Shown here in pieces: positions 1 to 64,000 of a stretch of DNA of 64,000 bases. The stretch spans positions 868,001 to 932,000 of the forward strand of contig NZ_RSEB01000001.1 in the NCBI RefSeq assembly GCF_003933745.1, read 5' to 3'. Within the stretch, counting starts at the first letter, position 1; every line of letters starts with the position of its first letter. The notes under the pieces were generated by a model. The model worked only from the letters and a program-made list of their open reading frames with translations, had not been told where the DNA came from and searched no databases. Both the position numbers and the translations under genes were made by a program. Origin of the DNA: Glycomyces terrestris. GTDB lineage: Bacteria; Actinomycetota; Actinomycetes; Mycobacteriales; Micromonosporaceae.

Positions 1-101
1 CCGGGGAGGGCGGCGGCCCAGGCGCCCATGACGAAGCCGGAGGTGGCGAAGGCGGCGTGGAGGCCGAGGCGGGCGCGGCGCAGCGCGAGAGGGTCGGACA
101 T
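1..101 (-). CDS. MFS transporter, N-terminal fragment (cut by window edge)
   Basis: Only the first 33 codons are present; the gene continues beyond position 1. The visible residues (MSDPLALRRARLGLHAAF, then TSGFVMGAWAAALP) form a short basic cytoplasmic leader followed by the first hydrophobic helix with the G-x-W-A-A-x-(I/L)P pattern common at the start of FucP/YbjJ-like major facilitator transporters. It is divergent from the ROK regulator gene at 220, and the space between them holds inverted repeats, so the regulator may control this transporter. Substrate unknown; family assignment rests on one helix only. Confidence 0.6.
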   Translation of the reverse strand, partial: MSDPLALRRARLGLHAAFATSGFVMGAWAAALP

Positions 102-127
102 GGGGTCCCGTTCCGGAGAGCAGTTTT

Positions 128-179
128 GTTCTTGGTGAGAACATAACAGGGCGGGGGCCGCCCGTCAACGGTTATGTTC
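128..179. promoter_or_regulatory. Inverted-repeat operator candidates between MFS and ROK genes
   Basis: Two overlapping dyads lie in the divergent gap. One is GTTCT-TGGTG-AGAAC (128-142). The other pairs GAACATAAC (139-147) with GTTATGTTC (171-179), perfect 9-nt arms 23 nt apart. ROK regulators commonly autoregulate through inverted repeats in such gaps; binding here is inferred. Confidence 0.5.
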
Positions 180-207
180 CGACCGGGCACAAATGTGTGG
201 CGGCTGG

Positions 208-213
208 CATAAT
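208..213 (+). promoter_or_regulatory. -10 box of leaderless ROK regulator mRNA
   Basis: CATAAT preceded by TGG (extended -10) lies 6 nt before the ATG at 220. This places the transcription start on or next to the A of the start codon and favours that start over the ATG at 193. No good -35 is visible. Confidence 0.5.
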
Positions 214-219
214 CCCTCC

Positions 220-1386
220 ATGCCGCAGACGATGACGAGCGCCGACCTGAGGATTCACAACCAGGTGCGGCTCCTGCGCGCCGTGCACGGCGCCGCCGCG
301 CCGGTGACGCGGGCCGAGGCCGCGCGGCTACTGGGCATCGGCCGGAACACCGCCGCGGCGCTCGTGGGCGAGCTGGAGCAGGCGCGGCTGCTGCACGAGG
401 TGCCCGCGGAGGCCGGCGGGCGGGGGCGGCCCACGACGCTCCTCGTGCCGCATCCCGAAGGGCCGCTTGCGTTCGCGGTGGACTTCCGGGAGGACACGTG
501 GACGCTCGCGTCCGTGGAGCTCGGCGGTGCGGCGACCGGACTCGAAGAGGGCGAGCACGACCGGACCCCGCGGGCGTTCGCCGCGATCCGGGCCGCGATC
601 GGGCGGCACGCGAGCGACCGGCTCGCGGTCGTCGGCTTCGCGACGTCCGGCCCCATCCGCGACGGGCGGCGCCTCCACATCTCGCATCTCGGCTGGGACG
701 AGGTGGACCTCGGCGACCTCGTCGGCCCGGACTGGCCGGCGACGCTGGTCGACAACGACGCGCGGCTCGCCGGGCTCGCCGAGGCGCGGCGGGGGGCGCT
801 GCGCGGCGTCGGGACCGCGATGCACTTCCACATCGACTTCGACATCGGCGGCACGCTCCTGCTGCACGGCGACGCGCAGCGCGGCGGGCACAACATCGCG
901 GGCGAGTTCGGGCACATGCCGCTCACGGGGTCCGGACTCGAGTGCATGTGCGGGGTGCGCGGGTGCTGGAGCCTCGACGTGGGTGCGAACGCGCTCGTGC
1001 GGCGCTTCGGGGCCCGGCCCGGCTACGGGGAGGGGCGCGCGCTGGCGCGGGAGATCCTGCGGCGGGCAGCGGACGGCGACGCCGAGGCGGCGGCCGCCGT
1101 TGACGCGAACGCGGCCGCGCTCGGACGCGGCCTGGGCGCGCTCGCGAACGCGCTCGACCCGGAGGCGATCAGCCTCTCCGGGCTCGGCGTGGACCTGATC
1201 CGGCTGCGGCGCGAGGTGATCGAGGCGCACTGCGCCGCGGGCCTGATGGCGTTCCGCCGCGGCGAGCCGCCGCGGATCGTCGCCGGCACGGTCGGCGAGG
1301 CGGGCCCGCTCACGGGCGCGGCCGAGATCGCCTGGGACGCCATCCTGGCCCCCGATCGGGTGAAAGACCGCCTCCAGGGCGCTTGA
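220..1386 (+). CDS. ROK family transcriptional regulator
   Basis: A 388-residue protein with an N-terminal winged helix-turn-helix (about residues 15-65; the stretch AARLLGIGRNTAAALVGEL is the recognition part) and a C-terminal ROK sugar-kinase fold. The ROK zinc site is visible as GHMPLTGSGLECMCGVRGCW (Cys-x-Cys-x4-Cys). The usual phosphate motif DxGxT is replaced by VDFREDTW, so kinase activity is unlikely and the domain probably only senses a sugar ligand. The start at 220 follows a -10 box by 6 nt; an in-frame ATG at 193 is possible but lies upstream of that box. It is divergent from an MFS gene and faces the araBDA operon. The inducer is unknown; a pentose is plausible from context. Confidence 0.85.
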   Translation: MPQTMTSADLRIHNQVRLLRAVHGAAAPVTRAEAARLLGIGRNTAAALVGELEQARLLHEVPAEAGGRGRPTTLLVPHPEGPLAFAVDFREDTWTLASVELGGAATGLEEGEHDRTPRAFAAIRAAIGRHASDRLAVVGFATSGPIRDGRRLHISHLGWDEVDLGDLVGPDWPATLVDNDARLAGLAEARRGALRGVGTAMHFHIDFDIGGTLLLHGDAQRGGHNIAGEFGHMPLTGSGLECMCGVRGCWSLDVGANALVRRFGARPGYGEGRALAREILRRAADGDAEAAAAVDANAAALGRGLGALANALDPEAISLSGLGVDLIRLRREVIEAHCAAGLMAFRRGEPPRIVAGTVGEAGPLTGAAEIAWDAILAPDRVKDRLQGA

Positions 1387-1710
1387 ACGACCGGTTCTTG
1401 TCGGACCCCTCGGCAATGCTGGCCCCAGACTGGCGTCCCCCTCTGGGCGGGTGGGGGCTGGGGACGGTATTCGGCCTTCAGCTCTTCACGCGCGCGCGGT
1501 GTCCGCAGCGCCGGCGCAGTTCGCGGCGTCCACTGAGGCGGGCCCGGCCGGTCCGCGGCGGACCTAGGCTCAAGTTCCGCGGCTCCAAGGTCCTCATGGG
1601 GCCCGGCCGCGGTCCGCGGCGTCGATCGGCGCACGCTGCATCGTCCGCCCGGCGGGCGCTCCTCCCGGCGCCCGTTCCGCCGCCGCCCCGCCGGCGTCCG
1701 GAGAGACGCC
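1387..1710. other. Non-coding gap between convergent ROK and araA genes
   Basis: About 320 nt of very GC-rich sequence between the ends of two convergent genes. Apart from the terminator hairpin that follows at 1711, no coding pattern, tRNA or clear regulatory site is seen. Confidence 0.5.
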
Positions 1711-1738
1711 GGAGGGCGGGCCCGCGGGCCCGCCCTCC
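1711..1738. terminator. Bidirectional terminator hairpin, ROK / araA
   Basis: A perfect 28-nt palindrome with arms GGAGGGCGGGCCCG and CGGGCCCGCCCTCC. It sits 23 nt beyond the araA stop and between two convergent genes. There is no U-run, as is common in actinobacteria. Confidence 0.7.
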
Positions 1739-1761
1739 TTGCGCCGTATGCCTTCGCAGCC

Positions 1762-3258
1762 CTAAATGCCGCCCTCGAGGTGGTGGTACACCTGGTTCCA
1801 GCGCAGCTCCTGCTTGAACTCGCGGGCGTTGGTGTCGCCGTCGATGGTCACCAGCTCGACGCCGGCGATCTCCGCGAAGTCCTCCATGACCTCCCGGCCG
1901 AAGGCCTGCGTGAAGGAGGTGTGGTGGGGGCCGCCGGCCGTCAGCCACGCCTCGGCCGAGGTCTGGAGGTCCGGGCGCGGCACCCACACGGCGCGCGCGA
2001 CCGGCAGGTTCGGGAGGTCCTCGTCGGGCTCGACCGTGTCGACCTCGTTCGCCACCAGGCGCAGCCGGGTGCCGAGGTCGAGGAGGCCGACCATGAGGGC
2101 CGGGCCGGGCGGCGCGGTGAAGACCAGGCGCACCGGGTCCTCCTTGCCGCCGATGCCGAGCGGGTGGATCTCCGCCTTCGGCCGCTCCGCGGCGATCGTC
2201 GGGCACACCTCGAGCATGTGCGCGCCCAGGATCTGCGGGGTCTCCGAGCCGAGGTTGTACGTGTAGTCCTCCATGAAGGACGTGCCGCCCTCCAGGCCCT
2301 GCGCCATGACCTTCATGAGGCGCACCAGGACCGCGGTCTTCCAGTCGCCCTCGCCGCCGAAGCCGTAGCCGTCGGCCATGAGGCGCTGCACCGCGATGCC
2401 CGGGAGCTGCTTGAGCTTCCCGAGGTCCTCGAAGGTGTCCGTGAACGCCTTCGCGCCGTGCTCTTCCAGGACCGAGCGCAGGCCCAGCTCGATGCGGGCC
2501 GCGTCGCGCAGCGACTCGTGCCGCTCGCCGCCGGCGCGCAGCTCGGGCACCACGTCGTACTCGGCCTCGTACACCGCGGCCAACTCGTCCACGGCCTTGT
2601 CCTCGATGGACGCGACCCGCTCGACGAGCTCGTTGACGCCGTAGGTGTTCACCTCGACGCCGAGGCGGATCTGGGCCTCGACCTTGTCGCCCTCGGTGAC
2701 GCCGACGTACCGCATGTTGTCGCCGAAGCGCACCAGCTTCAGGTTCTGGACCTCGTTCCAGCCCAGGGCGGCGCGCGCCCAGTTGCCGACGCGCTCCTGG
2801 ACCCGCGGGTCGCCCCAGTGGCCGACGACGGTCTTGCGGCGGTGGCGCAGGCGCGTGAGCATGTACCCGAACTCGCGGTCGCCGTGGGCGGCCTGGTTCA
2901 GGTTCATGAAGTCCATGTCGATGTCGGCCCACGGCAGGTCGCGGTTGTGCTGCGTGTGCAGGTGCAGCAGCGGCTTCTGGAGCGCGCCCAGGCCGGCGAT
3001 CCACATCTTCGACGGCGAGAACGTGTGCATCCAGGCGATCACGCCGATGCAGTCGTCGGCCGAGTTCGCCTCCAGCAGGACCCGCCGGATCTCCTCAGGG
3101 GTGGTCAGCACCGGCTTGGCGACGACCTTCACCGGGATCGCGGCGGCCCCGTCGAGCCCGGCCACGATGTCGGCCGAGTTCTGCGCGACCTGCTCGATCG
3201 CCTCCGGCCCGTACAGGTGCTGGCTGCCGGTGACGAACCACAGTTCTTTGTTTCCCAT
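1762..3258 (-). CDS. araA: L-arabinose isomerase
   Basis: Converts L-arabinose to L-ribulose in the cytoplasm, the first step of bacterial arabinose catabolism. The 498 residues match the family length. The metal and catalytic residues are recognisable: Glu in GEGDWKTA, Glu in [12 protein letters not shown], His in [11 protein letters not shown] and His in [12 protein letters not shown]. The N-terminus [19 protein letters not shown] is typical, and an AGGAAG ribosome site precedes the ATG. It is the last gene of araB-araD-araA, only 6 nt after araD, and is followed by a strong hairpin. Confidence 0.96.
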
Positions 3259-3264
3259 TGCTTC

Positions 3265-3954
3265 CTACTGCTCCTTCGGGGCGGGCTGCTGGCCGTAGAC
3301 GTTCTGGTAGCGGTCGTAGAGGCGGTCGATGTCGGCCTGCGGGATCGGCACCGGCTCGCCGAGCTGGCGCGAGATGTGGACCGTGCGCGCCACGTCCTCG
3401 GCCATCACCGCGGCCTTCACCGCGGCCTTCGGGTCCTTGCCGATGGTGAAGACGCCGTGGTTCTGCATGATCACCGCCGGGGAGCGGTGCCCGCGCAGGG
3501 TCTCCACGATGCCCTTGCCGATCGCGTCCGAGCCGATGAGCGCGAACGGGCCCAGCGGGATCTCCCCGCCGAACTCGTCGGCCATCGCCGTCAGCACGCA
3601 CGGGATCGGCTCGGCCCGCGCGGCCCACGCCGTCGCGTACGGGCTGTGCGTGTGCACCACCCCGCCGACCTCCGGCATCCGCTGGTAGACCTCGTTGTGG
3701 CTCTCCGCGTCCGACGACGGCGCCAGGTCGCCTTCGAGGACCTTGCCCTCGAGGTCGGTCACGACCATCAGCTCGGGGGTGAGGTCGTCGTACGAGACCC
3801 CGCTCGGCTTGATGACGATCAGGTCGGTGCCCGGGACGCGGCCCGAGACGTTCCCGCTGGTCCAGGTCACCAGGCCCCAGCGCAGGAGCTCGGCGTGGAG
3901 CGCGCACACGCGCTCCTTCATCTCCAGGACGGCGGCGGTCGATCGATAGGGCAT
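3265..3954 (-). CDS. araD: L-ribulose-5-phosphate 4-epimerase
   Basis: Epimerises L-ribulose 5-phosphate to D-xylulose 5-phosphate, feeding the pentose phosphate pathway. A 229-residue class II aldolase/epimerase-fold protein: phosphate-binding TSGNVSGR near the N-terminus and KPSGVSYDDL, zinc-ligand histidines in VVHTHSPYA and a further His in MQNHGVFTIG. The ATG at 3954 has AGGAGG 8 nt upstream. It lies 43 nt after araB and 6 nt before araA, clearly one operon. Fuculose aldolases share the fold, but context supports AraD. Confidence 0.93.
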   Translation of the reverse strand: MPYRSTAAVLEMKERVCALHAELLRWGLVTWTSGNVSGRVPGTDLIVIKPSGVSYDDLTPELMVVTDLEGKVLEGDLAPSSDAESHNEVYQRMPEVGGVVHTHSPYATAWAARAEPIPCVLTAMADEFGGEIPLGPFALIGSDAIGKGIVETLRGHRSPAVIMQNHGVFTIGKDPKAAVKAAVMAEDVARTVHISRQLGEPVPIPQADIDRLYDRYQNVYGQQPAPKEQ

Positions 3955-3997
3955 CAGCGGTTCCTCCTGTTCGGGGCGGCGGGCGACGGGTGCGCGC

Positions 3998-5662
3998 TCA
4001 CCGCGTCGCCTCGACGGCGATCTCGTTGAGCGTGTGCAGGGCGCGCGAGCCGCCGCGGCCGAAGTGGTCGTGCAGCTCCTCGTAGACGGCGTACAGCCGG
4101 TCGTAGGCGTCGGCGCGGGCCTCGTCGGGCACGTACGCGTGCCGCTCGACCTTGCCCATCGCCTCCGAGGCGGCGTGGATGTCCGGGTAGGCGCCCGCGG
4201 CGACGGCCGCGTGGATCGCCGAGCCCAGGGCCGGGCCCTGCTCGGAGGTGAGGACCGTGATCGGCATGCGCAGCACGTCCGCGTAGGTCTGCATGAGCCA
4301 CTTGTTCTTCAGCAGCCCGCCCGCGGCCACGAACTCCTCGATCGGCACGCCCGCCTTGACGAGCGTCTCCACGACCATGCGGGTCCCGAACGCGGTGGCC
4401 TCGACCAGCGCGCGGTAGATCTCCTCCGGCTTCGTCTGGAGGCCCAGGCCCAGGATCGCGCCGTGCAGGGCGTGGTCGACCAGGACCGAGCGGTTCCCCG
4501 AGTGCCAGTCGAGCGCGACCAGGCCGTGCGCGCCCACGGGCTGCTCGGCGGCGAGTTCGGTCAGGTACTCGTGGATGGAGATCCCGCGCTTCGCGGCCTC
4601 CTCGGTGTACGCGGCCGGGACGCCGTTCCTGGTGAACCACGCGAAGATGTCGCCGACGCCGGACTGGCCGGCCTCGTAGCCCCACAGGCCCTTGGTGATG
4701 CCGTCGCGGACCACGCCGCACATCCCCGGGGCCTCCTTGAGCTCCTCGCCGTTGACGACGTGGCAGGTGCTGGTGCCCATGATGGCGACCATCTTGCCGG
4801 GGCCGACGGCCTTCGCGGAGGCGGCGGTGACGTGCGCGTCGACGTTGCCGACCGCGATCACGGTGCCCGCGTTCAGGCCCGTCCACTCGGCGGCCTCCGC
4901 GGTGAGCTCGCCGGCCTTGTCGCCCAGGGCCGACAGCGGGTGCTCCATCTTGGCGTTGAAGTCCGCGAAATCGGGGTTCAGGGCCGCGAGGTACTCGCGG
5001 GAGGGGCGCTGCCCGTCCTGGACGATGCCCTTGTACCCGGCGGTGCAGGAGTTCCGGGTCTCCTGGCCGCACAGCTGCCAGATGATCCAGTCGGCGGCCT
5101 CGATCCAGCGGTCGGCGCGCGCGTACAGCTCCGGGTCCTCCTCGAGGAGCTGGAGGCCCTTGGCGTAGGCCCACTCCGAGGAGATCTTGCCGCCGTAGCG
5201 CGGCAGCCACGACTCGCCGCGCTCGGCCGCGACCGCGTTGATGCGGTCGGCCTGGCCCTGGGCGGCGTGGTGCTTCCACAGCTTCGGCCACGCGTGCGGG
5301 CGCTCGCGGTACTCGTCGAGCTCGCACAGCGGCGTGCCGTCGGCGGTCGTCGGCAGGATCGTGCAGGCGGTGAAGTCGGTGGCGACGCCGATCACCTGGT
5401 CGGCGCTGACGCCGGCGGCGGCCAGCGCGGCCGGGACGGCGCGCTTGAGGACCTCGACCCAGTCGTTCGGGTCCTGGAGCGCCCAGCTGCGCGGCAGGCG
5501 GACGCCGGAGCCGGGGAGGGACTCCTCGATGGCGCCGTGCGCGTAGACGTGCTCGGCGCTGGCGAGTTCGCGGCCGTCGGCTACCGACGCGACGACGACG
5601 CGGCCCGAGAGCGTGCCGAAGTCGATCCCGATAGCAACGGCACCGTTGTCGCTGCCAGTCAT
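3998..5662 (-). CDS. araB: Ribulokinase
   Basis: ATP-dependent phosphorylation of L-ribulose to L-ribulose 5-phosphate. A 554-residue FGGY-family kinase: N-terminal actin-like ATPase motif IGIDFGTLSGRVVV, the sugar-contact stretch ALDWHSGNRSVLVD in the middle and the C-terminal domain with AAGGLLKNKWLMQTYADVL. The ATG at 5662 is chosen because AAGGAGG lies 6 nt upstream and the kinase motif starts a few residues later; upstream in-frame starts would add a sequence unlike the family. First gene of araBDA, with a dyad site about 36 nt upstream of the start. Confidence 0.95.
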   Translation of the reverse strand: MTGSDNGAVAIGIDFGTLSGRVVVASVADGRELASAEHVYAHGAIEESLPGSGVRLPRSWALQDPNDWVEVLKRAVPAALAAAGVSADQVIGVATDFTACTILPTTADGTPLCELDEYRERPHAWPKLWKHHAAQGQADRINAVAAERGESWLPRYGGKISSEWAYAKGLQLLEEDPELYARADRWIEAADWIIWQLCGQETRNSCTAGYKGIVQDGQRPSREYLAALNPDFADFNAKMEHPLSALGDKAGELTAEAAEWTGLNAGTVIAVGNVDAHVTAASAKAVGPGKMVAIMGTSTCHVVNGEELKEAPGMCGVVRDGITKGLWGYEAGQSGVGDIFAWFTRNGVPAAYTEEAAKRGISIHEYLTELAAEQPVGAHGLVALDWHSGNRSVLVDHALHGAILGLGLQTKPEEIYRALVEATAFGTRMVVETLVKAGVPIEEFVAAGGLLKNKWLMQTYADVLRMPITVLTSEQGPALGSAIHAAVAAGAYPDIHAASEAMGKVERHAYVPDEARADAYDRLYAVYEELHDHFGRGGSRALHTLNEIAVEATR

Positions 5663-5697
5663 GTGCGGCCTCCTTGGGGGATGCTCGTTCAACGGAA

Positions 5698-5709
5698 GTG
5701 ACCGTTCAC
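5698..5709. promoter_or_regulatory. Dyad upstream of araB, possible LacI/GntR-type operator
   Basis: GTGACCGTTCAC has arms GTGA/TCAC around a central CG, with one mismatched pair. It lies 36-47 nt upstream of araB and matches the general shape of operators used by LacI/GntR regulators of arabinose genes in actinobacteria. No regulator gene of that type is adjacent; assignment is inference. Confidence 0.4.
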
Positions 5710-6169
5710 ATGCGGGGATTCCCCCGCGGTGAAGCGCAGTGAGCCAGCTGCGCACACGACGGAAGACGGCTGCACACAGGTGGACCCCCCACAACCTAAC
5801 GCATCCGCACGTTCAGGACCAGTCGCGGTCAGGCGTTCCGTCGAATAAAGCGGACATGGGGGCCCGTTCCGGAGCGCCCGGCGGACCCGCCCGCGCACCC
5901 GGCGCGCCCGACTGTGACCTACGTCCCGTCCGGCTGCCAGACGAGGGCCCGGAGCGGAGCGCGGGGCGGGGGCTGTCGGACCCGTCGGGCAGGGTTGATG
6001 CCGGGGGCCCACCGATGTCCGTTTTGCACGGACCCTCCGTTCACGTTCCCCACCCGCACCCCCACCCCGTGCCCTGACCGGGGGTGAAAGCGCTCCGTGG
6101 CCCGGCCCGTTCGAGGTTCCGGCCGTCCCGCCGCCCGGCGCCGCCGATCCCGAGGACGACCGGGCACAG
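5710..6169. other. Long upstream region of araBDA without visible gene
   Basis: About 460 nt between the araB dyad and the terminator at 6170. Overlapping frames exist on both strands but none has a recognisable product or ribosome site. A small hairpin, GCGGGG-N4-CCCCGC, lies at about 5714-5729 just upstream of the araB dyad. The araBDA promoter must lie here but no convincing -35/-10 pair was found. Confidence 0.5.
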
Positions 6170-6203
6170 CCGGGCCCCGGGAGCCATGGCTCCCGGGGCC
6201 CGG
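6170..6203. terminator. Terminator of the DUF3618/holin-like operon
   Basis: A perfect 34-nt palindrome; the half-site is CCGGGCCCCGGGAGCCA. It sits just past the stop of the minus-strand operon ending at 6217. Confidence 0.75.
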
Positions 6204-6216
6204 TGCGCGTCCGCCG

Positions 6217-6837
6217 TTATCGATGCAGGAGGCGGCGGAGCTTGGAGCGGCGCTTGAAGCGCAGGCGGTCGGCCGCCGAGCCGACCGCGGCGGCTGCGCG
6301 GTTCAGCTTCTTGCGGGCGTTCCTGCGGCTGCGCCTGGTGTTCTTGCGGGCGTCGCCGGCGGCGAGCTTCACCGCGGTCGCGGCGTTCGCGGCGGCGCTC
6401 CGGGCGCTGTCGCGAGCCGAGCGCTTCTCGGCCTTGCGGTGCCCGCGGGCGACGGCGACGGTGACGACAGCGGTGGTCACGGCTCCGGCCGCGGCGACCG
6501 CGACGGTGAACGGGTGGCGCCGCACGGGCGCGAAGGGCCCGTGGGCGTGCTCGGCGTCCGGGTCGAGCCCGAGGCGCTCGCGCAGCTCGTTCACGGAGTC
6601 GTTGATGTGGCGCCGGGCCTGCTCGGCCTCGCGCTCGAGCTCCTCGGTGGTCGCGGGCGGTGCCGGCTCGGCGGCTCCCGCGTCGTACTCGGCCCACTCG
6701 TGCTGGTGCTCGAGCTCGGCGGCCTCGTCGTGGCGCACGACGTCGACCTCCGGCTGGTACGGCATCCCGGTCGAGGGCGGCGGCACGAGGCCGACGCCGG
6801 GCGGCAGCCCGCCGGGCTGCATCGGCATGGCGGTCAT
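6217..6837 (-). CDS. DUF3618-type membrane-anchored protein
   Basis: A 206-residue protein of unknown function. A proline/acid-rich N-terminal third is followed by the DUF3618 motif TTEELEREAEQARRHINDSV with NELRERLGLDP (about residues 60-92), then a single hydrophobic helix (TVAVAAAGAVTTAVVTVAVA, about 105-125) and a very basic Ala/Arg/Lys C-terminus. The ATG overlaps the stop of the upstream holin-like gene (ATGA). DUF3618 proteins often travel with YqjE/holin-X proteins, as here, and are linked to envelope stress; the exact role is unknown. Confidence 0.8.
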   Translation of the reverse strand: MTAMPMQPGGLPPGVGLVPPPSTGMPYQPEVDVVRHDEAAELEHQHEWAEYDAGAAEPAPPATTEELEREAEQARRHINDSVNELRERLGLDPDAEHAHGPFAPVRRHPFTVAVAAAGAVTTAVVTVAVARGHRKAEKRSARDSARSAAANAATAVKLAAGDARKNTRRSRRNARKKLNRAAAAVGSAADRLRFKRRSKLRRLLHR

Positions 6838-7316
6838 CGGTTCATCCTTCCTCGCAGCGCCTCGGCGTCCTCCCGGGCGCGTTCCATGGTCTCGTCGGGG
6901 ACCGGCGGCAGCGCGCGCTTGATCATCGAGCGGCCGATGAGGGCCTCGATGCCCGCGATCGCGAACAGGACGGCGCCGACGACGAGCGCGGCCAGCCACG
7001 CCGGCCACACCAGGGCGAGCGCGAGTCCCGCCGCGAGCGCGAACGCGGCCCCGCCGTACAGCGCGAACACGCCGGCCGCGGCGAACATGCCGCCGCCCTT
7101 GGCGCCGCGCTTGGCCTTCTCGGCGACCTCGCGGGCGGCGAGCTGGGCCTCGATGCGGGCCAGGTGCGCCACCTCGGCGGTCAGGTCGCCGACGATGGCG
7201 CCCACGGAGCGGTCGTGGTCGTTCCAGTCGCGGCGGGGGCGCCGGGTCCACTCACCGGACTGCTCCCGTTCGCTCTGCCTGGCGGCCATCGCCTCGGGGT
7301 CGTGTCGAACCTCCAT
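6834..7316 (-). CDS. Phage-holin-like (YqjE/DUF1469, holin-X) membrane protein
   Basis: A 160-residue protein. A charged N-terminal region with DRSVGAIVGDLTAEVAHLAR and IEAQLAAREVAEKAKRG (about residues 35-72) precedes two transmembrane helices (about 75-97 and 100-122), the layout of the actinobacterial holin-X/YqjE family. Despite the family name there is no prophage here; it is a chromosomal housekeeping or stress membrane protein. Middle gene of a three-gene operon, overlapping the DUF3618 gene by 4 nt. Confidence 0.8.
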   Translation of the reverse strand: MEVRHDPEAMAARQSEREQSGEWTRRPRRDWNDHDRSVGAIVGDLTAEVAHLARIEAQLAAREVAEKAKRGAKGGGMFAAAGVFALYGGAAFALAAGLALALVWPAWLAALVVGAVLFAIAGIEALIGRSMIKRALPPVPDETMERAREDAEALRGRMNR

Positions 7317-7339
7317 GTCTCACTCACCTCTCCGCCGGG

Positions 7340-7672
7340 CTACTTCTTGCGCTCGACGGCGCGAAGGAGCTCGGCCTTGTTCATCTTGGAACGGCCCTCG
7401 ACGTTCTTGCGCCGGGCCTCCTGGTAGAGCTGCTCCTTGGTGCGGCCCTTGGGGCCCGAGTGCGAGCGCTTCCCGCCGCGCTTCGAGGACGACATGTCCT
7501 CGGTCGAGGTGCGGCTGGCGGTCTTCGTCTTGCCCTCGCGCGCCCGCTGCTTGTTCACGGTCCGGGCGGCGATCTCCTCGGCGCGGTCCTCGCTCTCACC
7601 GCGCTCCTCGGCGCTGTCCCGGATGTGCTTGTACTTGCGTTCTTCCTTGTCGGTCCACTGCTTCTGGGGCAT
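7340..7672 (-). CDS. Small basic protein of the so-called plasmid stabilization family
   Basis: 110 residues, highly charged. The pattern YKHIRDSAEERGESEDRAEEI, AARTVNKQRAREGKT, TSTEDMSSSKRGGKRSHSG and a C-terminal GRTKEQLYQEARRKNVEGRSK with KAELLRAV matches an actinobacterial family commonly annotated as plasmid stabilization protein. The C-terminal part resembles a Rho-N/SAP-like nucleic-acid-binding fold. There is no plasmid here, so the name is historical. First gene of the operon with the holin-like and DUF3618 genes; a SigB-type promoter candidate lies upstream. Confidence 0.75.
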   Translation of the reverse strand: MPQKQWTDKEERKYKHIRDSAEERGESEDRAEEIAARTVNKQRAREGKTKTASRTSTEDMSSSKRGGKRSHSGPKGRTKEQLYQEARRKNVEGRSKMNKAELLRAVERKK

Positions 7673-7718
7673 GGCCGTCTCACCTCCAGGCGGTCTCGGC
7701 CGGTCCGATGGGGACCGG

Positions 7719-7743
7719 GTTCCCGGCCCGGCGGCACGGAAAC
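7719..7743 (-). promoter_or_regulatory. SigB-type promoter candidate for the 7672-6217 operon
   Basis: On the minus strand: GTTT (7743-7740), 15-nt spacer, GGGAAC (7724-7719), 47 nt before the start codon. The shape fits the GTTT-N14/16-GGGNAN class read by SigB/SigF-type sigma factors, although the -10 deviates from GGGTAT. Confidence 0.45.
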
Positions 7744-7762
7744 CTCGGCCTGGAAACGCCCC

Positions 7763-7787
7763 GTTTCGGCCCGGCGGCGGCGGGTAG
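7763..7787 (+). promoter_or_regulatory. SigB-type promoter candidate for transketolase gene
   Basis: GTTT (7763-7766), a 15-nt spacer and GGGTAG (7782-7787), 34 nt before the transketolase ATG. Same spacing as the divergent site at 7719-7743 and the CBS-gene site at 9670-9694. Confidence 0.5.
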
Positions 7788-7821
7788 CCGGATCACCTGA
7801 GCAGGGAGCGGAGGGAACAGG

Positions 7822-9663
7822 ATGGGCGTCATCGACGAACGGATCTCCGGACTGGCGGAACTCGGGCAGCAGCTGCGGGTGGACGCGGTGCGGGCCTCGG
7901 CCCGGGCGGGGTCGGGCCGCCCGACCTCCTCGATGTCGGCGGCGGACCTCATGGCGGGGCTCCTCGCGGGGCACCTCCACTACGACTTCGAGCACCCCCA
8001 CCGGGCCGGGAACGACCGCCTCGTCTTCTCGAAGGGGCACGCCTCGCCGCTGCTGTACGCGATGCTCCGCGCGGTCGGCGCGATCGACGAGGAGCAGCTC
8101 ATGACGTACCGGCGGCTCGGCTCGGACCTGGAGGGGCACCCGACGCCGCGCCTGCCGTGGGTCGACGTCGCCACCGGGTCGCTCGGGCAGGGCCTGCCGA
8201 TCGGCGTCGGGATGGCCCTCGGCGCCCGCCTGGGCGGGTCGTCGGCGCGCGTGTGGGTGCTGTGCGGGGACGGCGAGGTCGCGGAGGGCTCCATGTGGGA
8301 GGCGTTCGCGGCCGCCGCGGACCTCGGCCTGGGGAACCTGTGCGCGATCGTGGACGTGAACCGGCTCGGGCAGACCGGGCCGACGCGGTACGAGTGGGAC
8401 ACCGCGGCGTACGCGGCGCGGATCGGGTGCTTCGGGTGGCACACCGTCGAGATCGACGGGCACGACCCGGCCGAGATCGACCGGGCCCTCGCCGCCGCCG
8501 AGGCCGAGCACTCGCGGCCCACCGCGATCCTGGCGCGCACCAAGAAGGGCAAGGGCGTGGCCGCGGCCGAGGACAAGGAGGGCCTGCACGGCAAGCCGCT
8601 CCAGGAGCCGGAGAAGGCCGTGGTCGAGCTCGGCGGCGTCCGGTCGGCCACGGTCCGCGTGAGCCCGCCGCGGTCCACCGAGCCGCGCCAGCGCGGCGAG
8701 CGGATGCCGCTGGTGCTGCCGTCGTTCCCGGTCGGCACGATGGCCGCCACCCGGGACGGGTTCGGCAAGGGGCTCGAAGCGGTCGGCGAGGCCGACCCGG
8801 ACGTGGTGGTGCTCGACGCGGAGGTCGGCGACTCGACCCGGACCGCGGGGTTCGCCACGTCGTTCCCCAACCGGTTCATCGAGTGCTACATCGCCGAGCA
8901 GCAGATGATCGGCGCGGCCGTGGGCCTCCAGACGCAGGGCTGGAGCCCGTACGCGGCCACGTTCGCGGCGTTCCTCACCCGCGCGCACGACTTCCTGCGG
9001 ATGGCCGCGATCAGCGGCTCCGACCTGCGGGTCGTCGGCTCGCACGCGGGCGTGTCGATCGGCCGGGACGGGCCCAGCCAGATGGGCCTGGAGGACCTGG
9101 CGATGATGCGGGCCCTGTGGCGCTCGGTGGTGCTCTACCCGTGCGACGCGAACCAGGCCGCGCACCTGACGGCGACGATGGCGGACCTGCCGGGCATCAG
9201 CTACCTGCGGACCACCCGGGCCGAGGCGCCGGTGATCTACCGGGAGGACGAGCTGTTCCCCGTCGGCGGGTCGAAGACGCTGCTGAGCTCGAAGCACGAC
9301 CGGATCGCGATCGTCGCGGCCGGGATCACGGTCTCGGAGAGCCTCCAGGCCGCCGAGCGGCTCGTTCAGGACGGCGTCCCGGTGCGCGTCATCGACGCGT
9401 ACTCGGTGAAGCCCCTGGACGCGGCCGCGATCCGGCAGGCCGCCGCCGACACCGGCCGGGTGCTCACCGTCGAGGACCACCGGCCCGTCGGGGGGCTGGG
9501 CGACGCCGTCCTCGACGCGGTCGCGGGCAAGGTGCCGGACGTGCGGTTCGCGAAGCTCGCCGTCCACGGCATGCCCGGGTCGGCCGGGCCCGCCGAGCAG
9601 CTCGCGGCCGCCGGGATCGACGCGGCCGCGATCGTGCAGGCGGCGCAGCGGCTGCTGGCCTGA
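7822..9663 (+). CDS. Transketolase
   Basis: Transfers two-carbon ketol units between sugar phosphates using thiamine diphosphate. The 613 residues are a single-chain but short form (bacterial TktA is about 660-700), closer in length to vertebrate-type transketolases. N-terminal ThDP domain: FSKGHASPLLYAML, GSLGQGLPIGVGMA and the cofactor motif CGDGEVAEGSMWEA with DVNRLGQTG. Pyrimidine domain with the catalytic Glu in YIAEQQMIGAAVGL (about residue 358). C-terminal domain from about 480. GGAGGG precedes the ATG. It sits among stress-type genes and has a SigB-like promoter candidate, so it is probably a second, stress-linked transketolase rather than the main pentose-phosphate enzyme (inference). 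Confidence 0.9.
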   Translation: MGVIDERISGLAELGQQLRVDAVRASARAGSGRPTSSMSAADLMAGLLAGHLHYDFEHPHRAGNDRLVFSKGHASPLLYAMLRAVGAIDEEQLMTYRRLGSDLEGHPTPRLPWVDVATGSLGQGLPIGVGMALGARLGGSSARVWVLCGDGEVAEGSMWEAFAAAADLGLGNLCAIVDVNRLGQTGPTRYEWDTAAYAARIGCFGWHTVEIDGHDPAEIDRALAAAEAEHSRPTAILARTKKGKGVAAAEDKEGLHGKPLQEPEKAVVELGGVRSATVRVSPPRSTEPRQRGERMPLVLPSFPVGTMAATRDGFGKGLEAVGEADPDVVVLDAEVGDSTRTAGFATSFPNRFIECYIAEQQMIGAAVGLQTQGWSPYAATFAAFLTRAHDFLRMAAISGSDLRVVGSHAGVSIGRDGPSQMGLEDLAMMRALWRSVVLYPCDANQAAHLTATMADLPGISYLRTTRAEAPVIYREDELFPVGGSKTLLSSKHDRIAIVAAGITVSESLQAAERLVQDGVPVRVIDAYSVKPLDAAAIRQAAADTGRVLTVEDHRPVGGLGDAVLDAVAGKVPDVRFAKLAVHGMPGSAGPAEQLAAAGIDAAAIVQAAQRLLA

Positions 9664-9669
9664 TTCGGC

Positions 9670-9694
9670 GCTTATCGCCCGGGCGGCCGGGTAT
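9670..9694 (+). promoter_or_regulatory. SigB-type promoter candidate for CBS-domain gene
   Basis: GCTT (9670-9673), a 15-nt spacer and a perfect GGGTAT (9689-9694), 57 nt upstream of the start. GGGTAT is the typical -10 of SigB/SigF-type promoters in actinobacteria. Confidence 0.55.
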
Positions 9695-9751
9695 CCGGAG
9701 AAGATCGAGGGACATTCACGGATCAGACGGACCCGTAAGGAGATGAACCAC

Positions 9752-10165
9752 ATGGCAACCGCACGAGACCTCATGCACGACGGATGCACCTGCGTGAAGA
9801 GCACCGACAGCGCCGGCAACGCCGCCCGGCTCATGGCCGAGCTCGGCATCGGCGCGCTGCCCATCTGCGGCCCGGACGACAAGCTCAAGGGCATGGTGAC
9901 CGACCGGGACCTGGTCCTGCACGTCATGGCCGCCGGCGAGGACGCCGAGGCGTACACCGTCGACCGGCTCCCGCAGGGGCACCTGATCCTCGCCGACGCG
10001 GACGAGGACGTCGACACCACGATCGCGAAGATGAAGGAGCACCAGGTCAACCGTATTCCGGTGCTCGAGAACGGCCGTCTGGTCGGCATCATCTCGCTCC
10101 AGGACATCTCGCACCGGATGCCGGAGTCCGTCACCGGCGGGCTCGTGGAGTCCATCCGGTCCTGA
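9752..10165 (+). CDS. Tandem CBS-domain protein
   Basis: A 137-residue protein made of two CBS modules (about residues 1-60 and 70-130): ARDLMHDGCTCVKSTDSAG, ALPICGPDDKLKGMVTDRDL, then VDTTIAKMKEHQVNRIPVLE with GRLVGIISLQDIS. CBS pairs bind adenine nucleotides and act as energy or stress sensors. The ATG at 9752 is preferred over that at 9743 because AAGGAG ends 9 nt before it and abuts the other. Next to a hemerythrin gene and a SigB-type promoter, a frequent pairing in actinobacterial stress regulons. Confidence 0.9.
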   Translation: MATARDLMHDGCTCVKSTDSAGNAARLMAELGIGALPICGPDDKLKGMVTDRDLVLHVMAAGEDAEAYTVDRLPQGHLILADADEDVDTTIAKMKEHQVNRIPVLENGRLVGIISLQDISHRMPESVTGGLVESIRS

Positions 10166-10259
10166 CCGGAACCGGGAGCGGCCGCCGCGAGGGGACTCCG
10201 GCGGCCCTCCCGCCCCGCTCCGCGTCCCCCCGGACGCCGCACACCCTAAGGAGGCAGCG

Positions 10260-10829
10260 ATGCCCCAGATCGAGCAGCAGGACACCGACCTGATCCGGGT
10301 GGTCGAGGCCGACCACCGCGCCTTCGAGGCGGCCTTCCGGGAGCTGGAGGCGAGCGCCGGGGAGCCGGTGGGCCGCAAGGCGCTCGTCGACCACGTCATC
10401 GCCGAGCTCGTACGCCACACAGTGGTCCAGGAGCAGTTCGTGCACCCCGTGGTCCGCCGCGTGTTCGAGGACGGCGAGGCCGTCGTCGAGCGCGAACTGG
10501 AGGCGTACGCCGAGGCCGAGGCGCTCATGAAGGCCCTCGAGTCGAAGGGCCCGGCGGACCTCGAGTTCGAGCCGCTCCTGGCGCGGCTCATCGCGGGCGT
10601 CCGGGCGCACGTCGCCGACGAGGAGGCGCGCCTCCTCCCCCGGCTCGCCGCGGCCTGCGACGCCGAAGAACTCCAGGACCTGGGGTTCAAGGTGCAGGCG
10701 GCGAAGGCGTTCGCGCCGACGCGGCCGCACCCGCACGCGCCCGATACGACCCCGGCCAACCTGGTCGTCGGGCCCGGCGTCGGATTCATCGACCACATCA
10801 GGGACGCGCTCGCGAACCGCGACGTGTGA
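10260..10829 (+). CDS. Hemerythrin-like HHE domain protein
   Basis: A 189-residue protein with a four-helix hemerythrin domain in the first 130 residues. Candidate di-iron ligands: His in VEADHRAFEAAF, His/Glu/His in VRHTVVQEQFVHPVV and His/Glu in VRAHVADEEARLLPRL. Proteins of this group bind oxygen or nitric oxide or take part in oxidative-stress defence. The C-terminal 50 residues are proline-rich and unstructured-looking. AAGGAGG lies 6 nt before the ATG. Probably co-transcribed with the CBS gene 94 nt upstream. Confidence 0.88.
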   Translation: MPQIEQQDTDLIRVVEADHRAFEAAFRELEASAGEPVGRKALVDHVIAELVRHTVVQEQFVHPVVRRVFEDGEAVVERELEAYAEAEALMKALESKGPADLEFEPLLARLIAGVRAHVADEEARLLPRLAAACDAEELQDLGFKVQAAKAFAPTRPHPHAPDTTPANLVVGPGVGFIDHIRDALANRDV

Positions 10830-10845
10830 GACCCGCTGAGTGAAA

Positions 10846-10879
10846 GGGGGCGGCGGGCCCGGTCGGGCCCGCCGCCCCC
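10846..10879. terminator. Terminator, hemerythrin gene / sigma-factor gene
   Basis: Perfect 15-nt arms (GGGGGCGGCGGGCCC and its complement) with loop GGTC, between the convergent hemerythrin and sigma-factor genes; likely works in both directions. Confidence 0.8.
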
Positions 10880-10934
10880 GCATGTCGTGGACGGGCTGCG
10901 CCGCCCGCGTGCTCCGGGTGCGCAGCGGCGCGGA

Positions 10935-11726
10935 CTACGGCCGGTCGAGGCCCTCGCGCAGCTCGTCGAGCGTGCGGTGGAGCAGCCGCGAGACGTGCAT
11001 CTGCGAGATCCCGACCTCCTCGGCGATCTGCGTCTGCGTCATGTCCCCGTAGTAGCGCAGGGCGAGGATCCGCTGCTCCCGCTCGGGGAGCTCCTGGATG
11101 AGCGGCACCAGGGACTCGTGGTCGTCGACCAGGCCCAGGGCCGCGTCCTCCTCCCCCACCGACTCGGCCAGCGTCGACCGGTCGTCGTCGGCGAACGGCG
11201 CCTCGTCGAGCGAGACCGCCCGGTAGGCCTGCCGGGCCTCGTAGCCCTCCAGGACCTCGGCCTCGGTGATGTCGAGGTGCTCGGCCATCTCGGCGTCGGT
11301 CGGCGGCCGGCCCAGCTGCTGCGAGAGCTCGGCCCCGGCCCGGTTCAGCGCGATCCGCAGCTCCTGGAGGCGCCGCGGCACCCGCATCGGCCAGCTCGTG
11401 TCCCGGAAGTGGCGGCGCACCTCGCCCATCACGGTCGGCACCGCGTAGGACAGGAAGTCCGACCCCTGGTCGGGGTCGAAGCGGTCGACCGCGTGGATGA
11501 GGCCCACCGAGGCGACCTGCACGAGGTCGTCCTTCGCGATCCCCTTCCCCGAGAACCGCTGCGCGATGTGCTCCGCCAGTGGCAGGTGGCCGGTGACCAG
11601 CCGCTCCCTGACCTCCGTGCGCCGGGGGTCGTCCTCGTCGAGCGAGGCCAGCTCCCGGAACAGCGGCGCCAGGTGCGCGTACTCGCTCGAACCCTGCCGC
11701 TTGGCTTCGATCTTCTTGTCTCCCAT
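10935..11726 (-). CDS. RNA polymerase sigma factor, SigB/SigF/SigG family
   Basis: A 263-residue group 3 sigma-70 factor. Region 2 includes KDDLVQVASVGLIHAVDRFD and YAVPTVMGEVRRHFRD; region 3 RLQELRIALNRAGAELSQQL; region 4 LALRYYGDMTQTQIAEEVGI with SQMHVSRLLHRTLDELR. These features are typical of the actinobacterial general-stress/sporulation SigB/F/G group. The ATG at 11726 is chosen for its AGGAGGG site; an upstream in-frame start would lack one. No anti-sigma gene is adjacent. Target promoters of this class (GTTT-N15-GGGNAN) precede the nearby transketolase, CBS and small-basic-protein genes. Confidence 0.92.
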   Translation of the reverse strand: MGDKKIEAKRQGSSEYAHLAPLFRELASLDEDDPRRTEVRERLVTGHLPLAEHIAQRFSGKGIAKDDLVQVASVGLIHAVDRFDPDQGSDFLSYAVPTVMGEVRRHFRDTSWPMRVPRRLQELRIALNRAGAELSQQLGRPPTDAEMAEHLDITEAEVLEGYEARQAYRAVSLDEAPFADDDRSTLAESVGEEDAALGLVDDHESLVPLIQELPEREQRILALRYYGDMTQTQIAEEVGISQMHVSRLLHRTLDELREGLDRP

Positions 11727-11797
11727 GCGATCGCCCTCCTGTCCACATCGGACATCGGTTTGAAGCATGTTGCCCCGTATGGGTATTTGACACCCCC

Positions 11798-11826
11798 AGT
11801 GTACGACCGGGTCGGCGCAAGATCAA
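11798..11826 (-). promoter_or_regulatory. Housekeeping-type promoter of the sigma-factor gene
   Basis: On the minus strand: TTGATC (11826-11821), 17-nt spacer, TACACT (11803-11798), giving a leader of about 65 nt before the ATG at 11726. Confidence 0.6.
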
Positions 11827-11858
11827 TGCCAAAGCGGGTTAATATCGCGTTTATCAGG

Positions 11859-13589
11859 TCAAATGGCAGCGTTTTCCCGGTATTCGCCCCACTCGTCGCG
11901 CAGCGCCCCGCAGATCTCCCCGAGGGTCGCCTCGACCCGCGCGGCGTTCAGGATCGGCTCGATGAGGTTCGCGGTTCCCCTTGCGGCCGTGACGATGTCG
12001 GCGAGCGCCCGCGCGACGGCGGCGTTGTCGCGGCCGGCGCGGCGCGCGGCCAGGAGCGCGTTCTGGCCCTGCTCGACCTCGCCTGAGACGCGGAGGATCT
12101 CCAGGTCGGCGGTGACGGTGTTCGTCAGCTCGGTGACGCCCACGATGTGCTTGGTGCCGTCCTCCAGCTGCTGCTGGTAGGTGAAGGCGGCCTCGGCGAT
12201 CTGGGCGTTGAACCAGCCGTCCTCGATGCCGCGCAGGATGCCCGAGGTGACCGGGCCGATCTCGTGGCGGCCGCCCATGGCGCCGCGGGCGACGGCCGCC
12301 GGGTCGTCGCCGGCCTCGCCGCCCAGCGCGAGGATCTGGAGGAACAGGTCCTCGGCCTCGGCCTCGATCCGGTCGGTGAGCGCCTCGACGTACCAGGAGC
12401 CGCCGAGCGGGTCGGCCACGTTCGTCACGCCGGTCTCGTCGCGCAGCACCGCCTGGGTGCGCAGGGCGATCTCCGCGGCCTGGTCGGTCGGGAGCGCGAG
12501 GGTCTCGTCGAGGGCGTTGGTGTGCAGGGAGTTCGTGCCGCCCATGACGGCCGCGAGCGCCTCGACGGCGGTGCGGACCACGTTGTTGTACGGCTGCTGC
12601 GCGGTGAGCGAGACGCCGGCGGTCTGGGTGTGGAACCGGAGCCACTGGGCCCGTTCGGTCCGCGCGCCGTAGACGTCGCGCAGCCAGCGCGCCCAGATGC
12701 GGCGGGCGGCGCGGAACTTCGCGATCTCCTCGAAGAAGTCGATGTGGGCGTCGAAGAAGAACGACAGGCCGGGCGCGAACACGTCGACGTCGAGCCCGCG
12801 CGACAGCCCGAGCTCCACATAGGAGAAGCCGTCGGCGAGGGTGAACGCGAGCTCCTGCGCGGCGGTCGAGCCGGCCTCGCGGATGTGGTAGCCGGAGACC
12901 GACAGCGGCTTGTAGCGCGGGATCCGCTCGGCGCAGTAGGCCATGAGGTCGCCGATGAGCCGCAGGTGCGGCTCGGGCGGGAACAGCCACTCCTTCTGCG
13001 CGATGTACTCCTTGTGGATGTCGGTCTGGAGCGTCCCGTCGAGGGTCGAGAGGTCCACGCCCTGGCGCTCGGCCGCGGCGAGGTACATGCAGAAGATCGG
13101 GACGGCGGGCCCGGAGATCGTCATGGAGGTGGTGACGCCGCCGAGGTCGATGCCGTCGAAGAGGCGGTCCATGTCGGCGGTCGAGTCGATCGCGACCCCG
13201 CAGTGGCCGACCTCGCCGAGGGACGCGGGCTCGTCGGAGTCGCGGCCCATGAGCGTCGGCATGTCGAACGCGACCGACAGGCCCCCGCCGCCGGCGCCCA
13301 GGAGCATCTTGTAGCGGGCGTTGGTCTGCTCGGCGTTGCCGAAGCCGGAGAACTGGCGGATCGTCCACTGCCGGCCGCGGTAGCCGGTCGGGTAGAGGCC
13401 GCGCGTGTAGGGGAACTCCCCGGGCCAGCCGATGCGCTCCATGCGCGGGTCGGCGACCCCCTCCGGGGGGCCGTAGACGGGCTCGACCTCGAGACCCGAG
13501 AGGGTCGTGAAGTCGGCGTCGCGCTTGGCGGCGGAGGCGTAGCGCTTGGCCCAGCGCTCGCGGCCTTCGGCGATCTCTTCAGCGTCCAC
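11859..13589 (-). CDS. Coenzyme-A mutase large subunit, isobutyryl-CoA-mutase-like
   Basis: A 576-residue adenosylcobalamin-dependent acyl-CoA mutase catalytic subunit. It has the mutase barrel but lacks the C-terminal B12-binding domain, so it needs a small subunit, which is not in this window. Two substrate-determining positions are readable: Phe in WTIRQFSGFGNAEQTN, where methylmalonyl-CoA mutase has Tyr, and Gln in EYIAQKEWLFPPEP, where it has Arg. Phe/Gln is the isobutyryl-CoA mutase pair. Thus interconversion of isobutyryl- and butyryl-CoA is more likely than methylmalonyl-CoA. GTG start with a GAGG site. An operator-like palindrome overlaps its promoter. Confidence 0.85.
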   Translation of the reverse strand: MDAEEIAEGRERWAKRYASAAKRDADFTTLSGLEVEPVYGPPEGVADPRMERIGWPGEFPYTRGLYPTGYRGRQWTIRQFSGFGNAEQTNARYKMLLGAGGGGLSVAFDMPTLMGRDSDEPASLGEVGHCGVAIDSTADMDRLFDGIDLGGVTTSMTISGPAVPIFCMYLAAAERQGVDLSTLDGTLQTDIHKEYIAQKEWLFPPEPHLRLIGDLMAYCAERIPRYKPLSVSGYHIREAGSTAAQELAFTLADGFSYVELGLSRGLDVDVFAPGLSFFFDAHIDFFEEIAKFRAARRIWARWLRDVYGARTERAQWLRFHTQTAGVSLTAQQPYNNVVRTAVEALAAVMGGTNSLHTNALDETLALPTDQAAEIALRTQAVLRDETGVTNVADPLGGSWYVEALTDRIEAEAEDLFLQILALGGEAGDDPAAVARGAMGGRHEIGPVTSGILRGIEDGWFNAQIAEAAFTYQQQLEDGTKHIVGVTELTNTVTADLEILRVSGEVEQGQNALLAARRAGRDNAAVARALADIVTAARGTANLIEPILNAARVEATLGEICGALRDEWGEYRENAAI

Positions 13590-13645
13590 GGTGACACCTC
13601 ACTTTTGGCGAGACTACGGCGAGCCTGCGGTCGGACTCACGGCCA

Positions 13646-13667
13646 ATACTACTGAACGGTCGTTCAG
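13646..13667 (-). promoter_or_regulatory. -10 box and TetR-type palindrome upstream of the mutase gene
   Basis: CTGAACG-GT-CGTTCAG (13652-13667) has perfect 7-nt arms and directly abuts TAGTAT (13651-13646, minus strand), a TANNNT -10. The position suits repression by a TetR/AcrR regulator, a family that often controls acyl-CoA genes. No such regulator gene is adjacent. Confidence 0.5.
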
Positions 13668-13740
13668 GCACAAGGCGGCGGAAGTCCCTGACATCATTCC
13701 GCATGGAACGGGACCGCCGGCGCGAATCCGGCCGGCGGGT

Positions 13741-13772
13741 CGCCGCCGCGTCCGGCGCGCGGGCCGGCGGCG
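13741..13772. terminator. Hairpin after the his/ridA operon
   Basis: CGCCGCCG and CGGCGGCG pair across a 16-nt GC-rich loop directly beyond the RidA stop on the minus strand. Weaker than the other terminators in the window. Confidence 0.4.
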
Positions 13773-14174
13773 CTAGTCGATGTCGCGCCAGGCGCGGAAG
13801 GCCTCGAGCTCGACGGCCACGAGCTGGCCGGGGTGGAACAGGCCGGTGACGATGACGACGGTGGCGGTCGGCAGGACGACGCCGAAGAACTCGCCGTGGA
13901 CCCGGCCCACCGGGTCGGCGTGGGCCGGGTCGGTCACATAGAGGCGGGAGCGCACCACGTCGGAGACGCCGGCGCCCGCGTGGACCATCGCGTCGAGCGC
14001 GGTCCGGAACGCCTCGCGGGCCTGTCCGGCGGGGTCCCCGTGCAGGTGCGGCCGCGCCTCGACGTCGGCGGTGCACGCGCTCGTGACCACGAGCGGGCCC
14101 ACGGCCACGGCGCGGGAGTAGCCGTAGAGCTGCGCCCACGGCCCGGTCTCCGGAACCCGTTCGACCAAAGCCAT
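13773..14174 (-). CDS. RidA family protein (enamine/imine deaminase)
   Basis: 133 residues of the RidA/YER057c/UK114 fold: AVAVGPLVVTSACTADVE, GQAREAFRTALDAMVHAGAG, VSDVVRSRLYVTDPAH and TATVVIVTGLFHPGQLVAVE. RidA proteins hydrolyse reactive 2-aminoacrylate or imine intermediates released by PLP enzymes. The conserved catalytic Arg is probably the one in VVRSRLYV. Last gene of the his operon, 17 nt after priA; a RidA-type gene between priA and hisF is common in actinomycetes, but hisF is absent here. Confidence 0.85.
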   Translation of the reverse strand: MALVERVPETGPWAQLYGYSRAVAVGPLVVTSACTADVEARPHLHGDPAGQAREAFRTALDAMVHAGAGVSDVVRSRLYVTDPAHADPVGRVHGEFFGVVLPTATVVIVTGLFHPGQLVAVELEAFRAWRDID

Positions 14175-14191
14175 GCGCGCCTCCCCTGTGG

Positions 14192-14920
14192 TTACAGTCC
14201 CTGCAACAGGTTCAACGCCTCAGCGACCGTGAAGTTACGCTCGTACAGCGCGGTTCCCACGATCGCGCCCTCGACGCCGATCCCGGTGAGCCCCGCCAGC
14301 GCGCGGAGGTCGTCCAGGGACGACACGCCGCCGGAGGCGATCACCGGCTTGTCGGTGGCCTCGCAGACGCTGCGCAGCAGGTCGAGGTTGGGGCCCGAGA
14401 GCATCCCGTCGCTGTTCACGTCGGTCACCACGTAGCGGGCGCACCCGGCGCGCTCCAGGCGCTCCAGGGTCGCGAACAGCTCGCCGCCCTCGCGGGTCCA
14501 GCCGCGCGCGGCCAGCCGCCCGCCCTTGACGTCCAGGCCGATCGCGACCCGGTCGCCGTACTCGCCGCAGATCCGGTCGCACCACTCCGGGTCCTCCAGG
14601 GCCGCGGTGCCGATGTTGACCCGGCGGACCCCGGCGTCGAGGGCGCGCTTGAGGGTCTCGTCGTCGCGGATGCCGCCCGAGAGCTCCACCTGCATGTCGA
14701 CCTTGGCGGCGACCTGCGCGAGCAGCTCGTGGTTCGAGCCGCGCCCGAACGCCGCGTCGAGGTCGACCAGGTGCAACCACTCGGCGCCCTGGCGCTGCCA
14801 TTCGAGGGCCGCCTCCAGCGGGTCGCCGTACTGCTTGCCCGAGCCCGCCACGCCCTGGACGAGCTGGACGGCCTTGCCGCCGGTGACGTCGACGGCCGGC
14901 AGGAGAGTCAGTTGGGTCAT
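14192..14920 (-). CDS. priA: Phosphoribosyl isomerase A (HisA/TrpF dual activity)
   Basis: A 242-residue (beta-alpha)8 isomerase. In actinobacteria this HisA homologue serves both histidine synthesis (ProFAR isomerase) and tryptophan synthesis (PRA isomerase). Visible: catalytic Asp in [18 protein letters not shown], phosphate-binding [17 protein letters not shown], second catalytic Asp in [16 protein letters not shown] and the C-terminal phosphate loop [12 protein letters not shown] with [11 protein letters not shown]. The ATG overlaps the hisH stop (ATGA), so the two are translationally coupled. Dual function is inferred from the lineage; no trpF is visible here. Confidence 0.93.
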
Positions 14921-15534
14921 GTCAGGTCCTTGATCCAGTTGGACAGCAGTGCGTACCCGGCGTCGCCGGACTTCTCGGGGTGGAACTGGGTCGCGGCGAG
15001 CGGGCCGCGCTCCACGGCGGCGATGAACGGCTCGCCGTGCACCGCGATCGCGGCCTTCGCGCCCGGCGGGACCGCCTTGGCGGCGTAGGAGTGCACGAAG
15101 TAGAACCGCTCCTCCGGGCCGATGCCGGCGAACAGGCGCATGCCCTCGTCGGCGCGCACGGTGTTCCAGCCCATGTGCGGGATGCGCTCGGCCGCGACGA
15201 GGTCGACGCGGCCTTCGAAGACGCCGACGCCGCGGGTCCGGACGCCGTGCTCGACGCCCTCCTCGAACAGGACCTGCTCGCCGACGCAGATGCCGAGCAC
15301 GGGCGCCCCGGCGGCGGCGCGCTCGCGGATGACGGCGTCGACGCCGCTCTTGAGGACGCCCTCCATGCAGGCGGCGTAGGCGCCCACGCCGGGCACCACG
15401 AGGCCGTCGGCGCGGCGGGCCGCGTCCAGGTCGCTCGTCAGTGTGACGTCGCCGCCGGCGCGCTCGAGGGCGCGGAAGGCGGAGCGGAGGTTGCCGGAGC
15501 CGTAGTCGAACAGGGCCACCGTCGGTCTGGTCAC
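14917..15534 (-). CDS. hisH: Imidazole glycerol phosphate synthase, glutaminase subunit
   Basis: Releases ammonia from glutamine for HisF. A 205-residue class I glutamine amidotransferase with nucleophile Cys in [15 protein letters not shown] and the His-x-Glu of [14 protein letters not shown]-terminus [13 protein letters not shown] is typical. GTG start with GGGGAGG upstream. It lies 10 nt after the small membrane-protein gene and overlaps priA by 4 nt. Its partner HisF is not encoded in this window. Confidence 0.95.
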
Positions 15535-15544
15535 GTCGCCTCCC

Positions 15545-15703
15545 CTACCCGTAGACGAGGTACAGGCCGCCGCCGAAGGAGGCGACGGCGAGGAGGCCGG
15601 TGACGACCGCGGCGGGGAGCTTCCCGCCGCGGCGCAGGCTGATCGCCCCGCCGAGGAGGATGCCGGCGAGCGCCATGAGCAGGATCGGGCCGGCCCAGGT
15701 CAC
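15545..15703 (-). CDS. 52-residue small membrane protein inside the his operon
   Basis: A short gene between hisB and hisH. Its GTG overlaps the hisB stop (GTGA) and its stop lies within the hisH ribosome-binding region. The product has two hydrophobic helices: WAGPILLMALAGILLGGAIS, a basic turn (LRRGGKL) and AAVVTGLLAVASFGGGLYLV. Tight coupling on both sides argues for real translation. A small ORF at this place is known from other actinomycete his operons; its function is unknown. Confidence 0.7.
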   Translation of the reverse strand: MTWAGPILLMALAGILLGGAISLRRGGKLPAAVVTGLLAVASFGGGLYLVYG

Positions 15704-16308
15704 AGGACCCCCTTGGTCGAGGGGATGTCGGTGCCGTCGATGCGGGTCGCGTACTTCAGGGCCCGCGCGAGGGCCTTGAACTGGGCCTCGATCACGTGGT
15801 GCGCGTCGGGCTTCTGGCCGGGGTTCGCGGCCCGGAGCACGGTGACGTGCAGGCAGATCCGCGCGTGGTACGCGAACGACTCGAGGATGTGCCGGGTCAT
15901 CGAGGTCGGGTAGTCGGTGGAGATCATCGGGGCGATGTCCATCGGCTCCTCGTGGACCATGTACGGGCGGCCCGAGAGGTCGACCACGGCGCGCGCGAGC
16001 ACCTCGTCGAGGGGCACCGACGCGTCGGCGAAGCGGACCACGCCGGCCTTGTCGCCCAGGGCCTCGGCGAACGCCTGGCCGAGCGCGATCGCGGTGTCCT
16101 CCATGGTGTGGTGGGCGTCGATGTGCAGGTCGCCCTTGACGGCGATCTTCAGGTCGAACCCGCCGTGCTTGCCGAGCTGGTGGAGCATGTGGTCGTAGAA
16201 GCCGACGCCGGTGGCGATGTCGACGGTCTTGTCGGTGCCGTCGAGGTCGACGTACACGTCGACGCTGGTCTCACCCGTGGTGCGGACGATGTGCGCGGTG
16301 CGGCTCAC
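15700..16308 (-). CDS. hisB: Imidazoleglycerol-phosphate dehydratase
   Basis: Dehydrates imidazole glycerol phosphate to imidazole acetol phosphate. A 202-residue monofunctional HisB without phosphatase domain. Both metal-binding repeats are visible: YDHMLHQLGKHGGFDL with DAHHTMEDTAIALGQA, and later ESFAYHARICLHV with DAHHVIEAQFKALARAL. The GTG at 16308 ([13 protein letters not shown]) is chosen because the family sequence starts there and a GAGGAG site lies upstream. The start overlaps the end of hisC by 38 nt. Confidence 0.93.
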   Translation of the reverse strand: MSRTAHIVRTTGETSVDVYVDLDGTDKTVDIATGVGFYDHMLHQLGKHGGFDLKIAVKGDLHIDAHHTMEDTAIALGQAFAEALGDKAGVVRFADASVPLDEVLARAVVDLSGRPYMVHEEPMDIAPMISTDYPTSMTRHILESFAYHARICLHVTVLRAANPGQKPDAHHVIEAQFKALARALKYATRIDGTDIPSTKGVL

Positions 16309-17446
16309 GTAACTTGCTCTCCTCGCTGTGCTGCTCGATCTGCTCCGCATCCGTCGCGAAGTACTCGGGGCGGTCGGTCATGGCGGCCTCGAAGGCGTCG
16401 AGGAGCGCGGTGGTCTCCTCCTCGGTCCCGGCCGTGACGCGCAGGCGGCCGGGGAGGCCGACGTCGCGGATGAGGACGCCCCGGTCGAGGATCAGGCGCC
16501 ACACGGCGGCGGCGTCGGTGAGGCCGCCGACGAGCACGAAGTTCGCGTCGGAGTCGGCGACCGGGAGTCCCTTGGCGCGCAGGTGCTTCACGATCCGGTC
16601 GCGCTGGTGCTTGAGCTCGTCCACTTCGGCCTGGAGCTGCGCGGCGCACGCGAGCGCGCCGCGCGCGGCGGCCTGCGTGATGCTCGACAGGTGGTACGGC
16701 AGGCGCACCAGCAGGAGCTTCTCGACCAGTTCGGGGTCGGCGGCGAGGTAGCCGACGCGGGCCCCGGCGAACGCGAAGGCCTTCGAGAGGGTCCGGGTGA
16801 CCACGAGGCGCCGGCGGCCCGGCAGGAGGCGCAGGGCGGTCGTCCCGGGGTCGCGGGCGAACTCGGCGTACGCCTCGTCGACGACGACCACGCCGCGGGC
16901 GGCCTCGTAGGCGGCCTCCACGACGGCGGGGTCGAGCGCGGTCCCGGTCGGGTTGTTCGGGGACACGAGGAACACGAGGTCCGGGTCGTGCGCCGCGATC
17001 GCCCGCGCCACGTAGGCGGGGCTGAGCGTGTAGCCGTCCTCGCGGCCGGCGTCGACGAAGGCCGTGCCAGTGCCGCGGGCGAGCAGCGGGTGCATCGAGT
17101 ACGAGGGCATGAAGCCGAGCACGGTGCGGCCCGGCCCGCCGAACGCCTGGAGCAGCTGCTGGAGGATCTCGTTGGAGCCGTTGGCGGCCCACACGTGGTC
17201 GGCGGTGAGCCCGTGCCCGAGGTAGGCGGCCAGGTCGGCGCGCAGCGCGACCGCGTCGCGGTCGGGGTAGCGGTTGAGGCCGCGCAGCTCCCGGCCGATG
17301 AACTCGGCGACGACGGCCGCCACGTCCTCGGGGATGGCGAACGCGTTCTCGTTGGTGTTCAACTGGACCGGGACGTCGAGCTGCGGCGCGCCGTACGGCG
17401 GCTGCCCGCGCAGCTCCTCCCGGAGCAGGGCCTCGATCTCGCTCAC
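16271..17446 (-). CDS. hisC: Histidinol-phosphate aminotransferase
   Basis: PLP-dependent transamination of imidazole acetol phosphate to histidinol phosphate. A 391-residue class I/II aminotransferase: substrate loop [36 protein letters not shown], the PLP Lys in [16 protein letters not shown] and the C-terminal Arg region [12 protein letters not shown]. The GTG start overlaps the hisD stop (GTGA). The C-terminus runs about 12 residues into the hisB gene in another frame, an unusually long overlap. Confidence 0.94.
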
Positions 17447-18768
17447 TGCGCCGCCCCCGCCGCGTCCTCGAACCGGGCGGACACCGCCGCGCCGTGGGCC
17501 GGCAGGTCCTCGGAGTTCGCGAAGTTCACGACGTCCGCGGCGACGGCCGCGAGGGCGTCGCGCGAGTAGTCGACGAGGTGCACGCCGCGCAGGAACGTGT
17601 GGACCGACAGGCCCGCCGAGTGGCGGGCGCAGCCGCCGGTCGGCAGCACGTGGTTCGAGCCGGCGCAGTAGTCGCCGAGGGACACCGGCGAGTACGCGCC
17701 GATGAAGATCGCGCCGGCGTTGCGCACGCGCAGCGCGACCTCGCGGGCGTTCGCGGTCTGGATCTCCAGGTGCTCGGCGGCGTACGCGTCCGCGACCCGC
17801 ACGGCCTCGTCGACGTCGGCGACGAGGATCGTCCCGGACTGCTCCCCCGCGAGCGCGGTCGCGATGCGCCCGGCGTGCCGGGCCAGGGGGACGCGGCGCT
17901 CGAGCTCGGCGTCGACGGCGTCGGCGAGGGCCGCGGAGTCGGTGATGAGGACCGAGGCGGCGGCCGGGTCGTGCTCGGCCTGGCTGATCAGGTCGGCCGC
18001 GACGTGCGCGGGGTCGGCGCCGGCGTCGGCGATGACCGCGATCTCCGTGGTCCCGGCCTCGGCGTCGATGCCGACCAGGCCGCGCACGGCGCGCTTGGCG
18101 GCGGTGACGTAGATGTTCCCGGGGCCCGTGATCATGTCGACCGGGTCGCACTCGTCGGTCCCGTACGCGAACATGCCGACCGCGGCGGGGCCGCCGACGG
18201 CGTACACCTCGTCGATGCCGAGGAGTCCCGCGACGGCGAGGATGCCCTGGTCGGGCAGGCCGCCGTTGGTCTTCTGGGCCGGGGAGGCGAGCGCGATCGA
18301 GTCGACGCCGGCGATCTGCGCCGGGACGGCGTTCATGATCACCGAGGAGGCGAGCACGGCGAGGCCGCCGGGCGCGTACAGGCCGACGCGGCCGACCGGC
18401 AGGTACCGCTCGGTGATCGTGCCGCCCGGGGCGACCTCGGTGACGACGTCGGGGAGGCGCTGGGCCTCGTGCGCGGCGCGGACGCGGTCGATCGAGGTCC
18501 GGTAGGCGCGGCGCAGCTCAGGGTCGAGCTCCTCCACGGCGGCCTTGATCGCGGCCTCGGGGACGCGCAGGTGCTCCAGATGCACGCCGTCGAAGCGCTC
18601 GACGATCTCGACCACGGCGGCGGTCCCGCGGTGGGCGATGTCGTCGATGAGCGGCTGGACCGAGCGGAGCGCCTCGTTCACGTCGAACGCGGCGCGCGGC
18701 ATCAGCTCGCGCAGGGCGCGGGCCGGGTAGTCGGATACGGCTCCGATGAGGTCGATGCGTCTGAGCAC
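17443..18768 (-). CDS. hisD: Histidinol dehydrogenase
   Basis: NAD-dependent two-step oxidation of L-histidinol to L-histidine, the last step of the pathway. 441 residues; family motifs include [31 protein letters not shown], the zinc/catalytic segment [27 protein letters not shown] and [20 protein letters not shown]. The GTG start lies 6 nt downstream of a -10 box, so the mRNA is probably leaderless. First gene of the his operon. Confidence 0.96.
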
Positions 18769-18774
18769 GCTCCA

Positions 18775-18802
18775 AGCGTAGTCACCCGCATTTCCAGGTC
18801 AA
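18775..18802 (-). promoter_or_regulatory. Promoter of the his operon (leaderless)
   Basis: On the minus strand: TTGACC (18802-18797), 16-nt spacer, TACGCT (18780-18775), then 6 nt to the GTG of hisD. The start point would coincide with or touch the start codon. Confidence 0.65.
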
Positions 18803-18813
18803 AGGGCATACCG

Positions 18814-19473
18814 CTATTCGGGAGCGTCCGTTCGAAGGCTGGGCCGGCGTGACCAACCCGCGGCGACGGTGTAAGTGAAGGTCGCGGCGAGGGCCATGAC
18901 GGCGAGCGCGCCCAGGCGCAGGGCGTCGAGCGCCGCTGTGAGATCGCCGACCCTGAGCGCGGCCCACGCGGCGGCCGGGTCGAGCTCGACGAACAGGACC
19001 GACGGGGGGCGCCACATGTGCGCGCCGGCGGGGGCGCGCTCGACGGCGTCCCAGAACGCCTGCCATTCGATCGCGCCGATCTTCCAGGCCACGACCTGGC
19101 ACGCGACCGAGCCGATGACGAGGCCGAGGAGGAGGATCGGGCCGCGGCGGTCGCGCATCGCGGCCCAGGCGGCCACGGCGGCGAGGATGCCGAGGACGAG
19201 GCCGATGCCGGCGAACACGAGGTCGCCCTCGACGAACGCGTCCGGGTACGGCTCGACCATCGCCCAGCCGCCGTCGACCACGACGTACTCGACGCGGGGG
19301 GTGACGATCTGCCAGAGCATCGCGGCCGGGAACCCGAGCGCGGTGAGGATCACGGCCAGGAAGCCGGCGGCAAGGAGGTCGCGGCCGACGGTCCGCTGGG
19401 ACCGGGTCCGCTTGCCGCCGTAGACGTGCGGGTCGTCGTGCGGGTCGGTGCGGGGGGTCGCTTCGTCGGTCAC
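18814..19473 (-). CDS. Four-helix membrane protein of unknown function (DUF2567-like)
   Basis: 219 residues. A hydrophilic N-terminal 30 residues (MTDEATPRTDPHDDPHVYGG) precede transmembrane helices at about 32-55, 85-108, 115-135 and 180-205. Between the first two lies a soluble loop (TPRVEYVVVDGGWAMVEPYP) of the kind seen in the actinobacterial DUF2567 family; I am not certain of this match. It lies upstream of hisD on the same strand with the his promoter between them, and downstream of the MinD-like gene. Confidence 0.7.
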   Translation of the reverse strand: MTDEATPRTDPHDDPHVYGGKRTRSQRTVGRDLLAAGFLAVILTALGFPAAMLWQIVTPRVEYVVVDGGWAMVEPYPDAFVEGDLVFAGIGLVLGILAAVAAWAAMRDRRGPILLLGLVIGSVACQVVAWKIGAIEWQAFWDAVERAPAGAHMWRPPSVLFVELDPAAAWAALRVGDLTAALDALRLGALAVMALAATFTYTVAAGWSRRPSLRTDAPE

Positions 19474-19548
19474 GCCTGGAATCCTGCCACAGGGGGCTCG
19501 GCGGGGCTCGGGCTGTGCGGTTCGCGCGCGGGGCGGGGGACGGGGCCG

Positions 19549-20655
19549 CTACAGTCCGTCGACGATCGTGGCCGCGGCCTCGAACCAGGCGGCGCGGGTC
19601 TCGGGGCGCAGCGCGGAGAACTCGATCTTCGCGCCCGGCTCCAGCGACGGGTCGTACGGGACGACCGCGCAGGCGCGGGTGCGCTGCGCGAAGTGCCGCT
19701 GGAGGTCGTGCAGGAGCGGGCCCGGGTTCGGCGTGGGCATCGACAGGAGCGTGACCGCGTTCTTGACGAGGTCGCCGTAGCCGCCCTCCTCGAGGTGGTC
19801 GAGCATCCAGTCGGCGGAGAACGCGGCGTCCTCGCGGGGCACGGTGGTGACCACGAGCCGGTCGACCGAGGAGACGACGGTCCGCCAGTTCGGGGACTCG
19901 ACGTTGTTGCCGGTGTCGATGCAGACGAGGTTGTGCGTGCGGGTGAGGATGTCGAGGACGCGCAGGACCGTGGTCGGGTCGAGGCGGCGCTGGAGCTTCG
20001 GGTCCTCGTCGCCGGCGAGCACGTCGAAGGAGCCGTCGGAGGAGTGGCGCAGGAACTCGTCGAGGTGCTCGGGCAGGTGCACGCCGGCGGCCTCGACCTG
20101 GTCGAGGTGCTCCACGAGGTGGCGGATGGTGCGCCCGTGCCGGGCGGAGCCGGCGCGCAGGCCGAGCGTGCCGCGCAGTTCGTTGTCGTCCCAGGCGATC
20201 ACGCCGCCGCCGCGGGCGGTGCCCATGGCCGCGGCCGACAGGACGGTGGCGGTGGTCTTGTGCACGCCGCCCTTGGGGTTGATGAACGCGATGACGCGGC
20301 TGCGGCCGAGGTCGCGGCGGAGCCGCTGGAGCGCGACGGGGCTCGGTTCGACCTGCGGCTGCGGCTGGCGCGGTTGCGGCGGCAGCCCCTGCTGGGGCCG
20401 GATCGGCTGGGTCAGCTGGGCGGCGCTGGGCGGGGTCTGCGTGGCGACCGGCGGGCGGCGGCCCGCGGTCGGCACCGAGTAGTGCGCCTGGCCGGGCGGG
20501 GGGCCCACCGGCGGCGAGGGCGGGTAGGACTCGCGGGGCGGCGGCGTGGGGGTCTGCTGGGCGCCTCCGGCGCGACCGCGGCCGCGACCGAGCAGCTTCT
20601 GCCAGCGCGAGCCGTCGTTGTTGCGGTCGTTGCTCCAAGCTTCGGGCGTGTTCAC
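19549..20655 (-). CDS. MinD/ParA-like ATPase with proline-rich N-terminus
   Basis: 368 residues. The first 125 are Pro/Gln-rich and probably disordered. The rest is a SIMIBI ATPase with deviant Walker A FINPKGGVHKTTATVLSAAA and the switch-like segments VIAWDDNELRGTLG and LVCIDTGNNVESPNW. This arrangement matches the MinD-like chromosome-partitioning ATPases frequent in actinobacteria, some linked to type VII secretion; no ESX gene is present here. GTG start with GAGGAGG upstream. Monocistronic by position. Function beyond ATPase is unknown. Confidence 0.85.
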   Translation of the reverse strand: MNTPEAWSNDRNNDGSRWQKLLGRGRGRAGGAQQTPTPPPRESYPPSPPVGPPPGQAHYSVPTAGRRPPVATQTPPSAAQLTQPIRPQQGLPPQPRQPQPQVEPSPVALQRLRRDLGRSRVIAFINPKGGVHKTTATVLSAAAMGTARGGGVIAWDDNELRGTLGLRAGSARHGRTIRHLVEHLDQVEAAGVHLPEHLDEFLRHSSDGSFDVLAGDEDPKLQRRLDPTTVLRVLDILTRTHNLVCIDTGNNVESPNWRTVVSSVDRLVVTTVPREDAAFSADWMLDHLEEGGYGDLVKNAVTLLSMPTPNPGPLLHDLQRHFAQRTRACAVVPYDPSLEPGAKIEFSALRPETRAAWFEAAATIVDGL

Positions 20656-20875
20656 GTGCGACCTCCTCTCGACCGTTGCGGTGGTCGGTCCGCGAGCACC
20701 CCGGCTCGCGGTCCCGCGCCGTCCCGACCGGACACCGTTACCACCCGCGACTATTAGAACACAACGATTCCTCAAGGCCCGTTGCGAATCGCGGGCCGTG
20801 CGGGCCCGGGGGTGAGGCGTGCGTTACGTCCGCCCCGGCGGTGCGGCGGGCGCTTGGAACCAGTCTAGTGGCTCC
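20656..20875. other. Intergenic region between MinD-like and RluD-type genes
   Basis: About 220 nt on the upstream side of the MinD-like gene (minus strand). It should hold that gene's promoter, but no clear -35/-10 pair stands out; no hairpin or coding pattern seen. Confidence 0.4.
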
Positions 20876-21826
20876 TCATTGATCCGCCCGCAACCGCGCC
20901 AGGGCGGTCTCGAGGTCGTCCGGGTAATCACTCGTGAAGGTGACCGTGCGGCCGGTGGCCGGGTGGGCGAACTCGAGGCGGTACGCGTGCAGCCACTGCC
21001 TGGTCAGGCCCAGGCGCTCGGCGAGGACGGGGTCGGCGCCGTAGGTGAGGTCGCCCGCGAGCGGGTGGCCGAGCGCGGAGAAGTGGACGCGGATCTGGTG
21101 GGTGCGCCCGGTCTCCAGGCCGAGGTCCATCAGGGACGCGCCGGGGAAGACCTCGATGGTGTCGTAGTGGGTGACGCTGGGCTTGCCGTCGGCGACCACG
21201 GCCCACTTGTAGTCGTGGCGCGGGTGGCGCCCGATCGGGGCGTCGATCGTGCCCGAGAGCGGGTCGGGGTGGCCCTGCGCGACGGCCCGGTAGCGCTTCG
21301 AGACGCGGCGCTCCTTGAAGGCGCGCTTGAGCTCGGAGTAGGCGGCCTCGCTCTTGGCGACGACCATGAGGCCGGAGGTGCCGACGTCGAGGCGGTGGAC
21401 GATGCCCTGGCGCTCGTCGGCGCCGTGGGAGGAGAGCCGGTAGCCGGCGGCGGCGAGGCCGCCGGTGACCGTGGGGCCGGTCCAGCCCGGGCTCGGGTGG
21501 GCGGCGACGCCGACGGGCTTGGAGACGACCACGATGTCGTCGTCGTCGAACACGACGTCGAGGCCGGCGACGGGCTCCTCCAGGCGGACGCGCACGTCCT
21601 CGGGCGGCGGCGGGAGGACGACCTCCAGCCAGGCGCCGGCGGAGACGCGCTCGGACTTGGTGGCGCAGGGGGCGCCGTCGACGGTGACGTCCCCGGCCGC
21701 CACGAGCTCGGCGGCGACGGTGCGCGAGAGCCCGAGGAGGCGGGAGACGACCTGGTCGATCCGATGGCCCTCGAAGCCCTCGGGGACCGGCAGCGCGCGG
21801 GTCTGGCGCGCGGCGACGTCGCTCAT
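20876..21826 (-). CDS. rluD: RluA/RluD-family rRNA pseudouridine synthase
   Basis: 316 residues. An N-terminal S4 RNA-binding domain ([20 protein letters not shown], about 18-80) is followed by the pseudouridine synthase domain with catalytic Asp in [18 protein letters not shown] and the C-terminal [20 protein letters not shown]. Isomerises uridines in 23S rRNA; the lspA-rluD linkage is widely conserved. The ATG overlaps the lspA stop (ATGA). Confidence 0.92.
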
Positions 21827-22431
21827 GCGGCCTCGGCCTTCGCGTCCTGCTCGTCCTTCGCGGCCCGCCGGGACTCCGGCGAGAAGCCGTGGCCGGTGAG
21901 CTCGAGGAGGACGATGAGGACCACGCCGCAGCACAGGGCCGAGTCGGCGATGTTGAAGATCGGGAACGCCTCGCCGAAGGGCTTGAACGCGCTGATGAAG
22001 TCCACGACGTGGCCGTGGGCGAACCCGGGCTCGCGGAAGTAGCGGTCCACGAGGTTCCCGGCCGCGCCGCCGAGGACGAGGCCGATCGCGACCGCCCACG
22101 CGGGGTAGGCGATCCGGCGGGAGAGGAACACCAGGAACACCACGACCGCCGAGGCGATGATCGTGAAGATCCAGGTGTAGCCGGTGCCGAGGCTGAAGGC
22201 GGCGCCGGAGTTCCACGTCAGGCTCAGGTAGACGAGGCCGCCGAGGATGCGGACCGGCTCCTGCGGGTCGAGGTTGGCCTCGGCCAGGAACTTCGTCCAC
22301 TGGTCCAGGCCGACGGCGAACGCCGCTGTGAGCAGGGCGGCCAGGGTCAGGCCCGGCCGCCTGCGCTTGTCCTCGGGGGTGTCGTCGGGCCCGGCGCCGG
22401 TGTCGGCCTCGGGCTGGGTGTCCTCGCTCAG
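21823..22431 (-). CDS. lspA: Lipoprotein signal peptidase II
   Basis: Cleaves the signal peptide of prolipoproteins at the membrane. 202 residues with four transmembrane helices and the catalytic Asp pair in [15 protein letters not shown] and [14 protein letters not shown]; also [10 protein letters not shown] and [10 protein letters not shown]. Start: no ATG or GTG fits near the family N-terminus. CTG at 22431 is preferred because it overlaps the upstream stop as CTGA, like the other NTGA junctions here, and has GGAGGA 6 nt upstream. The alternative ATG at 22518 would add 29 residues encoded inside the TraR gene. Confidence 0.92.
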
Positions 22432-23033
22432 CGTCGCTCCTCCAGCTGTTTGCAACTGACGCAGAGGGTAGCCGACGGGAAGGCGGCCAGACGAGCCGCC
22501 GGGATGGGCTTGCCGCACTTCTCACAGAAGCCGTAGCCGCCCTCGTCGATCCGTTCGAGGGCGTGGCTGACCTGCCTGATGCGCTCGGAGATCGCCCCTG
22601 CCACGGCGACCTCGTGCTCGTGCTCGACGGTCTTGGAGCCGGAGTCGATCTGGTCGTCGCCGGCGGTGTCGCTCAGGCGCTCGCGCTGGGCGACGGTGAT
22701 CGAGTCGGTGTAGCGCCGCTGCTCGGCGAGGAGCTCGTCGAGCCGCTCCTGGAGCGCGGCCCGCAGTTCGTCCTGCTCGCTCTCGGTGCGCGGCTGGTGG
22801 TCGGCGTCGGCCGCCGCGGGCGGGGCCGGCTCGGCGGCCTTCGCCGCGCGCTTCGCCGGCGCCTTCTTGACGGACTTCTTCACGGTCTTCTTGGCCGGCG
22901 AGTCGGCTGCGGCCGCGGCGGTCTTCGCCGCGGCCTTCTTGACGGGCGCCTTCTTCACCGCGCTCTGCTTGGCGGCGGTCTTCACCGCCGTCTGCTTCGC
23001 GGCCTGCTGCTGGGTCTTCTTGGCTGGACTCAT
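22428..23033 (-). CDS. TraR/DksA zinc-finger protein with histone-H1-like N-terminus
   Basis: 201 residues. The first 75 are Lys/Ala/Pro repeats ([17 protein letters not shown]) like histone H1 tails. Then comes a coiled coil ([20 protein letters not shown], about 85-130) and a C4 zinc finger, [20 protein letters not shown] with [11 protein letters not shown]. DksA-type proteins bind the RNA polymerase secondary channel; the basic tail suggests added nucleic-acid binding (inference). First gene of the operon with lspA and rluD, about 190 nt downstream of a good promoter. Confidence 0.88.
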
Positions 23034-23227
23034 GACGCGCCTCTGGAGGGGTGTGTCGGCTCGGGTTCCGGTCTGGCCTGGGCACGCCGGGGTCGGGGCA
23101 GTGCCCTGGGTCGGGCGTTCGGCATCGCGGCTCCCGAGTTGGCGTACTCCTGACGTCCCCGTCGGAAACGAGGACAATGCGCGCCAGGCCCCGCCGAGGC
23201 GGGCACCTGCCGCGCAATTAAGCACAC

Positions 23228-23256
23228 AGGATACGCAAGACCTGCAACGAGGTCAA
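23228..23256 (-). promoter_or_regulatory. Promoter of traR-lspA-rluD operon
   Basis: On the minus strand: TTGACC (23256-23251), 17-nt spacer, TATCCT (23233-23228). The leader to the ATG at 23033 would be about 190 nt, longer than most in this window; it has no recognisable riboswitch or coding sequence. Confidence 0.65.
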
Positions 23257-23284
23257 TTACTTCGGGAACTTGCCTCCGGACTGT

Positions 23285-23352
23285 GCGTCAGGAAAACCGA
23301 GGCGTCAGGGAACCCGGGGCGTCAGGAGACCCGTGGCGTCAGGGAACCCGTG
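23285..23352. repeat. Four tandem 17-bp repeats
   Basis: GCGTCAGG-(A/G)(A/G)A-(A/C)CCG recurs at exact 17-nt steps (GCGTC at 23285, 23302, 23319, 23336). It lies just past the stop of the membrane-protein gene ending at 23366. Four copies with 1-3 differences each; non-coding. Confidence 0.75.
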
Positions 23353-23365
23353 CGGGCGCCGCGGA

Positions 23366-23968
23366 TCAGCGCCCGGCGAGCGGGGCCATCAGCAGGCGCG
23401 AGACCGGCTCGCACATGCCGCAGGGCGTGAACCCGAGTTCGAGCGCCTCGGCGACCGGGAGCGGCTCGTGCTCGCGGCCGTGCAGGTGCGCGCAGCGGGT
23501 GTGGTGGAAGCGCGGGCGGCCGTCGACCACGGCGACCTCGGTGTCCAGGCGCATGAGCGCGGCGGCCTCGACGCTGGACATGCGCTGCTCGGTGGGCTCG
23601 TCGGCCAGGGACTCGGGTGCCCGGTGGCTCGCCGCCTGCCGCGGCGGCTCCTCGAAGCGCAGCTCCGGGTCCCGGTCCACCGCGTAGTCGGTGGACTCGA
23701 AGACCTTGCCCTCCAGGAGCGGCAGCTCGGTGGTCGGGGTGTCGTCGCCGCCGATCCGGCGGAACTGCTGCGTGTCGTCGTCGGCCGTCCGCTGGGAGGC
23801 GATGCGCGGGCGCTTGGCGCCCCTCCCGCGGATGCCGACGTAGAGCGCGACCCCGGCGGCGAGGCTCGCCGAGATCGACGAGACCAGCAACTGGTCGTTT
23901 CCGGTGATCATGCCGGTGACCAGCAAGACCGCCGCAATGACGAGGATCAGCAGGCTGCTGACGATCAC
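23366..23968 (-). CDS. Membrane-anchored protein with C-terminal Cys-motif domain
   Basis: 200 residues. Two N-terminal transmembrane helices (MIVSSLLILVIAAVLLVTGM and VSSISASLAAGVALYVGI), a long polar linker, then a compact C-terminal motif: VVDGRPRFHHTRCAHLHGRE and PVAEALELGFTPCGMCEPVSR. The pattern F-H-x3-C-x2-L followed by G-F-T-P-C-x2-C-x-P resembles metal-binding Ada-like or HNH-associated knuckles. Function unknown. It lies between divIVA and the traR operon, on the same strand. Confidence 0.7.
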   Translation of the reverse strand: MIVSSLLILVIAAVLLVTGMITGNDQLLVSSISASLAAGVALYVGIRGRGAKRPRIASQRTADDDTQQFRRIGGDDTPTTELPLLEGKVFESTDYAVDRDPELRFEEPPRQAASHRAPESLADEPTEQRMSSVEAAALMRLDTEVAVVDGRPRFHHTRCAHLHGREHEPLPVAEALELGFTPCGMCEPVSRLLMAPLAGR

Positions 23969-24232
23969 GTCGAGTCCTCCCCTGCGCGCGGGCAGCGGTC
24001 CCGCACGCGGTCCGACGCGGCCCCCGGCGAACCGGGGACCGCGGATCGTTAACGCATGGTGGTGGCGGTGGTGAGGGCGTCGGCGGTGCTCCGCAGAGCA
24101 CCGGCGCCCTCACCCGCTCACCCATGGATAACGAGGCGATCCCCGTTCAGGTTATGCCCGCAGGCGTGCCAATGTCGCCTGGCGCGACACCTGCCTCGGC
24201 ACGCGGCAGCGGCCCCCGGAAGGCGGGGAGGG

Positions 24233-25183
24233 TCAGCCGCGGCCGCCCTGCATCACGAAGGCCGACCGGGCGCCCGTGCGCTCGTTGCCGGTCTCGCGCT
24301 GGGCCTCCTCGAAGGCCTCGTCCTGCGTGCGGCTCTGCTGGCCGTTCAGGTCGCGGAGCTGGCTCTCGAGGTAGAGCTTGAGGCGGGTGCGGTACTCGCG
24401 CTCGAAGGTCTTGAGCTCCTCGATGTTGTGCAGCAGCGAGGTGCGGGACTCCTCCAGCTGGCCGATGATTTTCTGGCGCTCCTCCTCGGCCTCGAGCTCC
24501 ATGCGCTCGGCCTTGTCGCGGGCCTGGCCGACCAGGTCCTCCGCCTGCGCGCGGGCCTCGGTGACCATCGTGTCGGCGTCGCGCTGAGCCTCGGTGACCA
24601 TGGTCTTGGACTCGCGCTGGGCCTGGGTCAGCATCGACTGCGACTCGCGCTGGGCGTCGGCGACCATCGTCTGGGCCTCGCGCTGGGCCTGGGTGACCAG
24701 GTCCTCGGCCTCCCGGCGGGAGTCCTCGAGGTGCTCGTCGGCGGTGCGCTGGGCGACCATGAGGAGGCGCAGGGCCTCCTGCTCGCCGCCGGCCCCGCCG
24801 GGCGCGGACGCGTCCTGCTGCGGGCCGCGCTGGGCCAGTTCCTGCTGGAGCTGCTGGGCCTGCTGCTGCGCGGCGACCATCTGCTGGTGCATCTCGTGCA
24901 GCTCGGCGTCGAGCTCCTGGAGCTGCTGCTCCATGGCGTGCTTCTCGCGCTGCACCCGGTCGAGTGCGGCGGCCATCTCGGCGTGGTCGGCGGCCCCGGG
25001 GGGAGCACCGGCGCGGAGGCTGTCGAGTTGCGCGCGAAGTTCGCCGTTCTCATCGCTGAGGCGAGCGAGTTCGCGCTCGACCTCGTCGAGGAAACCGTCG
25101 ACCTCGTCCTCGTCGTATCCGCGCTTTCCGAGCATGGGTTTCTTGAACGTGACGTTGTGAACGTCTGCTGGGGTCAGCGGCAT
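24233..25183 (-). CDS. divIVA: DivIVA / Wag31 polar growth protein
   Basis: 316 residues. The N-terminal membrane-binding domain ([20 protein letters not shown] and [20 protein letters not shown]) is followed by long coiled coils. Between about residues 150 and 240 there are repeated 11-residue units of the type AQRE-S/A-Q-S/T-M-V-T-E. The C-terminus is Gln/Arg-rich. It marks cell poles and directs apical wall growth in actinobacteria. The ATG at 25183 has AAGGAG upstream. It heads a cluster of division genes, all on the minus strand. Confidence 0.95.
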
Positions 25184-25265
25184 TCGAAACTCCTTCTCAG
25201 CTGTTCGCCTGGCGCACAAGGCCACTCGACACGATAACCGCATCGTGCACCCCCGCCCGGAGCTG

Positions 25266-25559
25266 CTAGGAGAGGTTTCTCCCGATGACGAAGTCCATCA
25301 GGATCCACACGATCAGGAGCAGCGCCAGGAACGCCAGATCAATCGATACAGTACCAAGCCTGAGAGGGGGTATCACCTTCCTCAACCCCTTCAGGGGAGG
25401 GTCGGTCACGCTGTAGACCGTCTCCAGCAGGGCCGCGGCCCGAGGGCCGGGCTCCCAGCGCCGGGAGAACTGGACCACCACGCTGCACACCAGGCGAGCC
25501 AGTAGGAACAGGTAGAACGCGAAGAGCGCCAAGTACACGAGCTGGAGTGCCAGGTTCAC
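25266..25559 (-). CDS. YggT family membrane protein
   Basis: 97 residues with two transmembrane segments, [20 protein letters not shown] and a C-terminal [19 protein letters not shown], and between them the YggT pattern [19 protein letters not shown]. Conserved beside sepF and divIVA in Gram-positive bacteria; exact role unknown, linked to division or turgor. Confidence 0.88.
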
Positions 25560-25581
25560 GGTACGGAGTCTATCCGGCCGG

Positions 25582-26151
25582 TCACGACTGGTTGAAGAAC
25601 CCGCCCTCGGCGATCTTCGCCTTGTCCTCCGCCGTCACCTGGACGTGCGGAGGAGAGAGGAGGAACACACGGTTGGTCACCCGCTCGAACGAGCCCCGGG
25701 TGCCGAAGATGAGCCCCGCGGCGAAGTCGACCAGGCGCTTGGCGTCGGCCTCCTCCATCTCCGAGAGGTTCATGATCACCGGCGTGCCGTCGCGGTAGCG
25801 CTCGCCGATCGTGCGCGCCTCGTTGTAGGTCGTGGGGTGGAGCGTCGTGATCCGGTAGTTCGCGTGCGACTCCTCCTCGGCCGGCGCGGGCCGGACCATC
25901 GCCGGCTCGGCGAGCGCGAGGTTGTCGCGCGTCAGCGGCGTGACCGAGCCGGAGCCGCGGTTGAGCTGGCGGACGGGGCTGCGCTCCTCGGCGGGACGGC
26001 CCACCCGGCCGGTGGTCCGCTGCGCTCCGCGCGCGCGCACGGGCGCCGGCTCCTCGGCGAACTCGTCGTTCTCCTCGAACCCGTTGTAGCCGCGATCCTC
26101 CTCGTCCTCGATGAGGCCGAGCCAGATGCCTGCCTTCCGCATCGCGCCCAT
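25582..26151 (-). CDS. sepF: Cell division protein SepF
   Basis: 189 residues: an N-terminal amphipathic membrane anchor (MGAMRKAGIWLGLIEDEED), an acidic/basic linker, then the SepF core domain from about residue 98: YRITTLHPTTYNEARTIGER, PVIMNLSEMEEADAKRLVDF and AAGLIFGTRGSFERVTNRVF. SepF anchors FtsZ to the membrane and replaces FtsA in actinobacteria. The start at 26151 has GAGGAGGG upstream; an in-frame upstream start lacks one. A TAGGAT -10 lies about 60 nt upstream of the start on the minus strand. Confidence 0.94.
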   Translation of the reverse strand: MGAMRKAGIWLGLIEDEEDRGYNGFEENDEFAEEPAPVRARGAQRTTGRVGRPAEERSPVRQLNRGSGSVTPLTRDNLALAEPAMVRPAPAEEESHANYRITTLHPTTYNEARTIGERYRDGTPVIMNLSEMEEADAKRLVDFAAGLIFGTRGSFERVTNRVFLLSPPHVQVTAEDKAKIAEGGFFNQS

Positions 26152-26293
26152 CGATCGTGCTCCCTCCTCGGGCCGCCCCTGCAATTGAGTCAGGTACGCG
26201 GTCTCATCCTAGCGCCGACTCCTTACACGGAGGTGTTTTTCCGCGGTTCGCCGGTGAACGGCCGCGGCATAGATCCCTTTACTGCCGTATACC

Positions 26294-27007
26294 TTACGCC
26301 ATCGACTCACGTTCGCCGAGGACGTTTCTCCCGAGTCTGACCATTGTGGCGCCGCACGCCACGGCCTCCCGGAAGTCGCCGCTCATGCCGGCCGAGACCT
26401 CGGTCGCGGCCGGGTCCACCCGCCGCACCGCCTCGGAGCACTCCCGAAGCAGCGCAAAGGCCCTCGCGGGCTCCCAGCCGAGCGGCGCGACGGCCATGAC
26501 CCCCTTGAGGTCGAGGTGGCGCGCCGCGGCGATGCGCTCGGCGAGCGGCTCGACCTCGGCGACGGGCACCCCGCCGCGGGAGGTGTCCCCGTCGAGGCTC
26601 ACCTGGATGAGCGCGTTCAGGTTCCGGTCCCGCCCCGAGGACGCCGCGGCGCCTTCGAGGGCGTCGACGAGGCGGGCGCGGTCGACCGAGTGGACCCAGT
26701 GCGCGTACCCGGCGACCGAGCGGGCCTTGTTGCGCTGGAGCTGACCCACGAAGTGCCACACCGGGTCCAGGCCGCGGGCGGCGAGGTCGGCGGCCTTCGG
26801 CGCGGCCTCCTGGTCGCGGTTCTCCCCCAGGTCGCGCTGGCCGAGTTCGGCGAGGGCGGCCGCGTCGGCGGCGGGGAAGGTCTTGGTGACGGCGATGAGG
26901 CGGACCGAGGCGGGGTCGCGGCCCGCGTCGGCGCAGGCGGCGGCGAGGGCCTCGCGCGTCCGGTTCAGGTTGTCCCGCAACTGGGCTCGGCGCGCATCTG
27001 TGGTCAA
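26294..27007 (-). CDS. YggS family PLP-binding protein
   Basis: 237 residues. Pyridoxal-phosphate homeostasis protein with PLP Lys in LIAVTKTFPAADAAAL, then LGENRDQEAAPKAADL, WHFVGQLQRNKARSVA and a C-terminal VSAGMSGDFREAVACGATMVR. Conserved between ftsZ and sepF. Start is uncertain: TTG at 27007 is chosen (GAGG upstream, family length); a TTG at 27040 would add 11 residues. Confidence 0.9.
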   Translation of the reverse strand: MTTDARRAQLRDNLNRTREALAAACADAGRDPASVRLIAVTKTFPAADAAALAELGQRDLGENRDQEAAPKAADLAARGLDPVWHFVGQLQRNKARSVAGYAHWVHSVDRARLVDALEGAAASSGRDRNLNALIQVSLDGDTSRGGVPVAEVEPLAERIAAARHLDLKGVMAVAPLGWEPARAFALLRECSEAVRRVDPAATEVSAGMSGDFREAVACGATMVRLGRNVLGERESMA

Positions 27008-27094
27008 GGCGGTCCTCGGCGGTGGGGTTCGGGCGTGCAAGGGGGCGGCGGGCGGCGGTCCGCCGAGTCGTCGCGACCCGACGGAGCGCCGCCG

Positions 27095-28207
27095 CTAGAA
27101 GCCCTCTTTGAGGAAGGAGGGGACGTCGACGTCGTCGAAGAGGACCTTGCCGGCGCCGGACTCGCGCTCCGGCTCGGGCTTGGCCTCGCGGACCGGCTCC
27201 GGCTTCTGCTCGGGCAGCGCCGTGATCCGGGTCGGCTGCGCCAGTTCGAAGGCGGTCTCGTCCTCGACGTCGAAGCCGGCGGCGATGACGGTCACGCGGG
27301 CCTCTTCGCCGAGGGCGTCGTCGATGACCGCGCCGAAGATGATGTTCGCGTCGGTGTGCGCGCAGTCCGAGACGAGCTCGGCCGCGTCGTTGATCTCGAA
27401 CAGGCCCAGGTCGGAGCCGCCCGCGATGGACAGCAGCACGCCGCGCGCGCCCTCCATGCTCTGCTCCAGCAGCGGCGACTCGATCGCGGCGCGCGCGGCC
27501 TCGACCGCGCGGTTCTCGCCGCGCGCCGAGCCGATGCCCATGAGGGCCGAGCCGGCGCCGGACATGACGCTCTTGACGTCGGCGAAGTCGAGGTTGATGA
27601 GGCCGGGCGTGGTGATCAGGTCGGTGATGCCCTGGACACCGGAGAGCAGCACCTGGTCGGCGAGGCGGAAGGCGTCCATCATGGAGATCGAGCGGTCGCC
27701 GAGGTGGAGCAGGCGGTCGTTGGGGATGACGATCAGCGTGTCGCACTCGTTGCGCAGATCCTCTATTCCCGACACCGCTTGGGTCTGGCGGCGCTTGCCC
27801 TCGAAGGCGAACGGCCGGGTGACCACGCCGATCGTGAGCGCGCCGAGCTTGCGGGCGATGTTCGCGATGACCGGGGCGCCGCCGGTGCCGGTGCCGCCGC
27901 CCTCGCCGCAGGTCACGAAGACCATGTCGGCTCCCTTGAGGACCTCTTCGATCTCGTCGCGGTGGTCCTCGCAGGCCTTCGCGCCCACTTCGGGGTTCGC
28001 GCCGGCGCCGAGGCCGCGCGTCAGCTCCCGGCCGACGTCGAGCTTGACGTCGGCGTCGCTCATCAGGAGCGCCTGGGCGTCGGTGTTGATGGCGATGAAC
28101 TCGACGCCCTTGAGGCCCGCCTCGATCATCCGGTTGACAGCATTGACGCCGCCGCCTCCGACTCCAACGACTTTGATGACGGCGAGGTAGTTGTGCGGTG
28201 GTGTCAT
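27095..28207 (-). CDS. ftsZ: Cell division GTPase FtsZ
   Basis: 370 residues. Tubulin-like GTPase forming the division ring. Visible: [20 protein letters not shown], the tubulin signature [16 protein letters not shown], the T7/synergy region [20 protein letters not shown] and the conserved C-terminal tail [12 protein letters not shown], the docking site for SepF. Linker between core and tail is short (about 35 residues). GAAGGAAGG precedes the ATG. ftsQ lies 77 nt upstream. Confidence 0.98.
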
Positions 28208-28284
28208 CGCGGCTGCCTTCCTTCCCCTTCGCGGCCCTGGGTGCGACAAACGGGATGTGCGCGCACACCCGCTCCCCCTTAACG

Positions 28285-29019
28285 CTAACTCACAGTGGGT
28301 GCATCTGGTGCGCTGACATCGACATGTTCGTACCCGACCGCCAGCAATCGATCGACCACCTCGGCCTTCTGCTCGCCCTCGGAGCCGTCGCCCCACGTGA
28401 CCGTCCGTCCACCTTCGAGGAACAGCGTGATGCCCGCGGGGGACGGGGCCTCGACGTGTTCGACCTCGTCGGCGAGGTCCGCGGGGACCGACTCGAGGAC
28501 CGCGAGGGCCTCGATCGTGGCGAGGTCGTCCGGTGACGGGTCGTCGAGTTCGACAATCCAATGAGTACCGAAAGGCGAATCGGCCTCGTCGAATGCCACA
28601 CCGTCGGAATCGACCATGAGAAAAGTCTCGTCTCCGGTGGGAACGGCCATATACGGCGTCCGCTCGGTGACCTCCACCAGGAGCGCGTCGGGCCAGGAGC
28701 GCGAGACGTCCACCGACGCGACCGGCGCGAGCGCGGCGACGTCGGCGGCGAGCGCGTCGAGATCGGCCCCGAGCAGCGGATCCCCAAGGGCCCCTTGGCC
28801 GAGCGCCTGGACTTCGGCGGGGTCGAGGACCGCGGTGCCCGCGACCTCGATCCGCCGCACCTCGAACCAGGGCACCGTCCACAGGACCGTGAACGCCGCC
28901 AGGAGCAGGGCGAGGACGCCGGCGACGGCGAGCCGCAGGCGCTTGTCGGGGATGCCGCGGCGCACCACGTGGACGAGCCGCCGGGTCCCCGACCCGGCCG
29001 GATTGTCGGAGCCGCGCAT
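28285..29019 (-). CDS. ftsQ: Cell division protein FtsQ/DivIB
   Basis: 244 residues: short cytoplasmic Arg-rich tail, one transmembrane helix ([20 protein letters not shown], about 27-47), a POTRA domain starting [20 protein letters not shown] and the FtsQ beta domain with [20 protein letters not shown]. Part of the FtsQLB complex. In most actinobacteria it follows murC directly; here the SIP and Roco genes separate them, so ftsQ-ftsZ must use a promoter in the 29020-29115 gap. Confidence 0.92.
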
Positions 29020-29075
29020 GCGTCGATCATGGCACGGACGGGCCACCGGGCGGTGGCGGCACGCCGCGTCGTTCG

Positions 29076-29096
29076 ATAAGGTTAGGCAAACCTTAT
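29076..29096. promoter_or_regulatory. DtxR/IdeR-type iron box
   Basis: TAAGGTTAGGCAAACCTTA (29077-29095) closely matches the iron-box consensus TTAGGTTAGGCTAACCTAA; extended arms ATAAGGTT/AACCTTAT are perfect. It lies 20 nt before the SIP start and in the shared gap with divergent ftsQ. Iron-dependent repression of the SIP gene is expected from the family. Confidence 0.85.
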
Positions 29097-29115
29097 TCCT
29101 AGAGGAGGACCGCGC

Positions 29116-30039
29116 GTGGCGACCCAGACCCAGGCCCAGACCGAGGCGGCCCCGGCCGTCCGGCCGTTCGACCTGTTCCCCGCCCGGGTGCGGGCGCTGC
29201 GGCGCCTGAGCCCCGCGTTCCTCCGGGTGACCTTCGCCGGCGAGGCCCTGCGCCACTTCGCCGACAACGGGTTCGACCAGCGCTTCAAACTCATCTTCCC
29301 CGCCCCCGCGTGCGGCTTCGACAAGATGCCGCGCACCGAGCGCTGGTACTCCGAGCTGCGGGCCCTCCCCGAGGAGGAGCAGTGCGGGGTGCGCACCTAC
29401 ACCGTGCGGGACGTGCGGCACGACCTCGGCGAGGTCGACGTCGACATGGTCGTGCACGAGGCCGAGTCGGACGAGCACTGCGGCCCGGCGCTGCGGTGGC
29501 TGCGGACCGCGGCCGTCGGCGACGAACTGCTCCTGCTGGGCCCGGACGCGCGCTTCGACGGGGACGCCGGCGGCATCGACTTCCGCGCCCCCGAGGGCGC
29601 GGAGCTCCTGATCGCGGGCGACGAGACCGCGGCCCCGGCGATCGCCGCGATCCTCGAGCACCTGCCGGTGACCGCGAGCGGCCGGGTCTTCATCGAGGTG
29701 CCGACCGCGGCCGACGTCCTGGAGGTGGACGCGCCCGCCGACGTCGCGGTGCACTGGCTGCCGCGCGAGGGCGCGGCCTGGGGCGAGCGCCTCGTCCCGG
29801 CCGTCGCCGACGCGGCCCGCGCCATGGACCTCGGCGCGGGCGGCGAGTTCGAGGAGACCGGCGAGGACATGATCTGGGACGCGCCCCAGGAGGTCGGCGC
29901 CGGCGGCGCGTACGTGTGGATCGCGGCCGAGACCGGCGTGGTCAAGACGCTCCGCTTCACGATCCGCAAGGAGCTCGGCCTGCCGAAGGAGTCGGGGGCG
30001 TTCATGGGCTACTGGCGCAACGGGACCGCCTGGGACTGA
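29116..30039 (+). CDS. Siderophore-interacting protein (FAD/NAD(P)H ferric reductase)
   Basis: 307 residues of the SIP/ViuB family, cytoplasmic flavoproteins that reduce ferric siderophores to release iron. FAD-binding barrel with the RxY(T/S) motif in GVRTYTVRDVRHD (about residues 95-107), then the SIP NAD(P)-binding domain with LLIAGDETAAPAIAAILEHL and the C-terminal YVWIAAETGVVKTLRFTIRK and MGYWRNGTAWD. GTG start with GAGGAGG 6 nt upstream. The iron box at 29077-29095 supports iron-starvation induction. Located in the division cluster between ftsQ and murC. Confidence 0.93.
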   Translation: MATQTQAQTEAAPAVRPFDLFPARVRALRRLSPAFLRVTFAGEALRHFADNGFDQRFKLIFPAPACGFDKMPRTERWYSELRALPEEEQCGVRTYTVRDVRHDLGEVDVDMVVHEAESDEHCGPALRWLRTAAVGDELLLLGPDARFDGDAGGIDFRAPEGAELLIAGDETAAPAIAAILEHLPVTASGRVFIEVPTAADVLEVDAPADVAVHWLPREGAAWGERLVPAVADAARAMDLGAGGEFEETGEDMIWDAPQEVGAGGAYVWIAAETGVVKTLRFTIRKELGLPKESGAFMGYWRNGTAWD

Positions 30040-30049
30040 ACGGGTTCCG

Positions 30050-30084
30050 GGGAAGGCGGCCGCCGGACGGCGGCCGCCGTTCCC
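30050..30084. terminator. Bidirectional terminator, SIP / Roco
   Basis: GGGAA-GGCGGCCGCC, loop GGAC, GGCGGCCGCC-(G)-TTCCC: 15 paired bases with one bulge, between convergent SIP and Roco genes. Confidence 0.75.
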
Positions 30085-30091
30085 GTGCCCG

Positions 30092-33000
30092 CTAGAAGGT
30101 CGGGGTGCCGGCGCGGTACTCGGTGGCGAAGCGCGGGTGGACCCACAGGAAGCGGCCCCGGTCGCGGACGCGCTCCAAGCCGCCGTAGCCGGGGTCGGTC
30201 TTGTTCAGGAACGCGTGCAGGCGGCGCAGCTCGGCGCCCGAGTGGGCCGCGCCGGCGCCGTTCCCCCAGGGCAGGTCCGTGGTCGGGTCGGCCTCGACCT
30301 CGCCGAGCTCGGCGATGACCTTGAACGACTCCTCGGCGAGCTCGAGGTGGTTCTCGATCGCGGTCGGGTCGAAGGAGGGGAAGACGAGGTCGGCGGCGAC
30401 CGAGGCGCCCGGGAGCACCGTCGACCACAGGACCTTGAGGGTGTTCTTGATCAGGGGCGCGGACTTCACGAGCCAGTCGCGGGGCACGTCGATGTCGAAG
30501 ACGCCGCTCGCCGGGTCCCCGTCGAGGACGTACAGCGGCAGCCGCGAGTGCTCGCACCACAGGACCACGCGGATGCCGACGTGCGAGAGCCGCTTGGTCC
30601 AGGCCTGCCGGTCGCGCAGCTCGACCGAGTAGACGCGGGGCCCGTCGGCGGCCTCGTCCGAGAGCAGGTCCACGATCCGCTGGAGGTCCTGGCGCATCTG
30701 GCTCCACTGCTCGATGGCCCCCAGCTCGACCGGCGCGGCGTCCGGCCGGACCGCCACGACCGCGTCGTCCTCGCCGTCGGCGGCGGCGCGGCGGCGCAGG
30801 AGCCCGTCGATCGGGACGTCGGCCCAGCAGCGGCGGCACTCGGCGGTCCGCTTGCCGTCGGCGCGGCGCGTCAGCAGCCGCTCCATGCCGAACAGGCCCC
30901 GCTGCGAGCCCGCGGGGTCGGCGCACACGCCCGCGCACGGCACGAGCCGCTTGAGCTTGAAGCCGGGCCACAGCTCGCCAGCGTACTCCTCGAGGTCCTG
31001 CACGAACTCGTGGAGGAACTGCTCGGGATAGACGGCCTTGACCTCGACGCGGAGGCGCTGGCCTTCGAGGCGGACGAGGGCGCGCGAGTAGCGGTCGGGC
31101 TGGATGACGAAGCCGCCCTGCCAGTGGACGCCGTCCTCGAACCGCTCGCGGCCGAGGGAGTGGCGGTGCCAGCGGACGATGAGCCGGTGCATGAGCCCTT
31201 CGGGGACGCCCTTGGCGTCGTTGGCGTCGATGAACTCGCACAGCTGGACGTCGTGCGCGAGGCGCGCGCCGAAGCGGTCCCAGACCTCCTCCAGAGGCGG
31301 CGGGGCCTCGTCGAGGAGCTGCGCGACGAGGCTGCTCTCGGGCCGGCCGCCCTGGGGCGGGATGCGGTAGGAGATGTCGTACTTCTCCATGAGCCGCACC
31401 AGGGCCGGGTGGAGCTTGGGGTCGTAGCGGTGGCGGGTCCCGGGCGCGGGGTGCCACAGCTCGGCGAGGCGGGGGTGTTCGACGAGGCCGTGCCGGTTCG
31501 CGGTGAGGTCGTCGTCGAGGACGATGCTGACGGCGGTGGAGAGCCAGTCGCCCTTGAGGACCACGATGTCGTCGAGGCCGGGGATCTCGGGGTAGTGGAT
31601 CCAGTAGCCGAGCTGGGTGGCGATCCGGGCGAGGGCGCGGGCGGCCTCGGCGTCGAGGCCGTAGGCGGCGGCGCGGCGCTCGTAGTCGGCGTACTCCAGG
31701 TAGGACTCGCCGCTCTCGAGGAGGGAGCGGCGCAGGTTCCGCCAGCTCGCGGGGACCTCGCGGTTGATCTGGGGCATCGCGGCGGCGGACTCCCAGAGGG
31801 CGGCCTTCAGGGCCGCGACGCCGCGGCCGGTGCGGGAGTCGACGAAGTGGAAGCCGCCGATGAGGTCGCCGTGGCGCTCCTTGAGGGCGGCCTGGTCGAT
31901 GCGGGGGTGCTGGCCCTCGGTGTCGGTGTGGGTGGCGACGATGTGGATCCTGACGTGCTCGTCGCTGGTGCGGCGGCGGATGAGGTCGATCCAGTAGTCG
32001 ACGAAGCCCTGCATGGGGCCCTGGCGGGCCTTCCAGACCACGGCGTACACGGCGGGGGCGGTGAAGAACAGCTGGTGGGTCGGGCGGTACGCCTTCTGGC
32101 CGCCGAAGTCCCAGGCGTTCAAGGTGATCGCCGAGGACGGCTCGCCGCCGGGCCCGGTGAGCTCGAGGGTCTTGACCTCGATGCCGTGGGTGGAGCCGCG
32201 GGCGGCGTCGAAGGGCTCGCCGCGCATGGCGGCGAGGAGGGAGCTCTTGCCGACCTCGCCTTCGCCGACGAGGACGAGCTTCGACTCGCGGAAGTCGGCG
32301 CCTTCGACCTCGGTGCGCTCGATGAGCTTGCGCAGCTCGGGGAGGCCGGTCTCGGCCGCGGCGCGCTGCTCGGGCGGCAGGAGGTTGCCGTCGAGGTAGA
32401 GGCTGGCGAGGTGCTCGAGATCGAGGAGGGACCGCGGCAGGGAGCGCAGGCCGTTCTTCTCGACGTCGAGGCGGCTGAGCGCGGGCACGGCGCCGATGTG
32501 CTCGGGCAGCTCCTTGAACTGGTTCCGGTTCAGGTTCAGCCGGTCGAGGCTGGTGAGGGCGGTGATCGAGCGGGGCAGGGTCGAGAGCCGGTTGGAGTCG
32601 AGTCCGAGGTGGACGAGGCGGACGAGGCGGCCGATGGACTCGGGCAGCTCGGTGAGGCCGGTGCGGTGGAGTTCGAGCCAGGTGAGGCCGGTCAGCTCGG
32701 TGATCGGCTCGGGCAGGGCGCCGAAGCGGTTGTCGCCCGCGTCGAGCCAGGTGAGGGCCTGGAGCCGGGCGAGGGAGGCGGGCAGGTCGGTGAGCTGGTT
32801 GCGGTGCAGGTCGAGGCGGCGCAGCCGCGAGAGGCGGCCGACGGCGCCGGGGAGCGCGGTGATCCGGTTGGCGTCCAGGTCGAGGCGGACGAGGGAGCCG
32901 AGCCTCCCGATCGAGGCGGGGAGGGCGGTGAGCTGGTTGTCGCCGAGGTTGAGCCACGAGAGCTCGGCGAGGTCCCCGATGGACTCGGGCAGGGCGGCGA

Positions 33001-33214
33001 TGCGGTTGCCGAAGAGGTTGAGGCTGGTCAGGTTGGTGAGTTCGCCGATCCACTCCGGGAGGCGGGTGATCCCGTTGACGGAGAGGTCGAGCGAGGTGAG
33101 GTACTTGAGGTCCCTGATGCCGTCGGGGACCGCGGTCAGGTTCCAGCGGGAGCAGTCGAGGGAGGTGCTGCCGGAGCGCTTCGCGTCCGCGATCATCCGT
33201 CTGACGGTCGCCAT
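30092..33214 (-). CDS. LRR-Roco protein (leucine-rich repeats, Roc GTPase, COR) with C-terminal zinc-knuckle region
   Basis: 1040 residues. Residues about 15-280 hold eleven leucine-rich repeats at exactly 23-residue spacing (LP-x2-I/V/L at 29, 52, 75, through 259). A Roc GTPase follows: G1 GEGEVGKSS (317-325), G2 Thr in STHGIE (341-346), G3 DFGGQ (369-373) and G4 THTD (428-431). The COR dimerisation domain spans about 490-740. Beyond it lies a Cys cluster, C760-x3-C764-x28-C793-x2-C796, and a C-terminal domain of about 240 residues that I do not recognise. Bacterial Roco proteins are large GTP-regulated dimers of mostly unknown role. Terminators on both sides show an independent unit placed between murC and ftsQ. 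A TACGAT -10 lies about 45 nt upstream. Confidence 0.92.
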   Translation of the reverse strand: MATVRRMIADAKRSGSTSLDCSRWNLTAVPDGIRDLKYLTSLDLSVNGITRLPEWIGELTNLTSLNLFGNRIAALPESIGDLAELSWLNLGDNQLTALPASIGRLGSLVRLDLDANRITALPGAVGRLSRLRRLDLHRNQLTDLPASLARLQALTWLDAGDNRFGALPEPITELTGLTWLELHRTGLTELPESIGRLVRLVHLGLDSNRLSTLPRSITALTSLDRLNLNRNQFKELPEHIGAVPALSRLDVEKNGLRSLPRSLLDLEHLASLYLDGNLLPPEQRAAAETGLPELRKLIERTEVEGADFRESKLVLVGEGEVGKSSLLAAMRGEPFDAARGSTHGIEVKTLELTGPGGEPSSAITLNAWDFGGQKAYRPTHQLFFTAPAVYAVVWKARQGPMQGFVDYWIDLIRRRTSDEHVRIHIVATHTDTEGQHPRIDQAALKERHGDLIGGFHFVDSRTGRGVAALKAALWESAAAMPQINREVPASWRNLRRSLLESGESYLEYADYERRAAAYGLDAEAARALARIATQLGYWIHYPEIPGLDDIVVLKGDWLSTAVSIVLDDDLTANRHGLVEHPRLAELWHPAPGTRHRYDPKLHPALVRLMEKYDISYRIPPQGGRPESSLVAQLLDEAPPPLEEVWDRFGARLAHDVQLCEFIDANDAKGVPEGLMHRLIVRWHRHSLGRERFEDGVHWQGGFVIQPDRYSRALVRLEGQRLRVEVKAVYPEQFLHEFVQDLEEYAGELWPGFKLKRLVPCAGVCADPAGSQRGLFGMERLLTRRADGKRTAECRRCWADVPIDGLLRRRAAADGEDDAVVAVRPDAAPVELGAIEQWSQMRQDLQRIVDLLSDEAADGPRVYSVELRDRQAWTKRLSHVGIRVVLWCEHSRLPLYVLDGDPASGVFDIDVPRDWLVKSAPLIKNTLKVLWSTVLPGASVAADLVFPSFDPTAIENHLELAEESFKVIAELGEVEADPTTDLPWGNGAGAAHSGAELRRLHAFLNKTDPGYGGLERVRDRGRFLWVHPRFATEYRAGTPTF

Positions 33215-33311
33215 GGAGGGGTGTCACCTGCCGGGTCGGTGATGGGGCCGTCACCATCGTACCGGCCGGCCGCCGGGACCGGTCCCCGCGCGGACCGGTT
33301 GGGGGGCAGGG

Positions 33312-33339
33312 GGACGGGCCCGCGCGGGCGGGCCCGTCC
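33312..33339. terminator. Terminator after murC
   Basis: Perfect 12-nt arms (GGACGGGCCCGC and complement) with loop GCGG, 7 nt past the murC stop on the minus strand. It would end the mur transcript before the Roco gene. Confidence 0.75.
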
Positions 33340-33346
33340 GGGGGTC

Positions 33347-34756
33347 TCAGCGCAGGAGGTCGTCCGGCATGAGGGAGACGGGCGGGGCGCCCATGGTGAC
33401 GACGACGTCGCCGCGGGCGGCGAGGGCCTTGACGGCGGCGGGGACGTCGTCCCATTCGGGGACGAACGCCTTGTCCTCGTCGGGGAGGGCGATCGCGTCG
33501 CAGAGCGCTTGGCCGCCTTCGCCTTCGGGGACCTCCTCGCCGGGGCCGAAGATCTCCATGACGACGACCTTGTCGGCCAGGGAGAGGGCGGCGGCGATCT
33601 CGTCGCGCATCGCGATGGTGCGGTAGACGCGGTAGGGCTGGAAGACGACGACGAGGTTCCCGTCCCCGGCGACCTCCTTGAGGGTCTTCACGGCCTCGGT
33701 CATCGCGGTCGGGTGGTAGGCGTACTCGTCGAAGACGGCGTAGCCGTGCGCCTCGCCGCGCTTCTCGAAGCGGCGCTTGACGCCCCCGAAGGCGGCGATG
33801 CCGGCGGCGATGTCCTCGGGTTCGAGGCCGAGGTAGAGGCCGACGGCGATCGCGGCGGTGGAGTTGAGGGCGATGTGGCGGCCGGGCATCGGCAGGTGGA
33901 AGCGGCCGAGGACCTGCTGCTGGTGCAGGACCGTGTAGTCGACGCCGTCCACGTTCGACTCGACGTCGCCGAGCTGGACGTCGGCGCCGTCGCTGAAGCC
34001 GTAGGTGGCGACGGTGCGGCCCTCGGCGCGGAGCTTATCAGCGAGCGCGAGGGTGCCGGGGTTGTCGGCGCACAGGACGAGGAGGCCGTCCTTGTCGGTG
34101 TTGCGGCAGAACCGCTCGAACGCCTCGGTGAGGGCGTCCATGTCGCCGTAGGTGTTCAGGTGGTCGACGTCGATGTTCGTGACGATGCCGACCTCGGGCC
34201 GGTAGCGCAGGAACGACCGGTCGGACTCGTCGGCTTCGGCGACGAAGAGGTCGCCGGAGCCGTGGGCGCCGGTGTACGCGCCGATGTTCTCGCCGCCGTT
34301 CACATAGGACGGTGCGAGGCCGGCGTGCTCGAGCATCTGGGTGATGATCGCGGTCGTGGTGGTCTTGCCGTGGGTGCCGGTGACGACGATGGAGCGGCGC
34401 CCGGTCATCGCGGCGGCGAGGGCCTCGGAGCGGTGGTAGACGCGGATGCCGCGGCGGCGGGCCTCGGCGACCTCCAGGTGGTCGTCGTTGTGCGCGGTGG
34501 AGCGCACCACGGTGTCGATGCCGTCGAGGTTCGACGCGGTGTGCTCGCGGTGGATCACCACGCCGTGGCGCTCCAGCTCGGGCAGGGACGGCCAGTCCTT
34601 GAGCTCGGAGCCGGACACCGGGAGGCCGCGGGTGGCGTACAGGCGGGTGAGGCCGTTCATGCCGACGCCGCCGACCCCGATGAACAGGACGCGCCCGAGG
34701 TCCTCGGCGGTGACGCCCTCGTCGATGGGGCTGGTCAGGTCGTTGGGATCGCTCAT
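33347..34756 (-). CDS. murC: UDP-N-acetylmuramate--L-alanine ligase
   Basis: ATP-dependent addition of L-Ala to UDP-MurNAc in the cytoplasm. 469 residues, three Mur-ligase domains: N-terminal Rossmann VLFIGVGGVGMNGLTRLYAT, ATP-binding VVTGTHGKTTTTAIITQML, central FVAEADESDRSFL and DVDHLNTYGDM, C-terminal FDEYAYHPTAMTEAVKTL. The ATG overlaps the murG stop (ATGA). Last gene of the murE-murC run; a terminator follows. Confidence 0.97.
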   Translation of the reverse strand: MSDPNDLTSPIDEGVTAEDLGRVLFIGVGGVGMNGLTRLYATRGLPVSGSELKDWPSLPELERHGVVIHREHTASNLDGIDTVVRSTAHNDDHLEVAEARRRGIRVYHRSEALAAAMTGRRSIVVTGTHGKTTTTAIITQMLEHAGLAPSYVNGGENIGAYTGAHGSGDLFVAEADESDRSFLRYRPEVGIVTNIDVDHLNTYGDMDALTEAFERFCRNTDKDGLLVLCADNPGTLALADKLRAEGRTVATYGFSDGADVQLGDVESNVDGVDYTVLHQQQVLGRFHLPMPGRHIALNSTAAIAVGLYLGLEPEDIAAGIAAFGGVKRRFEKRGEAHGYAVFDEYAYHPTAMTEAVKTLKEVAGDGNLVVVFQPYRVYRTIAMRDEIAAALSLADKVVVMEIFGPGEEVPEGEGGQALCDAIALPDEDKAFVPEWDDVPAAVKALAARGDVVVTMGAPPVSLMPDDLLR

Positions 34757-35871
34757 GCCTGCGAGACCACCTTCAGCGTGTAGTTGCGGAGCGCCTCGTC
34801 GCCGGTGCGGGACCCGAAGGCCGCGGCGGCCTGCGACATCTGGAGGACGCGGTTGCGGTCGGTGATGACCGGGATGAGGTGCTCGGCGATCCAGCCGGGG
34901 CTGAGGTTCTCGTCGTCGCAGAACATCGCGCCGCCGGCGGCGACGACCGGCCCGGCGTTGCGGTACTGCTCCTTGTTGCCCCACGGCATGGGGACGAAGA
35001 CCGTGGGGATGCCGAGCGCGGAGACCTCGGCGACGGTCATGGAGCCGCCGCGGGCCAGGACCATGTCCGCGGCCGCGTAGCCGAGGTCCATGCGGTCGAG
35101 GTACGGGAGGGTGCGGTACGGGACCGGCAGGCCCTCGGGGACGTGGATCGGCTCGTCGCGGCGGGCCCCGGTGATGTGCAGGACCTGGACGCCGCGGTGC
35201 GCGAGCATCTGGGCCGCGCCGGAGACGGCGTTGTTGATCGAGGCCGCGCCCTGGGAGCCGCCGTAGACGAACAGGACGGGCCGGCGCGGGTCGAGCCCGA
35301 AGTACTGGCAGGCCTGGGCGCGCATGGCGTTGCGGTCGAGGTGGGCGATCGCGGGCCGCAGCGGGACGCCGGTGAACTCGCCGTCGGCGAGGATCGGGGA
35401 GGCCTGCGCGAGGTGCGGGAAGCCGAGCGCGAGGTTGTCGCTGAACTTGAGCGCCAGCTTGTTGGCGACCCCGGGCGGGTCGTTGAACTCGAAGATGACC
35501 ATCGGGGTCTTGCGGCGCCAGGCGGCGAGGTAGGCGGGGACGGCGACGTAGCCGCCGAAGCCGACCACGGCGTCGGCCTGGACCTCGTCGAGGATGTCGC
35601 GGGTGGCCTTCATGGCCTTGAGCATGCGCGGCGCGGTCAGGAGGAGGTCGAGGTTGACCTTGCGCGGCAGCTGGTGCGCGGGGACGTTGCGCAGGTCGTA
35701 CCCGGCCTTGGGGATGAGGTCGTTCTCCAGGCCCTTCTCGGTGCCGAGGCAGGTGACGCGCACGTGGGGGTCGTGGCGGCGGAGGCAGTCGGCGTAGGCC
35801 AGGAGCGGGTAGATGTGGCCGCCGGTGCCGCCGCCGGCGAGGACGACCGATCGAAGCTGTGGCAACGTCAT
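34753..35871 (-). CDS. murG: Undecaprenyldiphospho-MurNAc-pentapeptide GlcNAc transferase
   Basis: Makes lipid II from lipid I at the inner face of the membrane. 372 residues, GT-B fold: VVLAGGGTGGHIYPLLAYA, VGFGGYVAVPAYLAAW, VYGGSQGAASINNAVSGAA and the UDP-GlcNAc site VLARGGSMTVAEVSALGIP with PWGNKEQYRNA. One oddity: the usual HEQN of the hinge region reads FEFNDPPGVANKLAL, keeping Glu and Asn but losing His and Gln. Start overlaps the ftsW stop (ATGA). Confidence 0.95.
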   Translation of the reverse strand: MTLPQLRSVVLAGGGTGGHIYPLLAYADCLRRHDPHVRVTCLGTEKGLENDLIPKAGYDLRNVPAHQLPRKVNLDLLLTAPRMLKAMKATRDILDEVQADAVVGFGGYVAVPAYLAAWRRKTPMVIFEFNDPPGVANKLALKFSDNLALGFPHLAQASPILADGEFTGVPLRPAIAHLDRNAMRAQACQYFGLDPRRPVLFVYGGSQGAASINNAVSGAAQMLAHRGVQVLHITGARRDEPIHVPEGLPVPYRTLPYLDRMDLGYAAADMVLARGGSMTVAEVSALGIPTVFVPMPWGNKEQYRNAGPVVAAGGAMFCDDENLSPGWIAEHLIPVITDRNRVLQMSQAAAAFGSRTGDEALRNYTLKVVSQA

Positions 35872-37157
35872 GTCTTTCTGGTCGTAGGTTTCTTCGGAGC
35901 CTCGGAATCGGATTCCGAGCGGGGAGCGGGCGGCAGGGGGGCCCAGAGCAAGCGTACGAGACGGGAGGGGTTGCGCGCCCGCAGCGCCTGCGCGGCGTCG
36001 GGTTCGGCACGGGCGAACCCGGCGAGCATCCCGACCGCGGCGAGGACGACGACGAGCGCGGTGCCGCCGTCGGAGATGAACGGGAGCGGGACGCCGGTCA
36101 TGGGGATGAGGCCGAGGACGCCGCCGATGTTGATGAACGCCTGCCCGGCGATCCAGATCGTGACGCCCGCGGCGACGAGCGACCGGAACGGGTCGTCGGA
36201 GCGGCGCGCGATCCGGAAGCCGGTGTAGACCAGGACCGCGAACAGGGCCAGGATGACCAGGCAGCCGACGACGCCGAGCTCCTCCGCGATGAGCGCGAAG
36301 ATGAAGTCGTTGTGGCCGTTGGGGAGCCAGTCCCACTTCTGGCGGCTCTCGCCGAGCCCGAGCCCGAACCAGCCGCCGTCCGCGATCGCGTAGTAGCCCT
36401 GGATGGCCTGGTAGCCCCAGGTGTCGGCGAAGTCCTCGGGCCGCGAGAAGGAGATGATGCGCTCCATGCGGTAGCCCTCGAACGCGATGAGCAGGGCCGA
36501 GCCGGTGAGCGCGATCGCGAACAGGACGCCGAGGATGCGCAGCGGCACCCCCGAGGCCCACAGGAGGCCGATGAACATCGCGACGATGATGAGCATCGTC
36601 CCCAGGTCGGCGTAGCCGATGATGATCATGAGCAGGCCCGCGATGGGGAACATGGGGATCGCGAGGTCGCGCCAGGACGCGATGCGCGGGCCCAGGCGCA
36701 CCAGCGAGTCCGCGGCCCACAGCAGGAGCGCGAACTTGGCGATCTCGGCGGGCTGGAACTGGACGGGGCCCAGGTTGATCCACAGGCCGTCGGCGATCCC
36801 GCTCCCGGCGTCGGCGCCGGCGGACTCCAGCTGGTCCTGGCGGACCGACATGACCACCAGGAACAGGCCGAGGAGGATCGCGACGACGAGCAGCGGGCGC
36901 GAGACCGCGCGGTAGGTGCGCGCGGGCAGGCGCTGTGCGATCCAGAAGCAGATCAGGCCGACGACGGCCCAGATGACCTGCTGGAGGATGACCGCGAAGG
37001 CGTTGCCGGTGGCCTCGTAGGACTCGACCATGGTGGCGGAGAAGACCATCACCAGGCCGACCGTGAGCAGGAGGCCCGCGGAGGAGAGCAGCAGGTAGTA
37101 CGAGGCGAGCGGCCGGTCGAGGAGGCCGCGGAGCATCTCGGTGAACCCGCTTCTCAC
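35868..37157 (-). CDS. ftsW: SEDS peptidoglycan polymerase FtsW
   Basis: 429 residues with about ten transmembrane helices, a septal peptidoglycan glycosyltransferase of the SEDS family. Diagnostic segments: GLVMVFSATMVES, QFQPAEIAKFALLLWAADSL, the loop YQAIQGYYAIADGGWFGLGL with GHNDFIFALIAEELG and the C-terminal MTGVPLPFISDGGTALVVVL. GTG start overlapping the murD stop (GTGA). Its partner transpeptidase FtsI is not encoded in this window. Confidence 0.95.
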   Translation of the reverse strand: MRSGFTEMLRGLLDRPLASYYLLLSSAGLLLTVGLVMVFSATMVESYEATGNAFAVILQQVIWAVVGLICFWIAQRLPARTYRAVSRPLLVVAILLGLFLVVMSVRQDQLESAGADAGSGIADGLWINLGPVQFQPAEIAKFALLLWAADSLVRLGPRIASWRDLAIPMFPIAGLLMIIIGYADLGTMLIIVAMFIGLLWASGVPLRILGVLFAIALTGSALLIAFEGYRMERIISFSRPEDFADTWGYQAIQGYYAIADGGWFGLGLGESRQKWDWLPNGHNDFIFALIAEELGVVGCLVILALFAVLVYTGFRIARRSDDPFRSLVAAGVTIWIAGQAFINIGGVLGLIPMTGVPLPFISDGGTALVVVLAAVGMLAGFARAEPDAAQALRARNPSRLVRLLWAPLPPAPRSESDSEAPKKPTTRKT

Positions 37158-38512
37158 GCATCGCCTCCCAGGGCGCGCGCCGCGTCGGCGAACGCGTCGC
37201 CGCGGTGGGCGTAGGAGCGGAACATGTCGTAGGAGGCGGCGGCGGGCGACAGGAGCACGGTGTCCCCGGGCCGCGCGAAGGCGGCGGCGCGGGCGGCGAC
37301 GTCGGTCATGACGGCATCGTCGCCGCCGTCGAGGACGGCGACGGGGAGGTCCGGGGCGTGTCGCGCGAGCGCTTCGGCGATCTCGGCCCGGTCCTGTCCG
37401 ATGAGGACGGCGGCGCGCATCTTCGGAGCGTACTGCGCGACCAGGCCGTCGACGTCGACGCCCTTGAGCTGGCCGCCCGCGACCCACACGATCGAGTCGT
37501 AGGCGGCGAGCGCGGCGGCCGCGGCGTGCGGGTTCGTGGCCTTGGAGTCGTCGACCCAGGTCACCCCGGCCCACTCGCCGACGGTCACGTTCCGGTGCGG
37601 CTCGGGGGTGTAGGCGCGGATCGCCGCGGCGATGTCCTCGTGCGCGACGCCGGCCGCGCGGGCGAGCGCGGCGGCGGCGAGCGCGTTGGCGACGTTGTGC
37701 CAGCCGGCGGGCCTGACGTCGCCGGCCGAGCAGATCTGGACGGGCGCGTCGCCGGTGTGGTCGACGAGGAATCCGAGCGCGACGCCGAACTGGCCGGGCT
37801 CGGGGTGGTTGAGGGTGAACCCGGTGACCTCGGCCTCGGTGTGCTTGGCGAGGGCGACGACGGCCGGGTCGTCCAGATTGACGACGGCGCGGCCGCCGCG
37901 CCAGACGGCGGCCTTGGCCTCGGCGTAGTTGTCGAAGCCGCCGTGCCAGTCGAGGTGGTCGGGGGCGAGGTTGAGGACGGCCCCGGCGGTCGGGGCGAGC
38001 TGCGAGGACCAGTGGAGCTGGTAGCTGGAGAGCTCGACGGCGATCGCGTCGTAGGGGCCGTTGGCGGCCTGGACGAGCGGGACGCCGATGTTGCCGAGGG
38101 CCGCGGTGCGCAGGCCCCCGGCGGCGAGCATCGCGGCGAGCATCGTCGTGGTGGTGGTCTTGCCGTTGGTGCCGGTGACGGCGAGCCAGCGCGCCGCGCC
38201 CGGCTCGCGCAGGCGCCAGGCGAGCTCGGGTTCGGAGAAGGTCTCGATCCCGGCCTCGCGGGCGGCGGCCGCGATCGGGTGGTGCGGCGGGAACCCGGGC
38301 GAGAGGACGACCTGCCCGACCCCGTCGAGGAGGGCGGGGTCGAACTCGCCGGTGGCGGTGCGGGCGCCGCGGGCGGCGAGGGCCCGGAGGCGCTCGGAGT
38401 CGTCGCGGTCGTAGACGGTGACGGCGGCGCCGCGGTCGAGGAGGACCTCGGCGCAGGCGCCGCCGGCGACGCGGGCGCCGGCGACGAGCACGCTGCTGGC
38501 TATGTCGGGCAC
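37154..38512 (-). CDS. murD: UDP-N-acetylmuramoylalanine--D-glutamate ligase
   Basis: Adds D-Glu to UDP-MurNAc-L-Ala. 452 residues: N-terminal SSVLVAGARVAGGACAEVLL, ATP loop VTGTNGKTTTTTMLAAMLAA, VELSSYQLHWS, LAPDHLDWHGGFDNYAEAK and C-terminal WVDDSKATNPHAAAAALAAY. The start lies 4 nt after the mraY stop; its end overlaps ftsW. Confidence 0.96.
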   Translation of the reverse strand: MPDIASSVLVAGARVAGGACAEVLLDRGAAVTVYDRDDSERLRALAARGARTATGEFDPALLDGVGQVVLSPGFPPHHPIAAAAREAGIETFSEPELAWRLREPGAARWLAVTGTNGKTTTTTMLAAMLAAGGLRTAALGNIGVPLVQAANGPYDAIAVELSSYQLHWSSQLAPTAGAVLNLAPDHLDWHGGFDNYAEAKAAVWRGGRAVVNLDDPAVVALAKHTEAEVTGFTLNHPEPGQFGVALGFLVDHTGDAPVQICSAGDVRPAGWHNVANALAAAALARAAGVAHEDIAAAIRAYTPEPHRNVTVGEWAGVTWVDDSKATNPHAAAAALAAYDSIVWVAGGQLKGVDVDGLVAQYAPKMRAAVLIGQDRAEIAEALARHAPDLPVAVLDGGDDAVMTDVAARAAAFARPGDTVLLSPAAASYDMFRSYAHRGDAFADAARALGGDA

Positions 38513-38516
38513 CGCG

Positions 38517-39638
38517 CTACCCCGCGATCCGCAGGAAGTCGGCGAAGAAGAAGCCCAGGGCGATGGCGACGCCGATGCCGGCGATGATCCAGAACCGGAC
38601 CACGATGGTGACCTCGGACCAGCCGGCGAGTTCGAAGTGGTGCTGGATCGGGGACATGCGGAAGACGCGTCTGCCGGTGAGTTTGAAGGAGGTCACCTGG
38701 ATCATGACGCTGGCGGTGGTGATGACGAACAGGGCGCCGACGATCGGCAGGAGCAGGATCGTCTTGGAGGCGATGGCGAGTCCGGCGATGAGCGCGCCGA
38801 GGCTCAGGGAGCCGGAGTCGCCCATGAAGATCTGCGCGGGCGAGGTGTTCCACCACAGGAAGCCGAACATGGCGCCGGCGGCGGCGCCGGCGATGAGGGC
38901 GATCTCGAGGGGGTCGCGGACGTCGTAGCAGAGGTTGTCGGCGGGCTGGGCGCCGCCGCACCAGTGGCGGTACTCCCAGAAGCCGATGATGAGGAACGCC
39001 ATGAACGCCATCATCGAGGAGCCGGTGGCGAGGCCGTCGAGGCCGTCGGTGAGGTTGACGCCGTTGGCGGTCGCGTTCACGAGCAGGACGATGAGGACGA
39101 CCATGCCGATCTCGGTGATGTTGATCGGGAGGTCGCGGGTGAAGGAGATGAACGGGGTCGCGACGGTCTCGGAGATCTCGGAGGTGACGATCGAGCCCTG
39201 GTAGTAGACGGCGACGATGCCGAAGATCGTGGCGGCGATGCTCAGGCCGATGACCTTGGCGCGGCCGGAGATGCCGCCGGAGTGCTTGCGGCGGATCTTG
39301 AGCCAGTCGTCGATGAAGCCGACGAAGCCGCAGGAGACGAAGAGTCCGATGAGGACGATGCCGGTGGCGGTGAAGCCGGTGGGACGGGAGAACTTCTCGG
39401 TGTCGGCCTCGGGCAGGGCCATGAGGACGAGGTGGCCGGCGACGTAGGCGAGCACGGTGGTGAAGATGAAGACGACGCCGCCCATGGTTGGGGTGCCGGC
39501 CTTGGCGAGGTGGGTCTGGGGTCCGTCGGTGCGGATGGGCTGTCCGGCCTTGAGGCGGCGGAACAGCTTGGCCGCGAGGGGCGTCAGCGCCATGGTGAGC
39601 GCGAACGCCACGAACGCGGCGACGATGACTGCTCTCAC
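38517..39638 (-). CDS. mraY: Phospho-MurNAc-pentapeptide transferase
   Basis: Transfers phospho-MurNAc-pentapeptide to undecaprenyl phosphate, forming lipid I. 373 residues, ten transmembrane helices; [20 protein letters not shown], the Asp-rich cytoplasmic loops [12 protein letters not shown] and [32 protein letters not shown], and [20 protein letters not shown] near the C-terminus. GTG start overlapping the murF stop (GTGA). Confidence 0.97.
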
Positions 39639-41005
39639 TGGTCGGTTTCCTCCTTGGCGCGCAGGTGGTCGGCGACGTCCCAGGTCCGGTAGCGGGAACC
39701 CTTCACCAGGACGGCGTCGCCGGGGCGCAGCCGGTTCTCGAGCAGCGCGATGGCCGCGGCTTGATCGGGGACATGGGTGGCGGTGACGCCGTCGGCACCG
39801 TCAATGATGGGTTGGGTGCCGTCGCCGACGGCGATGATCTCGTCGACGCCGGCGTCGCGGGCCTGCTCGCCGAGGCGCCGGTGGCATTCCTCTTCGAGCT
39901 CTTCGAGGTCGGCCATGAGGCCGAGGACGGCGATGCGCCGCCCTGCGGTCGGGAGCCGCCCGAGGGCGCGGACGGCCGCGCCCATCGATGCGGGGTTGGC
40001 GTTGTAGGAGTCGTCGATGACGACGGTGCCGTCGGGGCGGGTGAAGACGTCCATGCGGCGCTCGGAGAGGCGCCCGGCCTCGCCGAGGCCCTCCGCGATC
40101 TGCTCGGGGGTCGCGCCGAGCTTCCAGAGGACACCCGCGGCGGCGAGGGCGTTGTAGACGTGGTGGTCGCCCCACAGCCGCAGTTGGACGCGGGCGCGGC
40201 CGGCAGGGGTGACGAGGGTGAAGGCGTGGCGGCCGTCGCGCGGGTCGACGTCGACCGCGCGGATCTCGGCGTCCTCGCGGACGCCGTAGCGGACGACGGT
40301 CGCGGCGGTGGCGTCGGCCATGGCCGCGACGCGCGGGTCGTCGGCGTTGAGCAGGGCGGTGCCGTCGGCGGCGAGGAAGCGCGGCAGCTCGGACTTGGCC
40401 TTTGCGGTGGTCTCGATGGAGCCGAAGCCGTCGAGGTGGGAGATGCCGACGTTGAGGACGACGCCGATGGACGGCGGGGCGATCTCGCACAGCTGCGTGA
40501 TGTGGCCGACGCCGCGGGCCGCGAGTTCGAGGACGAGGTACTCGGTCTCGGGCGTGGTGCGGCAGACGGTGTAGGGGTGGCCGAGCTCGTTGTTGAAGTT
40601 GGCCTCGGTGGCGACGGTGGGCCCGAGGCGGGCGCACAGCTGCCCGATGAGGTCCTTCGTCGAGGTCTTGCCGTTGGAGCCGGTGACGCCGATGATCGTG
40701 GCCTTGGAGGTCGCGGCGATGTGCTCGGCGAGCCGGGTGAGGGCGGCGACGGCGTCGTCGACGTACACGGCGGGCGTGTCGATCGGCCGGGTCGCGATGG
40801 TCGCGACGGCGCCCTGCGCGTGGGCCTTGGCGGCGAAGTCGTGGCCGTCGACCTTGGCGCCGGGGATGGCGAGGAAGAGGCCGCCGGGCCCGGCCTTGCG
40901 CGAGTCGAACTCGACGCCGCCGGTGACGATCGCCTCCGGGTCGGCCGTGTCGCTGAGCGTGCCGCCGGTGACGGCGGCGATCTGGGCCAGGCTCATGGGG
41001 ATCAC
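39635..41005 (-). CDS. murF: UDP-MurNAc-tripeptide--D-Ala-D-Ala ligase
   Basis: Completes the pentapeptide by adding D-Ala-D-Ala. 456 residues: [23 protein letters not shown] loop [39 protein letters not shown] and the C-terminal [23 protein letters not shown] start at 41005 with GAGGAG upstream; an ATG three codons in is possible. It lies 37 nt after murE. Confidence 0.96.
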
Positions 41006-41042
41006 GCGGCGGACTCCTCGTGCTGTCGTGCTTGTCGGACTA

Positions 41043-42566
41043 TCACGCTTGAGCGTGCGGGGCCGGTTTCACCCAGCCTGCGTCCCTGAGCGCACGGGCC
41101 AGGAGCAGGCGGTCGTCGCTCGCCACCGGGCCGTCGGCGGTCTCGGTGTACGTCTCGTGCCCCTTGCCGAGGAGGGCGACGGCGTCACCGGGCGCGGCCA
41201 GGGCGGCGGCCTCGCGGACGGCGACTTCCCGCCCGGGAATATTACGGCAGGGCACGCCCTGGACAGCGGCGGCCACCTCGTCCCGGATGCGCGCGGGGTC
41301 CTCGGTGCGCGGGTTGTCGTCGGTGACGATGACCAGGTCGGCGGCGGCCGCCGCGGCGGCGCCCATGAGCGGGCGCTTGGACCGGTCGCGGTCGCCCCCG
41401 GCGCCGAGGATCGCGATCACGCGGCCGGGCGTGGACTCGCGGAGCGCCGCGAGGACGGCGGTGATCGCCTCGGGCTTGTGGGCGTAGTCGACGACGCCGC
41501 GCACGGGCGCGTCGCCGGAGACGAGCTCCATGCGGCCGGGCACGCCGGTGCAGGAGGCGACGCCGGCGAGCGCGGTGTCGGTGTCGAGGCCGACGGCTTC
41601 GAGGAGGGCGACGGCGAGGACGGCGTTGGCGACGTTGTGGCGGCCGGGCATGTTCACGCGGCCCTCGCCCTTGCCGTGGGGGCCGGTGAGGTGGAACGTC
41701 TGGGTGAAGCCGTCCCCGGCGATGTCGGTCGCGTAGTAGTCGGCGGCGGGGTCGCGGAAGGAGAAGGTGCGGTTGCGCCCGTCGGCGAGGGTGGCGACGC
41801 GGGGGTCGTCGGCGTTGAGGACCTCGGTCTCGGCGCGGCCGTCGAACAGGCGGGCCTTGGCGGCGAAGTAGTCGTCGAGGTCGGCGTGAAAGTCGAGGTG
41901 GTCGGTGCCGAACATGGTGAACCCGGCGGCCTTGAAGCGGCAGCCTTCGACGCGGCCGAGGACGAGGGCGTGGCTGGAGACCTCCATGACGACGTCGGTG
42001 ACGCCGCGTTCGAGGGCGGTCGCCAGGAGCGCCTGGAGCTCGGGGGCCTCGGGGGTGGTGCGCTCGGACTCGATCCGGTCCCCGGCGATGCGGGTCTCGA
42101 CCGTGCCGATGATGCCGGTGGTGCGCCCGGCGTGCGCGAGGGCGGCCTCGACGAGGTAGGCGGTGGAGGTCTTGCCGTTCGTGCCGGTGATGCCGATGAG
42201 GTTGAGGCGCTCGGAGGGCCGGCCCCAGACGCGGGCGGCGACCTCGCCGGTGAGGGTGCGCGGGTCGTCGGCGACGAGCACCGGGAGGCGCCCGGCGGCG
42301 TCGCCGGAGGCGGACTGGAGGAGGGCGGCGCCGCGGGCGTCGGTGAGGACGGCGACCGCGCCGCGCTCGGCGGCCTGGGCGGCGAACTCGGCGCCGTGCC
42401 GGTTCGCGCCGGGCAGGGCCGCGAAGAGGTCGCCGGGCTCGACGGCGCCGGCGGCGAGGCTCACGCCGGTGACGGCGAGGTCCAGGTCCCCGGCCTCGGG
42501 CAGGAGGTCGGCGAGGCCGTCGAGGCGGTACGGGACGGTCTGGCGGGGACGCGGAAAGGTCGGCAC
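41043..42566 (-). CDS. murE: UDP-MurNAc-L-Ala-D-Glu--meso-diaminopimelate ligase
   Basis: Adds the third residue to the stem peptide. 507 residues: GVSLAAGAVEPGDLFAALPG, ATP loop IGITGTNGKTSTAYLVEAAL, EVSSHALVLGRVEGCRF and the specificity motif VTDDNPRTEDPARIRDEVAA, whose DNPR marks meso-diaminopimelate rather than lysine. So the cell wall is meso-Dpm type. GTG start 6 nt after TAGGGT (leaderless). It heads the murE-murC operon; ftsI, ftsL, rsmH and mraZ, usually upstream, are missing. Confidence 0.97.
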   Translation of the reverse strand: MPTFPRPRQTVPYRLDGLADLLPEAGDLDLAVTGVSLAAGAVEPGDLFAALPGANRHGAEFAAQAAERGAVAVLTDARGAALLQSASGDAAGRLPVLVADDPRTLTGEVAARVWGRPSERLNLIGITGTNGKTSTAYLVEAALAHAGRTTGIIGTVETRIAGDRIESERTTPEAPELQALLATALERGVTDVVMEVSSHALVLGRVEGCRFKAAGFTMFGTDHLDFHADLDDYFAAKARLFDGRAETEVLNADDPRVATLADGRNRTFSFRDPAADYYATDIAGDGFTQTFHLTGPHGKGEGRVNMPGRHNVANAVLAVALLEAVGLDTDTALAGVASCTGVPGRMELVSGDAPVRGVVDYAHKPEAITAVLAALRESTPGRVIAILGAGGDRDRSKRPLMGAAAAAAADLVIVTDDNPRTEDPARIRDEVAAAVQGVPCRNIPGREVAVREAAALAAPGDAVALLGKGHETYTETADGPVASDDRLLLARALRDAGWVKPAPHAQA

Positions 42567-42572
42567 GGCCTG

Positions 42573-42578
42573 ACCCTA
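42573..42578 (-). promoter_or_regulatory. -10 box of the mur operon (leaderless murE)
   Basis: TAGGGT on the minus strand, 6 nt before the murE GTG. No strong -35. It indicates that the mur genes start their own transcript here and do not depend on the MarR gene upstream. Confidence 0.5.
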
Positions 42579-42651
42579 CACCGGCACCGACCGTCCGCAG
42601 GCCGTACACCGCCCGCGCAGCGCGCCAGGACGACGGGCGGATCGGCGGGTC

Positions 42652-43152
42652 CTAGTGGTCGGGGCGGTGGACCGGGTTGCGCTCGTGCTCGTCGAGGTTG
42701 TCGGACCAGGTGCCCAGGAGCTTGTCGAGCTCGGCGGACTGGTCGCAGTTGAGGTCGTCGAGGAACAGCTCGCGGACGAGGGAGAGGATGCACGGCGCGG
42801 CCTGCTCCAGGCGCTCGAGCCCGGCCGGGGTGAGCTTGACCCAGGTGCCGCGGTTGTCGCGGTCGCACTTGTGGCGCTCGACCAGGCCCATCTCGGAGAG
42901 GCGGTTGACCTGGTAGGTGACGGCGCTCTTGGCGGTGACGATCTCGTCGGCGAGGTCGCTCATGCGCATGGCCCGCTCGTCGCTGTCGGCGAGCCGCACG
43001 AGGATCTCGTACTGAGTGTGGGTGATGCCGTGGTTGTCCTGGAGGCGCCGGTCGATGTGGTGCTCCAAGCGGTGGGTGACCTGGAGGAACCGGGTCCAGA
43101 CGGCGTTCACGTCGGGCCGGAGCCAGCGGCTCTCGAAATCGCCCGCGCTCAT
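42652..43152 (-). CDS. MarR family transcriptional regulator
   Basis: 166 residues, winged-helix MarR fold: dimerisation helix RPDVNAVWTRFLQVTHRLEH, HGITHTQYEILVRLADSDER, recognition part MRMSDLADEIVTAKSAVTYQ and wing RLSEMGLVERHKCDRDNRGT. Two Cys (in RHKCDRDNRG and AAPCILSL, DDLNCDQS) could allow redox sensing, as in OhrR-type MarR proteins, but this is speculative. Upstream is the perfect palindrome GTTCGAATTCGAAC. It precedes murE on the same strand and is divergent from a secreted peptidase-like gene. Confidence 0.9.
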   Translation of the reverse strand: MSAGDFESRWLRPDVNAVWTRFLQVTHRLEHHIDRRLQDNHGITHTQYEILVRLADSDERAMRMSDLADEIVTAKSAVTYQVNRLSEMGLVERHKCDRDNRGTWVKLTPAGLERLEQAAPCILSLVRELFLDDLNCDQSAELDKLLGTWSDNLDEHERNPVHRPDH

Positions 43153-43194
43153 CCCGGTCCTCCTTCCCTGTCGTCGGCGCCAGCCGCGAAGCTG

Positions 43195-43208
43195 GTTCGA
43201 ATTCGAAC
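43195..43208. promoter_or_regulatory. Perfect palindrome, probable MarR operator
   Basis: GTTCGAATTCGAAC, 43 nt upstream of the MarR start. A second, half-matching GGTTCGAAT lies at 43304-43312 in the same divergent gap. Placement suits autoregulation and control of the divergent gene; binding is inferred. Confidence 0.55.
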
Positions 43209-43387
43209 GATCCTATCAGGCCGTGAGGCGTTCCACGGTCCTCGAGTCGGGCACGCCACACCCCCGTGACTCGGCGACCACCAGCGGTTATGCCACATGG
43301 CCCGGTTCGAATAGAGGAATCCTCCCGTTCTAGGCTGGGGCCGACCATCGGCCCACTCGGCCCCGAGCAACCGAAGGACCGCACGCC

Positions 43388-44407
43388 TTGAACGCCGGAA
43401 CCGCCGCCAGGCGCGCCGCCCGCCCCTTCCGCGGGGCGAAGCGGCTCCTCACCCTCCCCGTCGCGGCCGTCGCCGCCGTGGTGTTCCTGGTCTCCCCCGC
43501 CTCCCAGTCGAGCGCGCAGGAGGGCGAGGAGGGCGCCTCGGACGCGCTCAGCCAGGCCATCGAGGATTACCTGAACGCCCGGGACGAGCTCGCCGCCCTG
43601 GAGCAGCAGGAGGACGACCTCGCGGCGGAGCTCGCGGCCTCCACCGAGGAGCAGGCCGCGCTCCGGGCCGAGCTGGAGGACTACGCGTACATCGCGTCGA
43701 CCACCTCCGACTACCAGTCGACCGCCGCGCTCCTGGCCTCCGGCGACCCGCAGGACGCGATCGCGGCGATGGAGATGCTCCAGTTCCTCGGGGAGTCCCG
43801 CGCCGACCGGCTCAACGAGCTGCTCGCGCGGCTCCAGGAGATCGAGGCGCTCCAGCAGACCCTCGACGACAACATCGCCGAGCAGGCCGACGTCGCCGAG
43901 GAGCTGGAGGACGCCCGCGACGAGGCCGCCCGCGAGCTCGCGGGCTCCGGCGGCGACGACGCCGTGGGCCCCACGGTCTCCGACGCGCCCGCGGCCGAGC
44001 CGTTCGAGGGCGACGGCGGCGGCTGCACCGAGGACGACCCGACCCCGGCGAACGGCTGCATCACCCCGCGCACCCTGCACGCGCTGGAGCAGGCGCAGAT
44101 CGCCGGGTTCACCAGGTACGTCTCCTGCTACCGCTCCGGCGGCTCCGGCGAGCACCCCAAGGGCCGGGCCTGCGACTTCTCCTCGGAGCCGGGCGGCTTC
44201 GGCGGCGACGCGACCGGCGAGGACTACGACTACGGGCAGAACCTCGCGGGCTGGCTCATCGAGAACGCCGACGCGCTCGGCGTCCAGTACGTCATCTGGT
44301 ACCGCCAGATCTGGTTCCCCGGCAGCGGCTGGAAGTCCTACTCGGGCGCGTACGGCGACCCGTCCTCGGACCACACGAACCACGTCCATCTGAGTATGCG
44401 CAGTTGA
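43388..44407 (+). CDS. Secreted coiled-coil protein with VanY-like/ARB_07466-type C-terminal domain
   Basis: 339 residues. Basic N-terminus and signal peptide (LLTLPVAAVAAVVFLVSPAS, cleavage near SSAQ), then an Ala/Glu/Leu-rich coiled coil (about 50-190) as in RipA/Csd3-type wall proteins, a short acidic linker and a C-terminal domain with VSCYRSGGSGEHPKGRACDF and DHTNHVHLSMRS. The H-x3-G-x-A-x-D and H-x-H patterns resemble D-Ala-D-Ala carboxypeptidase zinc sites, so peptidoglycan hydrolysis outside the cell is likely. TTG start with a weak AAGGA site. Confidence 0.8.
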   Translation: MNAGTAARRAARPFRGAKRLLTLPVAAVAAVVFLVSPASQSSAQEGEEGASDALSQAIEDYLNARDELAALEQQEDDLAAELAASTEEQAALRAELEDYAYIASTTSDYQSTAALLASGDPQDAIAAMEMLQFLGESRADRLNELLARLQEIEALQQTLDDNIAEQADVAEELEDARDEAARELAGSGGDDAVGPTVSDAPAAEPFEGDGGGCTEDDPTPANGCITPRTLHALEQAQIAGFTRYVSCYRSGGSGEHPKGRACDFSSEPGGFGGDATGEDYDYGQNLAGWLIENADALGVQYVIWYRQIWFPGSGWKSYSGAYGDPSSDHTNHVHLSMRS

Positions 44408-44483
44408 GCCGCGTCCCGGTTGCACGGCCCGAACGACGCGTTTCTCACAGGTGCACAGGGGACACGGCGTCGCCGCGCGGTTG

Positions 44484-44489
44484 TACCGT
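44484..44489 (+). promoter_or_regulatory. -10 box of the L,D-transpeptidase gene (leaderless)
   Basis: TACCGT, 6 nt before the ATG at 44496, consistent with a leaderless transcript. Confidence 0.4.
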
Positions 44490-44495
44490 GGGGCG

Positions 44496-45704
44496 ATGAG
44501 CTTCGGACGTTCCCCGCTGACCCGCCGCGGCGCCCTCGCCGCCGCCGGCTCCGCGGCCGCCCTCGGGCTGGCCGCGGCCTGCACCAAGGAAGACGGGACC
44601 ATCTCGGACGCGGAGGACGCCACCTCCGAGGAGCCGCAGAGCGCCGCGAAGGTGACGATCACCCCGGCCGACGGCTCGGCCGAGGCCACCGCCGCCACCG
44701 AGATCGCCTGGACCGTCGAGGCCGGCGAGCTCCAGGAGGTGACCCTGGTCGACGCGTCCGGCGCGGCCGTCGAGGGCGCGATGCACCCCGACGGGACCAC
44801 CTGGGTGCCGGCGAACCCCCTCGAATGGGAGGGCACCTACACGGCCACGGTCACCGCCGCCGACGAGGCGGGCCTGGTCGCCACCGCGACCTCCACGTTC
44901 ACCGTCATCGCCTCCCCCGGCGACCGGGTGGGCATCGAGAACTACCTCCCGGGCCAGGACTCCACGGTCGGGCAGGGCGCGATCCTGGCGTTCCGCTTCA
45001 CCGACTACGAGATCCCCGAGGACCTGCGGGCCTCGGTCGAGCGGCGCCTGTTCGTGACCTCCGAGCCGGCGCAGGAGGGCTCGTGGCACTGGATCACCGG
45101 CCGCGCCCTGGAGTACCGGCCCAAGGAGTACTGGCAGCCGAACACGCAGGTCACGGTCCGGCTCGGGCTCGGCGGCCTCGACCTCGGCGGCGGCAGGTAC
45201 GGCGAGTTCGACCAGGAGACGTCCTTCACCACCGACGCCGAGGCGCGGCTGCTGGAGGCCGACGACGACACGAAGCAGATGCGGGCGTACCTGGACGGCT
45301 CGATCGTCCAGACCATCCCGATCTCGCTGGGCGCCGACGAGATCGACGGGCACGACGCCCGGTCCTTCTCCGGGACCATGATCATCATGAGCCGCGAGGA
45401 GGAGTCGACCTTCGTCTCCGACCTGTACGACTACGAGACCGACGTCAAGTGGGCGATGCGCCTGACGTTCTCGGGCCAGTTCATCCACGGCGCCCCGTGG
45501 GCGGCCGACCGGCTCGGCGTCTCGAACGGCTCCCACGGCTGCCTGAACGTCTCCGACGAGATGGGCGAGTGGATCTACAACTTCGTGCGCTGGGGCGACC
45601 CGGTCGTCGTCAAGAACACGGGTATCGAAGTGCCGCAAGGCGACGGCTTCACCGGCTGGACGCTCGACTGGGAGACGTTCAAGGCCGGGTCCTACCTGGC
45701 GTGA
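44496..45704 (+). CDS. L,D-transpeptidase lipoprotein
   Basis: 402 residues. Twin-arginine-like signal SPLTRRGALAAAGSAAALGL followed by AAAC, a probable lipobox, so a membrane-anchored exported lipoprotein. Two Ig-like domains (about 55-145 and 150-250) precede the YkuD catalytic domain (about 255-375) with GQFIHGAPWAADRLGVSNGS and SHGCLNVSDEMGEWIY; the Cys of SHGC is the nucleophile. It makes 3-3 (meso-Dpm to meso-Dpm) cross-links, in line with the DNPR-type MurE. Layout matches mycobacterial LdtB/LdtMt2-like enzymes. Confidence 0.93.
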   Translation: MSFGRSPLTRRGALAAAGSAAALGLAAACTKEDGTISDAEDATSEEPQSAAKVTITPADGSAEATAATEIAWTVEAGELQEVTLVDASGAAVEGAMHPDGTTWVPANPLEWEGTYTATVTAADEAGLVATATSTFTVIASPGDRVGIENYLPGQDSTVGQGAILAFRFTDYEIPEDLRASVERRLFVTSEPAQEGSWHWITGRALEYRPKEYWQPNTQVTVRLGLGGLDLGGGRYGEFDQETSFTTDAEARLLEADDDTKQMRAYLDGSIVQTIPISLGADEIDGHDARSFSGTMIIMSREEESTFVSDLYDYETDVKWAMRLTFSGQFIHGAPWAADRLGVSNGSHGCLNVSDEMGEWIYNFVRWGDPVVVKNTGIEVPQGDGFTGWTLDWETFKAGSYLA

Positions 45705-45711
45705 GACATGG

Positions 45712-45746
45712 GGAAGGGCCCGGCGGTGCGACCGCCGGGCCCTTCC
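45712..45746. terminator. Bidirectional terminator, L,D-transpeptidase / DUF3817 gene
   Basis: Perfect 16-nt arms (GGAAGGGCCCGGCGGT and complement) with loop GCG, between the stops of two convergent genes. Confidence 0.8.
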
Positions 45747-45754
45747 GCTTCGTC

Positions 45755-46099
45755 TCAGACGGGCTCTTCGCTGCGGACCTTCGGGTCGGCGGCCTGCGGG
45801 TGCTCCTCGAGGATGCGGCGGTGCGCCCAGCGCTCCACGAAGAACGAGGCGACCGGCACGGTCCCGCCGAGCAGCAGGCCCACGGTGTGCGGCCAGAACT
45901 TCCAGCCCGCCTGCTGGGCGAGGTGGAAGCCGAGCACGAGGTAGACCATGTAGCAGAGGCCGTGGATCGGGCTGATGACCGTGACGAGCGTGTCGTCGCC
46001 GCCGAAGTACTTGAGCGGCATGGCGACGAACATGAGCGCGATGAGGAACGTGCCGACGATCCAGGCGACGATCCGGAAGCGTTTCAGAGCGGCGTTCAA
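45755..46099 (-). CDS. DUF3817 integral membrane protein
   Basis: 114 residues, three transmembrane helices: VAWIVGTFLIALMFVAMPLK, SPIHGLCYMVYLVLGFHLAQ and HTVGLLLGGTVPVASFFVER. The PLKYFGGDDTLVTVISPIHG and FWPHTVGLLLGGTVPVASFF patterns are typical of DUF3817. TTG start overlapping the upstream stop as TTGA, with AGGGGAG upstream. Function unknown. Confidence 0.85.
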   Translation of the reverse strand: MNAALKRFRIVAWIVGTFLIALMFVAMPLKYFGGDDTLVTVISPIHGLCYMVYLVLGFHLAQQAGWKFWPHTVGLLLGGTVPVASFFVERWAHRRILEEHPQAADPKVRSEEPV

Positions 46100-46428
46100 G
46101 CGTGGCTCCCCTGGGAGGATTCGGACGGCGACCGCCGCGCGTCCAAGATGGACTTCTCGAACGGCGAGGTCATCGGGGGCGGCTCGGGGCGGCTGCGGCG
46201 CGACTCGCCCTCGGGGCGGTCCTTGCGCAGTTCGAGGCGCATCTGCCGCACCCACAGGGCCACCGTGAAGACCGCGAACAGCGGCCATTCGAGGGCGTAG
46301 CCCCAGCTGATGGCGTTGCCGCCCTGCGCGCGGGTCAGCTGCCACCACCCGAGCAGCCCGAAGGCGACCGTCAGCACCACGGCGAAGCAGTGGAGGACGA
46401 TCCAGGGAGGCGTCAGCAGCCGTCGCAC
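46096..46428 (-). CDS. Two-helix membrane protein
   Basis: 110 residues; helices WIVLHCFAVVLTVAFGLLGW and YALEWPLFAVFTVALWVRQM, then a basic, Pro/Ser-rich tail. The N-terminal RRLLTPPWIVLHCFAVVLTV and GWWQLTRAQGGN recall the first helix of SURF1-like proteins, and this short form is common in actinobacteria beside DUF3817. GTG start 6 nt after TAGTCT (46440-46435), so leaderless. Function unknown. Confidence 0.78.
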   Translation of the reverse strand: MRRLLTPPWIVLHCFAVVLTVAFGLLGWWQLTRAQGGNAISWGYALEWPLFAVFTVALWVRQMRLELRKDRPEGESRRSRPEPPPMTSPFEKSILDARRSPSESSQGSHA

Positions 46429-46434
46429 GCCCCC

Positions 46435-46440
46435 AGACTA
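46435..46440 (-). promoter_or_regulatory. -10 box of the 46428 gene (leaderless)
   Basis: TAGTCT on the minus strand, 6 nt before the GTG at 46428. Confidence 0.45.
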
Positions 46441-46493
46441 GGGTGACCGACCCGATGTTGCCGCCGGGGGGCCGTTCATGGTGACATAGGCCG

Positions 46494-47402
46494 GTGACCC
46501 AGGACCTTCCCCAGGCGGGTGCCGTGCGGCCCTACCCGGCCCCCGACGCCGCCGCCGTCCGCGAGCTGCTCCTCGACTGGTGCGGCGCCGACCCCCAGGA
46601 CGCCGACGACGCGGTGCGCGCCCTCGCCGCGGTCGACGGCGCCGCGCACGAGACCGCCGACCGGCTGTACCAGTCGATCGCGGCGGACATGGGCGGCAAG
46701 AAGTGGCTCGGCTGGCCCAAGCCGCCCGCCGACGCGCCGCTGCTGCACCTGTTCCCGCTGCTCGCGGCCGTCCCGGACATGCTCAAGTTCCACGGCGACC
46801 GCGGCGTCGACGAGGAGCTGTCGCGCCGGGTCCTGGCCGACCTCGGCGAGAAGCTGCGGTTCAACCGGCGGATCCACGGCCGGGCCGGGCTCGACGTGGC
46901 GAACTGGTTCACCGGGCACGTGCGCGGCGCGCTGTACCAGCTGGGGCGGCTCCAGTTCTGCGTCGAGGGCCCCGACCCGCGGCCCTTCGCGGGCATGCAC
47001 ATCCGCGGCGAGGGCGGGCCGCTCACGCTCGACGCCGTGCGCGACTCGGTCGAATGGGCCCTGGAGTTCCTGCCCGCGGTCTTCCCCGAGCGGTACGCGG
47101 GCCCCGAGGACCTGGAGTTCCGGTGCGAGTCGTGGCTGCTCGACCCGCAGCTGCGCGACTGGCTCCCCGAGCGCTCGAACATCCCCGGGTTCGGGGCGCT
47201 GTTCGAGCTCATCGGCGAGGGCGACCCGGCCGGGAACCGGAGCGACCTGTGGCGCTTCGTCTTCGGTCGGCCCGAGGACACGCCGGTCGAGGAGCTGCCG
47301 CAGGACAACACCCTGCAACGCTCGGTCATGGCCGGGCTCGAGGCCGGCGTCGTGTGGCGCAACCGCTTCGGCCGCCTGGACCTGGCCCGGCTCGGACTCT
47401 GA
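46494..47402 (+). CDS. GNAT-related acyltransferase-domain protein
   Basis: 302 residues. An N-terminal helical domain (about 1-125) and a C-terminal GNAT-like domain with LEFRCESWLLDPQLRDWLPE and the segment FRFVFG-like LWRFVFGRPEDTPVEELPQD with NTLQRSVMAGLEAG. This is the two-domain layout of actinobacterial NAT_N/GNAT_C proteins, which lack a proven substrate. GTG start. Convergent with the cupin gene, with a strong hairpin between. Confidence 0.7.
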   Translation: MTQDLPQAGAVRPYPAPDAAAVRELLLDWCGADPQDADDAVRALAAVDGAAHETADRLYQSIAADMGGKKWLGWPKPPADAPLLHLFPLLAAVPDMLKFHGDRGVDEELSRRVLADLGEKLRFNRRIHGRAGLDVANWFTGHVRGALYQLGRLQFCVEGPDPRPFAGMHIRGEGGPLTLDAVRDSVEWALEFLPAVFPERYAGPEDLEFRCESWLLDPQLRDWLPERSNIPGFGALFELIGEGDPAGNRSDLWRFVFGRPEDTPVEELPQDNTLQRSVMAGLEAGVVWRNRFGRLDLARLGL

Positions 47403-47410
47403 CACGAAAC

Positions 47411-47442
47411 ACGGCGGCCGCCTCGATCGAGGCGGCCGCCGT
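47411..47442. terminator. Bidirectional terminator, acyltransferase / cupin
   Basis: A perfect 32-nt palindrome with half-site ACGGCGGCCGCCTCGA between two convergent stop codons. Confidence 0.8.
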
Positions 47443-47449
47443 CGCGTCC

Positions 47450-47935
47450 CTAGGCGCGGGCGAGGCGCCACGCCTCGCTCGCCACGTAGTGGTTGTCGTA
47501 GCGCTGCCCCGACGCGGGGATCTCGGCCGGGTCGGCCTCGCCCGCGGCGACGCGTTCGAGCAGGCGGTAGTAGTCGAAGCGGTCCGCCGCGGGCGTGAAG
47601 ACCGCGAGGACGTCGGCGTCGTGCCCGGCGGCCGCGCCGAAGGCGTGCGGCAGGCCCGGCGGGATCGACACGAAGTCCCCCGCGCCGAGCTCGACGACCT
47701 CGTCCCCGGTGAGGACCTGGAGCCGGCCGGCGATGACGAACAGGGACTCGGTGGTCGCCGTGTGGAAGTGCGAGGGCGCGCCGTCGCCGCCGGCGGGGAA
47801 CGTCGAGCGGGTCACCGAGAGGGCGCCGCCGGTCTCGGAGGAGTCGGCGAGCAGGGTCATGACGGAGCGGTGGGCGTGGGCGAGGCGCTCGGCGGCGTCG
47901 GCGCGGGCGATGACGGGCTGCGGGACGGTGCTCAT
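47450..47935 (-). CDS. Cupin-domain protein
   Basis: 161 residues with one beta-barrel cupin: GDGAPSHFHTATTESLFVIA (motif 1, metal His-x-His and Glu), LTGDEVVELGAGDFVSIPPG and LPHAFGAAAGHDADVLAVF (motif 2). Resembles quercetinase-like or sugar-binding cupins; substrate unknown. The ATG at 47935 is divergent from an Rrf2 regulator gene, with a 25-nt inverted repeat in the gap, so the regulator probably controls it. Confidence 0.85.
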   Translation of the reverse strand: MSTVPQPVIARADAAERLAHAHRSVMTLLADSSETGGALSVTRSTFPAGGDGAPSHFHTATTESLFVIAGRLQVLTGDEVVELGAGDFVSIPPGLPHAFGAAAGHDADVLAVFTPAADRFDYYRLLERVAAGEADPAEIPASGQRYDNHYVASEAWRLARA

Positions 47936-47978
47936 GTCGTGGACCTCCAGTCGCGGTTCCGGCCCTCGCCGGAACTCA

Positions 47979-48003
47979 TATCTAGATATTACATGTCTAG
48001 ATA
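47979..48003. promoter_or_regulatory. 25-nt inverted repeat between cupin and Rrf2 genes
   Basis: TATCTAGATAT-TAC-ATGTCTAGATA: 11-nt arms with one mismatch, AT-rich in a GC-rich genome. Position in the divergent promoter gap strongly suggests the operator of the Rrf2-type regulator. Confidence 0.65.
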
Positions 48004-48055
48004 AAGATCGGCAATCGTCGTGCGCAGCGCCACATCCGGCCGCAATCCGGAGGGC

Positions 48056-48061
48056 TAGTAT
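48056..48061 (+). promoter_or_regulatory. -10 box of the Rrf2 gene (leaderless)
   Basis: TAGTAT, 7 nt before the ATG at 48069. Confidence 0.55.
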
Positions 48062-48068
48062 CGAGTTC

Positions 48069-48557
48069 ATGCGAATCAGCGAAGGCGTCGAGTGGGCCGC
48101 GCACTGCTGCCTGCTCCTCGACTGGATGGGCACCGGCGAGCCGGTCTCGACCGCCCGGCTCGCCGCCGGGTACGGCCTGCCGGCGGCCTACCTCAACAAG
48201 CAGTTGCAGCCGCTCGTCAAGGCCGGCATCCTCACCTCGACCGCGGGCAAGAAGGGCGGGTTCCGGCTCGCGAAGCCGCTGGCGGACATCACCCTCATGG
48301 ACGTCCTCACCGCGATCGAGGGGCCTGACGAGGCGTTCCAGTGCGCCGAGATCCGGCGGCACGGCGTGTGGGCCGACGAGCCCGCGTCCGTCTTCCGGGC
48401 CCCGTGCGCCATCGACACCGCGATGCGGAGCGCCGAACTCGAGTGGCGCCGGGCCCTGGCCGCCCAGACCCTGGCGGCGGTGCAGGCGAACGCGGAACTC
48501 CAGGCGCCGGGACTGCGCACGCAAGTCCAGGAGTGGTATGCCCGGCCGAGGCAATAG
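48069..48557 (+). CDS. Rrf2 family transcriptional regulator
   Basis: 162 residues. Winged HTH typical of Rrf2: MRISEGVEWAAHCCLLLDWM, VSTARLAAGYGLPAAYLNKQ, LQPLVKAGILTSTAGKKGGF with RLAKPLADITLMDVLTAIEG. Two Cys in the ligand region (FQCAEIRR and FRAPCAIDTAM) are too few and too far apart for a classic Fe-S site but could be redox-active. Leaderless start. Divergent from the cupin gene and directly followed by the TIGR01777 gene, whose -10 box uses this gene's stop codon. Confidence 0.88.
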   Translation: MRISEGVEWAAHCCLLLDWMGTGEPVSTARLAAGYGLPAAYLNKQLQPLVKAGILTSTAGKKGGFRLAKPLADITLMDVLTAIEGPDEAFQCAEIRRHGVWADEPASVFRAPCAIDTAMRSAELEWRRALAAQTLAAVQANAELQAPGLRTQVQEWYARPRQ

Positions 48558-48560
48558 GCT
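48555..48560 (+). promoter_or_regulatory. -10 box of the TIGR01777 gene, overlapping the Rrf2 stop codon
   Basis: TAGGCT, of which TAG is the Rrf2 stop, lies 6 nt before the ATG at 48567. Confidence 0.4.
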
Positions 48561-48566
48561 GTCGTC

Positions 48567-49445
48567 ATGCGCATCGTCATCGCCGGATCGAGCGGCTACC
48601 TCGGCCAAGCCCTGATGGACGAACTCGAAGGGCACGACCTCGTGCGGCTGGTGCGCCACCGGCCGGACGAGGAGAACGAGATCCTCTGGGACCCATACAA
48701 GGAGGCCCTGGACCCGCAGATCCTCGACGGCGTCGACGTCGTGGTCAACCTCTGCGGCGCCTCGATCGGCGGGCAGCGCTGGAACGAGGCGTACAAGCGG
48801 CGCCTGCGCACCTCCCGGGTGATCCCGACGCAGGTCCTCGCGACCGCGGTCGCGCGGGCCGGGGTCCCGGCGCTCGTGAACGCCTCCGCGATGGGCTGGT
48901 ACGGCGACCGCGCCGACCTCGAGGTGGACGAGTCCTTCCCGGCGGCGGCAGACTTCCTCGGCCGGCTCTGCGTCGACTGGGAGCGGGCCACGGCGCCGGC
49001 CGAGGAGGCGGGCGCGCGCGTCGTGCACCTGCGCACCGGCCACGTCCTCGGCCCCGGCAGCCTCCTCCTCGCGCGCTTCGTGCCCGCGTGGAAGTGCTTC
49101 CTGGGCGGGCGGTTCGGCAGCGGCCGCCAGTACATGTCGTGGATCTCCCTGCGCGACTGGACCGCCGCGGCCAAGGCGGTCATCGAGGGCGACGTCTCCG
49201 GCCCGGTCAACATGGTCGGCCCGAACGCCGTGCGCAACAAGGACTTCGCGACGGCGCTCGGCGCCGCGCTCCACCGCCCGGCCCCCTGGATCATCCCGGG
49301 GTGGGCGGTCAAGCTCGTCGCGGGCGAAGCCGCGATCGAGATGCTCCGCGGCTCGAACATCAAGCCGCGCAAGCTCGAAGCCATGGGCTTCGAGTTCCGG
49401 GACCAGACGGTCTTCGAGGCCCTGCGGACGGCCCTGCCGCGCTGA
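48567..49445 (+). CDS. TIGR01777 family NAD(P)-dependent epimerase-like protein
   Basis: 292 residues, extended short-chain dehydrogenase fold. Nucleotide loop MRIVIAGSSGYLGQAL, VVNLCGASIGGQRWNEAYKR, LVNASAMGWYGDR (the family has G-W-Y/Y-G in place of the usual catalytic Tyr motif), VHLRTGHVLGPG and MSWISLRDWTAAAKAVIEG. Homologues (YfcH, SulA-like) have no firmly known substrate. A terminator follows at 49468. Confidence 0.9.
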   Translation: MRIVIAGSSGYLGQALMDELEGHDLVRLVRHRPDEENEILWDPYKEALDPQILDGVDVVVNLCGASIGGQRWNEAYKRRLRTSRVIPTQVLATAVARAGVPALVNASAMGWYGDRADLEVDESFPAAADFLGRLCVDWERATAPAEEAGARVVHLRTGHVLGPGSLLLARFVPAWKCFLGGRFGSGRQYMSWISLRDWTAAAKAVIEGDVSGPVNMVGPNAVRNKDFATALGAALHRPAPWIIPGWAVKLVAGEAAIEMLRGSNIKPRKLEAMGFEFRDQTVFEALRTALPR

Positions 49446-49467
49446 CCCGGGCCCGAACACCACTGTT

Positions 49468-49499
49468 GAGACCGGCCCCGCTCCTGTGGGGCCGGTCTC
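49468..49499. terminator. Terminator after the TIGR01777 gene
   Basis: 12-nt arms GAGACCGGCCCC and GGGGCCGGTCTC with an 8-nt loop. Confidence 0.75.
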
Positions 49500-49626
49500 G
49501 CGTCCGTCCGCGACCGGCCTGCCGTGACCGCCTCCGATCCGACCCTGTTCGGGTTCGCACTCGCGACGGCGCTGCCTGCGGTCCTGCTCCAAACGTTCCG
49601 CGACAGCCTGCGTCTACTCGCGGTCA

Positions 49627-49644
49627 GCGGAACAGTGGTTCCGC
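49627..49644. repeat. Small hairpin with repeated GTTCCGCG motifs
   Basis: GCGGAAC-AGTG-GTTCCGC is a perfect 7-nt stem within the 49500-49709 gap. CGTTCCGCG-like words also occur at about 49594 and 49654. Possible regulatory dyad of the following gene; nothing more can be said. Confidence 0.35.
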
Positions 49645-49709
49645 GAGTGCGAGGCGTTCCGCGCCGGCGCGGAGCCGACCGGGCCGGGCGATTGAGCGAC
49701 ACTTGGTCC

Positions 49710-50156
49710 ATGGCCGCATCCCCGCGAGAGACGCCGCGTTCGATCAGCCTCGCCCAGATCGGGCTGTGGCTCCAGTTCGGGTACTTCGTCGGCGGCGGGC
49801 TGCTGTCCGCCGCGTTCGTGCCCTACCCGTTCGGGATGCTCATGATCGGCGCGGTCGGCGGGGGCCTGGTGGGGCTGCTGCTCGTCGTCGGGGTGCCGGC
49901 GCTCGGGATGGGGGCCGGGCTGCTGACGCTCATGATCGGGGACCGGTTCCAGGGCGCGCGGTCGGCGGCCGTGATCGCCTCGGTGGTGCTGGCGACGGGT
50001 GCGGCGGCGGCCGCGTTCGCGTCGCCGATGCCGTTCGTGACGCTCGCGACGGCCCTCCCGTGGTTCGCGATCCAGGCCATGACCGTCGTGAACCTCCGCA
50101 CAGCCGAGGCCGACCGGTGGTTCACCGGTCCCGACGAGGTGGCCCCCGAGCCCTAG
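49710..50156 (+). CDS. Small four-helix membrane protein
   Basis: 148 residues with about four hydrophobic segments (IGLWLQFGYFVGGGLLSAAF, FGMLMIGAVGGGLVGLLLVV, SAAVIASVVLATGAAAAAFA and a final one). The ATG at 49710 is chosen because the sequence upstream lacks coding character, although the frame is open to 49524. Its N-terminal segment SLAQIGLWLQFGYFVGGG resembles that of the next protein (TAAQVMLWLQFSFLICCG), suggesting duplicated genes. Function unknown. Confidence 0.65.
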   Translation: MAASPRETPRSISLAQIGLWLQFGYFVGGGLLSAAFVPYPFGMLMIGAVGGGLVGLLLVVGVPALGMGAGLLTLMIGDRFQGARSAAVIASVVLATGAAAAAFASPMPFVTLATALPWFAIQAMTVVNLRTAEADRWFTGPDEVAPEP

Positions 50157-50189
50157 ACTTCAGGGACCGCCCACCCGGAGGACCCGCCC

Positions 50190-50753
50190 ATGCTGACCCC
50201 GCCGTCCACGCCCCTGCCGCCGGAGCTGCTGCACCGCAAGCCCGGGACCGTCACCGCCGCGCAGGTGATGCTGTGGCTCCAGTTCTCGTTCCTCATCTGC
50301 TGCGGGGCCGGGACGGGGATCATCGGGGTGTTCTGGACCTCGGTCGACTTCGGCGAGTTCACGTTCGACCAGGACCTGACCGACGTGTTCGAGGATCTCG
50401 CCGCGCTCGTGGTGATGGTCGTCGCGGTGACGATCCTGGTGGTGATCCTCTACGGGATCCTCGCGGTGAAGATCGGCGCGGGCCGGCGCTGGGCGCAGAT
50501 CGTCACGATCCTGCTCATGCTCGCGTCCGTCGTGGTCGGCTTCATCGGCATGTACACCGGCTTCCGGGCCGACGACGACGCCGGGGCGGCCGTCGACGGC
50601 TCGCGCCTGGTCTGGACGCTGCTGGGCCTGTCGATGCCGCTGGTGACGCTCCTGTGCCTGTTCACCGGCTCGGCGAACCAGTGGTTCCGCCAGCGCGGCC
50701 GGGAGCCGCTCAAGGGGCTGCCGCCGCAGGCGACGCAGTTCCGGCCGTACTGA
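50190..50753 (+). CDS. Four-helix membrane protein, paralogue-like to the preceding gene
   Basis: 187 residues, four hydrophobic segments (about 22-48, 70-95, 102-122 and 140-160) and a basic C-terminal tail WFRQRGREPLKGLPPQATQ. Start at 50190 has GGAGG 8 nt upstream and a TAGACT box about 30 nt upstream. Its 3' end overlaps the convergent oxidoreductase gene by 44 nt. Function unknown. Confidence 0.72.
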   Translation: MLTPPSTPLPPELLHRKPGTVTAAQVMLWLQFSFLICCGAGTGIIGVFWTSVDFGEFTFDQDLTDVFEDLAALVVMVVAVTILVVILYGILAVKIGAGRRWAQIVTILLMLASVVVGFIGMYTGFRADDDAGAAVDGSRLVWTLLGLSMPLVTLLCLFTGSANQWFRQRGREPLKGLPPQATQFRPY

Positions 50754-51732
50754 GCACCTCCCCGAGCGCGGCGATGTTGTCGCGCACGGCCGCTTCGTCG
50801 CCGAGTCCTTCGACGAGGAGGAGCTGGCGCTTGACGCCGGTGGCCGCGGCGGAGGCGGCGAGCCGTTCGGCCACGTGGGCGGCGGTGCCGACGGCGTGGC
50901 GCTCGATCATCCAGTCGACGTAGGCGGCGTGGTCGCGTTGGGCGCGTCCGGGTTTGAGGGACACGTACTGGCCGACGCCGCGGGTGAGGAGCTCGGTCAG
51001 GGACGCGCGGAGGCGGTCGGCGCCGGCGGGGGTGTCGGCGATCTGGGCGAGGTGGGTGGAGGCGTGCTCGGCTGCGTCGGGGTCGCGGCCGGCGGTCTCG
51101 GCTTCGGCGCGCCATGCCGCGATGAGGGCGCGGTGGTCGTCGTCGGGGGCGTGCATGCCGAGGAGGAGCGGGAGGCCGAGGCGGCCGGCGAGGCGCGCGG
51201 TGCCTTCGCCGGTGGCGGCGACCCAGATGGGGGCGCCGGTGCCGGGGGGCATGACGCGGACGGGGAGCACGTCGAAGAATTCACCCGTGTGGGCGACTTC
51301 GGTGTCGCCGGAGAGCCAGCGGACGAGGAGGCGGAGGCCTTCTTCGAAGCCGCGTTCGTAGCGTTCGAGGCCGGTGGCGAACACGTCGAGGTCGATCCAG
51401 GGGCCGCCGCGGCCGACGCCGAGGCGGAAGCGGCCGGGGGCGAGGGCGTCGAGGGCGGCGGCCTCCTCCCCCAGGGCCACGGGGTGGCGGTTGGAGAGGA
51501 CGGCGACGGCGGTGCCGACCTGGATGCGGGCGGTGGCGGCGAGGAGGTGGGCGGCCATGAGGGTCGCGGAGGGGCTGGCGCCGTACTCGATGAAGTGGTG
51601 CTCGGCGGTCCAGACGCCGTCGAGTCCGGAGGCTTCCGCTTGGCGCGCATAGGAGACGACTCGGCGGAGCGCTTCGGCCGGTGCGGCACCGGGGAAGACT
51701 CCGCCGAGCAGGAACACGTCGTGTGCACTCAT
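50710..51732 (-). CDS. LLM-class flavin-dependent oxidoreductase
   Basis: 340 residues, luciferase-like (beta-alpha)8 barrel using reduced FMN or F420: GLDGVWTAEHHFIEYGASPS, VGTAVAVLSNRHPVALGEEA, GVGRGGPWIDLDVF and GAPIWVAATGEGTARLAGRL. The AEHH motif is characteristic of the LuxAB-like group. Substrate unknown. The ATG at 51732 follows TAGAGT by 7 nt and lies inside an inverted repeat. It follows the DAHP synthase gene by 17 nt on the same strand. Confidence 0.88.
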   Translation of the reverse strand: MSAHDVFLLGGVFPGAAPAEALRRVVSYARQAEASGLDGVWTAEHHFIEYGASPSATLMAAHLLAATARIQVGTAVAVLSNRHPVALGEEAAALDALAPGRFRLGVGRGGPWIDLDVFATGLERYERGFEEGLRLLVRWLSGDTEVAHTGEFFDVLPVRVMPPGTGAPIWVAATGEGTARLAGRLGLPLLLGMHAPDDDHRALIAAWRAEAETAGRDPDAAEHASTHLAQIADTPAGADRLRASLTELLTRGVGQYVSLKPGRAQRDHAAYVDWMIERHAVGTAAHVAERLAASAAATGVKRQLLLVEGLGDEAAVRDNIAALGEVLSTAGTASPAAAAP

Positions 51733-51745
51733 GCACACCACTCTA
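51721..51745 (-). promoter_or_regulatory. -10 box and inverted repeat across the LLM start codon
   Basis: TAGAGT (51745-51740, minus strand) lies 7 nt before the ATG. GTGTGCA (51721-51727) and TGCACAC (51732-51738) are perfect 7-nt arms 4 nt apart and cover the start codon and probable transcription start: either an operator or a hairpin masking initiation. Confidence 0.45.
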
Positions 51746-51749
51746 TGGG

Positions 51750-53889
<2,140 letters not shown>

Positions 53890-53893
<4 letters not shown>

Positions 53894-54741
53894 GCGACAT
53901 CGACGGGCGCGCGGTCGCCAAGGAGATCAGGGCCGGCGTGGCCGCGGCGGCGGCGAAGCTGCGCGAGAACGGGACCGCACCGACGCTCGCGGTCGTCGTC
54001 CCGACCGACGACGAGGGCACGGCCTGGTACGTGCGGTCGATCAAGAAGGCCGCCGAGAAGGAGGGCGTCGACTGCCGCATCGAGCAGCTCGACGCGCCGG
54101 GCCGCGACGAGATCGTCGCGAAGCTCCAGGAGCTGTCGGCCGATCCCGGCGTGCACGGGATCATCTGCCAGACGCCGCTCCCGGAGGGAGTGACGCTCGC
54201 GGAGGTCGGCGGGCACATCAGCCCGCTCAAGGACATCGACGGCGCGAACGCGACGAACCTGGGCCGTCTCGGCGCGGGCCTGCGCACGTGGGCCCCGGCG
54301 ACGGCCGCGGCGGTGCTCGAGCTGCTCAAGCACGAGGAGGGCCTGACGCTGTCGGGCGCGCGCGCCGTGGTGGTCGGCCGGTCCACAGTGGTCGGCAAGC
54401 CGGCGGCGCTGCTGCTGCTCAACGAGTCGGCGACGGTGACGGTCTGCCACTCGCGCACGAAGGACCTCGCGGCGGTCTGCCGCGAGGCCGACGTGCTGGT
54501 CGCGGCCGTGGGCCGCGCGGGCATGATCGGCGCGGACTTCGTCAAGCCGGGCGCGACCGTGATCGACGTGGGCACCAACCCGACCGACGACGGCGGCCTG
54601 GTCGGCGACGTCGACTACGCGGCCGTCTCCGGCATCGCGGGCCGCCTGACCCCGGTCCCCGGCGGCGTCGGCCCGGTGACGACGGCACTCCTGCTGCGCC
54701 ACACGGTCGAAGCGGCGGAGCTGTCCAAGACCCACCCGTAA
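53890..54741 (+). CDS. folD: Methylenetetrahydrofolate dehydrogenase/cyclohydrolase
   Basis: 283 residues. Bifunctional NADP-dependent 5,10-methylene-THF dehydrogenase and methenyl-THF cyclohydrolase. Motifs: YVRSIKKAAEKEGV (catalytic Lys region), GIICQTPLPEGV, ISPLKDIDGANATNLGRL, the nucleotide site AVVVGRSTVVGKPAALLLLN, VLVAAVGRAGMIGADFVKPG and C-terminal LTPVPGGVGPVTTALLLRHT. Slightly unusual: the first motif lacks the standard YV-x3-K-x2 spacing of E. coli FolD but keeps Tyr and Lys. A terminator follows at 54802. Confidence 0.94.
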
Positions 54742-54801
54742 CGCCAAGCGGCACAACGCGAACCACGGCGACCCGAACTGCGGCGACGCGAACTGGCGAC
54801 C

Positions 54802-54839
54802 CGAACGGCCGACCGCCCTCCTGGGCGGTCGGCCGTTCG
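54802..54839. terminator. folD terminator
   Basis: Perfect 16-nt arms (CGAACGGCCGACCGCC and complement) with loop CTCCTG. It is preceded by short imperfect repeats GGCGAC(C/G)CGAAC at about 54769-54806. Confidence 0.8.
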
Positions 54840-54871
54840 CGTGCACGCTGAAGACCTGCGGAAGTCCTGGG

Positions 54872-55486
54872 GAAGGCCCCCCGGTTTTCCAAGCTACACA
54901 GGCGAACCTGAAGGGGAGCTGAAGCGGGCCGCCGTACCGGGACGGCCGCCGGGGGCACGAACGGCCGGGCTCACCGCCAGGGAAGGGCCCCCGGTCTCGA
55001 AGCTAGCGCAGCGAACCTGAAGCAGAGCTGAAGAAGCCGACCGCCCCACCGGGACCGCCGCCGGGTGCACGAACGGCCGGGCTCACCGCCAGGGAAGGGC
55101 CCCCGGTCTCGAAGCTAGCGCAGCGAACCTGAAGCAGAGCTGAAGAAGCCGACCGCCCCACCGGGACCGCCGCCGGGTGCACGAACGGCCGGGCTCACCG
55201 CCAGGGAAGGGCCCCCGGTCTCGAAGCTAGCGCAGCGAACCTGAAGCAGAGCTGAAGAAGCCGACCGCCCCACCGGGACCGCCGCCGGGTGCACGAACGG
55301 CCGGGCTCACCGCCAGGGAAGGGCCCCCGGTCTCGAAGCTAGCGCAGCGAACCTGAAGCAGAGCTGAAGAAGCCGACCGCCCCACCGGGACCGCCGCCGG
55401 GTACGCGAACGGCCGGGCACACCGCCAGGGAAGGGCCCCCGGTCTCGAAGCTAGCGCAGCGAACCTGAAGCAGAGCTGAAGCGGGC
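54872..55486 (-). repeat. Tandem array of six dispersed-repeat units (112-bp period)
   Basis: The word GAACCTGAAG begins at 54904, 55013, 55125, 55237, 55349 and 55461, i.e. steps of 109, 112, 112, 112 and 112 nt. The three units from 55013 to 55348 are identical and the next has about four changes; the first is diverged. Read on the minus strand each unit contains CTTCAG-N5-CTTCAG, then 11 nt, then TAGCTT, then a run CCGGGGGCCC or similar. 112 is not a multiple of three, so the frame rotates and the array is not coding. Related copies lie at 57333-57479 and 62588-62641. It fills the gap between convergent folD and the 55501 gene. Confidence 0.9.
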
Positions 55487-55500
55487 GATTCGAATCGGGG

Positions 55501-56247
55501 CTAGTGGGTCTGGGTGCGTTCGAGGCAGGCGGCGAGGGCCGGGAGGAAGTCCATGAAGCGGGCGCGGGAGCGGTCGTCGTCGCCGGGGGCGGCGTCGCTG
55601 CGCCAGGTGGTGAGCCAGCCGCCCTTGGCGGCCCAGGACCAGCGGAAGAGATCGAGGCCGGAGCGGTCGGCCTCGGCGGCGAGCGCTGCGGCGAAGCGCG
55701 GGTCGGCGGTGTGAAGGCGGCGGGGCACGGGCCGGAAGAGGCGGTCGACGGCCTGACCGAGTCGGCCGCGGTGGCGCGCCTGGGGCCGCGGGGGCTCGGT
55801 AAGCGCCACGGCCGCGTACCGGTGCCGTTCGGGGTGCCAGGTCGCGGCCAGCGCGGAGTCGCCGTCGAGGAGGCGGTGCTGGACCGTGTCGGGTCGGTCG
55901 AGGCGCAGCGGCGCGGCGTTGAAGCGCAGCTGGTAGCGGGAGCCGGCGGCGGTGGCGTCGACGGCGCAGAACCCGAAGGAGGTCCGCCCGTCCCAGGCGC
56001 CGCGGGTCCAGCCGCGCACGCAGGCCACCGGGAAGCCGAGGGCGCCGAGGGCGGTGAGGACCTCCGCGGTCTCGCCGTCGCAGTCCTCCGGTTCGAGCTC
56101 GGCCCGGAACTCGAGGCGGTAGCGGCGCGCGAAGCGCTGCCAGCCGGCGACGGCCGCGCGGCCCTCGCGTTCGGTCGCCGCGTCGCGGCCCCGGTCGAGC
56201 ACCACGCCCGCCCAGTCGATGCCGCCATGGCCGACCTGACCCACCAC
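55501..56247 (-). CDS. Hypothetical protein
   Basis: 248 residues, no recognised domain and no transmembrane segment. Rich in Trp/Arg, with GRAAVAGWQRFARRYRLEFR, VACVRGWTRGAWDGRTSFGF, YQLRFNAAPLRLDRPDTVQH and a C-terminal AADRSGLDLFRWSWAAKGGW. The GTG at 56247 is chosen because GGGAGG lies 5 nt upstream; a GTG at 56271 would add eight residues but has no such site. Codon use matches its neighbours. Its stop directly borders the repeat array. Confidence 0.6.
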   Translation of the reverse strand: MVGQVGHGGIDWAGVVLDRGRDAATEREGRAAVAGWQRFARRYRLEFRAELEPEDCDGETAEVLTALGALGFPVACVRGWTRGAWDGRTSFGFCAVDATAAGSRYQLRFNAAPLRLDRPDTVQHRLLDGDSALAATWHPERHRYAAVALTEPPRPQARHRGRLGQAVDRLFRPVPRRLHTADPRFAAALAAEADRSGLDLFRWSWAAKGGWLTTWRSDAAPGDDDRSRARFMDFLPALAACLERTQTH

Positions 56248-56420
56248 AGGATCCTCCCACTGTCGATTCACGAGCAATGTACGGCGGCCGGGCCGGGGCC
56301 GACTCCCCCGATTCGTGCCAGATGGGCGTTCGAAGCGGTCCCGGCTAGTGGCGGATACCCGACAGACAGGAGCGACTACTGCACGTAGCGTTAAGAGTTC
56401 GCACGCAAAGGAGGTCACGA

Positions 56421-56807
56421 ATGACACGTCGTCTTGCCTTCGTGGCGACCGTCGCCGCCATGATCCTGGCGGTGTCGAGCCCGGCGATGGCGTTCCAGCA
56501 CGACCGGGTCCACAACCCGGTGCTGCACTGGGCGCTGGACATCGCGACCCTCGCCATCGTGGTCGCGCCGATCTGGACGGCGCTGCTGTGGGGGCGGGGC
56601 CGGAGCAAGTGGCTGCTGGTCGGCCTGATCGGCGTCGTGCAGGTGCCGGTGGCGATCCTCGGGTTCTCACCGGGTGCCTCGGCCCTGTTCGCGGGCAGCG
56701 GACTGTTCCTCGGACTCGCGGTCACGGTCGCGGCGATCGTCTACACGCGGCGGGTGACCCGCCTGGAGAGCGCCCAGGCGAACGCCCAGGTCGCGGAAGG
56801 CGACTGA
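56421..56807 (+). CDS. Small exported or membrane protein
   Basis: 128 residues. N-terminal signal-like helix (LAFVATVAAMILAVSSPAMA, possible cleavage after AMA), then three hydrophobic segments (WALDIATLAIVVAPIWTALL, WLLVGLIGVVQVPVAILGF and ALFAGSGLFLGLAVTVAAIV) and a short polar tail. AAGGAGG lies 6 nt before the ATG. Function unknown. Confidence 0.65.
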   Translation: MTRRLAFVATVAAMILAVSSPAMAFQHDRVHNPVLHWALDIATLAIVVAPIWTALLWGRGRSKWLLVGLIGVVQVPVAILGFSPGASALFAGSGLFLGLAVTVAAIVYTRRVTRLESAQANAQVAEGD

Positions 56808-57269
56808 AGCCGGCCCGGCAGGGGCCGCATCGGCCGGGCGCGCGGTGACCGCGCCCGCCGTCCCGGCCGCGCCGGGGGTGACGAGGTACCGCCTGGCGCG
56901 GTCCCCCGAGCCGAGCTCGAACCCGCTCGCGGTGTCGCCGTCGCGGAGGACCCGCAGGAGCGGGCAGCCGGCGAAGGGGCCGTCGAACCCGCCCGTGGCG
57001 GGGTCGCGGTAGGCGTGCCAGGAGCAGTGCTCCTCGCCGACCCAGCCCCAGGCCCGGTGGGTCTCGGCTCCGGCGAACCGGTACACGCCGACGCTGAGCA
57101 GCCGGTCGCCGACCGGGCGCCGGTAGAAGTCGGCGTCGAGACCCGCCACCGGGACGCCGTCGAAGTCGACGTCGGCGAGGGTCTTGTGATACGTGAAATC
57201 GGCGAGATGCGGGATCTCGCCGATTTCCTTCTCTTCGAGAGGTTCAGCCTCTGCATGAGCCACGGGCAC
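56667..57269 (-). CDS. Hypothetical protein, doubtful ends
   Basis: An open frame of 200 codons. The middle (FTYHKTLADVDFDGVPVAGL, DADFYRRPVGDRLLSVGVYR, HRAWGWVGEEHCSWHAYRDP) looks like real protein, unlike typical antisense frames. Both ends are suspicious: the GTG start lies inside a 38-nt hairpin (57261-57298), the next residues are encoded by another perfect hairpin (57196-57226), and the last 47 codons run antisense to the preceding membrane-protein gene. It may be a remnant truncated at its 5' end. Function unknown. Confidence 0.4.
   Translation of the reverse strand: MPVAHAEAEPLEEKEIGEIPHLADFTYHKTLADVDFDGVPVAGLDADFYRRPVGDRLLSVGVYRFAGAETHRAWGWVGEEHCSWHAYRDPATGGFDGPFAGCPLLRVLRDGDTASGFELGSGDRARRYLVTPGAAGTAGAVTARPADAAPAGPASVAFRDLGVRLGALQAGHPPRVDDRRDRDRESEEQSAAREQGRGTR
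57196..57226. terminator. Perfect hairpin, possible terminator
   Basis: 13-nt arms AAATCGGCGAGAT and ATCTCGCCGATTT with loop GCGGG. It lies in the 5' part of the doubtful gene; more AT-rich than other hairpins here. Confidence 0.4.
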
Positions 57270-57298
57270 GTCCGGTCTAACGACCGGGCGTGCCCGTG
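57261..57298. terminator. Strong hairpin, possible terminator
   Basis: 17-nt arms beginning CACGGGCACG and ending CGTGCCCGTG, with one mismatch and loop TAAC. It lies between the doubtful gene and the repeat copies at 57333. Confidence 0.5.
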
Positions 57299-57332
57299 GT
57301 TGCGCGTTCGCAGTGCTTTGTGGCCGGTCCCG

Positions 57333-57479
57333 CTTCAGCTCCCCTTCAGGAACCCAGCGCTAGGGTTCGAGACCGGGGGCCCACCCCTGGGCTCCGGACG
57401 GCTCTCGCCGTGCCCTCGCTTCAGCTCCCCTTCAGGTTCGCCCCGCTAGGGTTCGAAACCGGGGGCCCACCCCAGCGGC
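57333..57479 (+). repeat. Two copies of the dispersed CTTCAG repeat
   Basis: Copy A: CTTCAG at 57333 and 57344, TAGGGT at 57361. Copy B: CTTCAG at 57419 and 57430, TAGGGT at 57447. Both have an 11-nt period between CTTCAG words and 11 nt from the second word to TAGNNT, followed by TTCGA(G/A)ACCGGGGGCCCACC. The copies are 86 nt apart and point into the 3' end of the phosphofructokinase gene. Confidence 0.85.
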
Positions 57480-57501
57480 CGGGACCGGCCTTCGGTGTGC
57501 G

Positions 57502-58527
57502 CTACACGCCGAAGAAGACCTCGGCGTCGGCGTAGCGCTCGACCGGGACGGTCTTGAGCACGTCGGTGCCCTCGTGGATCGGGATGCGCACCACATTGGT
57601 GCCCTGGAGCGCCATCATCTTGCCGAAGTCGCCCTCGTTGACCGCGTCGGCGGCCTCGAGGCCGAGGCGGGTCGCCAGGACCCGGTCGAACGCGGTCGGG
57701 GTGCCGCCGCGCTGGAGGTGGCCGAGGATGATCGCGCGGGTCTCGATCTCCGCGCGCTCCTTGATCTCCGTCGCGACCCAGTCGCCGACGCCGCCGAGCT
57801 TGACGTGGCCGAACGCGTCGACCTCGCCGTCCTTGAGCACCATGCCGGACTCGGCGTGCGCGCCCTCGGAGACGGCGACGATGGTGGCCTTGCCGGCCTC
57901 CTTGCGCTCCTTGACGAAGTTCGCGACCTTCTCGATGTCGAAGGCGACCTCGGGGATGAGGACGACGTTCGCGCCGCCGGCGATGCCCGCGTGCAGCGTC
58001 ATCCAGCCCGCGTGGCGGCCCATGATCTCGACGACGATGCAGCGGTCGTGCGAGTCCGCGGTCGTCCACAGGCGGTCGATGGCCTCGGTCGCGATGTTCA
58101 CGGCGGTGTCGAACCCGAACGTGTAGTCGGTGCCCGAGAGGTCGTTGTCGATCGTCTTCGGCACGCCGACGCAGTTGACGCCGTCGGCGGTCAGCTTCGT
58201 GGCCACGCCCAGGGTGTCCTCGCCGCCGATCGCGATGAGCGCGTCCACGCCCAGCTCGGCCATGTTCTTCTTGATGGCCTCGACGCCGCCCTCGATCTTG
58301 TAGGGGTTGGTCCGCGAGGAGTGGAGGATGGTGCCGCCCTGGTCGAGGATGCCCTCGACCACGTCCCAGTTCAGCTCCTGGGTGATGCCCTCGATCGGGC
58401 CCTTCCAGCCGTACCGGAAGCCCACGAACTCGTGGCCGTATTCCTTGGTGCCCTTACGGACAGCGGCACGGATGACCGCGTTGAGACCGGGGCAGTCGCC
58501 GCCGCCGGTGAGCACGCCAATGCGCAT
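57502..58527 (-). CDS. 6-phosphofructokinase, pyrophosphate-type
   Basis: Phosphorylates fructose 6-phosphate to fructose 1,6-bisphosphate. 341 residues: N-terminal VLTGGGDCPGLNAVIRAAVR, LIAIGGEDTLGVATKLTADG, VPKTIDNDLSGTDYTFGFDT, EIMGRHAGWMTLHAG and HLQRGGTPTAFDRVL. Two phosphoryl-donor positions are informative: Asp in GGEDT (Gly in ATP enzymes) and Lys in PKTIDND (Gly in ATP enzymes). Both indicate pyrophosphate as donor, making the step reversible, as in the actinobacterial PPi-PFK of Amycolatopsis. AGGGAG precedes the ATG. Monocistronic. Confidence 0.93.
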   Translation of the reverse strand: MRIGVLTGGGDCPGLNAVIRAAVRKGTKEYGHEFVGFRYGWKGPIEGITQELNWDVVEGILDQGGTILHSSRTNPYKIEGGVEAIKKNMAELGVDALIAIGGEDTLGVATKLTADGVNCVGVPKTIDNDLSGTDYTFGFDTAVNIATEAIDRLWTTADSHDRCIVVEIMGRHAGWMTLHAGIAGGANVVLIPEVAFDIEKVANFVKERKEAGKATIVAVSEGAHAESGMVLKDGEVDAFGHVKLGGVGDWVATEIKERAEIETRAIILGHLQRGGTPTAFDRVLATRLGLEAADAVNEGDFGKMMALQGTNVVRIPIHEGTDVLKTVPVERYADAEVFFGV

Positions 58528-58662
58528 GCGTCTAACTCCCTAGAAGTGAGGACTGTTAACTGGGCGGCCTCATTGCCGAAACACCACCCACCATATATCG
58601 GGGCCCGGGAGCGGCGACCAGGGGTTCCGGGGCGCGATCAGGGATGGGACGCCCGGGAGCGC

Positions 58663-59211
58663 TCAGTAGTGGGACTCGACGGCGCCCGCGCGGTCGCCGC
58701 GCACCGCCTCGAGCGCCTTCCAGCGGGCGAGGTTGAGCTTCGCGTCGGTCAGGGCGTCGTGCATGTCCGCGTCGGGCGTGACCGGGAGCTCGGGCCGGCC
58801 CAGGTCCTCCCAGCGCTGGCGCAGGTCCTTCGTCATCCGCGGCAGGGCCCGCGGCAGCTCCGGCATCGTGCCCCACAGCTGCGCGAGCACGACGTGGTCG
58901 TACGCGCCGATCCACGCCCACAGCTCCACCCGCTCCCCCGGGTGGCTGCCGGTCTTGCGCCGCACCGGCTCGACCAGGAACTCGTACAGCTCGTCGCGGA
59001 TCGTGGCCCGGTCCTTCCACAGGTGGCTCGAGGGGGCCGGGAGCTTGTCGAGGACGTTGCGGCGCACCCACTCGATCGCCCGGGACGGGTCGAACTCGGT
59101 CGACACGGCGTAGTACTCGCGGCCGTGCTCGTCGACGACCGCGATCGAGACCAGGTCGATGGTGCGACCGTCCTCGATGAACTCGGTGTCGTAGAAGTAG
59201 CGGTACGCCAC
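58663..59211 (-). CDS. 3'-5' exoribonuclease, DEDDh family
   Basis: 182 residues. RNase-T-like exonuclease: RYFYDTEFIEDGRTIDLVSI (Asp and Glu of motif I), WAWIGAYDHVVLAQLWG (motif II Asp) and PDADMHDALTDAKLNLARWK (motif III His/Asp). It closely resembles the mycobacterial Rv2179c-type polyadenylate-specific exoribonuclease. GTG start at 59211 because the family sequence begins A-Y-R-Y-F-Y. Confidence 0.88.
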   Translation of the reverse strand: MAYRYFYDTEFIEDGRTIDLVSIAVVDEHGREYYAVSTEFDPSRAIEWVRRNVLDKLPAPSSHLWKDRATIRDELYEFLVEPVRRKTGSHPGERVELWAWIGAYDHVVLAQLWGTMPELPRALPRMTKDLRQRWEDLGRPELPVTPDADMHDALTDAKLNLARWKALEAVRGDRAGAVESHY

Positions 59212-59540
59212 GCATCGGCCTTTCGTATGATCACGGGCGGCCTGTTCGGCCCGAATCGGGAGCCGCCCGTATGTCGCCGGACTGGAGTCGACGCTACGCC
59301 ATACGATCAGGCAGCCGGAATCTGACCTCGCAATCCGCCTATGAGCAGCGCGATACCGGACAATAGACGCGAAAGCACGTAGACTCCATCGTACGCTCGG
59401 CCGAGCGACAAGTGCACCGTCCGGACACACGACCCAACGGAGCGTGAAGTTTCCGACACCGAGCCCTGTACAACTACGGAAAAGACAGCGATCATCGGAG
59501 GGGACCCGCGGACCCGGGACCCACCGAAGGGGGAAGAACC
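59212..59540. other. Divergent promoter region, exoribonuclease / Crp-type regulator
   Basis: 329 nt. It holds an imperfect dyad ACGGGCGGC ... GCCGCCCGT (about 59234-59270) and related words CGTATGATC (59223) and CATACGATC (59300), possible regulatory dyads. TAGACT at about 59391 could be a -10 for the plus-strand regulator. No gene seen. Confidence 0.4.
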
Positions 59541-60230
59541 ATGGGTGTCAGCCCATCTGAAGACCCGCTTGCAGGCGTCGCCATGTTCGCCGGCCTGGAC
59601 TCGCAGGCGCGGCGGCAGATCGCGGGGGTGGCGGTACAGCGCCACTACCGGCGTGGGCACCTGCTGTTCTTCGAGGGCGAGCCGGGCGAGTCGCTCATCA
59701 TGATCCGCTCCGGCGCCGTGAGCGTCTTCCGGACCGCCGCCACCGGCGAGCGGGCGATGCTCCACGTCGCGCGCGCCCCGGAGGTCCTCGGCGAGGTCTC
59801 GCTCCTCGACGGCTCGCCGCGGTCGGCCAGCGCGGAGGCGCTGGAGGACACGTCGGCGCTGGCGCTGGCGCGGTCGTCGTTCCTGGAGCTGGTGCACGGG
59901 AACCCGAAGATGCTCGACGCGGTGCTGCGGTCGATGGGCATGATCGTGCGGCGCTTGACGGAGCAGTCCTCGGACCACGTGTTCCTGGACCTGCCGGGGC
60001 GGGTGGCGAAGACCCTGGTGCGGTTGGCGGAGCAGCACTCCTCGCCGATGACGACGATCGAGTTGAACCAGACGCAGCTGGCGGAGATGGCGGGCGGGTC
60101 GCGCCAGAGCGTGAACCAGGCGATCGGGATCTTCGCGAACCGGGGCTGGCTGCGCACGGAGGGCCGCAAGATCGTGGTGGTGGACCTGCCGGCGCTGCGG
60201 CGGCGGGCGGGCTTCGGCGGGCCCGAGTAG
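59541..60230 (+). CDS. Crp/Fnr family transcriptional regulator
   Basis: 229 residues: N-terminal cyclic-nucleotide-binding beta-barrel (about 15-125) with YRRGHLLFFEGEPGESLIMI and LGEVSLLDGSPRSASAEALE, a long dimer helix, and a winged HTH (about 165-225) with TTIELNQTQLAEMAGGSRQS and VNQAIGIFANRGWLRTEGRK. The cAMP phosphate Arg region reads SPRSASAEAL, close to Crp consensus, so nucleotide binding is possible. No Cys cluster, so not an Fnr-type oxygen sensor. AAGGGGGAAG precedes the ATG. Confidence 0.92.
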   Translation: MGVSPSEDPLAGVAMFAGLDSQARRQIAGVAVQRHYRRGHLLFFEGEPGESLIMIRSGAVSVFRTAATGERAMLHVARAPEVLGEVSLLDGSPRSASAEALEDTSALALARSSFLELVHGNPKMLDAVLRSMGMIVRRLTEQSSDHVFLDLPGRVAKTLVRLAEQHSSPMTTIELNQTQLAEMAGGSRQSVNQAIGIFANRGWLRTEGRKIVVVDLPALRRRAGFGGPE

Positions 60231-60365
60231 GAGCGGTCCCGCGGCGGGACGCGGGCGGTGCTGCGGGGGCGGTGCGGCGGCGTCCAGGGTGCGGATGCGG
60301 TGCCGATGCGGTGTGGTGCGGTTCGGCGGTGGAGCGGGTGCGGTGCGGCCGCCCGGTGCGGGCGG

Positions 60366-60420
60366 TACGACGGCCCGGAGGGAAGTGCAGTGCGACGGCC
60401 CGGAGGGAAGTAAGGTGCGG
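60366..60420 (+). repeat. Two tandem 25-bp repeats
   Basis: CGACGGCCCGGAGGGAAGT at 60368 and again at 60393. The preceding 100 nt are rich in imperfect GTGCGG words. It fills the gap between convergent Crp-type and acyltransferase genes; no terminator hairpin stands out. Confidence 0.65.
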
Positions 60421-60431
60421 CGCGGAGCGGG

Positions 60432-61115
60432 TCAGCCCTGCTGTCGGCGTTCCTTGACCTTCGCGGCGTACTCGTCGACGTAGTCCTGGCCGGAGAGCTC
60501 GCGGAGGGCGTCCATGACCTCGTCGGTGACGGCGCGTTCGATGAAGCGGTCGCCCACGAGGTCGCGGTAGCGGTTGAAGTCGTGCGGGGGCCCGAACTTG
60601 ATGCGGACGCGGCCGATGCGCGGGATGCGTCGCCCGATCGGCTGGAGTTCGCCGGTGTTGAGCATGGCGACGGGCACGACCGGGGCGCCGGTCTGGAGGG
60701 CGAGGCGGGCGACGCCGGTCTTGCCGCGGTAGAGGCGCCCGTCGGGCGAGCGGGTGCCCTCGGGGTAGATGCCGAAGAGGCGGCCTTCGGAGAGGACGCG
60801 CTTGCCGGTGTCGAGGGAGACGTTGGCGGCGTCGCCTCCGGCGCGGTCGACGGGGATGGCGCCGACGGCGTTCATGAAGGAGCGCACGAACCAGCCCTTG
60901 AAGCCGGTGCCGGTGAAGTATTCCTCCTTCGCAATGAAGGTGACCCGGCGTTTGAGGACCAGGGGCATGAAGAAGGAGTCGGTCACGGCGAGGTGGTTCG
61001 AGGCGAGGATCGCCGGGCCCTCCTCGGGCACGTGCTCGAGCCCGTCGACCTTCGGGCGGTAGACCACCCACAGCAGCGACCCCAGTGTCGCCTTGAGAAA
61101 CCACCACATGATCAC
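60432..61115 (-). CDS. 1-acyl-sn-glycerol-3-phosphate acyltransferase (PlsC-like)
   Basis: 227 residues. Acylates lysophosphatidate to phosphatidate at the membrane. Acyltransferase motifs: NH-x4-D in ILASNHLAVTDSFFMPLV, AKEEYFTGTGFKGWFVRSFM, GRLFGIYPEGTRSPDGRLYR (motif III) and GAPVVPVAML (motif IV). An N-terminal hydrophobic helix (MWWFLKATLGSLLWVVY) anchors it. The GTG at 61115 lies 7 nt after TACGCT (61128-61123), a leaderless arrangement; an ATG two codons later is also possible. Confidence 0.9.
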   Translation of the reverse strand: MIMWWFLKATLGSLLWVVYRPKVDGLEHVPEEGPAILASNHLAVTDSFFMPLVLKRRVTFIAKEEYFTGTGFKGWFVRSFMNAVGAIPVDRAGGDAANVSLDTGKRVLSEGRLFGIYPEGTRSPDGRLYRGKTGVARLALQTGAPVVPVAMLNTGELQPIGRRIPRIGRVRIKFGPPHDFNRYRDLVGDRFIERAVTDEVMDALRELSGQDYVDEYAAKVKERRQQG

Positions 61116-61319
61116 GCGTTCAAGCGTATCGGCATCGGTCAATCCAGCGGACGGCGTCCGGCCCGCACGGGGCGGCGGGGCCCTCAGCGGTGGCACGGTG
61201 GGGCGGGCGCGTGCGAGAATGGGCACGCAGCGCGAAAAGGGACCTCCCGGTCGCGGCCCAGGTGCCGCGTCGACCACCGGTCGGCCCGGCGCCCGTCATT
61301 CATCGTTCCAGGAGGCGAC

Positions 61320-62090
61320 GTGTCGATCGATTCCGAGGAGTTCGCGTTCGACCTCGGCCCTGACGCCAAGGCCACGATGCTGCTCTGCCACGGGTTCACG
61401 TCAGACCCGGCGTCGATGCGGCCGTGGGGCGAGCACCTGCGGGACGCGGGCTTCAACGTCATCGCGCCGCTGCTGCCGGGCCACGGCCAGACGTGGCAGG
61501 TGCTCGCGAAGTCGACGTGGCAGGAGTGGTACGGCCGCCTGGAGGAGGCGCTGGACGAGGCGCTGGCGCTGGGGCGCCCGGTGTTCGCGGGCGGCCTGTC
61601 GATGGGCGGGTCGCTGTGCCTGCGGCTGGCGGAGCAGCGCGGCGGGGACCTCGCGGGGCTGGTGCTGGTGAACCCGGCGATCTTCGACGACAAGCCGCAG
61701 GGGTTCCTGGCGCCGGTGCTGCGGTACGTGATGCCGAGCGTGGCGGCGATCGGCTCGGATCTGAACAAGCCCGACGTGCGGGAGAAGACGACGGCCCGGA
61801 CGCCGGTGGCGGCGTACGCGTCGCTGCGGCGGCTGTGGAAGGTGACGCGGCCGGAGCTGGCGCGGGTGACGGTGCCGCTGCGGATCTTCACGAGCGCGCA
61901 GGACCATGTGGTGAGTCCGCGCAACAGCGCGGTGGTGCGGGCCGGGGTGCGGTCGAAGGACGTGGAGTCGACGGTGCTGCCGCGCAGCTACCATGTGGCG
62001 ACGCTCGACTATGACGCGGAGACGATCTTCGCGGGGAGCGCGGAGTTCATGGAGCGGCAGCTGGCGAAGGCACGGAGCGTCCATGACTGA
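61320..62090 (+). CDS. Alpha/beta hydrolase, carboxylesterase/monoacylglycerol-lipase type
   Basis: 256 residues. Oxyanion region MLLCHGFTSDPASMRPWGEH, nucleophile elbow GGLSMGGSLCLRLAE (Ser in G-L-S-M-G), acid in FTSAQDHVVSPRNSAVVRAG and His in LPRSYHVATLDYDAE. The length and HGFTSDP/ SYHVATLDYD pattern match Est30-like carboxylesterases common in actinobacteria. GTG start with AGGAGG 5 nt upstream. Followed with an 8-nt overlap by a membrane-protein gene. Confidence 0.9.
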   Translation: MSIDSEEFAFDLGPDAKATMLLCHGFTSDPASMRPWGEHLRDAGFNVIAPLLPGHGQTWQVLAKSTWQEWYGRLEEALDEALALGRPVFAGGLSMGGSLCLRLAEQRGGDLAGLVLVNPAIFDDKPQGFLAPVLRYVMPSVAAIGSDLNKPDVREKTTARTPVAAYASLRRLWKVTRPELARVTVPLRIFTSAQDHVVSPRNSAVVRAGVRSKDVESTVLPRSYHVATLDYDAETIFAGSAEFMERQLAKARSVHD

Positions 62091-62583
62091 GCGGGGCGAG
62101 GAGCCTGAGCGCAGCGAGCAGGAGGACGGCCGCGAGGGCGAGCTCCTGCCCGAGGACGTGGACCGGCGGTTCAACGAGCTCATCAAGGACCTGGAGGACC
62201 CGGGCCTGGGGCTGACGAAGGCGTACGGCGCGGAGGAGCATCCGGCGGACGCCGTGCCGATGACGCCGCCGGCGTCGGCGGCGTCCGATGAGGAGCCGGG
62301 CCTGCTGGAGCTGTGGGACGCGGACCTGCCGGACGACGAGGAGGACGACTACGATCCTCCGGAGCCGCCGCCGGTGCCGTGGCCGAGCCTGCCCGCGGTG
62401 GGCGGGGTGCTGCTCGTGATCGCGGGCTTGGCGCTCCTGGTGAACCCGGGCATCGCGCCGCTGGGCACGAACCCGGGCCGCCTGGTCGGCTTCTGCGGGT
62501 TCCTGATCGGCGTGTGGCTCCTGATCAGCCGCCTCCGCCCGGACAAGGACGCCGACGACCCGGACGACGGCGCGGTCGTCTGA
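62083..62583 (+). CDS. Acidic single-pass or two-pass membrane protein
   Basis: 166 residues. The first 105 are very acidic and Pro-rich (DDEEDDYDPPEPPPVPWPSL at the end), followed by two hydrophobic helices (PAVGGVLLVIAGLALLVNPG and LVGFCGFLIGVWLLISRL) and an acidic tail. Start overlaps the hydrolase stop (ATGACTGA). Family unknown to me; similar small proteins follow esterase genes in actinobacteria. Confidence 0.75.
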   Translation: MTERGEEPERSEQEDGREGELLPEDVDRRFNELIKDLEDPGLGLTKAYGAEEHPADAVPMTPPASAASDEEPGLLELWDADLPDDEEDDYDPPEPPPVPWPSLPAVGGVLLVIAGLALLVNPGIAPLGTNPGRLVGFCGFLIGVWLLISRLRPDKDADDPDDGAVV

Positions 62584-62587
62584 CGCG

Positions 62588-62641
62588 CCGCTTCAGGTCC
62601 CCTTCAGGTTCACCCCGGTAGCTTCGAAACCGGGGGCCCTT
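62588..62641 (+). repeat. Single copy of the dispersed CTTCAG repeat
   Basis: CTTCAG at about 62590 and 62601, then 11 nt to TAGCTT, then CGAAACCGGGGGCCCTTCCCT. Same geometry as the copies at 54.9-55.5 and 57.3-57.5 kb. It starts a few nucleotides after the stop of the 62083 gene and points toward the 3' end of the convergent gene at 62679. Confidence 0.85.
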
Positions 62642-62678
62642 CCCTCGCCGTCGGCGGGGTCGGTGGTGTGCGCGGCGG

Positions 62679-63314
62679 TCAGTCCTTCTTGCCGGCGGCG
62701 AGCCAGGAGAGGATCGCGTCGAGGAGTCCTTCCGCGCCGGCGCCTTTGAAGACGTCGTCGGGGGAGCCGGCGAAGGTCAGGGGGGCGGTGCCGTAGGCGT
62801 CGGCCACGGCCTGGGCCTCTTTGGACTGGGTCTCGGACTCGGCGACGACGAGGAGCACCGGCGGGGCGCCGACCGGGCGCGGGGGCTGCTTGGGGACCTG
62901 GCGCGGGGAGACGAGCACCAGGCCGGCGGTCGGGTAGCGGCCCGCGGCGAGCGCGGCCCAGGCCGCGCCCTCCTTGTGTCCGATGAGGACGGCCTGGCGG
63001 GGCACGGTGACCGCGGCCTGCACGAGGTCGTGGGCGCGGGCCTCGAGGCCGCCCTCGGCGGCGGGGGTGCCGCCCTGGCCGCGCACGCTCACGGCGGCCG
63101 CGTACCGGCCGGAGGTCGCGATCCGCTTGAGCCACAAGGCGTTGAAGGCCGCCGCGCCGGCGGGGTCGCCGGTGCAGCACAGGACCGGGCTGGCCTCGGG
63201 GTCGTCCTTGATCTCCAGGTCGAAGAGGTCGGCGGGCTCGAAGAACGCGTACTCGCGCTTGACGGGGGCGGGAGCGGGGGTGCGGGCGCGCCGGACCCAG
63301 GCGGCGAGGCTCAT
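62679..63314 (-). CDS. Alpha/beta-hydrolase-fold protein without nucleophilic Ser
   Basis: 211 residues. The fold is suggested by PVLCCTGDPAGAAAFNALWL, VLIGHKEGAAWAALAAGRYP and APPVLLVVAESETQSKEAQA. At the nucleophile elbow G-x-S-x-G reads G-H-K-E-G, with Lys in place of Ser, so classical hydrolase activity is unlikely; a binding or structural role, or an altered chemistry, is possible. Its ATG overlaps the stop of the upstream monooxygenase gene (ATGA). Confidence 0.7.
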   Translation of the reverse strand: MSLAAWVRRARTPAPAPVKREYAFFEPADLFDLEIKDDPEASPVLCCTGDPAGAAAFNALWLKRIATSGRYAAAVSVRGQGGTPAAEGGLEARAHDLVQAAVTVPRQAVLIGHKEGAAWAALAAGRYPTAGLVLVSPRQVPKQPPRPVGAPPVLLVVAESETQSKEAQAVADAYGTAPLTFAGSPDDVFKGAGAEGLLDAILSWLAAGKKD

Positions 63315-64000
63315 TTGGCGGGCTCCTGTTCGAGGGTGTCGATGATGCGTCCGAGGCTGGCGAGGTACTGCTCGGCGTCCACGGCGAGCTGGTGCCGCGG
63401 CGACGACCCCGCGGGCCGCGCGGTGTCCTGCTCGGCCTCGCTGCGGACCTGGACGCGGAAGTTCGCGGCGCGCTCGGGGTCGCTCTTGCGCACCAGGAGC
63501 CAGTGGGCGATGGCGTGGGTCTGCCAGTGGACGATCGGGAGCACCCCGACGCCGGGCTCGACGAGGCCGGCGACCGCGAGGGTCTCCTTGTGCGGGGAGA
63601 ACATGCGCGCGTACAGCTTCGGGTAGGGCGAGTCCCCCTCGATGCCGAGCAGCTTCGGGTCGACCGAGGTGAACTTGGGCCGGTACCCGGTGGCGAGGAC
63701 GACGAGGTCGGGGCGCATCTCGGTGCCGTCGGCGAAGGCCACGTCGAAGCCGTCGAAGCGGGCGACCTCGCCGCGGCGCTGGATGGAGCCGTCGCCGACG
63801 TGCTCCATGTAGCGGCCGTTGCGCACCGGCTCCTCCTCGAGCGGGCGGCCCTCGGCGGCGACGCCCATGCGGGCGGCGAGGGCCGCCGGTCCTTTGAGGA
63901 GGCGGTCGGTGAGGAAGCGGCGCAGGAACTTCGGGCGCGAGGCCAGGCGCGCGAGCGCGTAGTCGGAGGGCTCGCCGCCGAGGTACTTCGGCAGGTGCCA
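63311..64000 (-). CDS. Flavin-containing monooxygenase, C-terminal part (cut by window edge)
   Basis: The frame is open from the stop at 63311 to the window end; 229 codons are visible and the N-terminal FAD domain lies outside. Visible: WHLPKYLGGEPSDYALARLA, FDVAFADGTEMRPDLVVLAT ending in the ATGY motif (LATGYRPKFTSVDPKLLGIE) typical of FMO/Baeyer-Villiger-type flavoproteins, and AGLVEPGVGVLPIVHWQTHA. An internal ATG at 63868 is not the real start because the upstream codons continue the family sequence. Coupled to the downstream degenerate hydrolase gene. Confidence 0.85.
   Translation of the reverse strand, partial: WHLPKYLGGEPSDYALARLASRPKFLRRFLTDRLLKGPAALAARMGVAAEGRPLEEEPVRNGRYMEHVGDGSIQRRGEVARFDGFDVAFADGTEMRPDLVVLATGYRPKFTSVDPKLLGIEGDSPYPKLYARMFSPHKETLAVAGLVEPGVGVLPIVHWQTHAIAHWLLVRKSDPERAANFRVQVRSEAEQDTARPAGSSPRHQLAVDAEQYLASLGRIIDTLEQEPAK

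Follow-up and report, generated by a model that had tools for sequence, protein, structure and literature searches.

In this work, we describe dozens of intergenic units of the soil actinobacterium Glycomyces that resemble promoters activated by a stress sensor. Most of them are followed by a common non-coding stretch, and together they point to small RNAs induced by stress that would form a family not yet described. It is, in our judgement, fairly probable that the copies act as individual small transcription units that produce short, sibling non-coding RNAs under the control of two stress regulators. In the proposed mechanism one of these, a CopR-like response regulator of the OmpR family, would bind two CTTCAG half-sites located 11 nt apart and recruit RNA polymerase to a TANNNT -10 element lying exactly 11 nt downstream; transcription would begin just past the -10 and give a short non-coding RNA, the conserved part of which (the body) is about 50 nt long. 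The same body also stands behind promoters resembling the PafBC/RecA-NDp type, and therefore two stress regulons, one with the CopR-like box and one with this second promoter, would contribute to a common pool of sibling RNAs.

CTTCAG promoter-like units and their putative regulator

In the window, i.e. the whole 64,000-nt stretch of Glycomyces terrestris DNA that was analysed, the first-pass annotation had reported nine CTTCAG-N5-CTTCAG copies in three places, and all of them were recovered exactly (six on the minus strand, then two and one on the plus strand; Table 1). The pair search allowing up to two mismatches gave 10 matches in the window versus 1.82 expected, with a maximum of 6 in 100 dinucleotide shuffles. 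The fixed metric claimed for the copies also held, as the distance from the second word to TAGCTT or TAGGGT (TANNNT) is exactly 11 nt in 9/9 of them. The tail, which had been taken for uniform, turned out to vary, with GAGACC in the array and GGAAAACCGGGGGGCC in the copy at 54908. The minus-strand array consists of a 112-nt unit repeated 5.5 times (95% matches), and its copies two to six are near-identical and thus provide no independent evidence. In codon-usage gene calls, each of the three places falls in a gap between convergent genes. The neighbouring frame at 53890-54741 (+) has FolD family matches below the curated cut-offs, the gene at 57502-58527 (-) encodes phosphofructokinase (TIGR02483 over cut-off), and the one at 62679-63314 (-) has a sub-cut-off hydrolase match alone.

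Table 1. Positions of the nine CTTCAG-type units in the window
Copy	Extent	Strand	Box	-10	Body	Remark
1	54843..54924	-	54908-54924	TAGCTT 54891-54896	54843-54888	array's last in reading direction
2	54958..55033	-	55017-55033	55000-55005	54958-54998	3' block weak
3	55068..55145	-	55129-55145	55112-55117	55068-55110	3' block weak
4	55180..55257	-	55241-55257	55224-55229	55180-55222	3' block weak
5	55292..55369	-	55353-55369	55336-55341	55292-55334	3' block weak
6	55400..55481	-	55465-55481	55448-55453	55400-55446	array's first in reading direction
7	57333..57414	+	57333-57349	TAGGGT 57361-57366	57369-57414	
8	57419..57502	+	57419-57435	57447-57452	57455-57502	ends at pfk stop codon
9	62591..62673	+	62591-62607	TAGCTT 62619-62624	62626-62673	

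The family is dispersed, as had been proposed, since the genome to which the window belongs has 28 boxes with this spacing and 0 matches to the reversed-pattern control. The genome sample comprised 22 genomes of the genus and 39 from outside it, and the control gave 0 in all 61. Between 6 and 28 boxes per genome were counted in the 14 Glycomyces genomes carrying the CopR-like OmpR-family regulator, while there were 0 in the 8 genus genomes without it and 0 in the 39 genomes outside the genus. Regulator and boxes thus co-occur in 14/14 carriers versus 0/8 non-carriers, these counts being made without regard to ancestry. Over the family the 11-nt spacing is likewise kept, in 74/74 scorable CTTCAG-type copies (79 examined).

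The regulator gene of the same genome (C11:209937-210611) lies beside a histidine kinase gene and is divergent from a PepSY gene. Its product has receiver and Trans_reg_C domains, both over cut-off, and its best-scoring subfamily is TIGR01387 (CopR-like), with 244.1 bits, under the cut-off of 279.2. An OmpR-family regulator carrying CTTCAG repeats in its own promoter had been named as a thing to look for, and such a pair is indeed located 41 nt before the ATG in 13/14 orthologues. A second, oppositely directed pair is present in the upstream region in all 14 genus orthologues, and in the genome studied here it faces the PepSY gene. Homologues of the regulator were found in 25/39 genomes outside the genus (E <= 1e-70, 50-79% identity) and the box-spacer-(-10) pattern in none of these 25, so the link between regulator and box is shown for the genus only. 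The 11-nt direct repeat, the fixed 11-nt distance to the -10 and the co-occurrence with the regulator all agree with the OmpR/PhoB-type geometry read earlier, and we regard the promoter reading of the repeats as well supported, with the regulator as the putative activator. The family had been thought not to be a described one, and literature searches in open-licence texts gave no description of it in the titles or abstract beginnings of the matches listed.

The conserved body and its second promoter

The conserved body downstream of the -10, about 50 nt long, is new here and was missed by the first-pass annotation. Its onset lies 6-7 nt past the -10 in both promoter types, and its layout is AAACCGGGGGCCC..CCC, then a spacer of near-fixed length and free sequence, and then TTCGG-GTGC, the distance from CGGGG to GTGC being 37 nt in 83/99 bodies. 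Up to about 25 copies were detected per genome. Among 125 distinct bodies, 123 are preceded by one promoter type or the other, and the remaining two by near-variants.

A model made of CTTCAG-type bodies alone also retrieved bodies standing behind a TGTCGGACC-type promoter with 8 nt to CANNNT; the earlier promoter picture, supported for the CTTCAG box, had missed this second, different promoter. From the 203 tails tallied 56 were drawn, of which the script assigned 21 to the CTTCAG type and 28 to the TGTC type and left 7 unclassified, the last resolving by eye into one CTTCAG and six TGTC variants. Of the 46 non-CTTCAG rows, 10 could not be scored and 1 was unmatched; the other 35 have TGTC[AG] with the 8-nt spacing, and their -10 is CANNNT in 35/35. 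The arrangement TGTCGGAC-8 nt-CANNNT resembles the PafBC-dependent RecA-NDp (P1) promoter, which is given as tTGTCRgtg-8 nt-TannnT (PMC5656591, PMC6789036), and by analogy it may be induced by DNA damage. The body-linked promoters differ from it in the first -10 letter, which is C instead of T, and in standing before a non-coding body. The recA promoter of the genome itself reads TTGTCGGGG-N8-TACCGT, and a PafC-type gene (helix-turn-helix) with an adjacent WYL/WCX gene lies near a Pup-ligase gene. Two genomes share one body at 39/42 positions, although the promoter before it is of the one type in the first and of the other type in the second. Because 1/200 column shuffles matches this identity and because nearest-neighbour bodies are mostly of the same promoter type (94/115), an exchange of promoters before one body is only suggested.

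No consistent consensus RNA fold or covariation of the bodies was obtained from single-sequence folds, RNAalifold or a pair-enrichment scan; the strongest pair of that scan joins columns 24 and 28 but stands alone and forms no helix. A hairpin in the 3' block, plausible by eye, was rejected, as the pair scan gave it no support. Rfam gave no match at gathering score, and at E <= 1 just six matches to microRNA models, far under their gathering scores. There is no constant terminator: stems of at least 9 bp occur within 150 nt downstream in 19/125 cases, upstream in 12/125 and in shuffled sequence in 0/125, so that the downstream ones are only slightly commoner than the upstream ones. The lack of a conserved fold, of an Rfam gathering match and of a constant terminator was counted against the RNA reading. 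The weak 3' block of array copies 2-5 also counts against it; in copy 2 the model match stops at position 42 of 49.

Other readings of the units

The most serious alternative, which we hold to be rather unlikely, accepts the activated promoters as real and assumes that the body works at the level of the DNA or of the nascent transcript, as a region for pausing, transcription start or protein binding, and yields no free small RNA. It would fit a body made of two linear blocks at a near-fixed distance without supported RNA pairing, as well as the several TGTC-type promoters that have the early CGGGGG stretch alone, without the remaining body. However, two unrelated promoter types have the body at equal distance from the -10, and on the transcribed side conservation continues for about 45 nt, beyond the reach of the usual start-region signals.

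Production of antisense RNA against the gene whose 3' end a unit adjoins, as the first-pass annotation had envisaged, seems improbable as the role of the family. Convergent gaps hold 40/82 clusters versus 47/185 background gene pairs, and the three window sites are indeed among them, but this is no rule: 29/35 clusters in co-directional gaps run with the genes and 6 against them, and the same body serves at unrelated genes.

The copies might also be decoys titrating the response regulator, an option raised earlier for which up to 28 box-spacer-(-10) sites per genome, tandem in places, could speak. For a pure decoy the box alone would suffice, yet the -10, the spacing and the downstream body are conserved too, and TGTC-type units carry the body without any box, which makes this option very improbable. 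The likewise earlier idea of a mobile promoter-bearing element, here considered as MITE- or REP-like and spreading in the genus, is the most remote of all. The many and partly tandem copies, a pfk site that exists both with and without a unit, and the nearly identical body behind two promoters might point to it. However, eight genus genomes have the pfk site occupied at the same position, and this shared occupation is old, given the strong divergence outside the functional parts (all 12 CTTCAG letters kept in 8/8, inter-block spacer 0.38 identical). In addition, among the 25 longest inverted repeats listed none frames a unit.

Known relatives and meaning of the proposed RNA family

For the preferred reading of sibling small RNAs, the closest known system is LhrC of Listeria monocytogenes, presented in PMC4132741 as multicopy short RNAs that are LisRK-dependent, induced by envelope stress and demonstrated as RNAs, with stem-loops, a terminator and C-rich UCCC motifs. 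Common to both are several copies of one short unit under a two-component-system box, and many Glycomyces bodies contain UUCCC/UUUCCC, comparable to the UCCC motifs. In contrast to LhrC, the Glycomyces RNAs are predicted from sequence alone, their bodies have no conserved stem-loops or constant terminator, and the body is also placed behind a second promoter type, which would drive it as well.

The box itself has its counterpart in CopRS of Corynebacterium glutamicum, where an OmpR-type regulator with a divergent neighbour gene is associated with the direct repeat TGAAGATTTgaTGAAGATTT (PMC3140484). This repeat contains TGAAG twice at a distance of 11 nt, which on the other strand reads as CTTCA with the same spacing. 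Both regulators have a divergent gene alongside and the Glycomyces one is nearest to TIGR01387, though under its cut-off (244.1 vs 279.2 bits). In its own genome CopR apparently has just one site, whereas Glycomyces has dozens, most of them with the non-coding body.

If the RNA reading is true, presence and absence would connect a regulator with its site and with non-coding units that form a genus-wide family, and an uncharacterised actinobacterial two-component regulon would therefore be readable from sequence. A search based on RNA structure would probably miss this family, because no conserved fold was found. We put forward more tentatively, as a possibility that may well fail, a modular RNA system so far confined to Glycomyces, in which one body is combined with two exchangeable, unrelated stress promoters and two stress signals would converge on one RNA pool. 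If the RNA reading is right, the units would also offer a clear test of whether bacteria assemble pools of sibling RNAs from different stress promoters and one conserved body.

Copies in the window and across the genus

The nine copies of the CTTCAG-N5-CTTCAG unit stand where the first-pass annotation had placed them, and in each a TANNNT -10 element starts exactly 11 nt past the second CTTCAG. According to the gene calls, each of the three places lies in a gap flanked by convergent genes. The tandem array repeats every 112 nt, and the phosphofructokinase (pfk) protein, 96% identical to its counterparts in Glycomyces sp. TRM65418 and G. algeriensis, places the window in a Glycomyces genome. 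The family is indeed dispersed, as had been claimed, since the search of the own genome gave 32 paired sites against one for the reversed control pattern, and 28 against none with an 11-nt spacer to YANNNT.

Among 61 genomes, box, spacer and -10 occurred together 6-28 times per genome in all 14 Glycomyces genomes bearing the regulator described below, and not once in the eight lacking it or in the 39 non-Glycomyces genomes; as a control, the reversed pattern with spacer and -10 gave 0 across all 61. When the -10 was not required, Glycomyces genomes held 9-32 boxes with the regulator present versus 0-1 with it absent (control 0-2), the co-occurrence within the genus having Fisher p = 3e-6, uncorrected for ancestry. 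Outside the genus 25 of 39 genomes carry a homologue (E <= 1e-70, 50-79% identity) yet no box-spacer-(-10) site, which counts against a wider regulator-box rule.

The pfk site is occupied in eight Glycomyces genomes, with all 12 CTTCAG letters identical in 8/8, and lacks the element in G. algeriensis and G. arizonensis. The upstream 25 nt averaged 0.45 identity there, compared with 0.38 for the inter-block spacer and 0.68 for block 2; the latter two values are lowered because the script took an earlier GTGC as block 2 in 2/8. The units had been described as antisense at gene ends. Among 86 clusters, 82 with both neighbours called (orthologous sites of several genomes counted repeatedly), 40 lay in convergent and 7 in divergent gaps; of the 35 in co-directional gaps 29 pointed with the genes and 6 against them. 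The 185 background gene pairs had 47 convergent and 42 divergent ones. The elements thus favour gene ends and avoid divergent promoter regions, but where a choice exists they are mostly not antisense.

The conserved body and its two promoter types

Downstream of the -10 follow an A-rich stretch, CGGGG, CC and CCC, a spacer and TTCGG-GTGC, where conservation stops; CGGGG and GTGC are 37 nt apart in 83 of 99 scorable tails. A sequence-only model was made from 47 aligned bodies, that is, 58 collected copies minus ten (L039, two of L041, four of L042, three of L088) that were excluded as a gene promoter or for a truncated or divergent tail, and minus one further near-identical array copy. It tallied 203 tails over 16 of 22 Glycomyces genomes, none in a family sample of 77 genomes of other genera under stricter filters, and at 80 pfk-gene loci only two matches at E < 0.1, both in G. 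algeriensis, with none in the two other named Glycomyces loci of that set.

From the 203 tails 56 were fetched, picked away from the CTTCAG sites listed up to then; the script classed 21 as CTTCAG-type, 28 as TGTC-type and left seven, by eye one CTTCAG and six TGTC variants. Across 80 loci 131 body matches (125 distinct) comprised 79 CTTCAG-type, 44 TGTC-type and two near-variants, a set containing the CTTCAG-type tails used for the model. In the regulator-less G017 and G018, four of five tails were read and all were TGTC-type. The 11-nt distance to the -10 holds in this larger set too, in 74/74 scorable copies among the 79 of CTTCAG-type, and in the 46 other rows the -10 lies at 8 nt in 35 (10 not scorable, one unmatched), the script having chosen, among multiple -10 candidates, the one nearest 11 or 8 nt. 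The body begins 6-7 nt past the -10 behind both types. One body, 39/42 identical, follows a CTTCAG-type and a TGTC-type promoter in different genomes, which is weak evidence that promoters may be exchanged in front of a body.

The TGTC-type promoter matches the mycobacterial consensus tTGTCRgtg-8 nt-TannnT (PMC5656591) apart from the -10, where a C replaces the T; upstream of the own recA the form is complete. TGTCGGACCNNNNNGGCANNNTNG with <=1 mismatch matched 69 times in the own genome (control 0). Among 30 matches read, a few (L320, L321 and L326) by eye lie directly upstream of a start codon, and some others have a CGGGGG stretch without the full body. A PafC-type gene and a second WYL gene lie near a Pup-ligase gene.

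Other tails, with -10 CAGGGT, follow the same promoter kinds at L323-L325, L333 and L334 (own genome) and L222 and L365 (relatives). Besides a CCGGGGGCCCAYCGATGTCCG type and one with ATACCGGTGG..ATCACATGTCACA, there is a tail in relatives that starts GTTG.C.GGGG and is driven by CTTCAG; several body families may exist.

The regulator and putative regulon members

One own-genome CTTCAG site separates a PepSY-domain gene from two genes transcribed away from it, one for an OmpR-family response regulator and the other for a histidine kinase. Homologues, searched in 61 genomes at E <= 1e-70, were found in 14/22 Glycomyces genomes (84-100% identity; in G005 only from residue 53). An OmpR-family gene with CTTCAG in its own promoter, which had been suggested as a check, was found: the pair lies 41 nt upstream of the ATG in 13 of the 14, and an opposite-direction pair occupies the same region at 14/14 loci, the gene facing it being established as PepSY for the own genome only. 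Of 16 regulator loci read outside the genus, one (G028) had the exact pair, three had near pairs and 12 none. The best NCBIfam family was TIGR01387, scoring below cut-off, and the best PDB sequence match 1kgs; to our knowledge the closest box is that of C. glutamicum CopR (PMC3140484). Regulator loci including L191 show by eye a third site between the divergent promoters, resembling a palindrome and reading CCTGAAG-N4-CTTCAGG or similar. The G005 orthologue may be truncated or mis-assembled, and the genes behind the body-less pairs are candidate protein-coding members of the CTTCAG regulon.

Positions of individual features
Feature	Position	Observation
L039, body-less CTTCAG pair	own genome C8:590994	downstream frames of the three pairs: MFS_1, PadR and NAD(P)-binding domains, all over cut-off
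L048, body-less CTTCAG pair	own genome C1:1096059	
L049, body-less CTTCAG pair	own genome C10:699872	
L042, four CTTCAG units	L042:3550-3977 (own genome C10:791549-791976)	different tail; between DUF3866 and Pup-ligase genes, ~1.3 kb from the paf WYL gene pair, i.e. beside the presumed TGTC-type promoter regulator
L207, G005 regulator orthologue	G005:C5:61192-61713	CTTCAGG immediately upstream of the aligned part
Tandem repeat	window 23285-23352	4 copies, 17-nt unit GCGTCAGGAAACCCGTG

What the units may produce

Conservation of both the -10 and the body argues for real transcription of the units, and since the two promoter types share one body, the product or the early transcript would be what matters. 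Neither a fold nor a constant terminator nor an Rfam match at gathering level marks the body as an RNA. On these grounds we rank first that the units would give rise to short sibling RNAs, and second that the body would work as a DNA or nascent-transcript element. The closest working analogue is LhrC of Listeria (PMC4132741).
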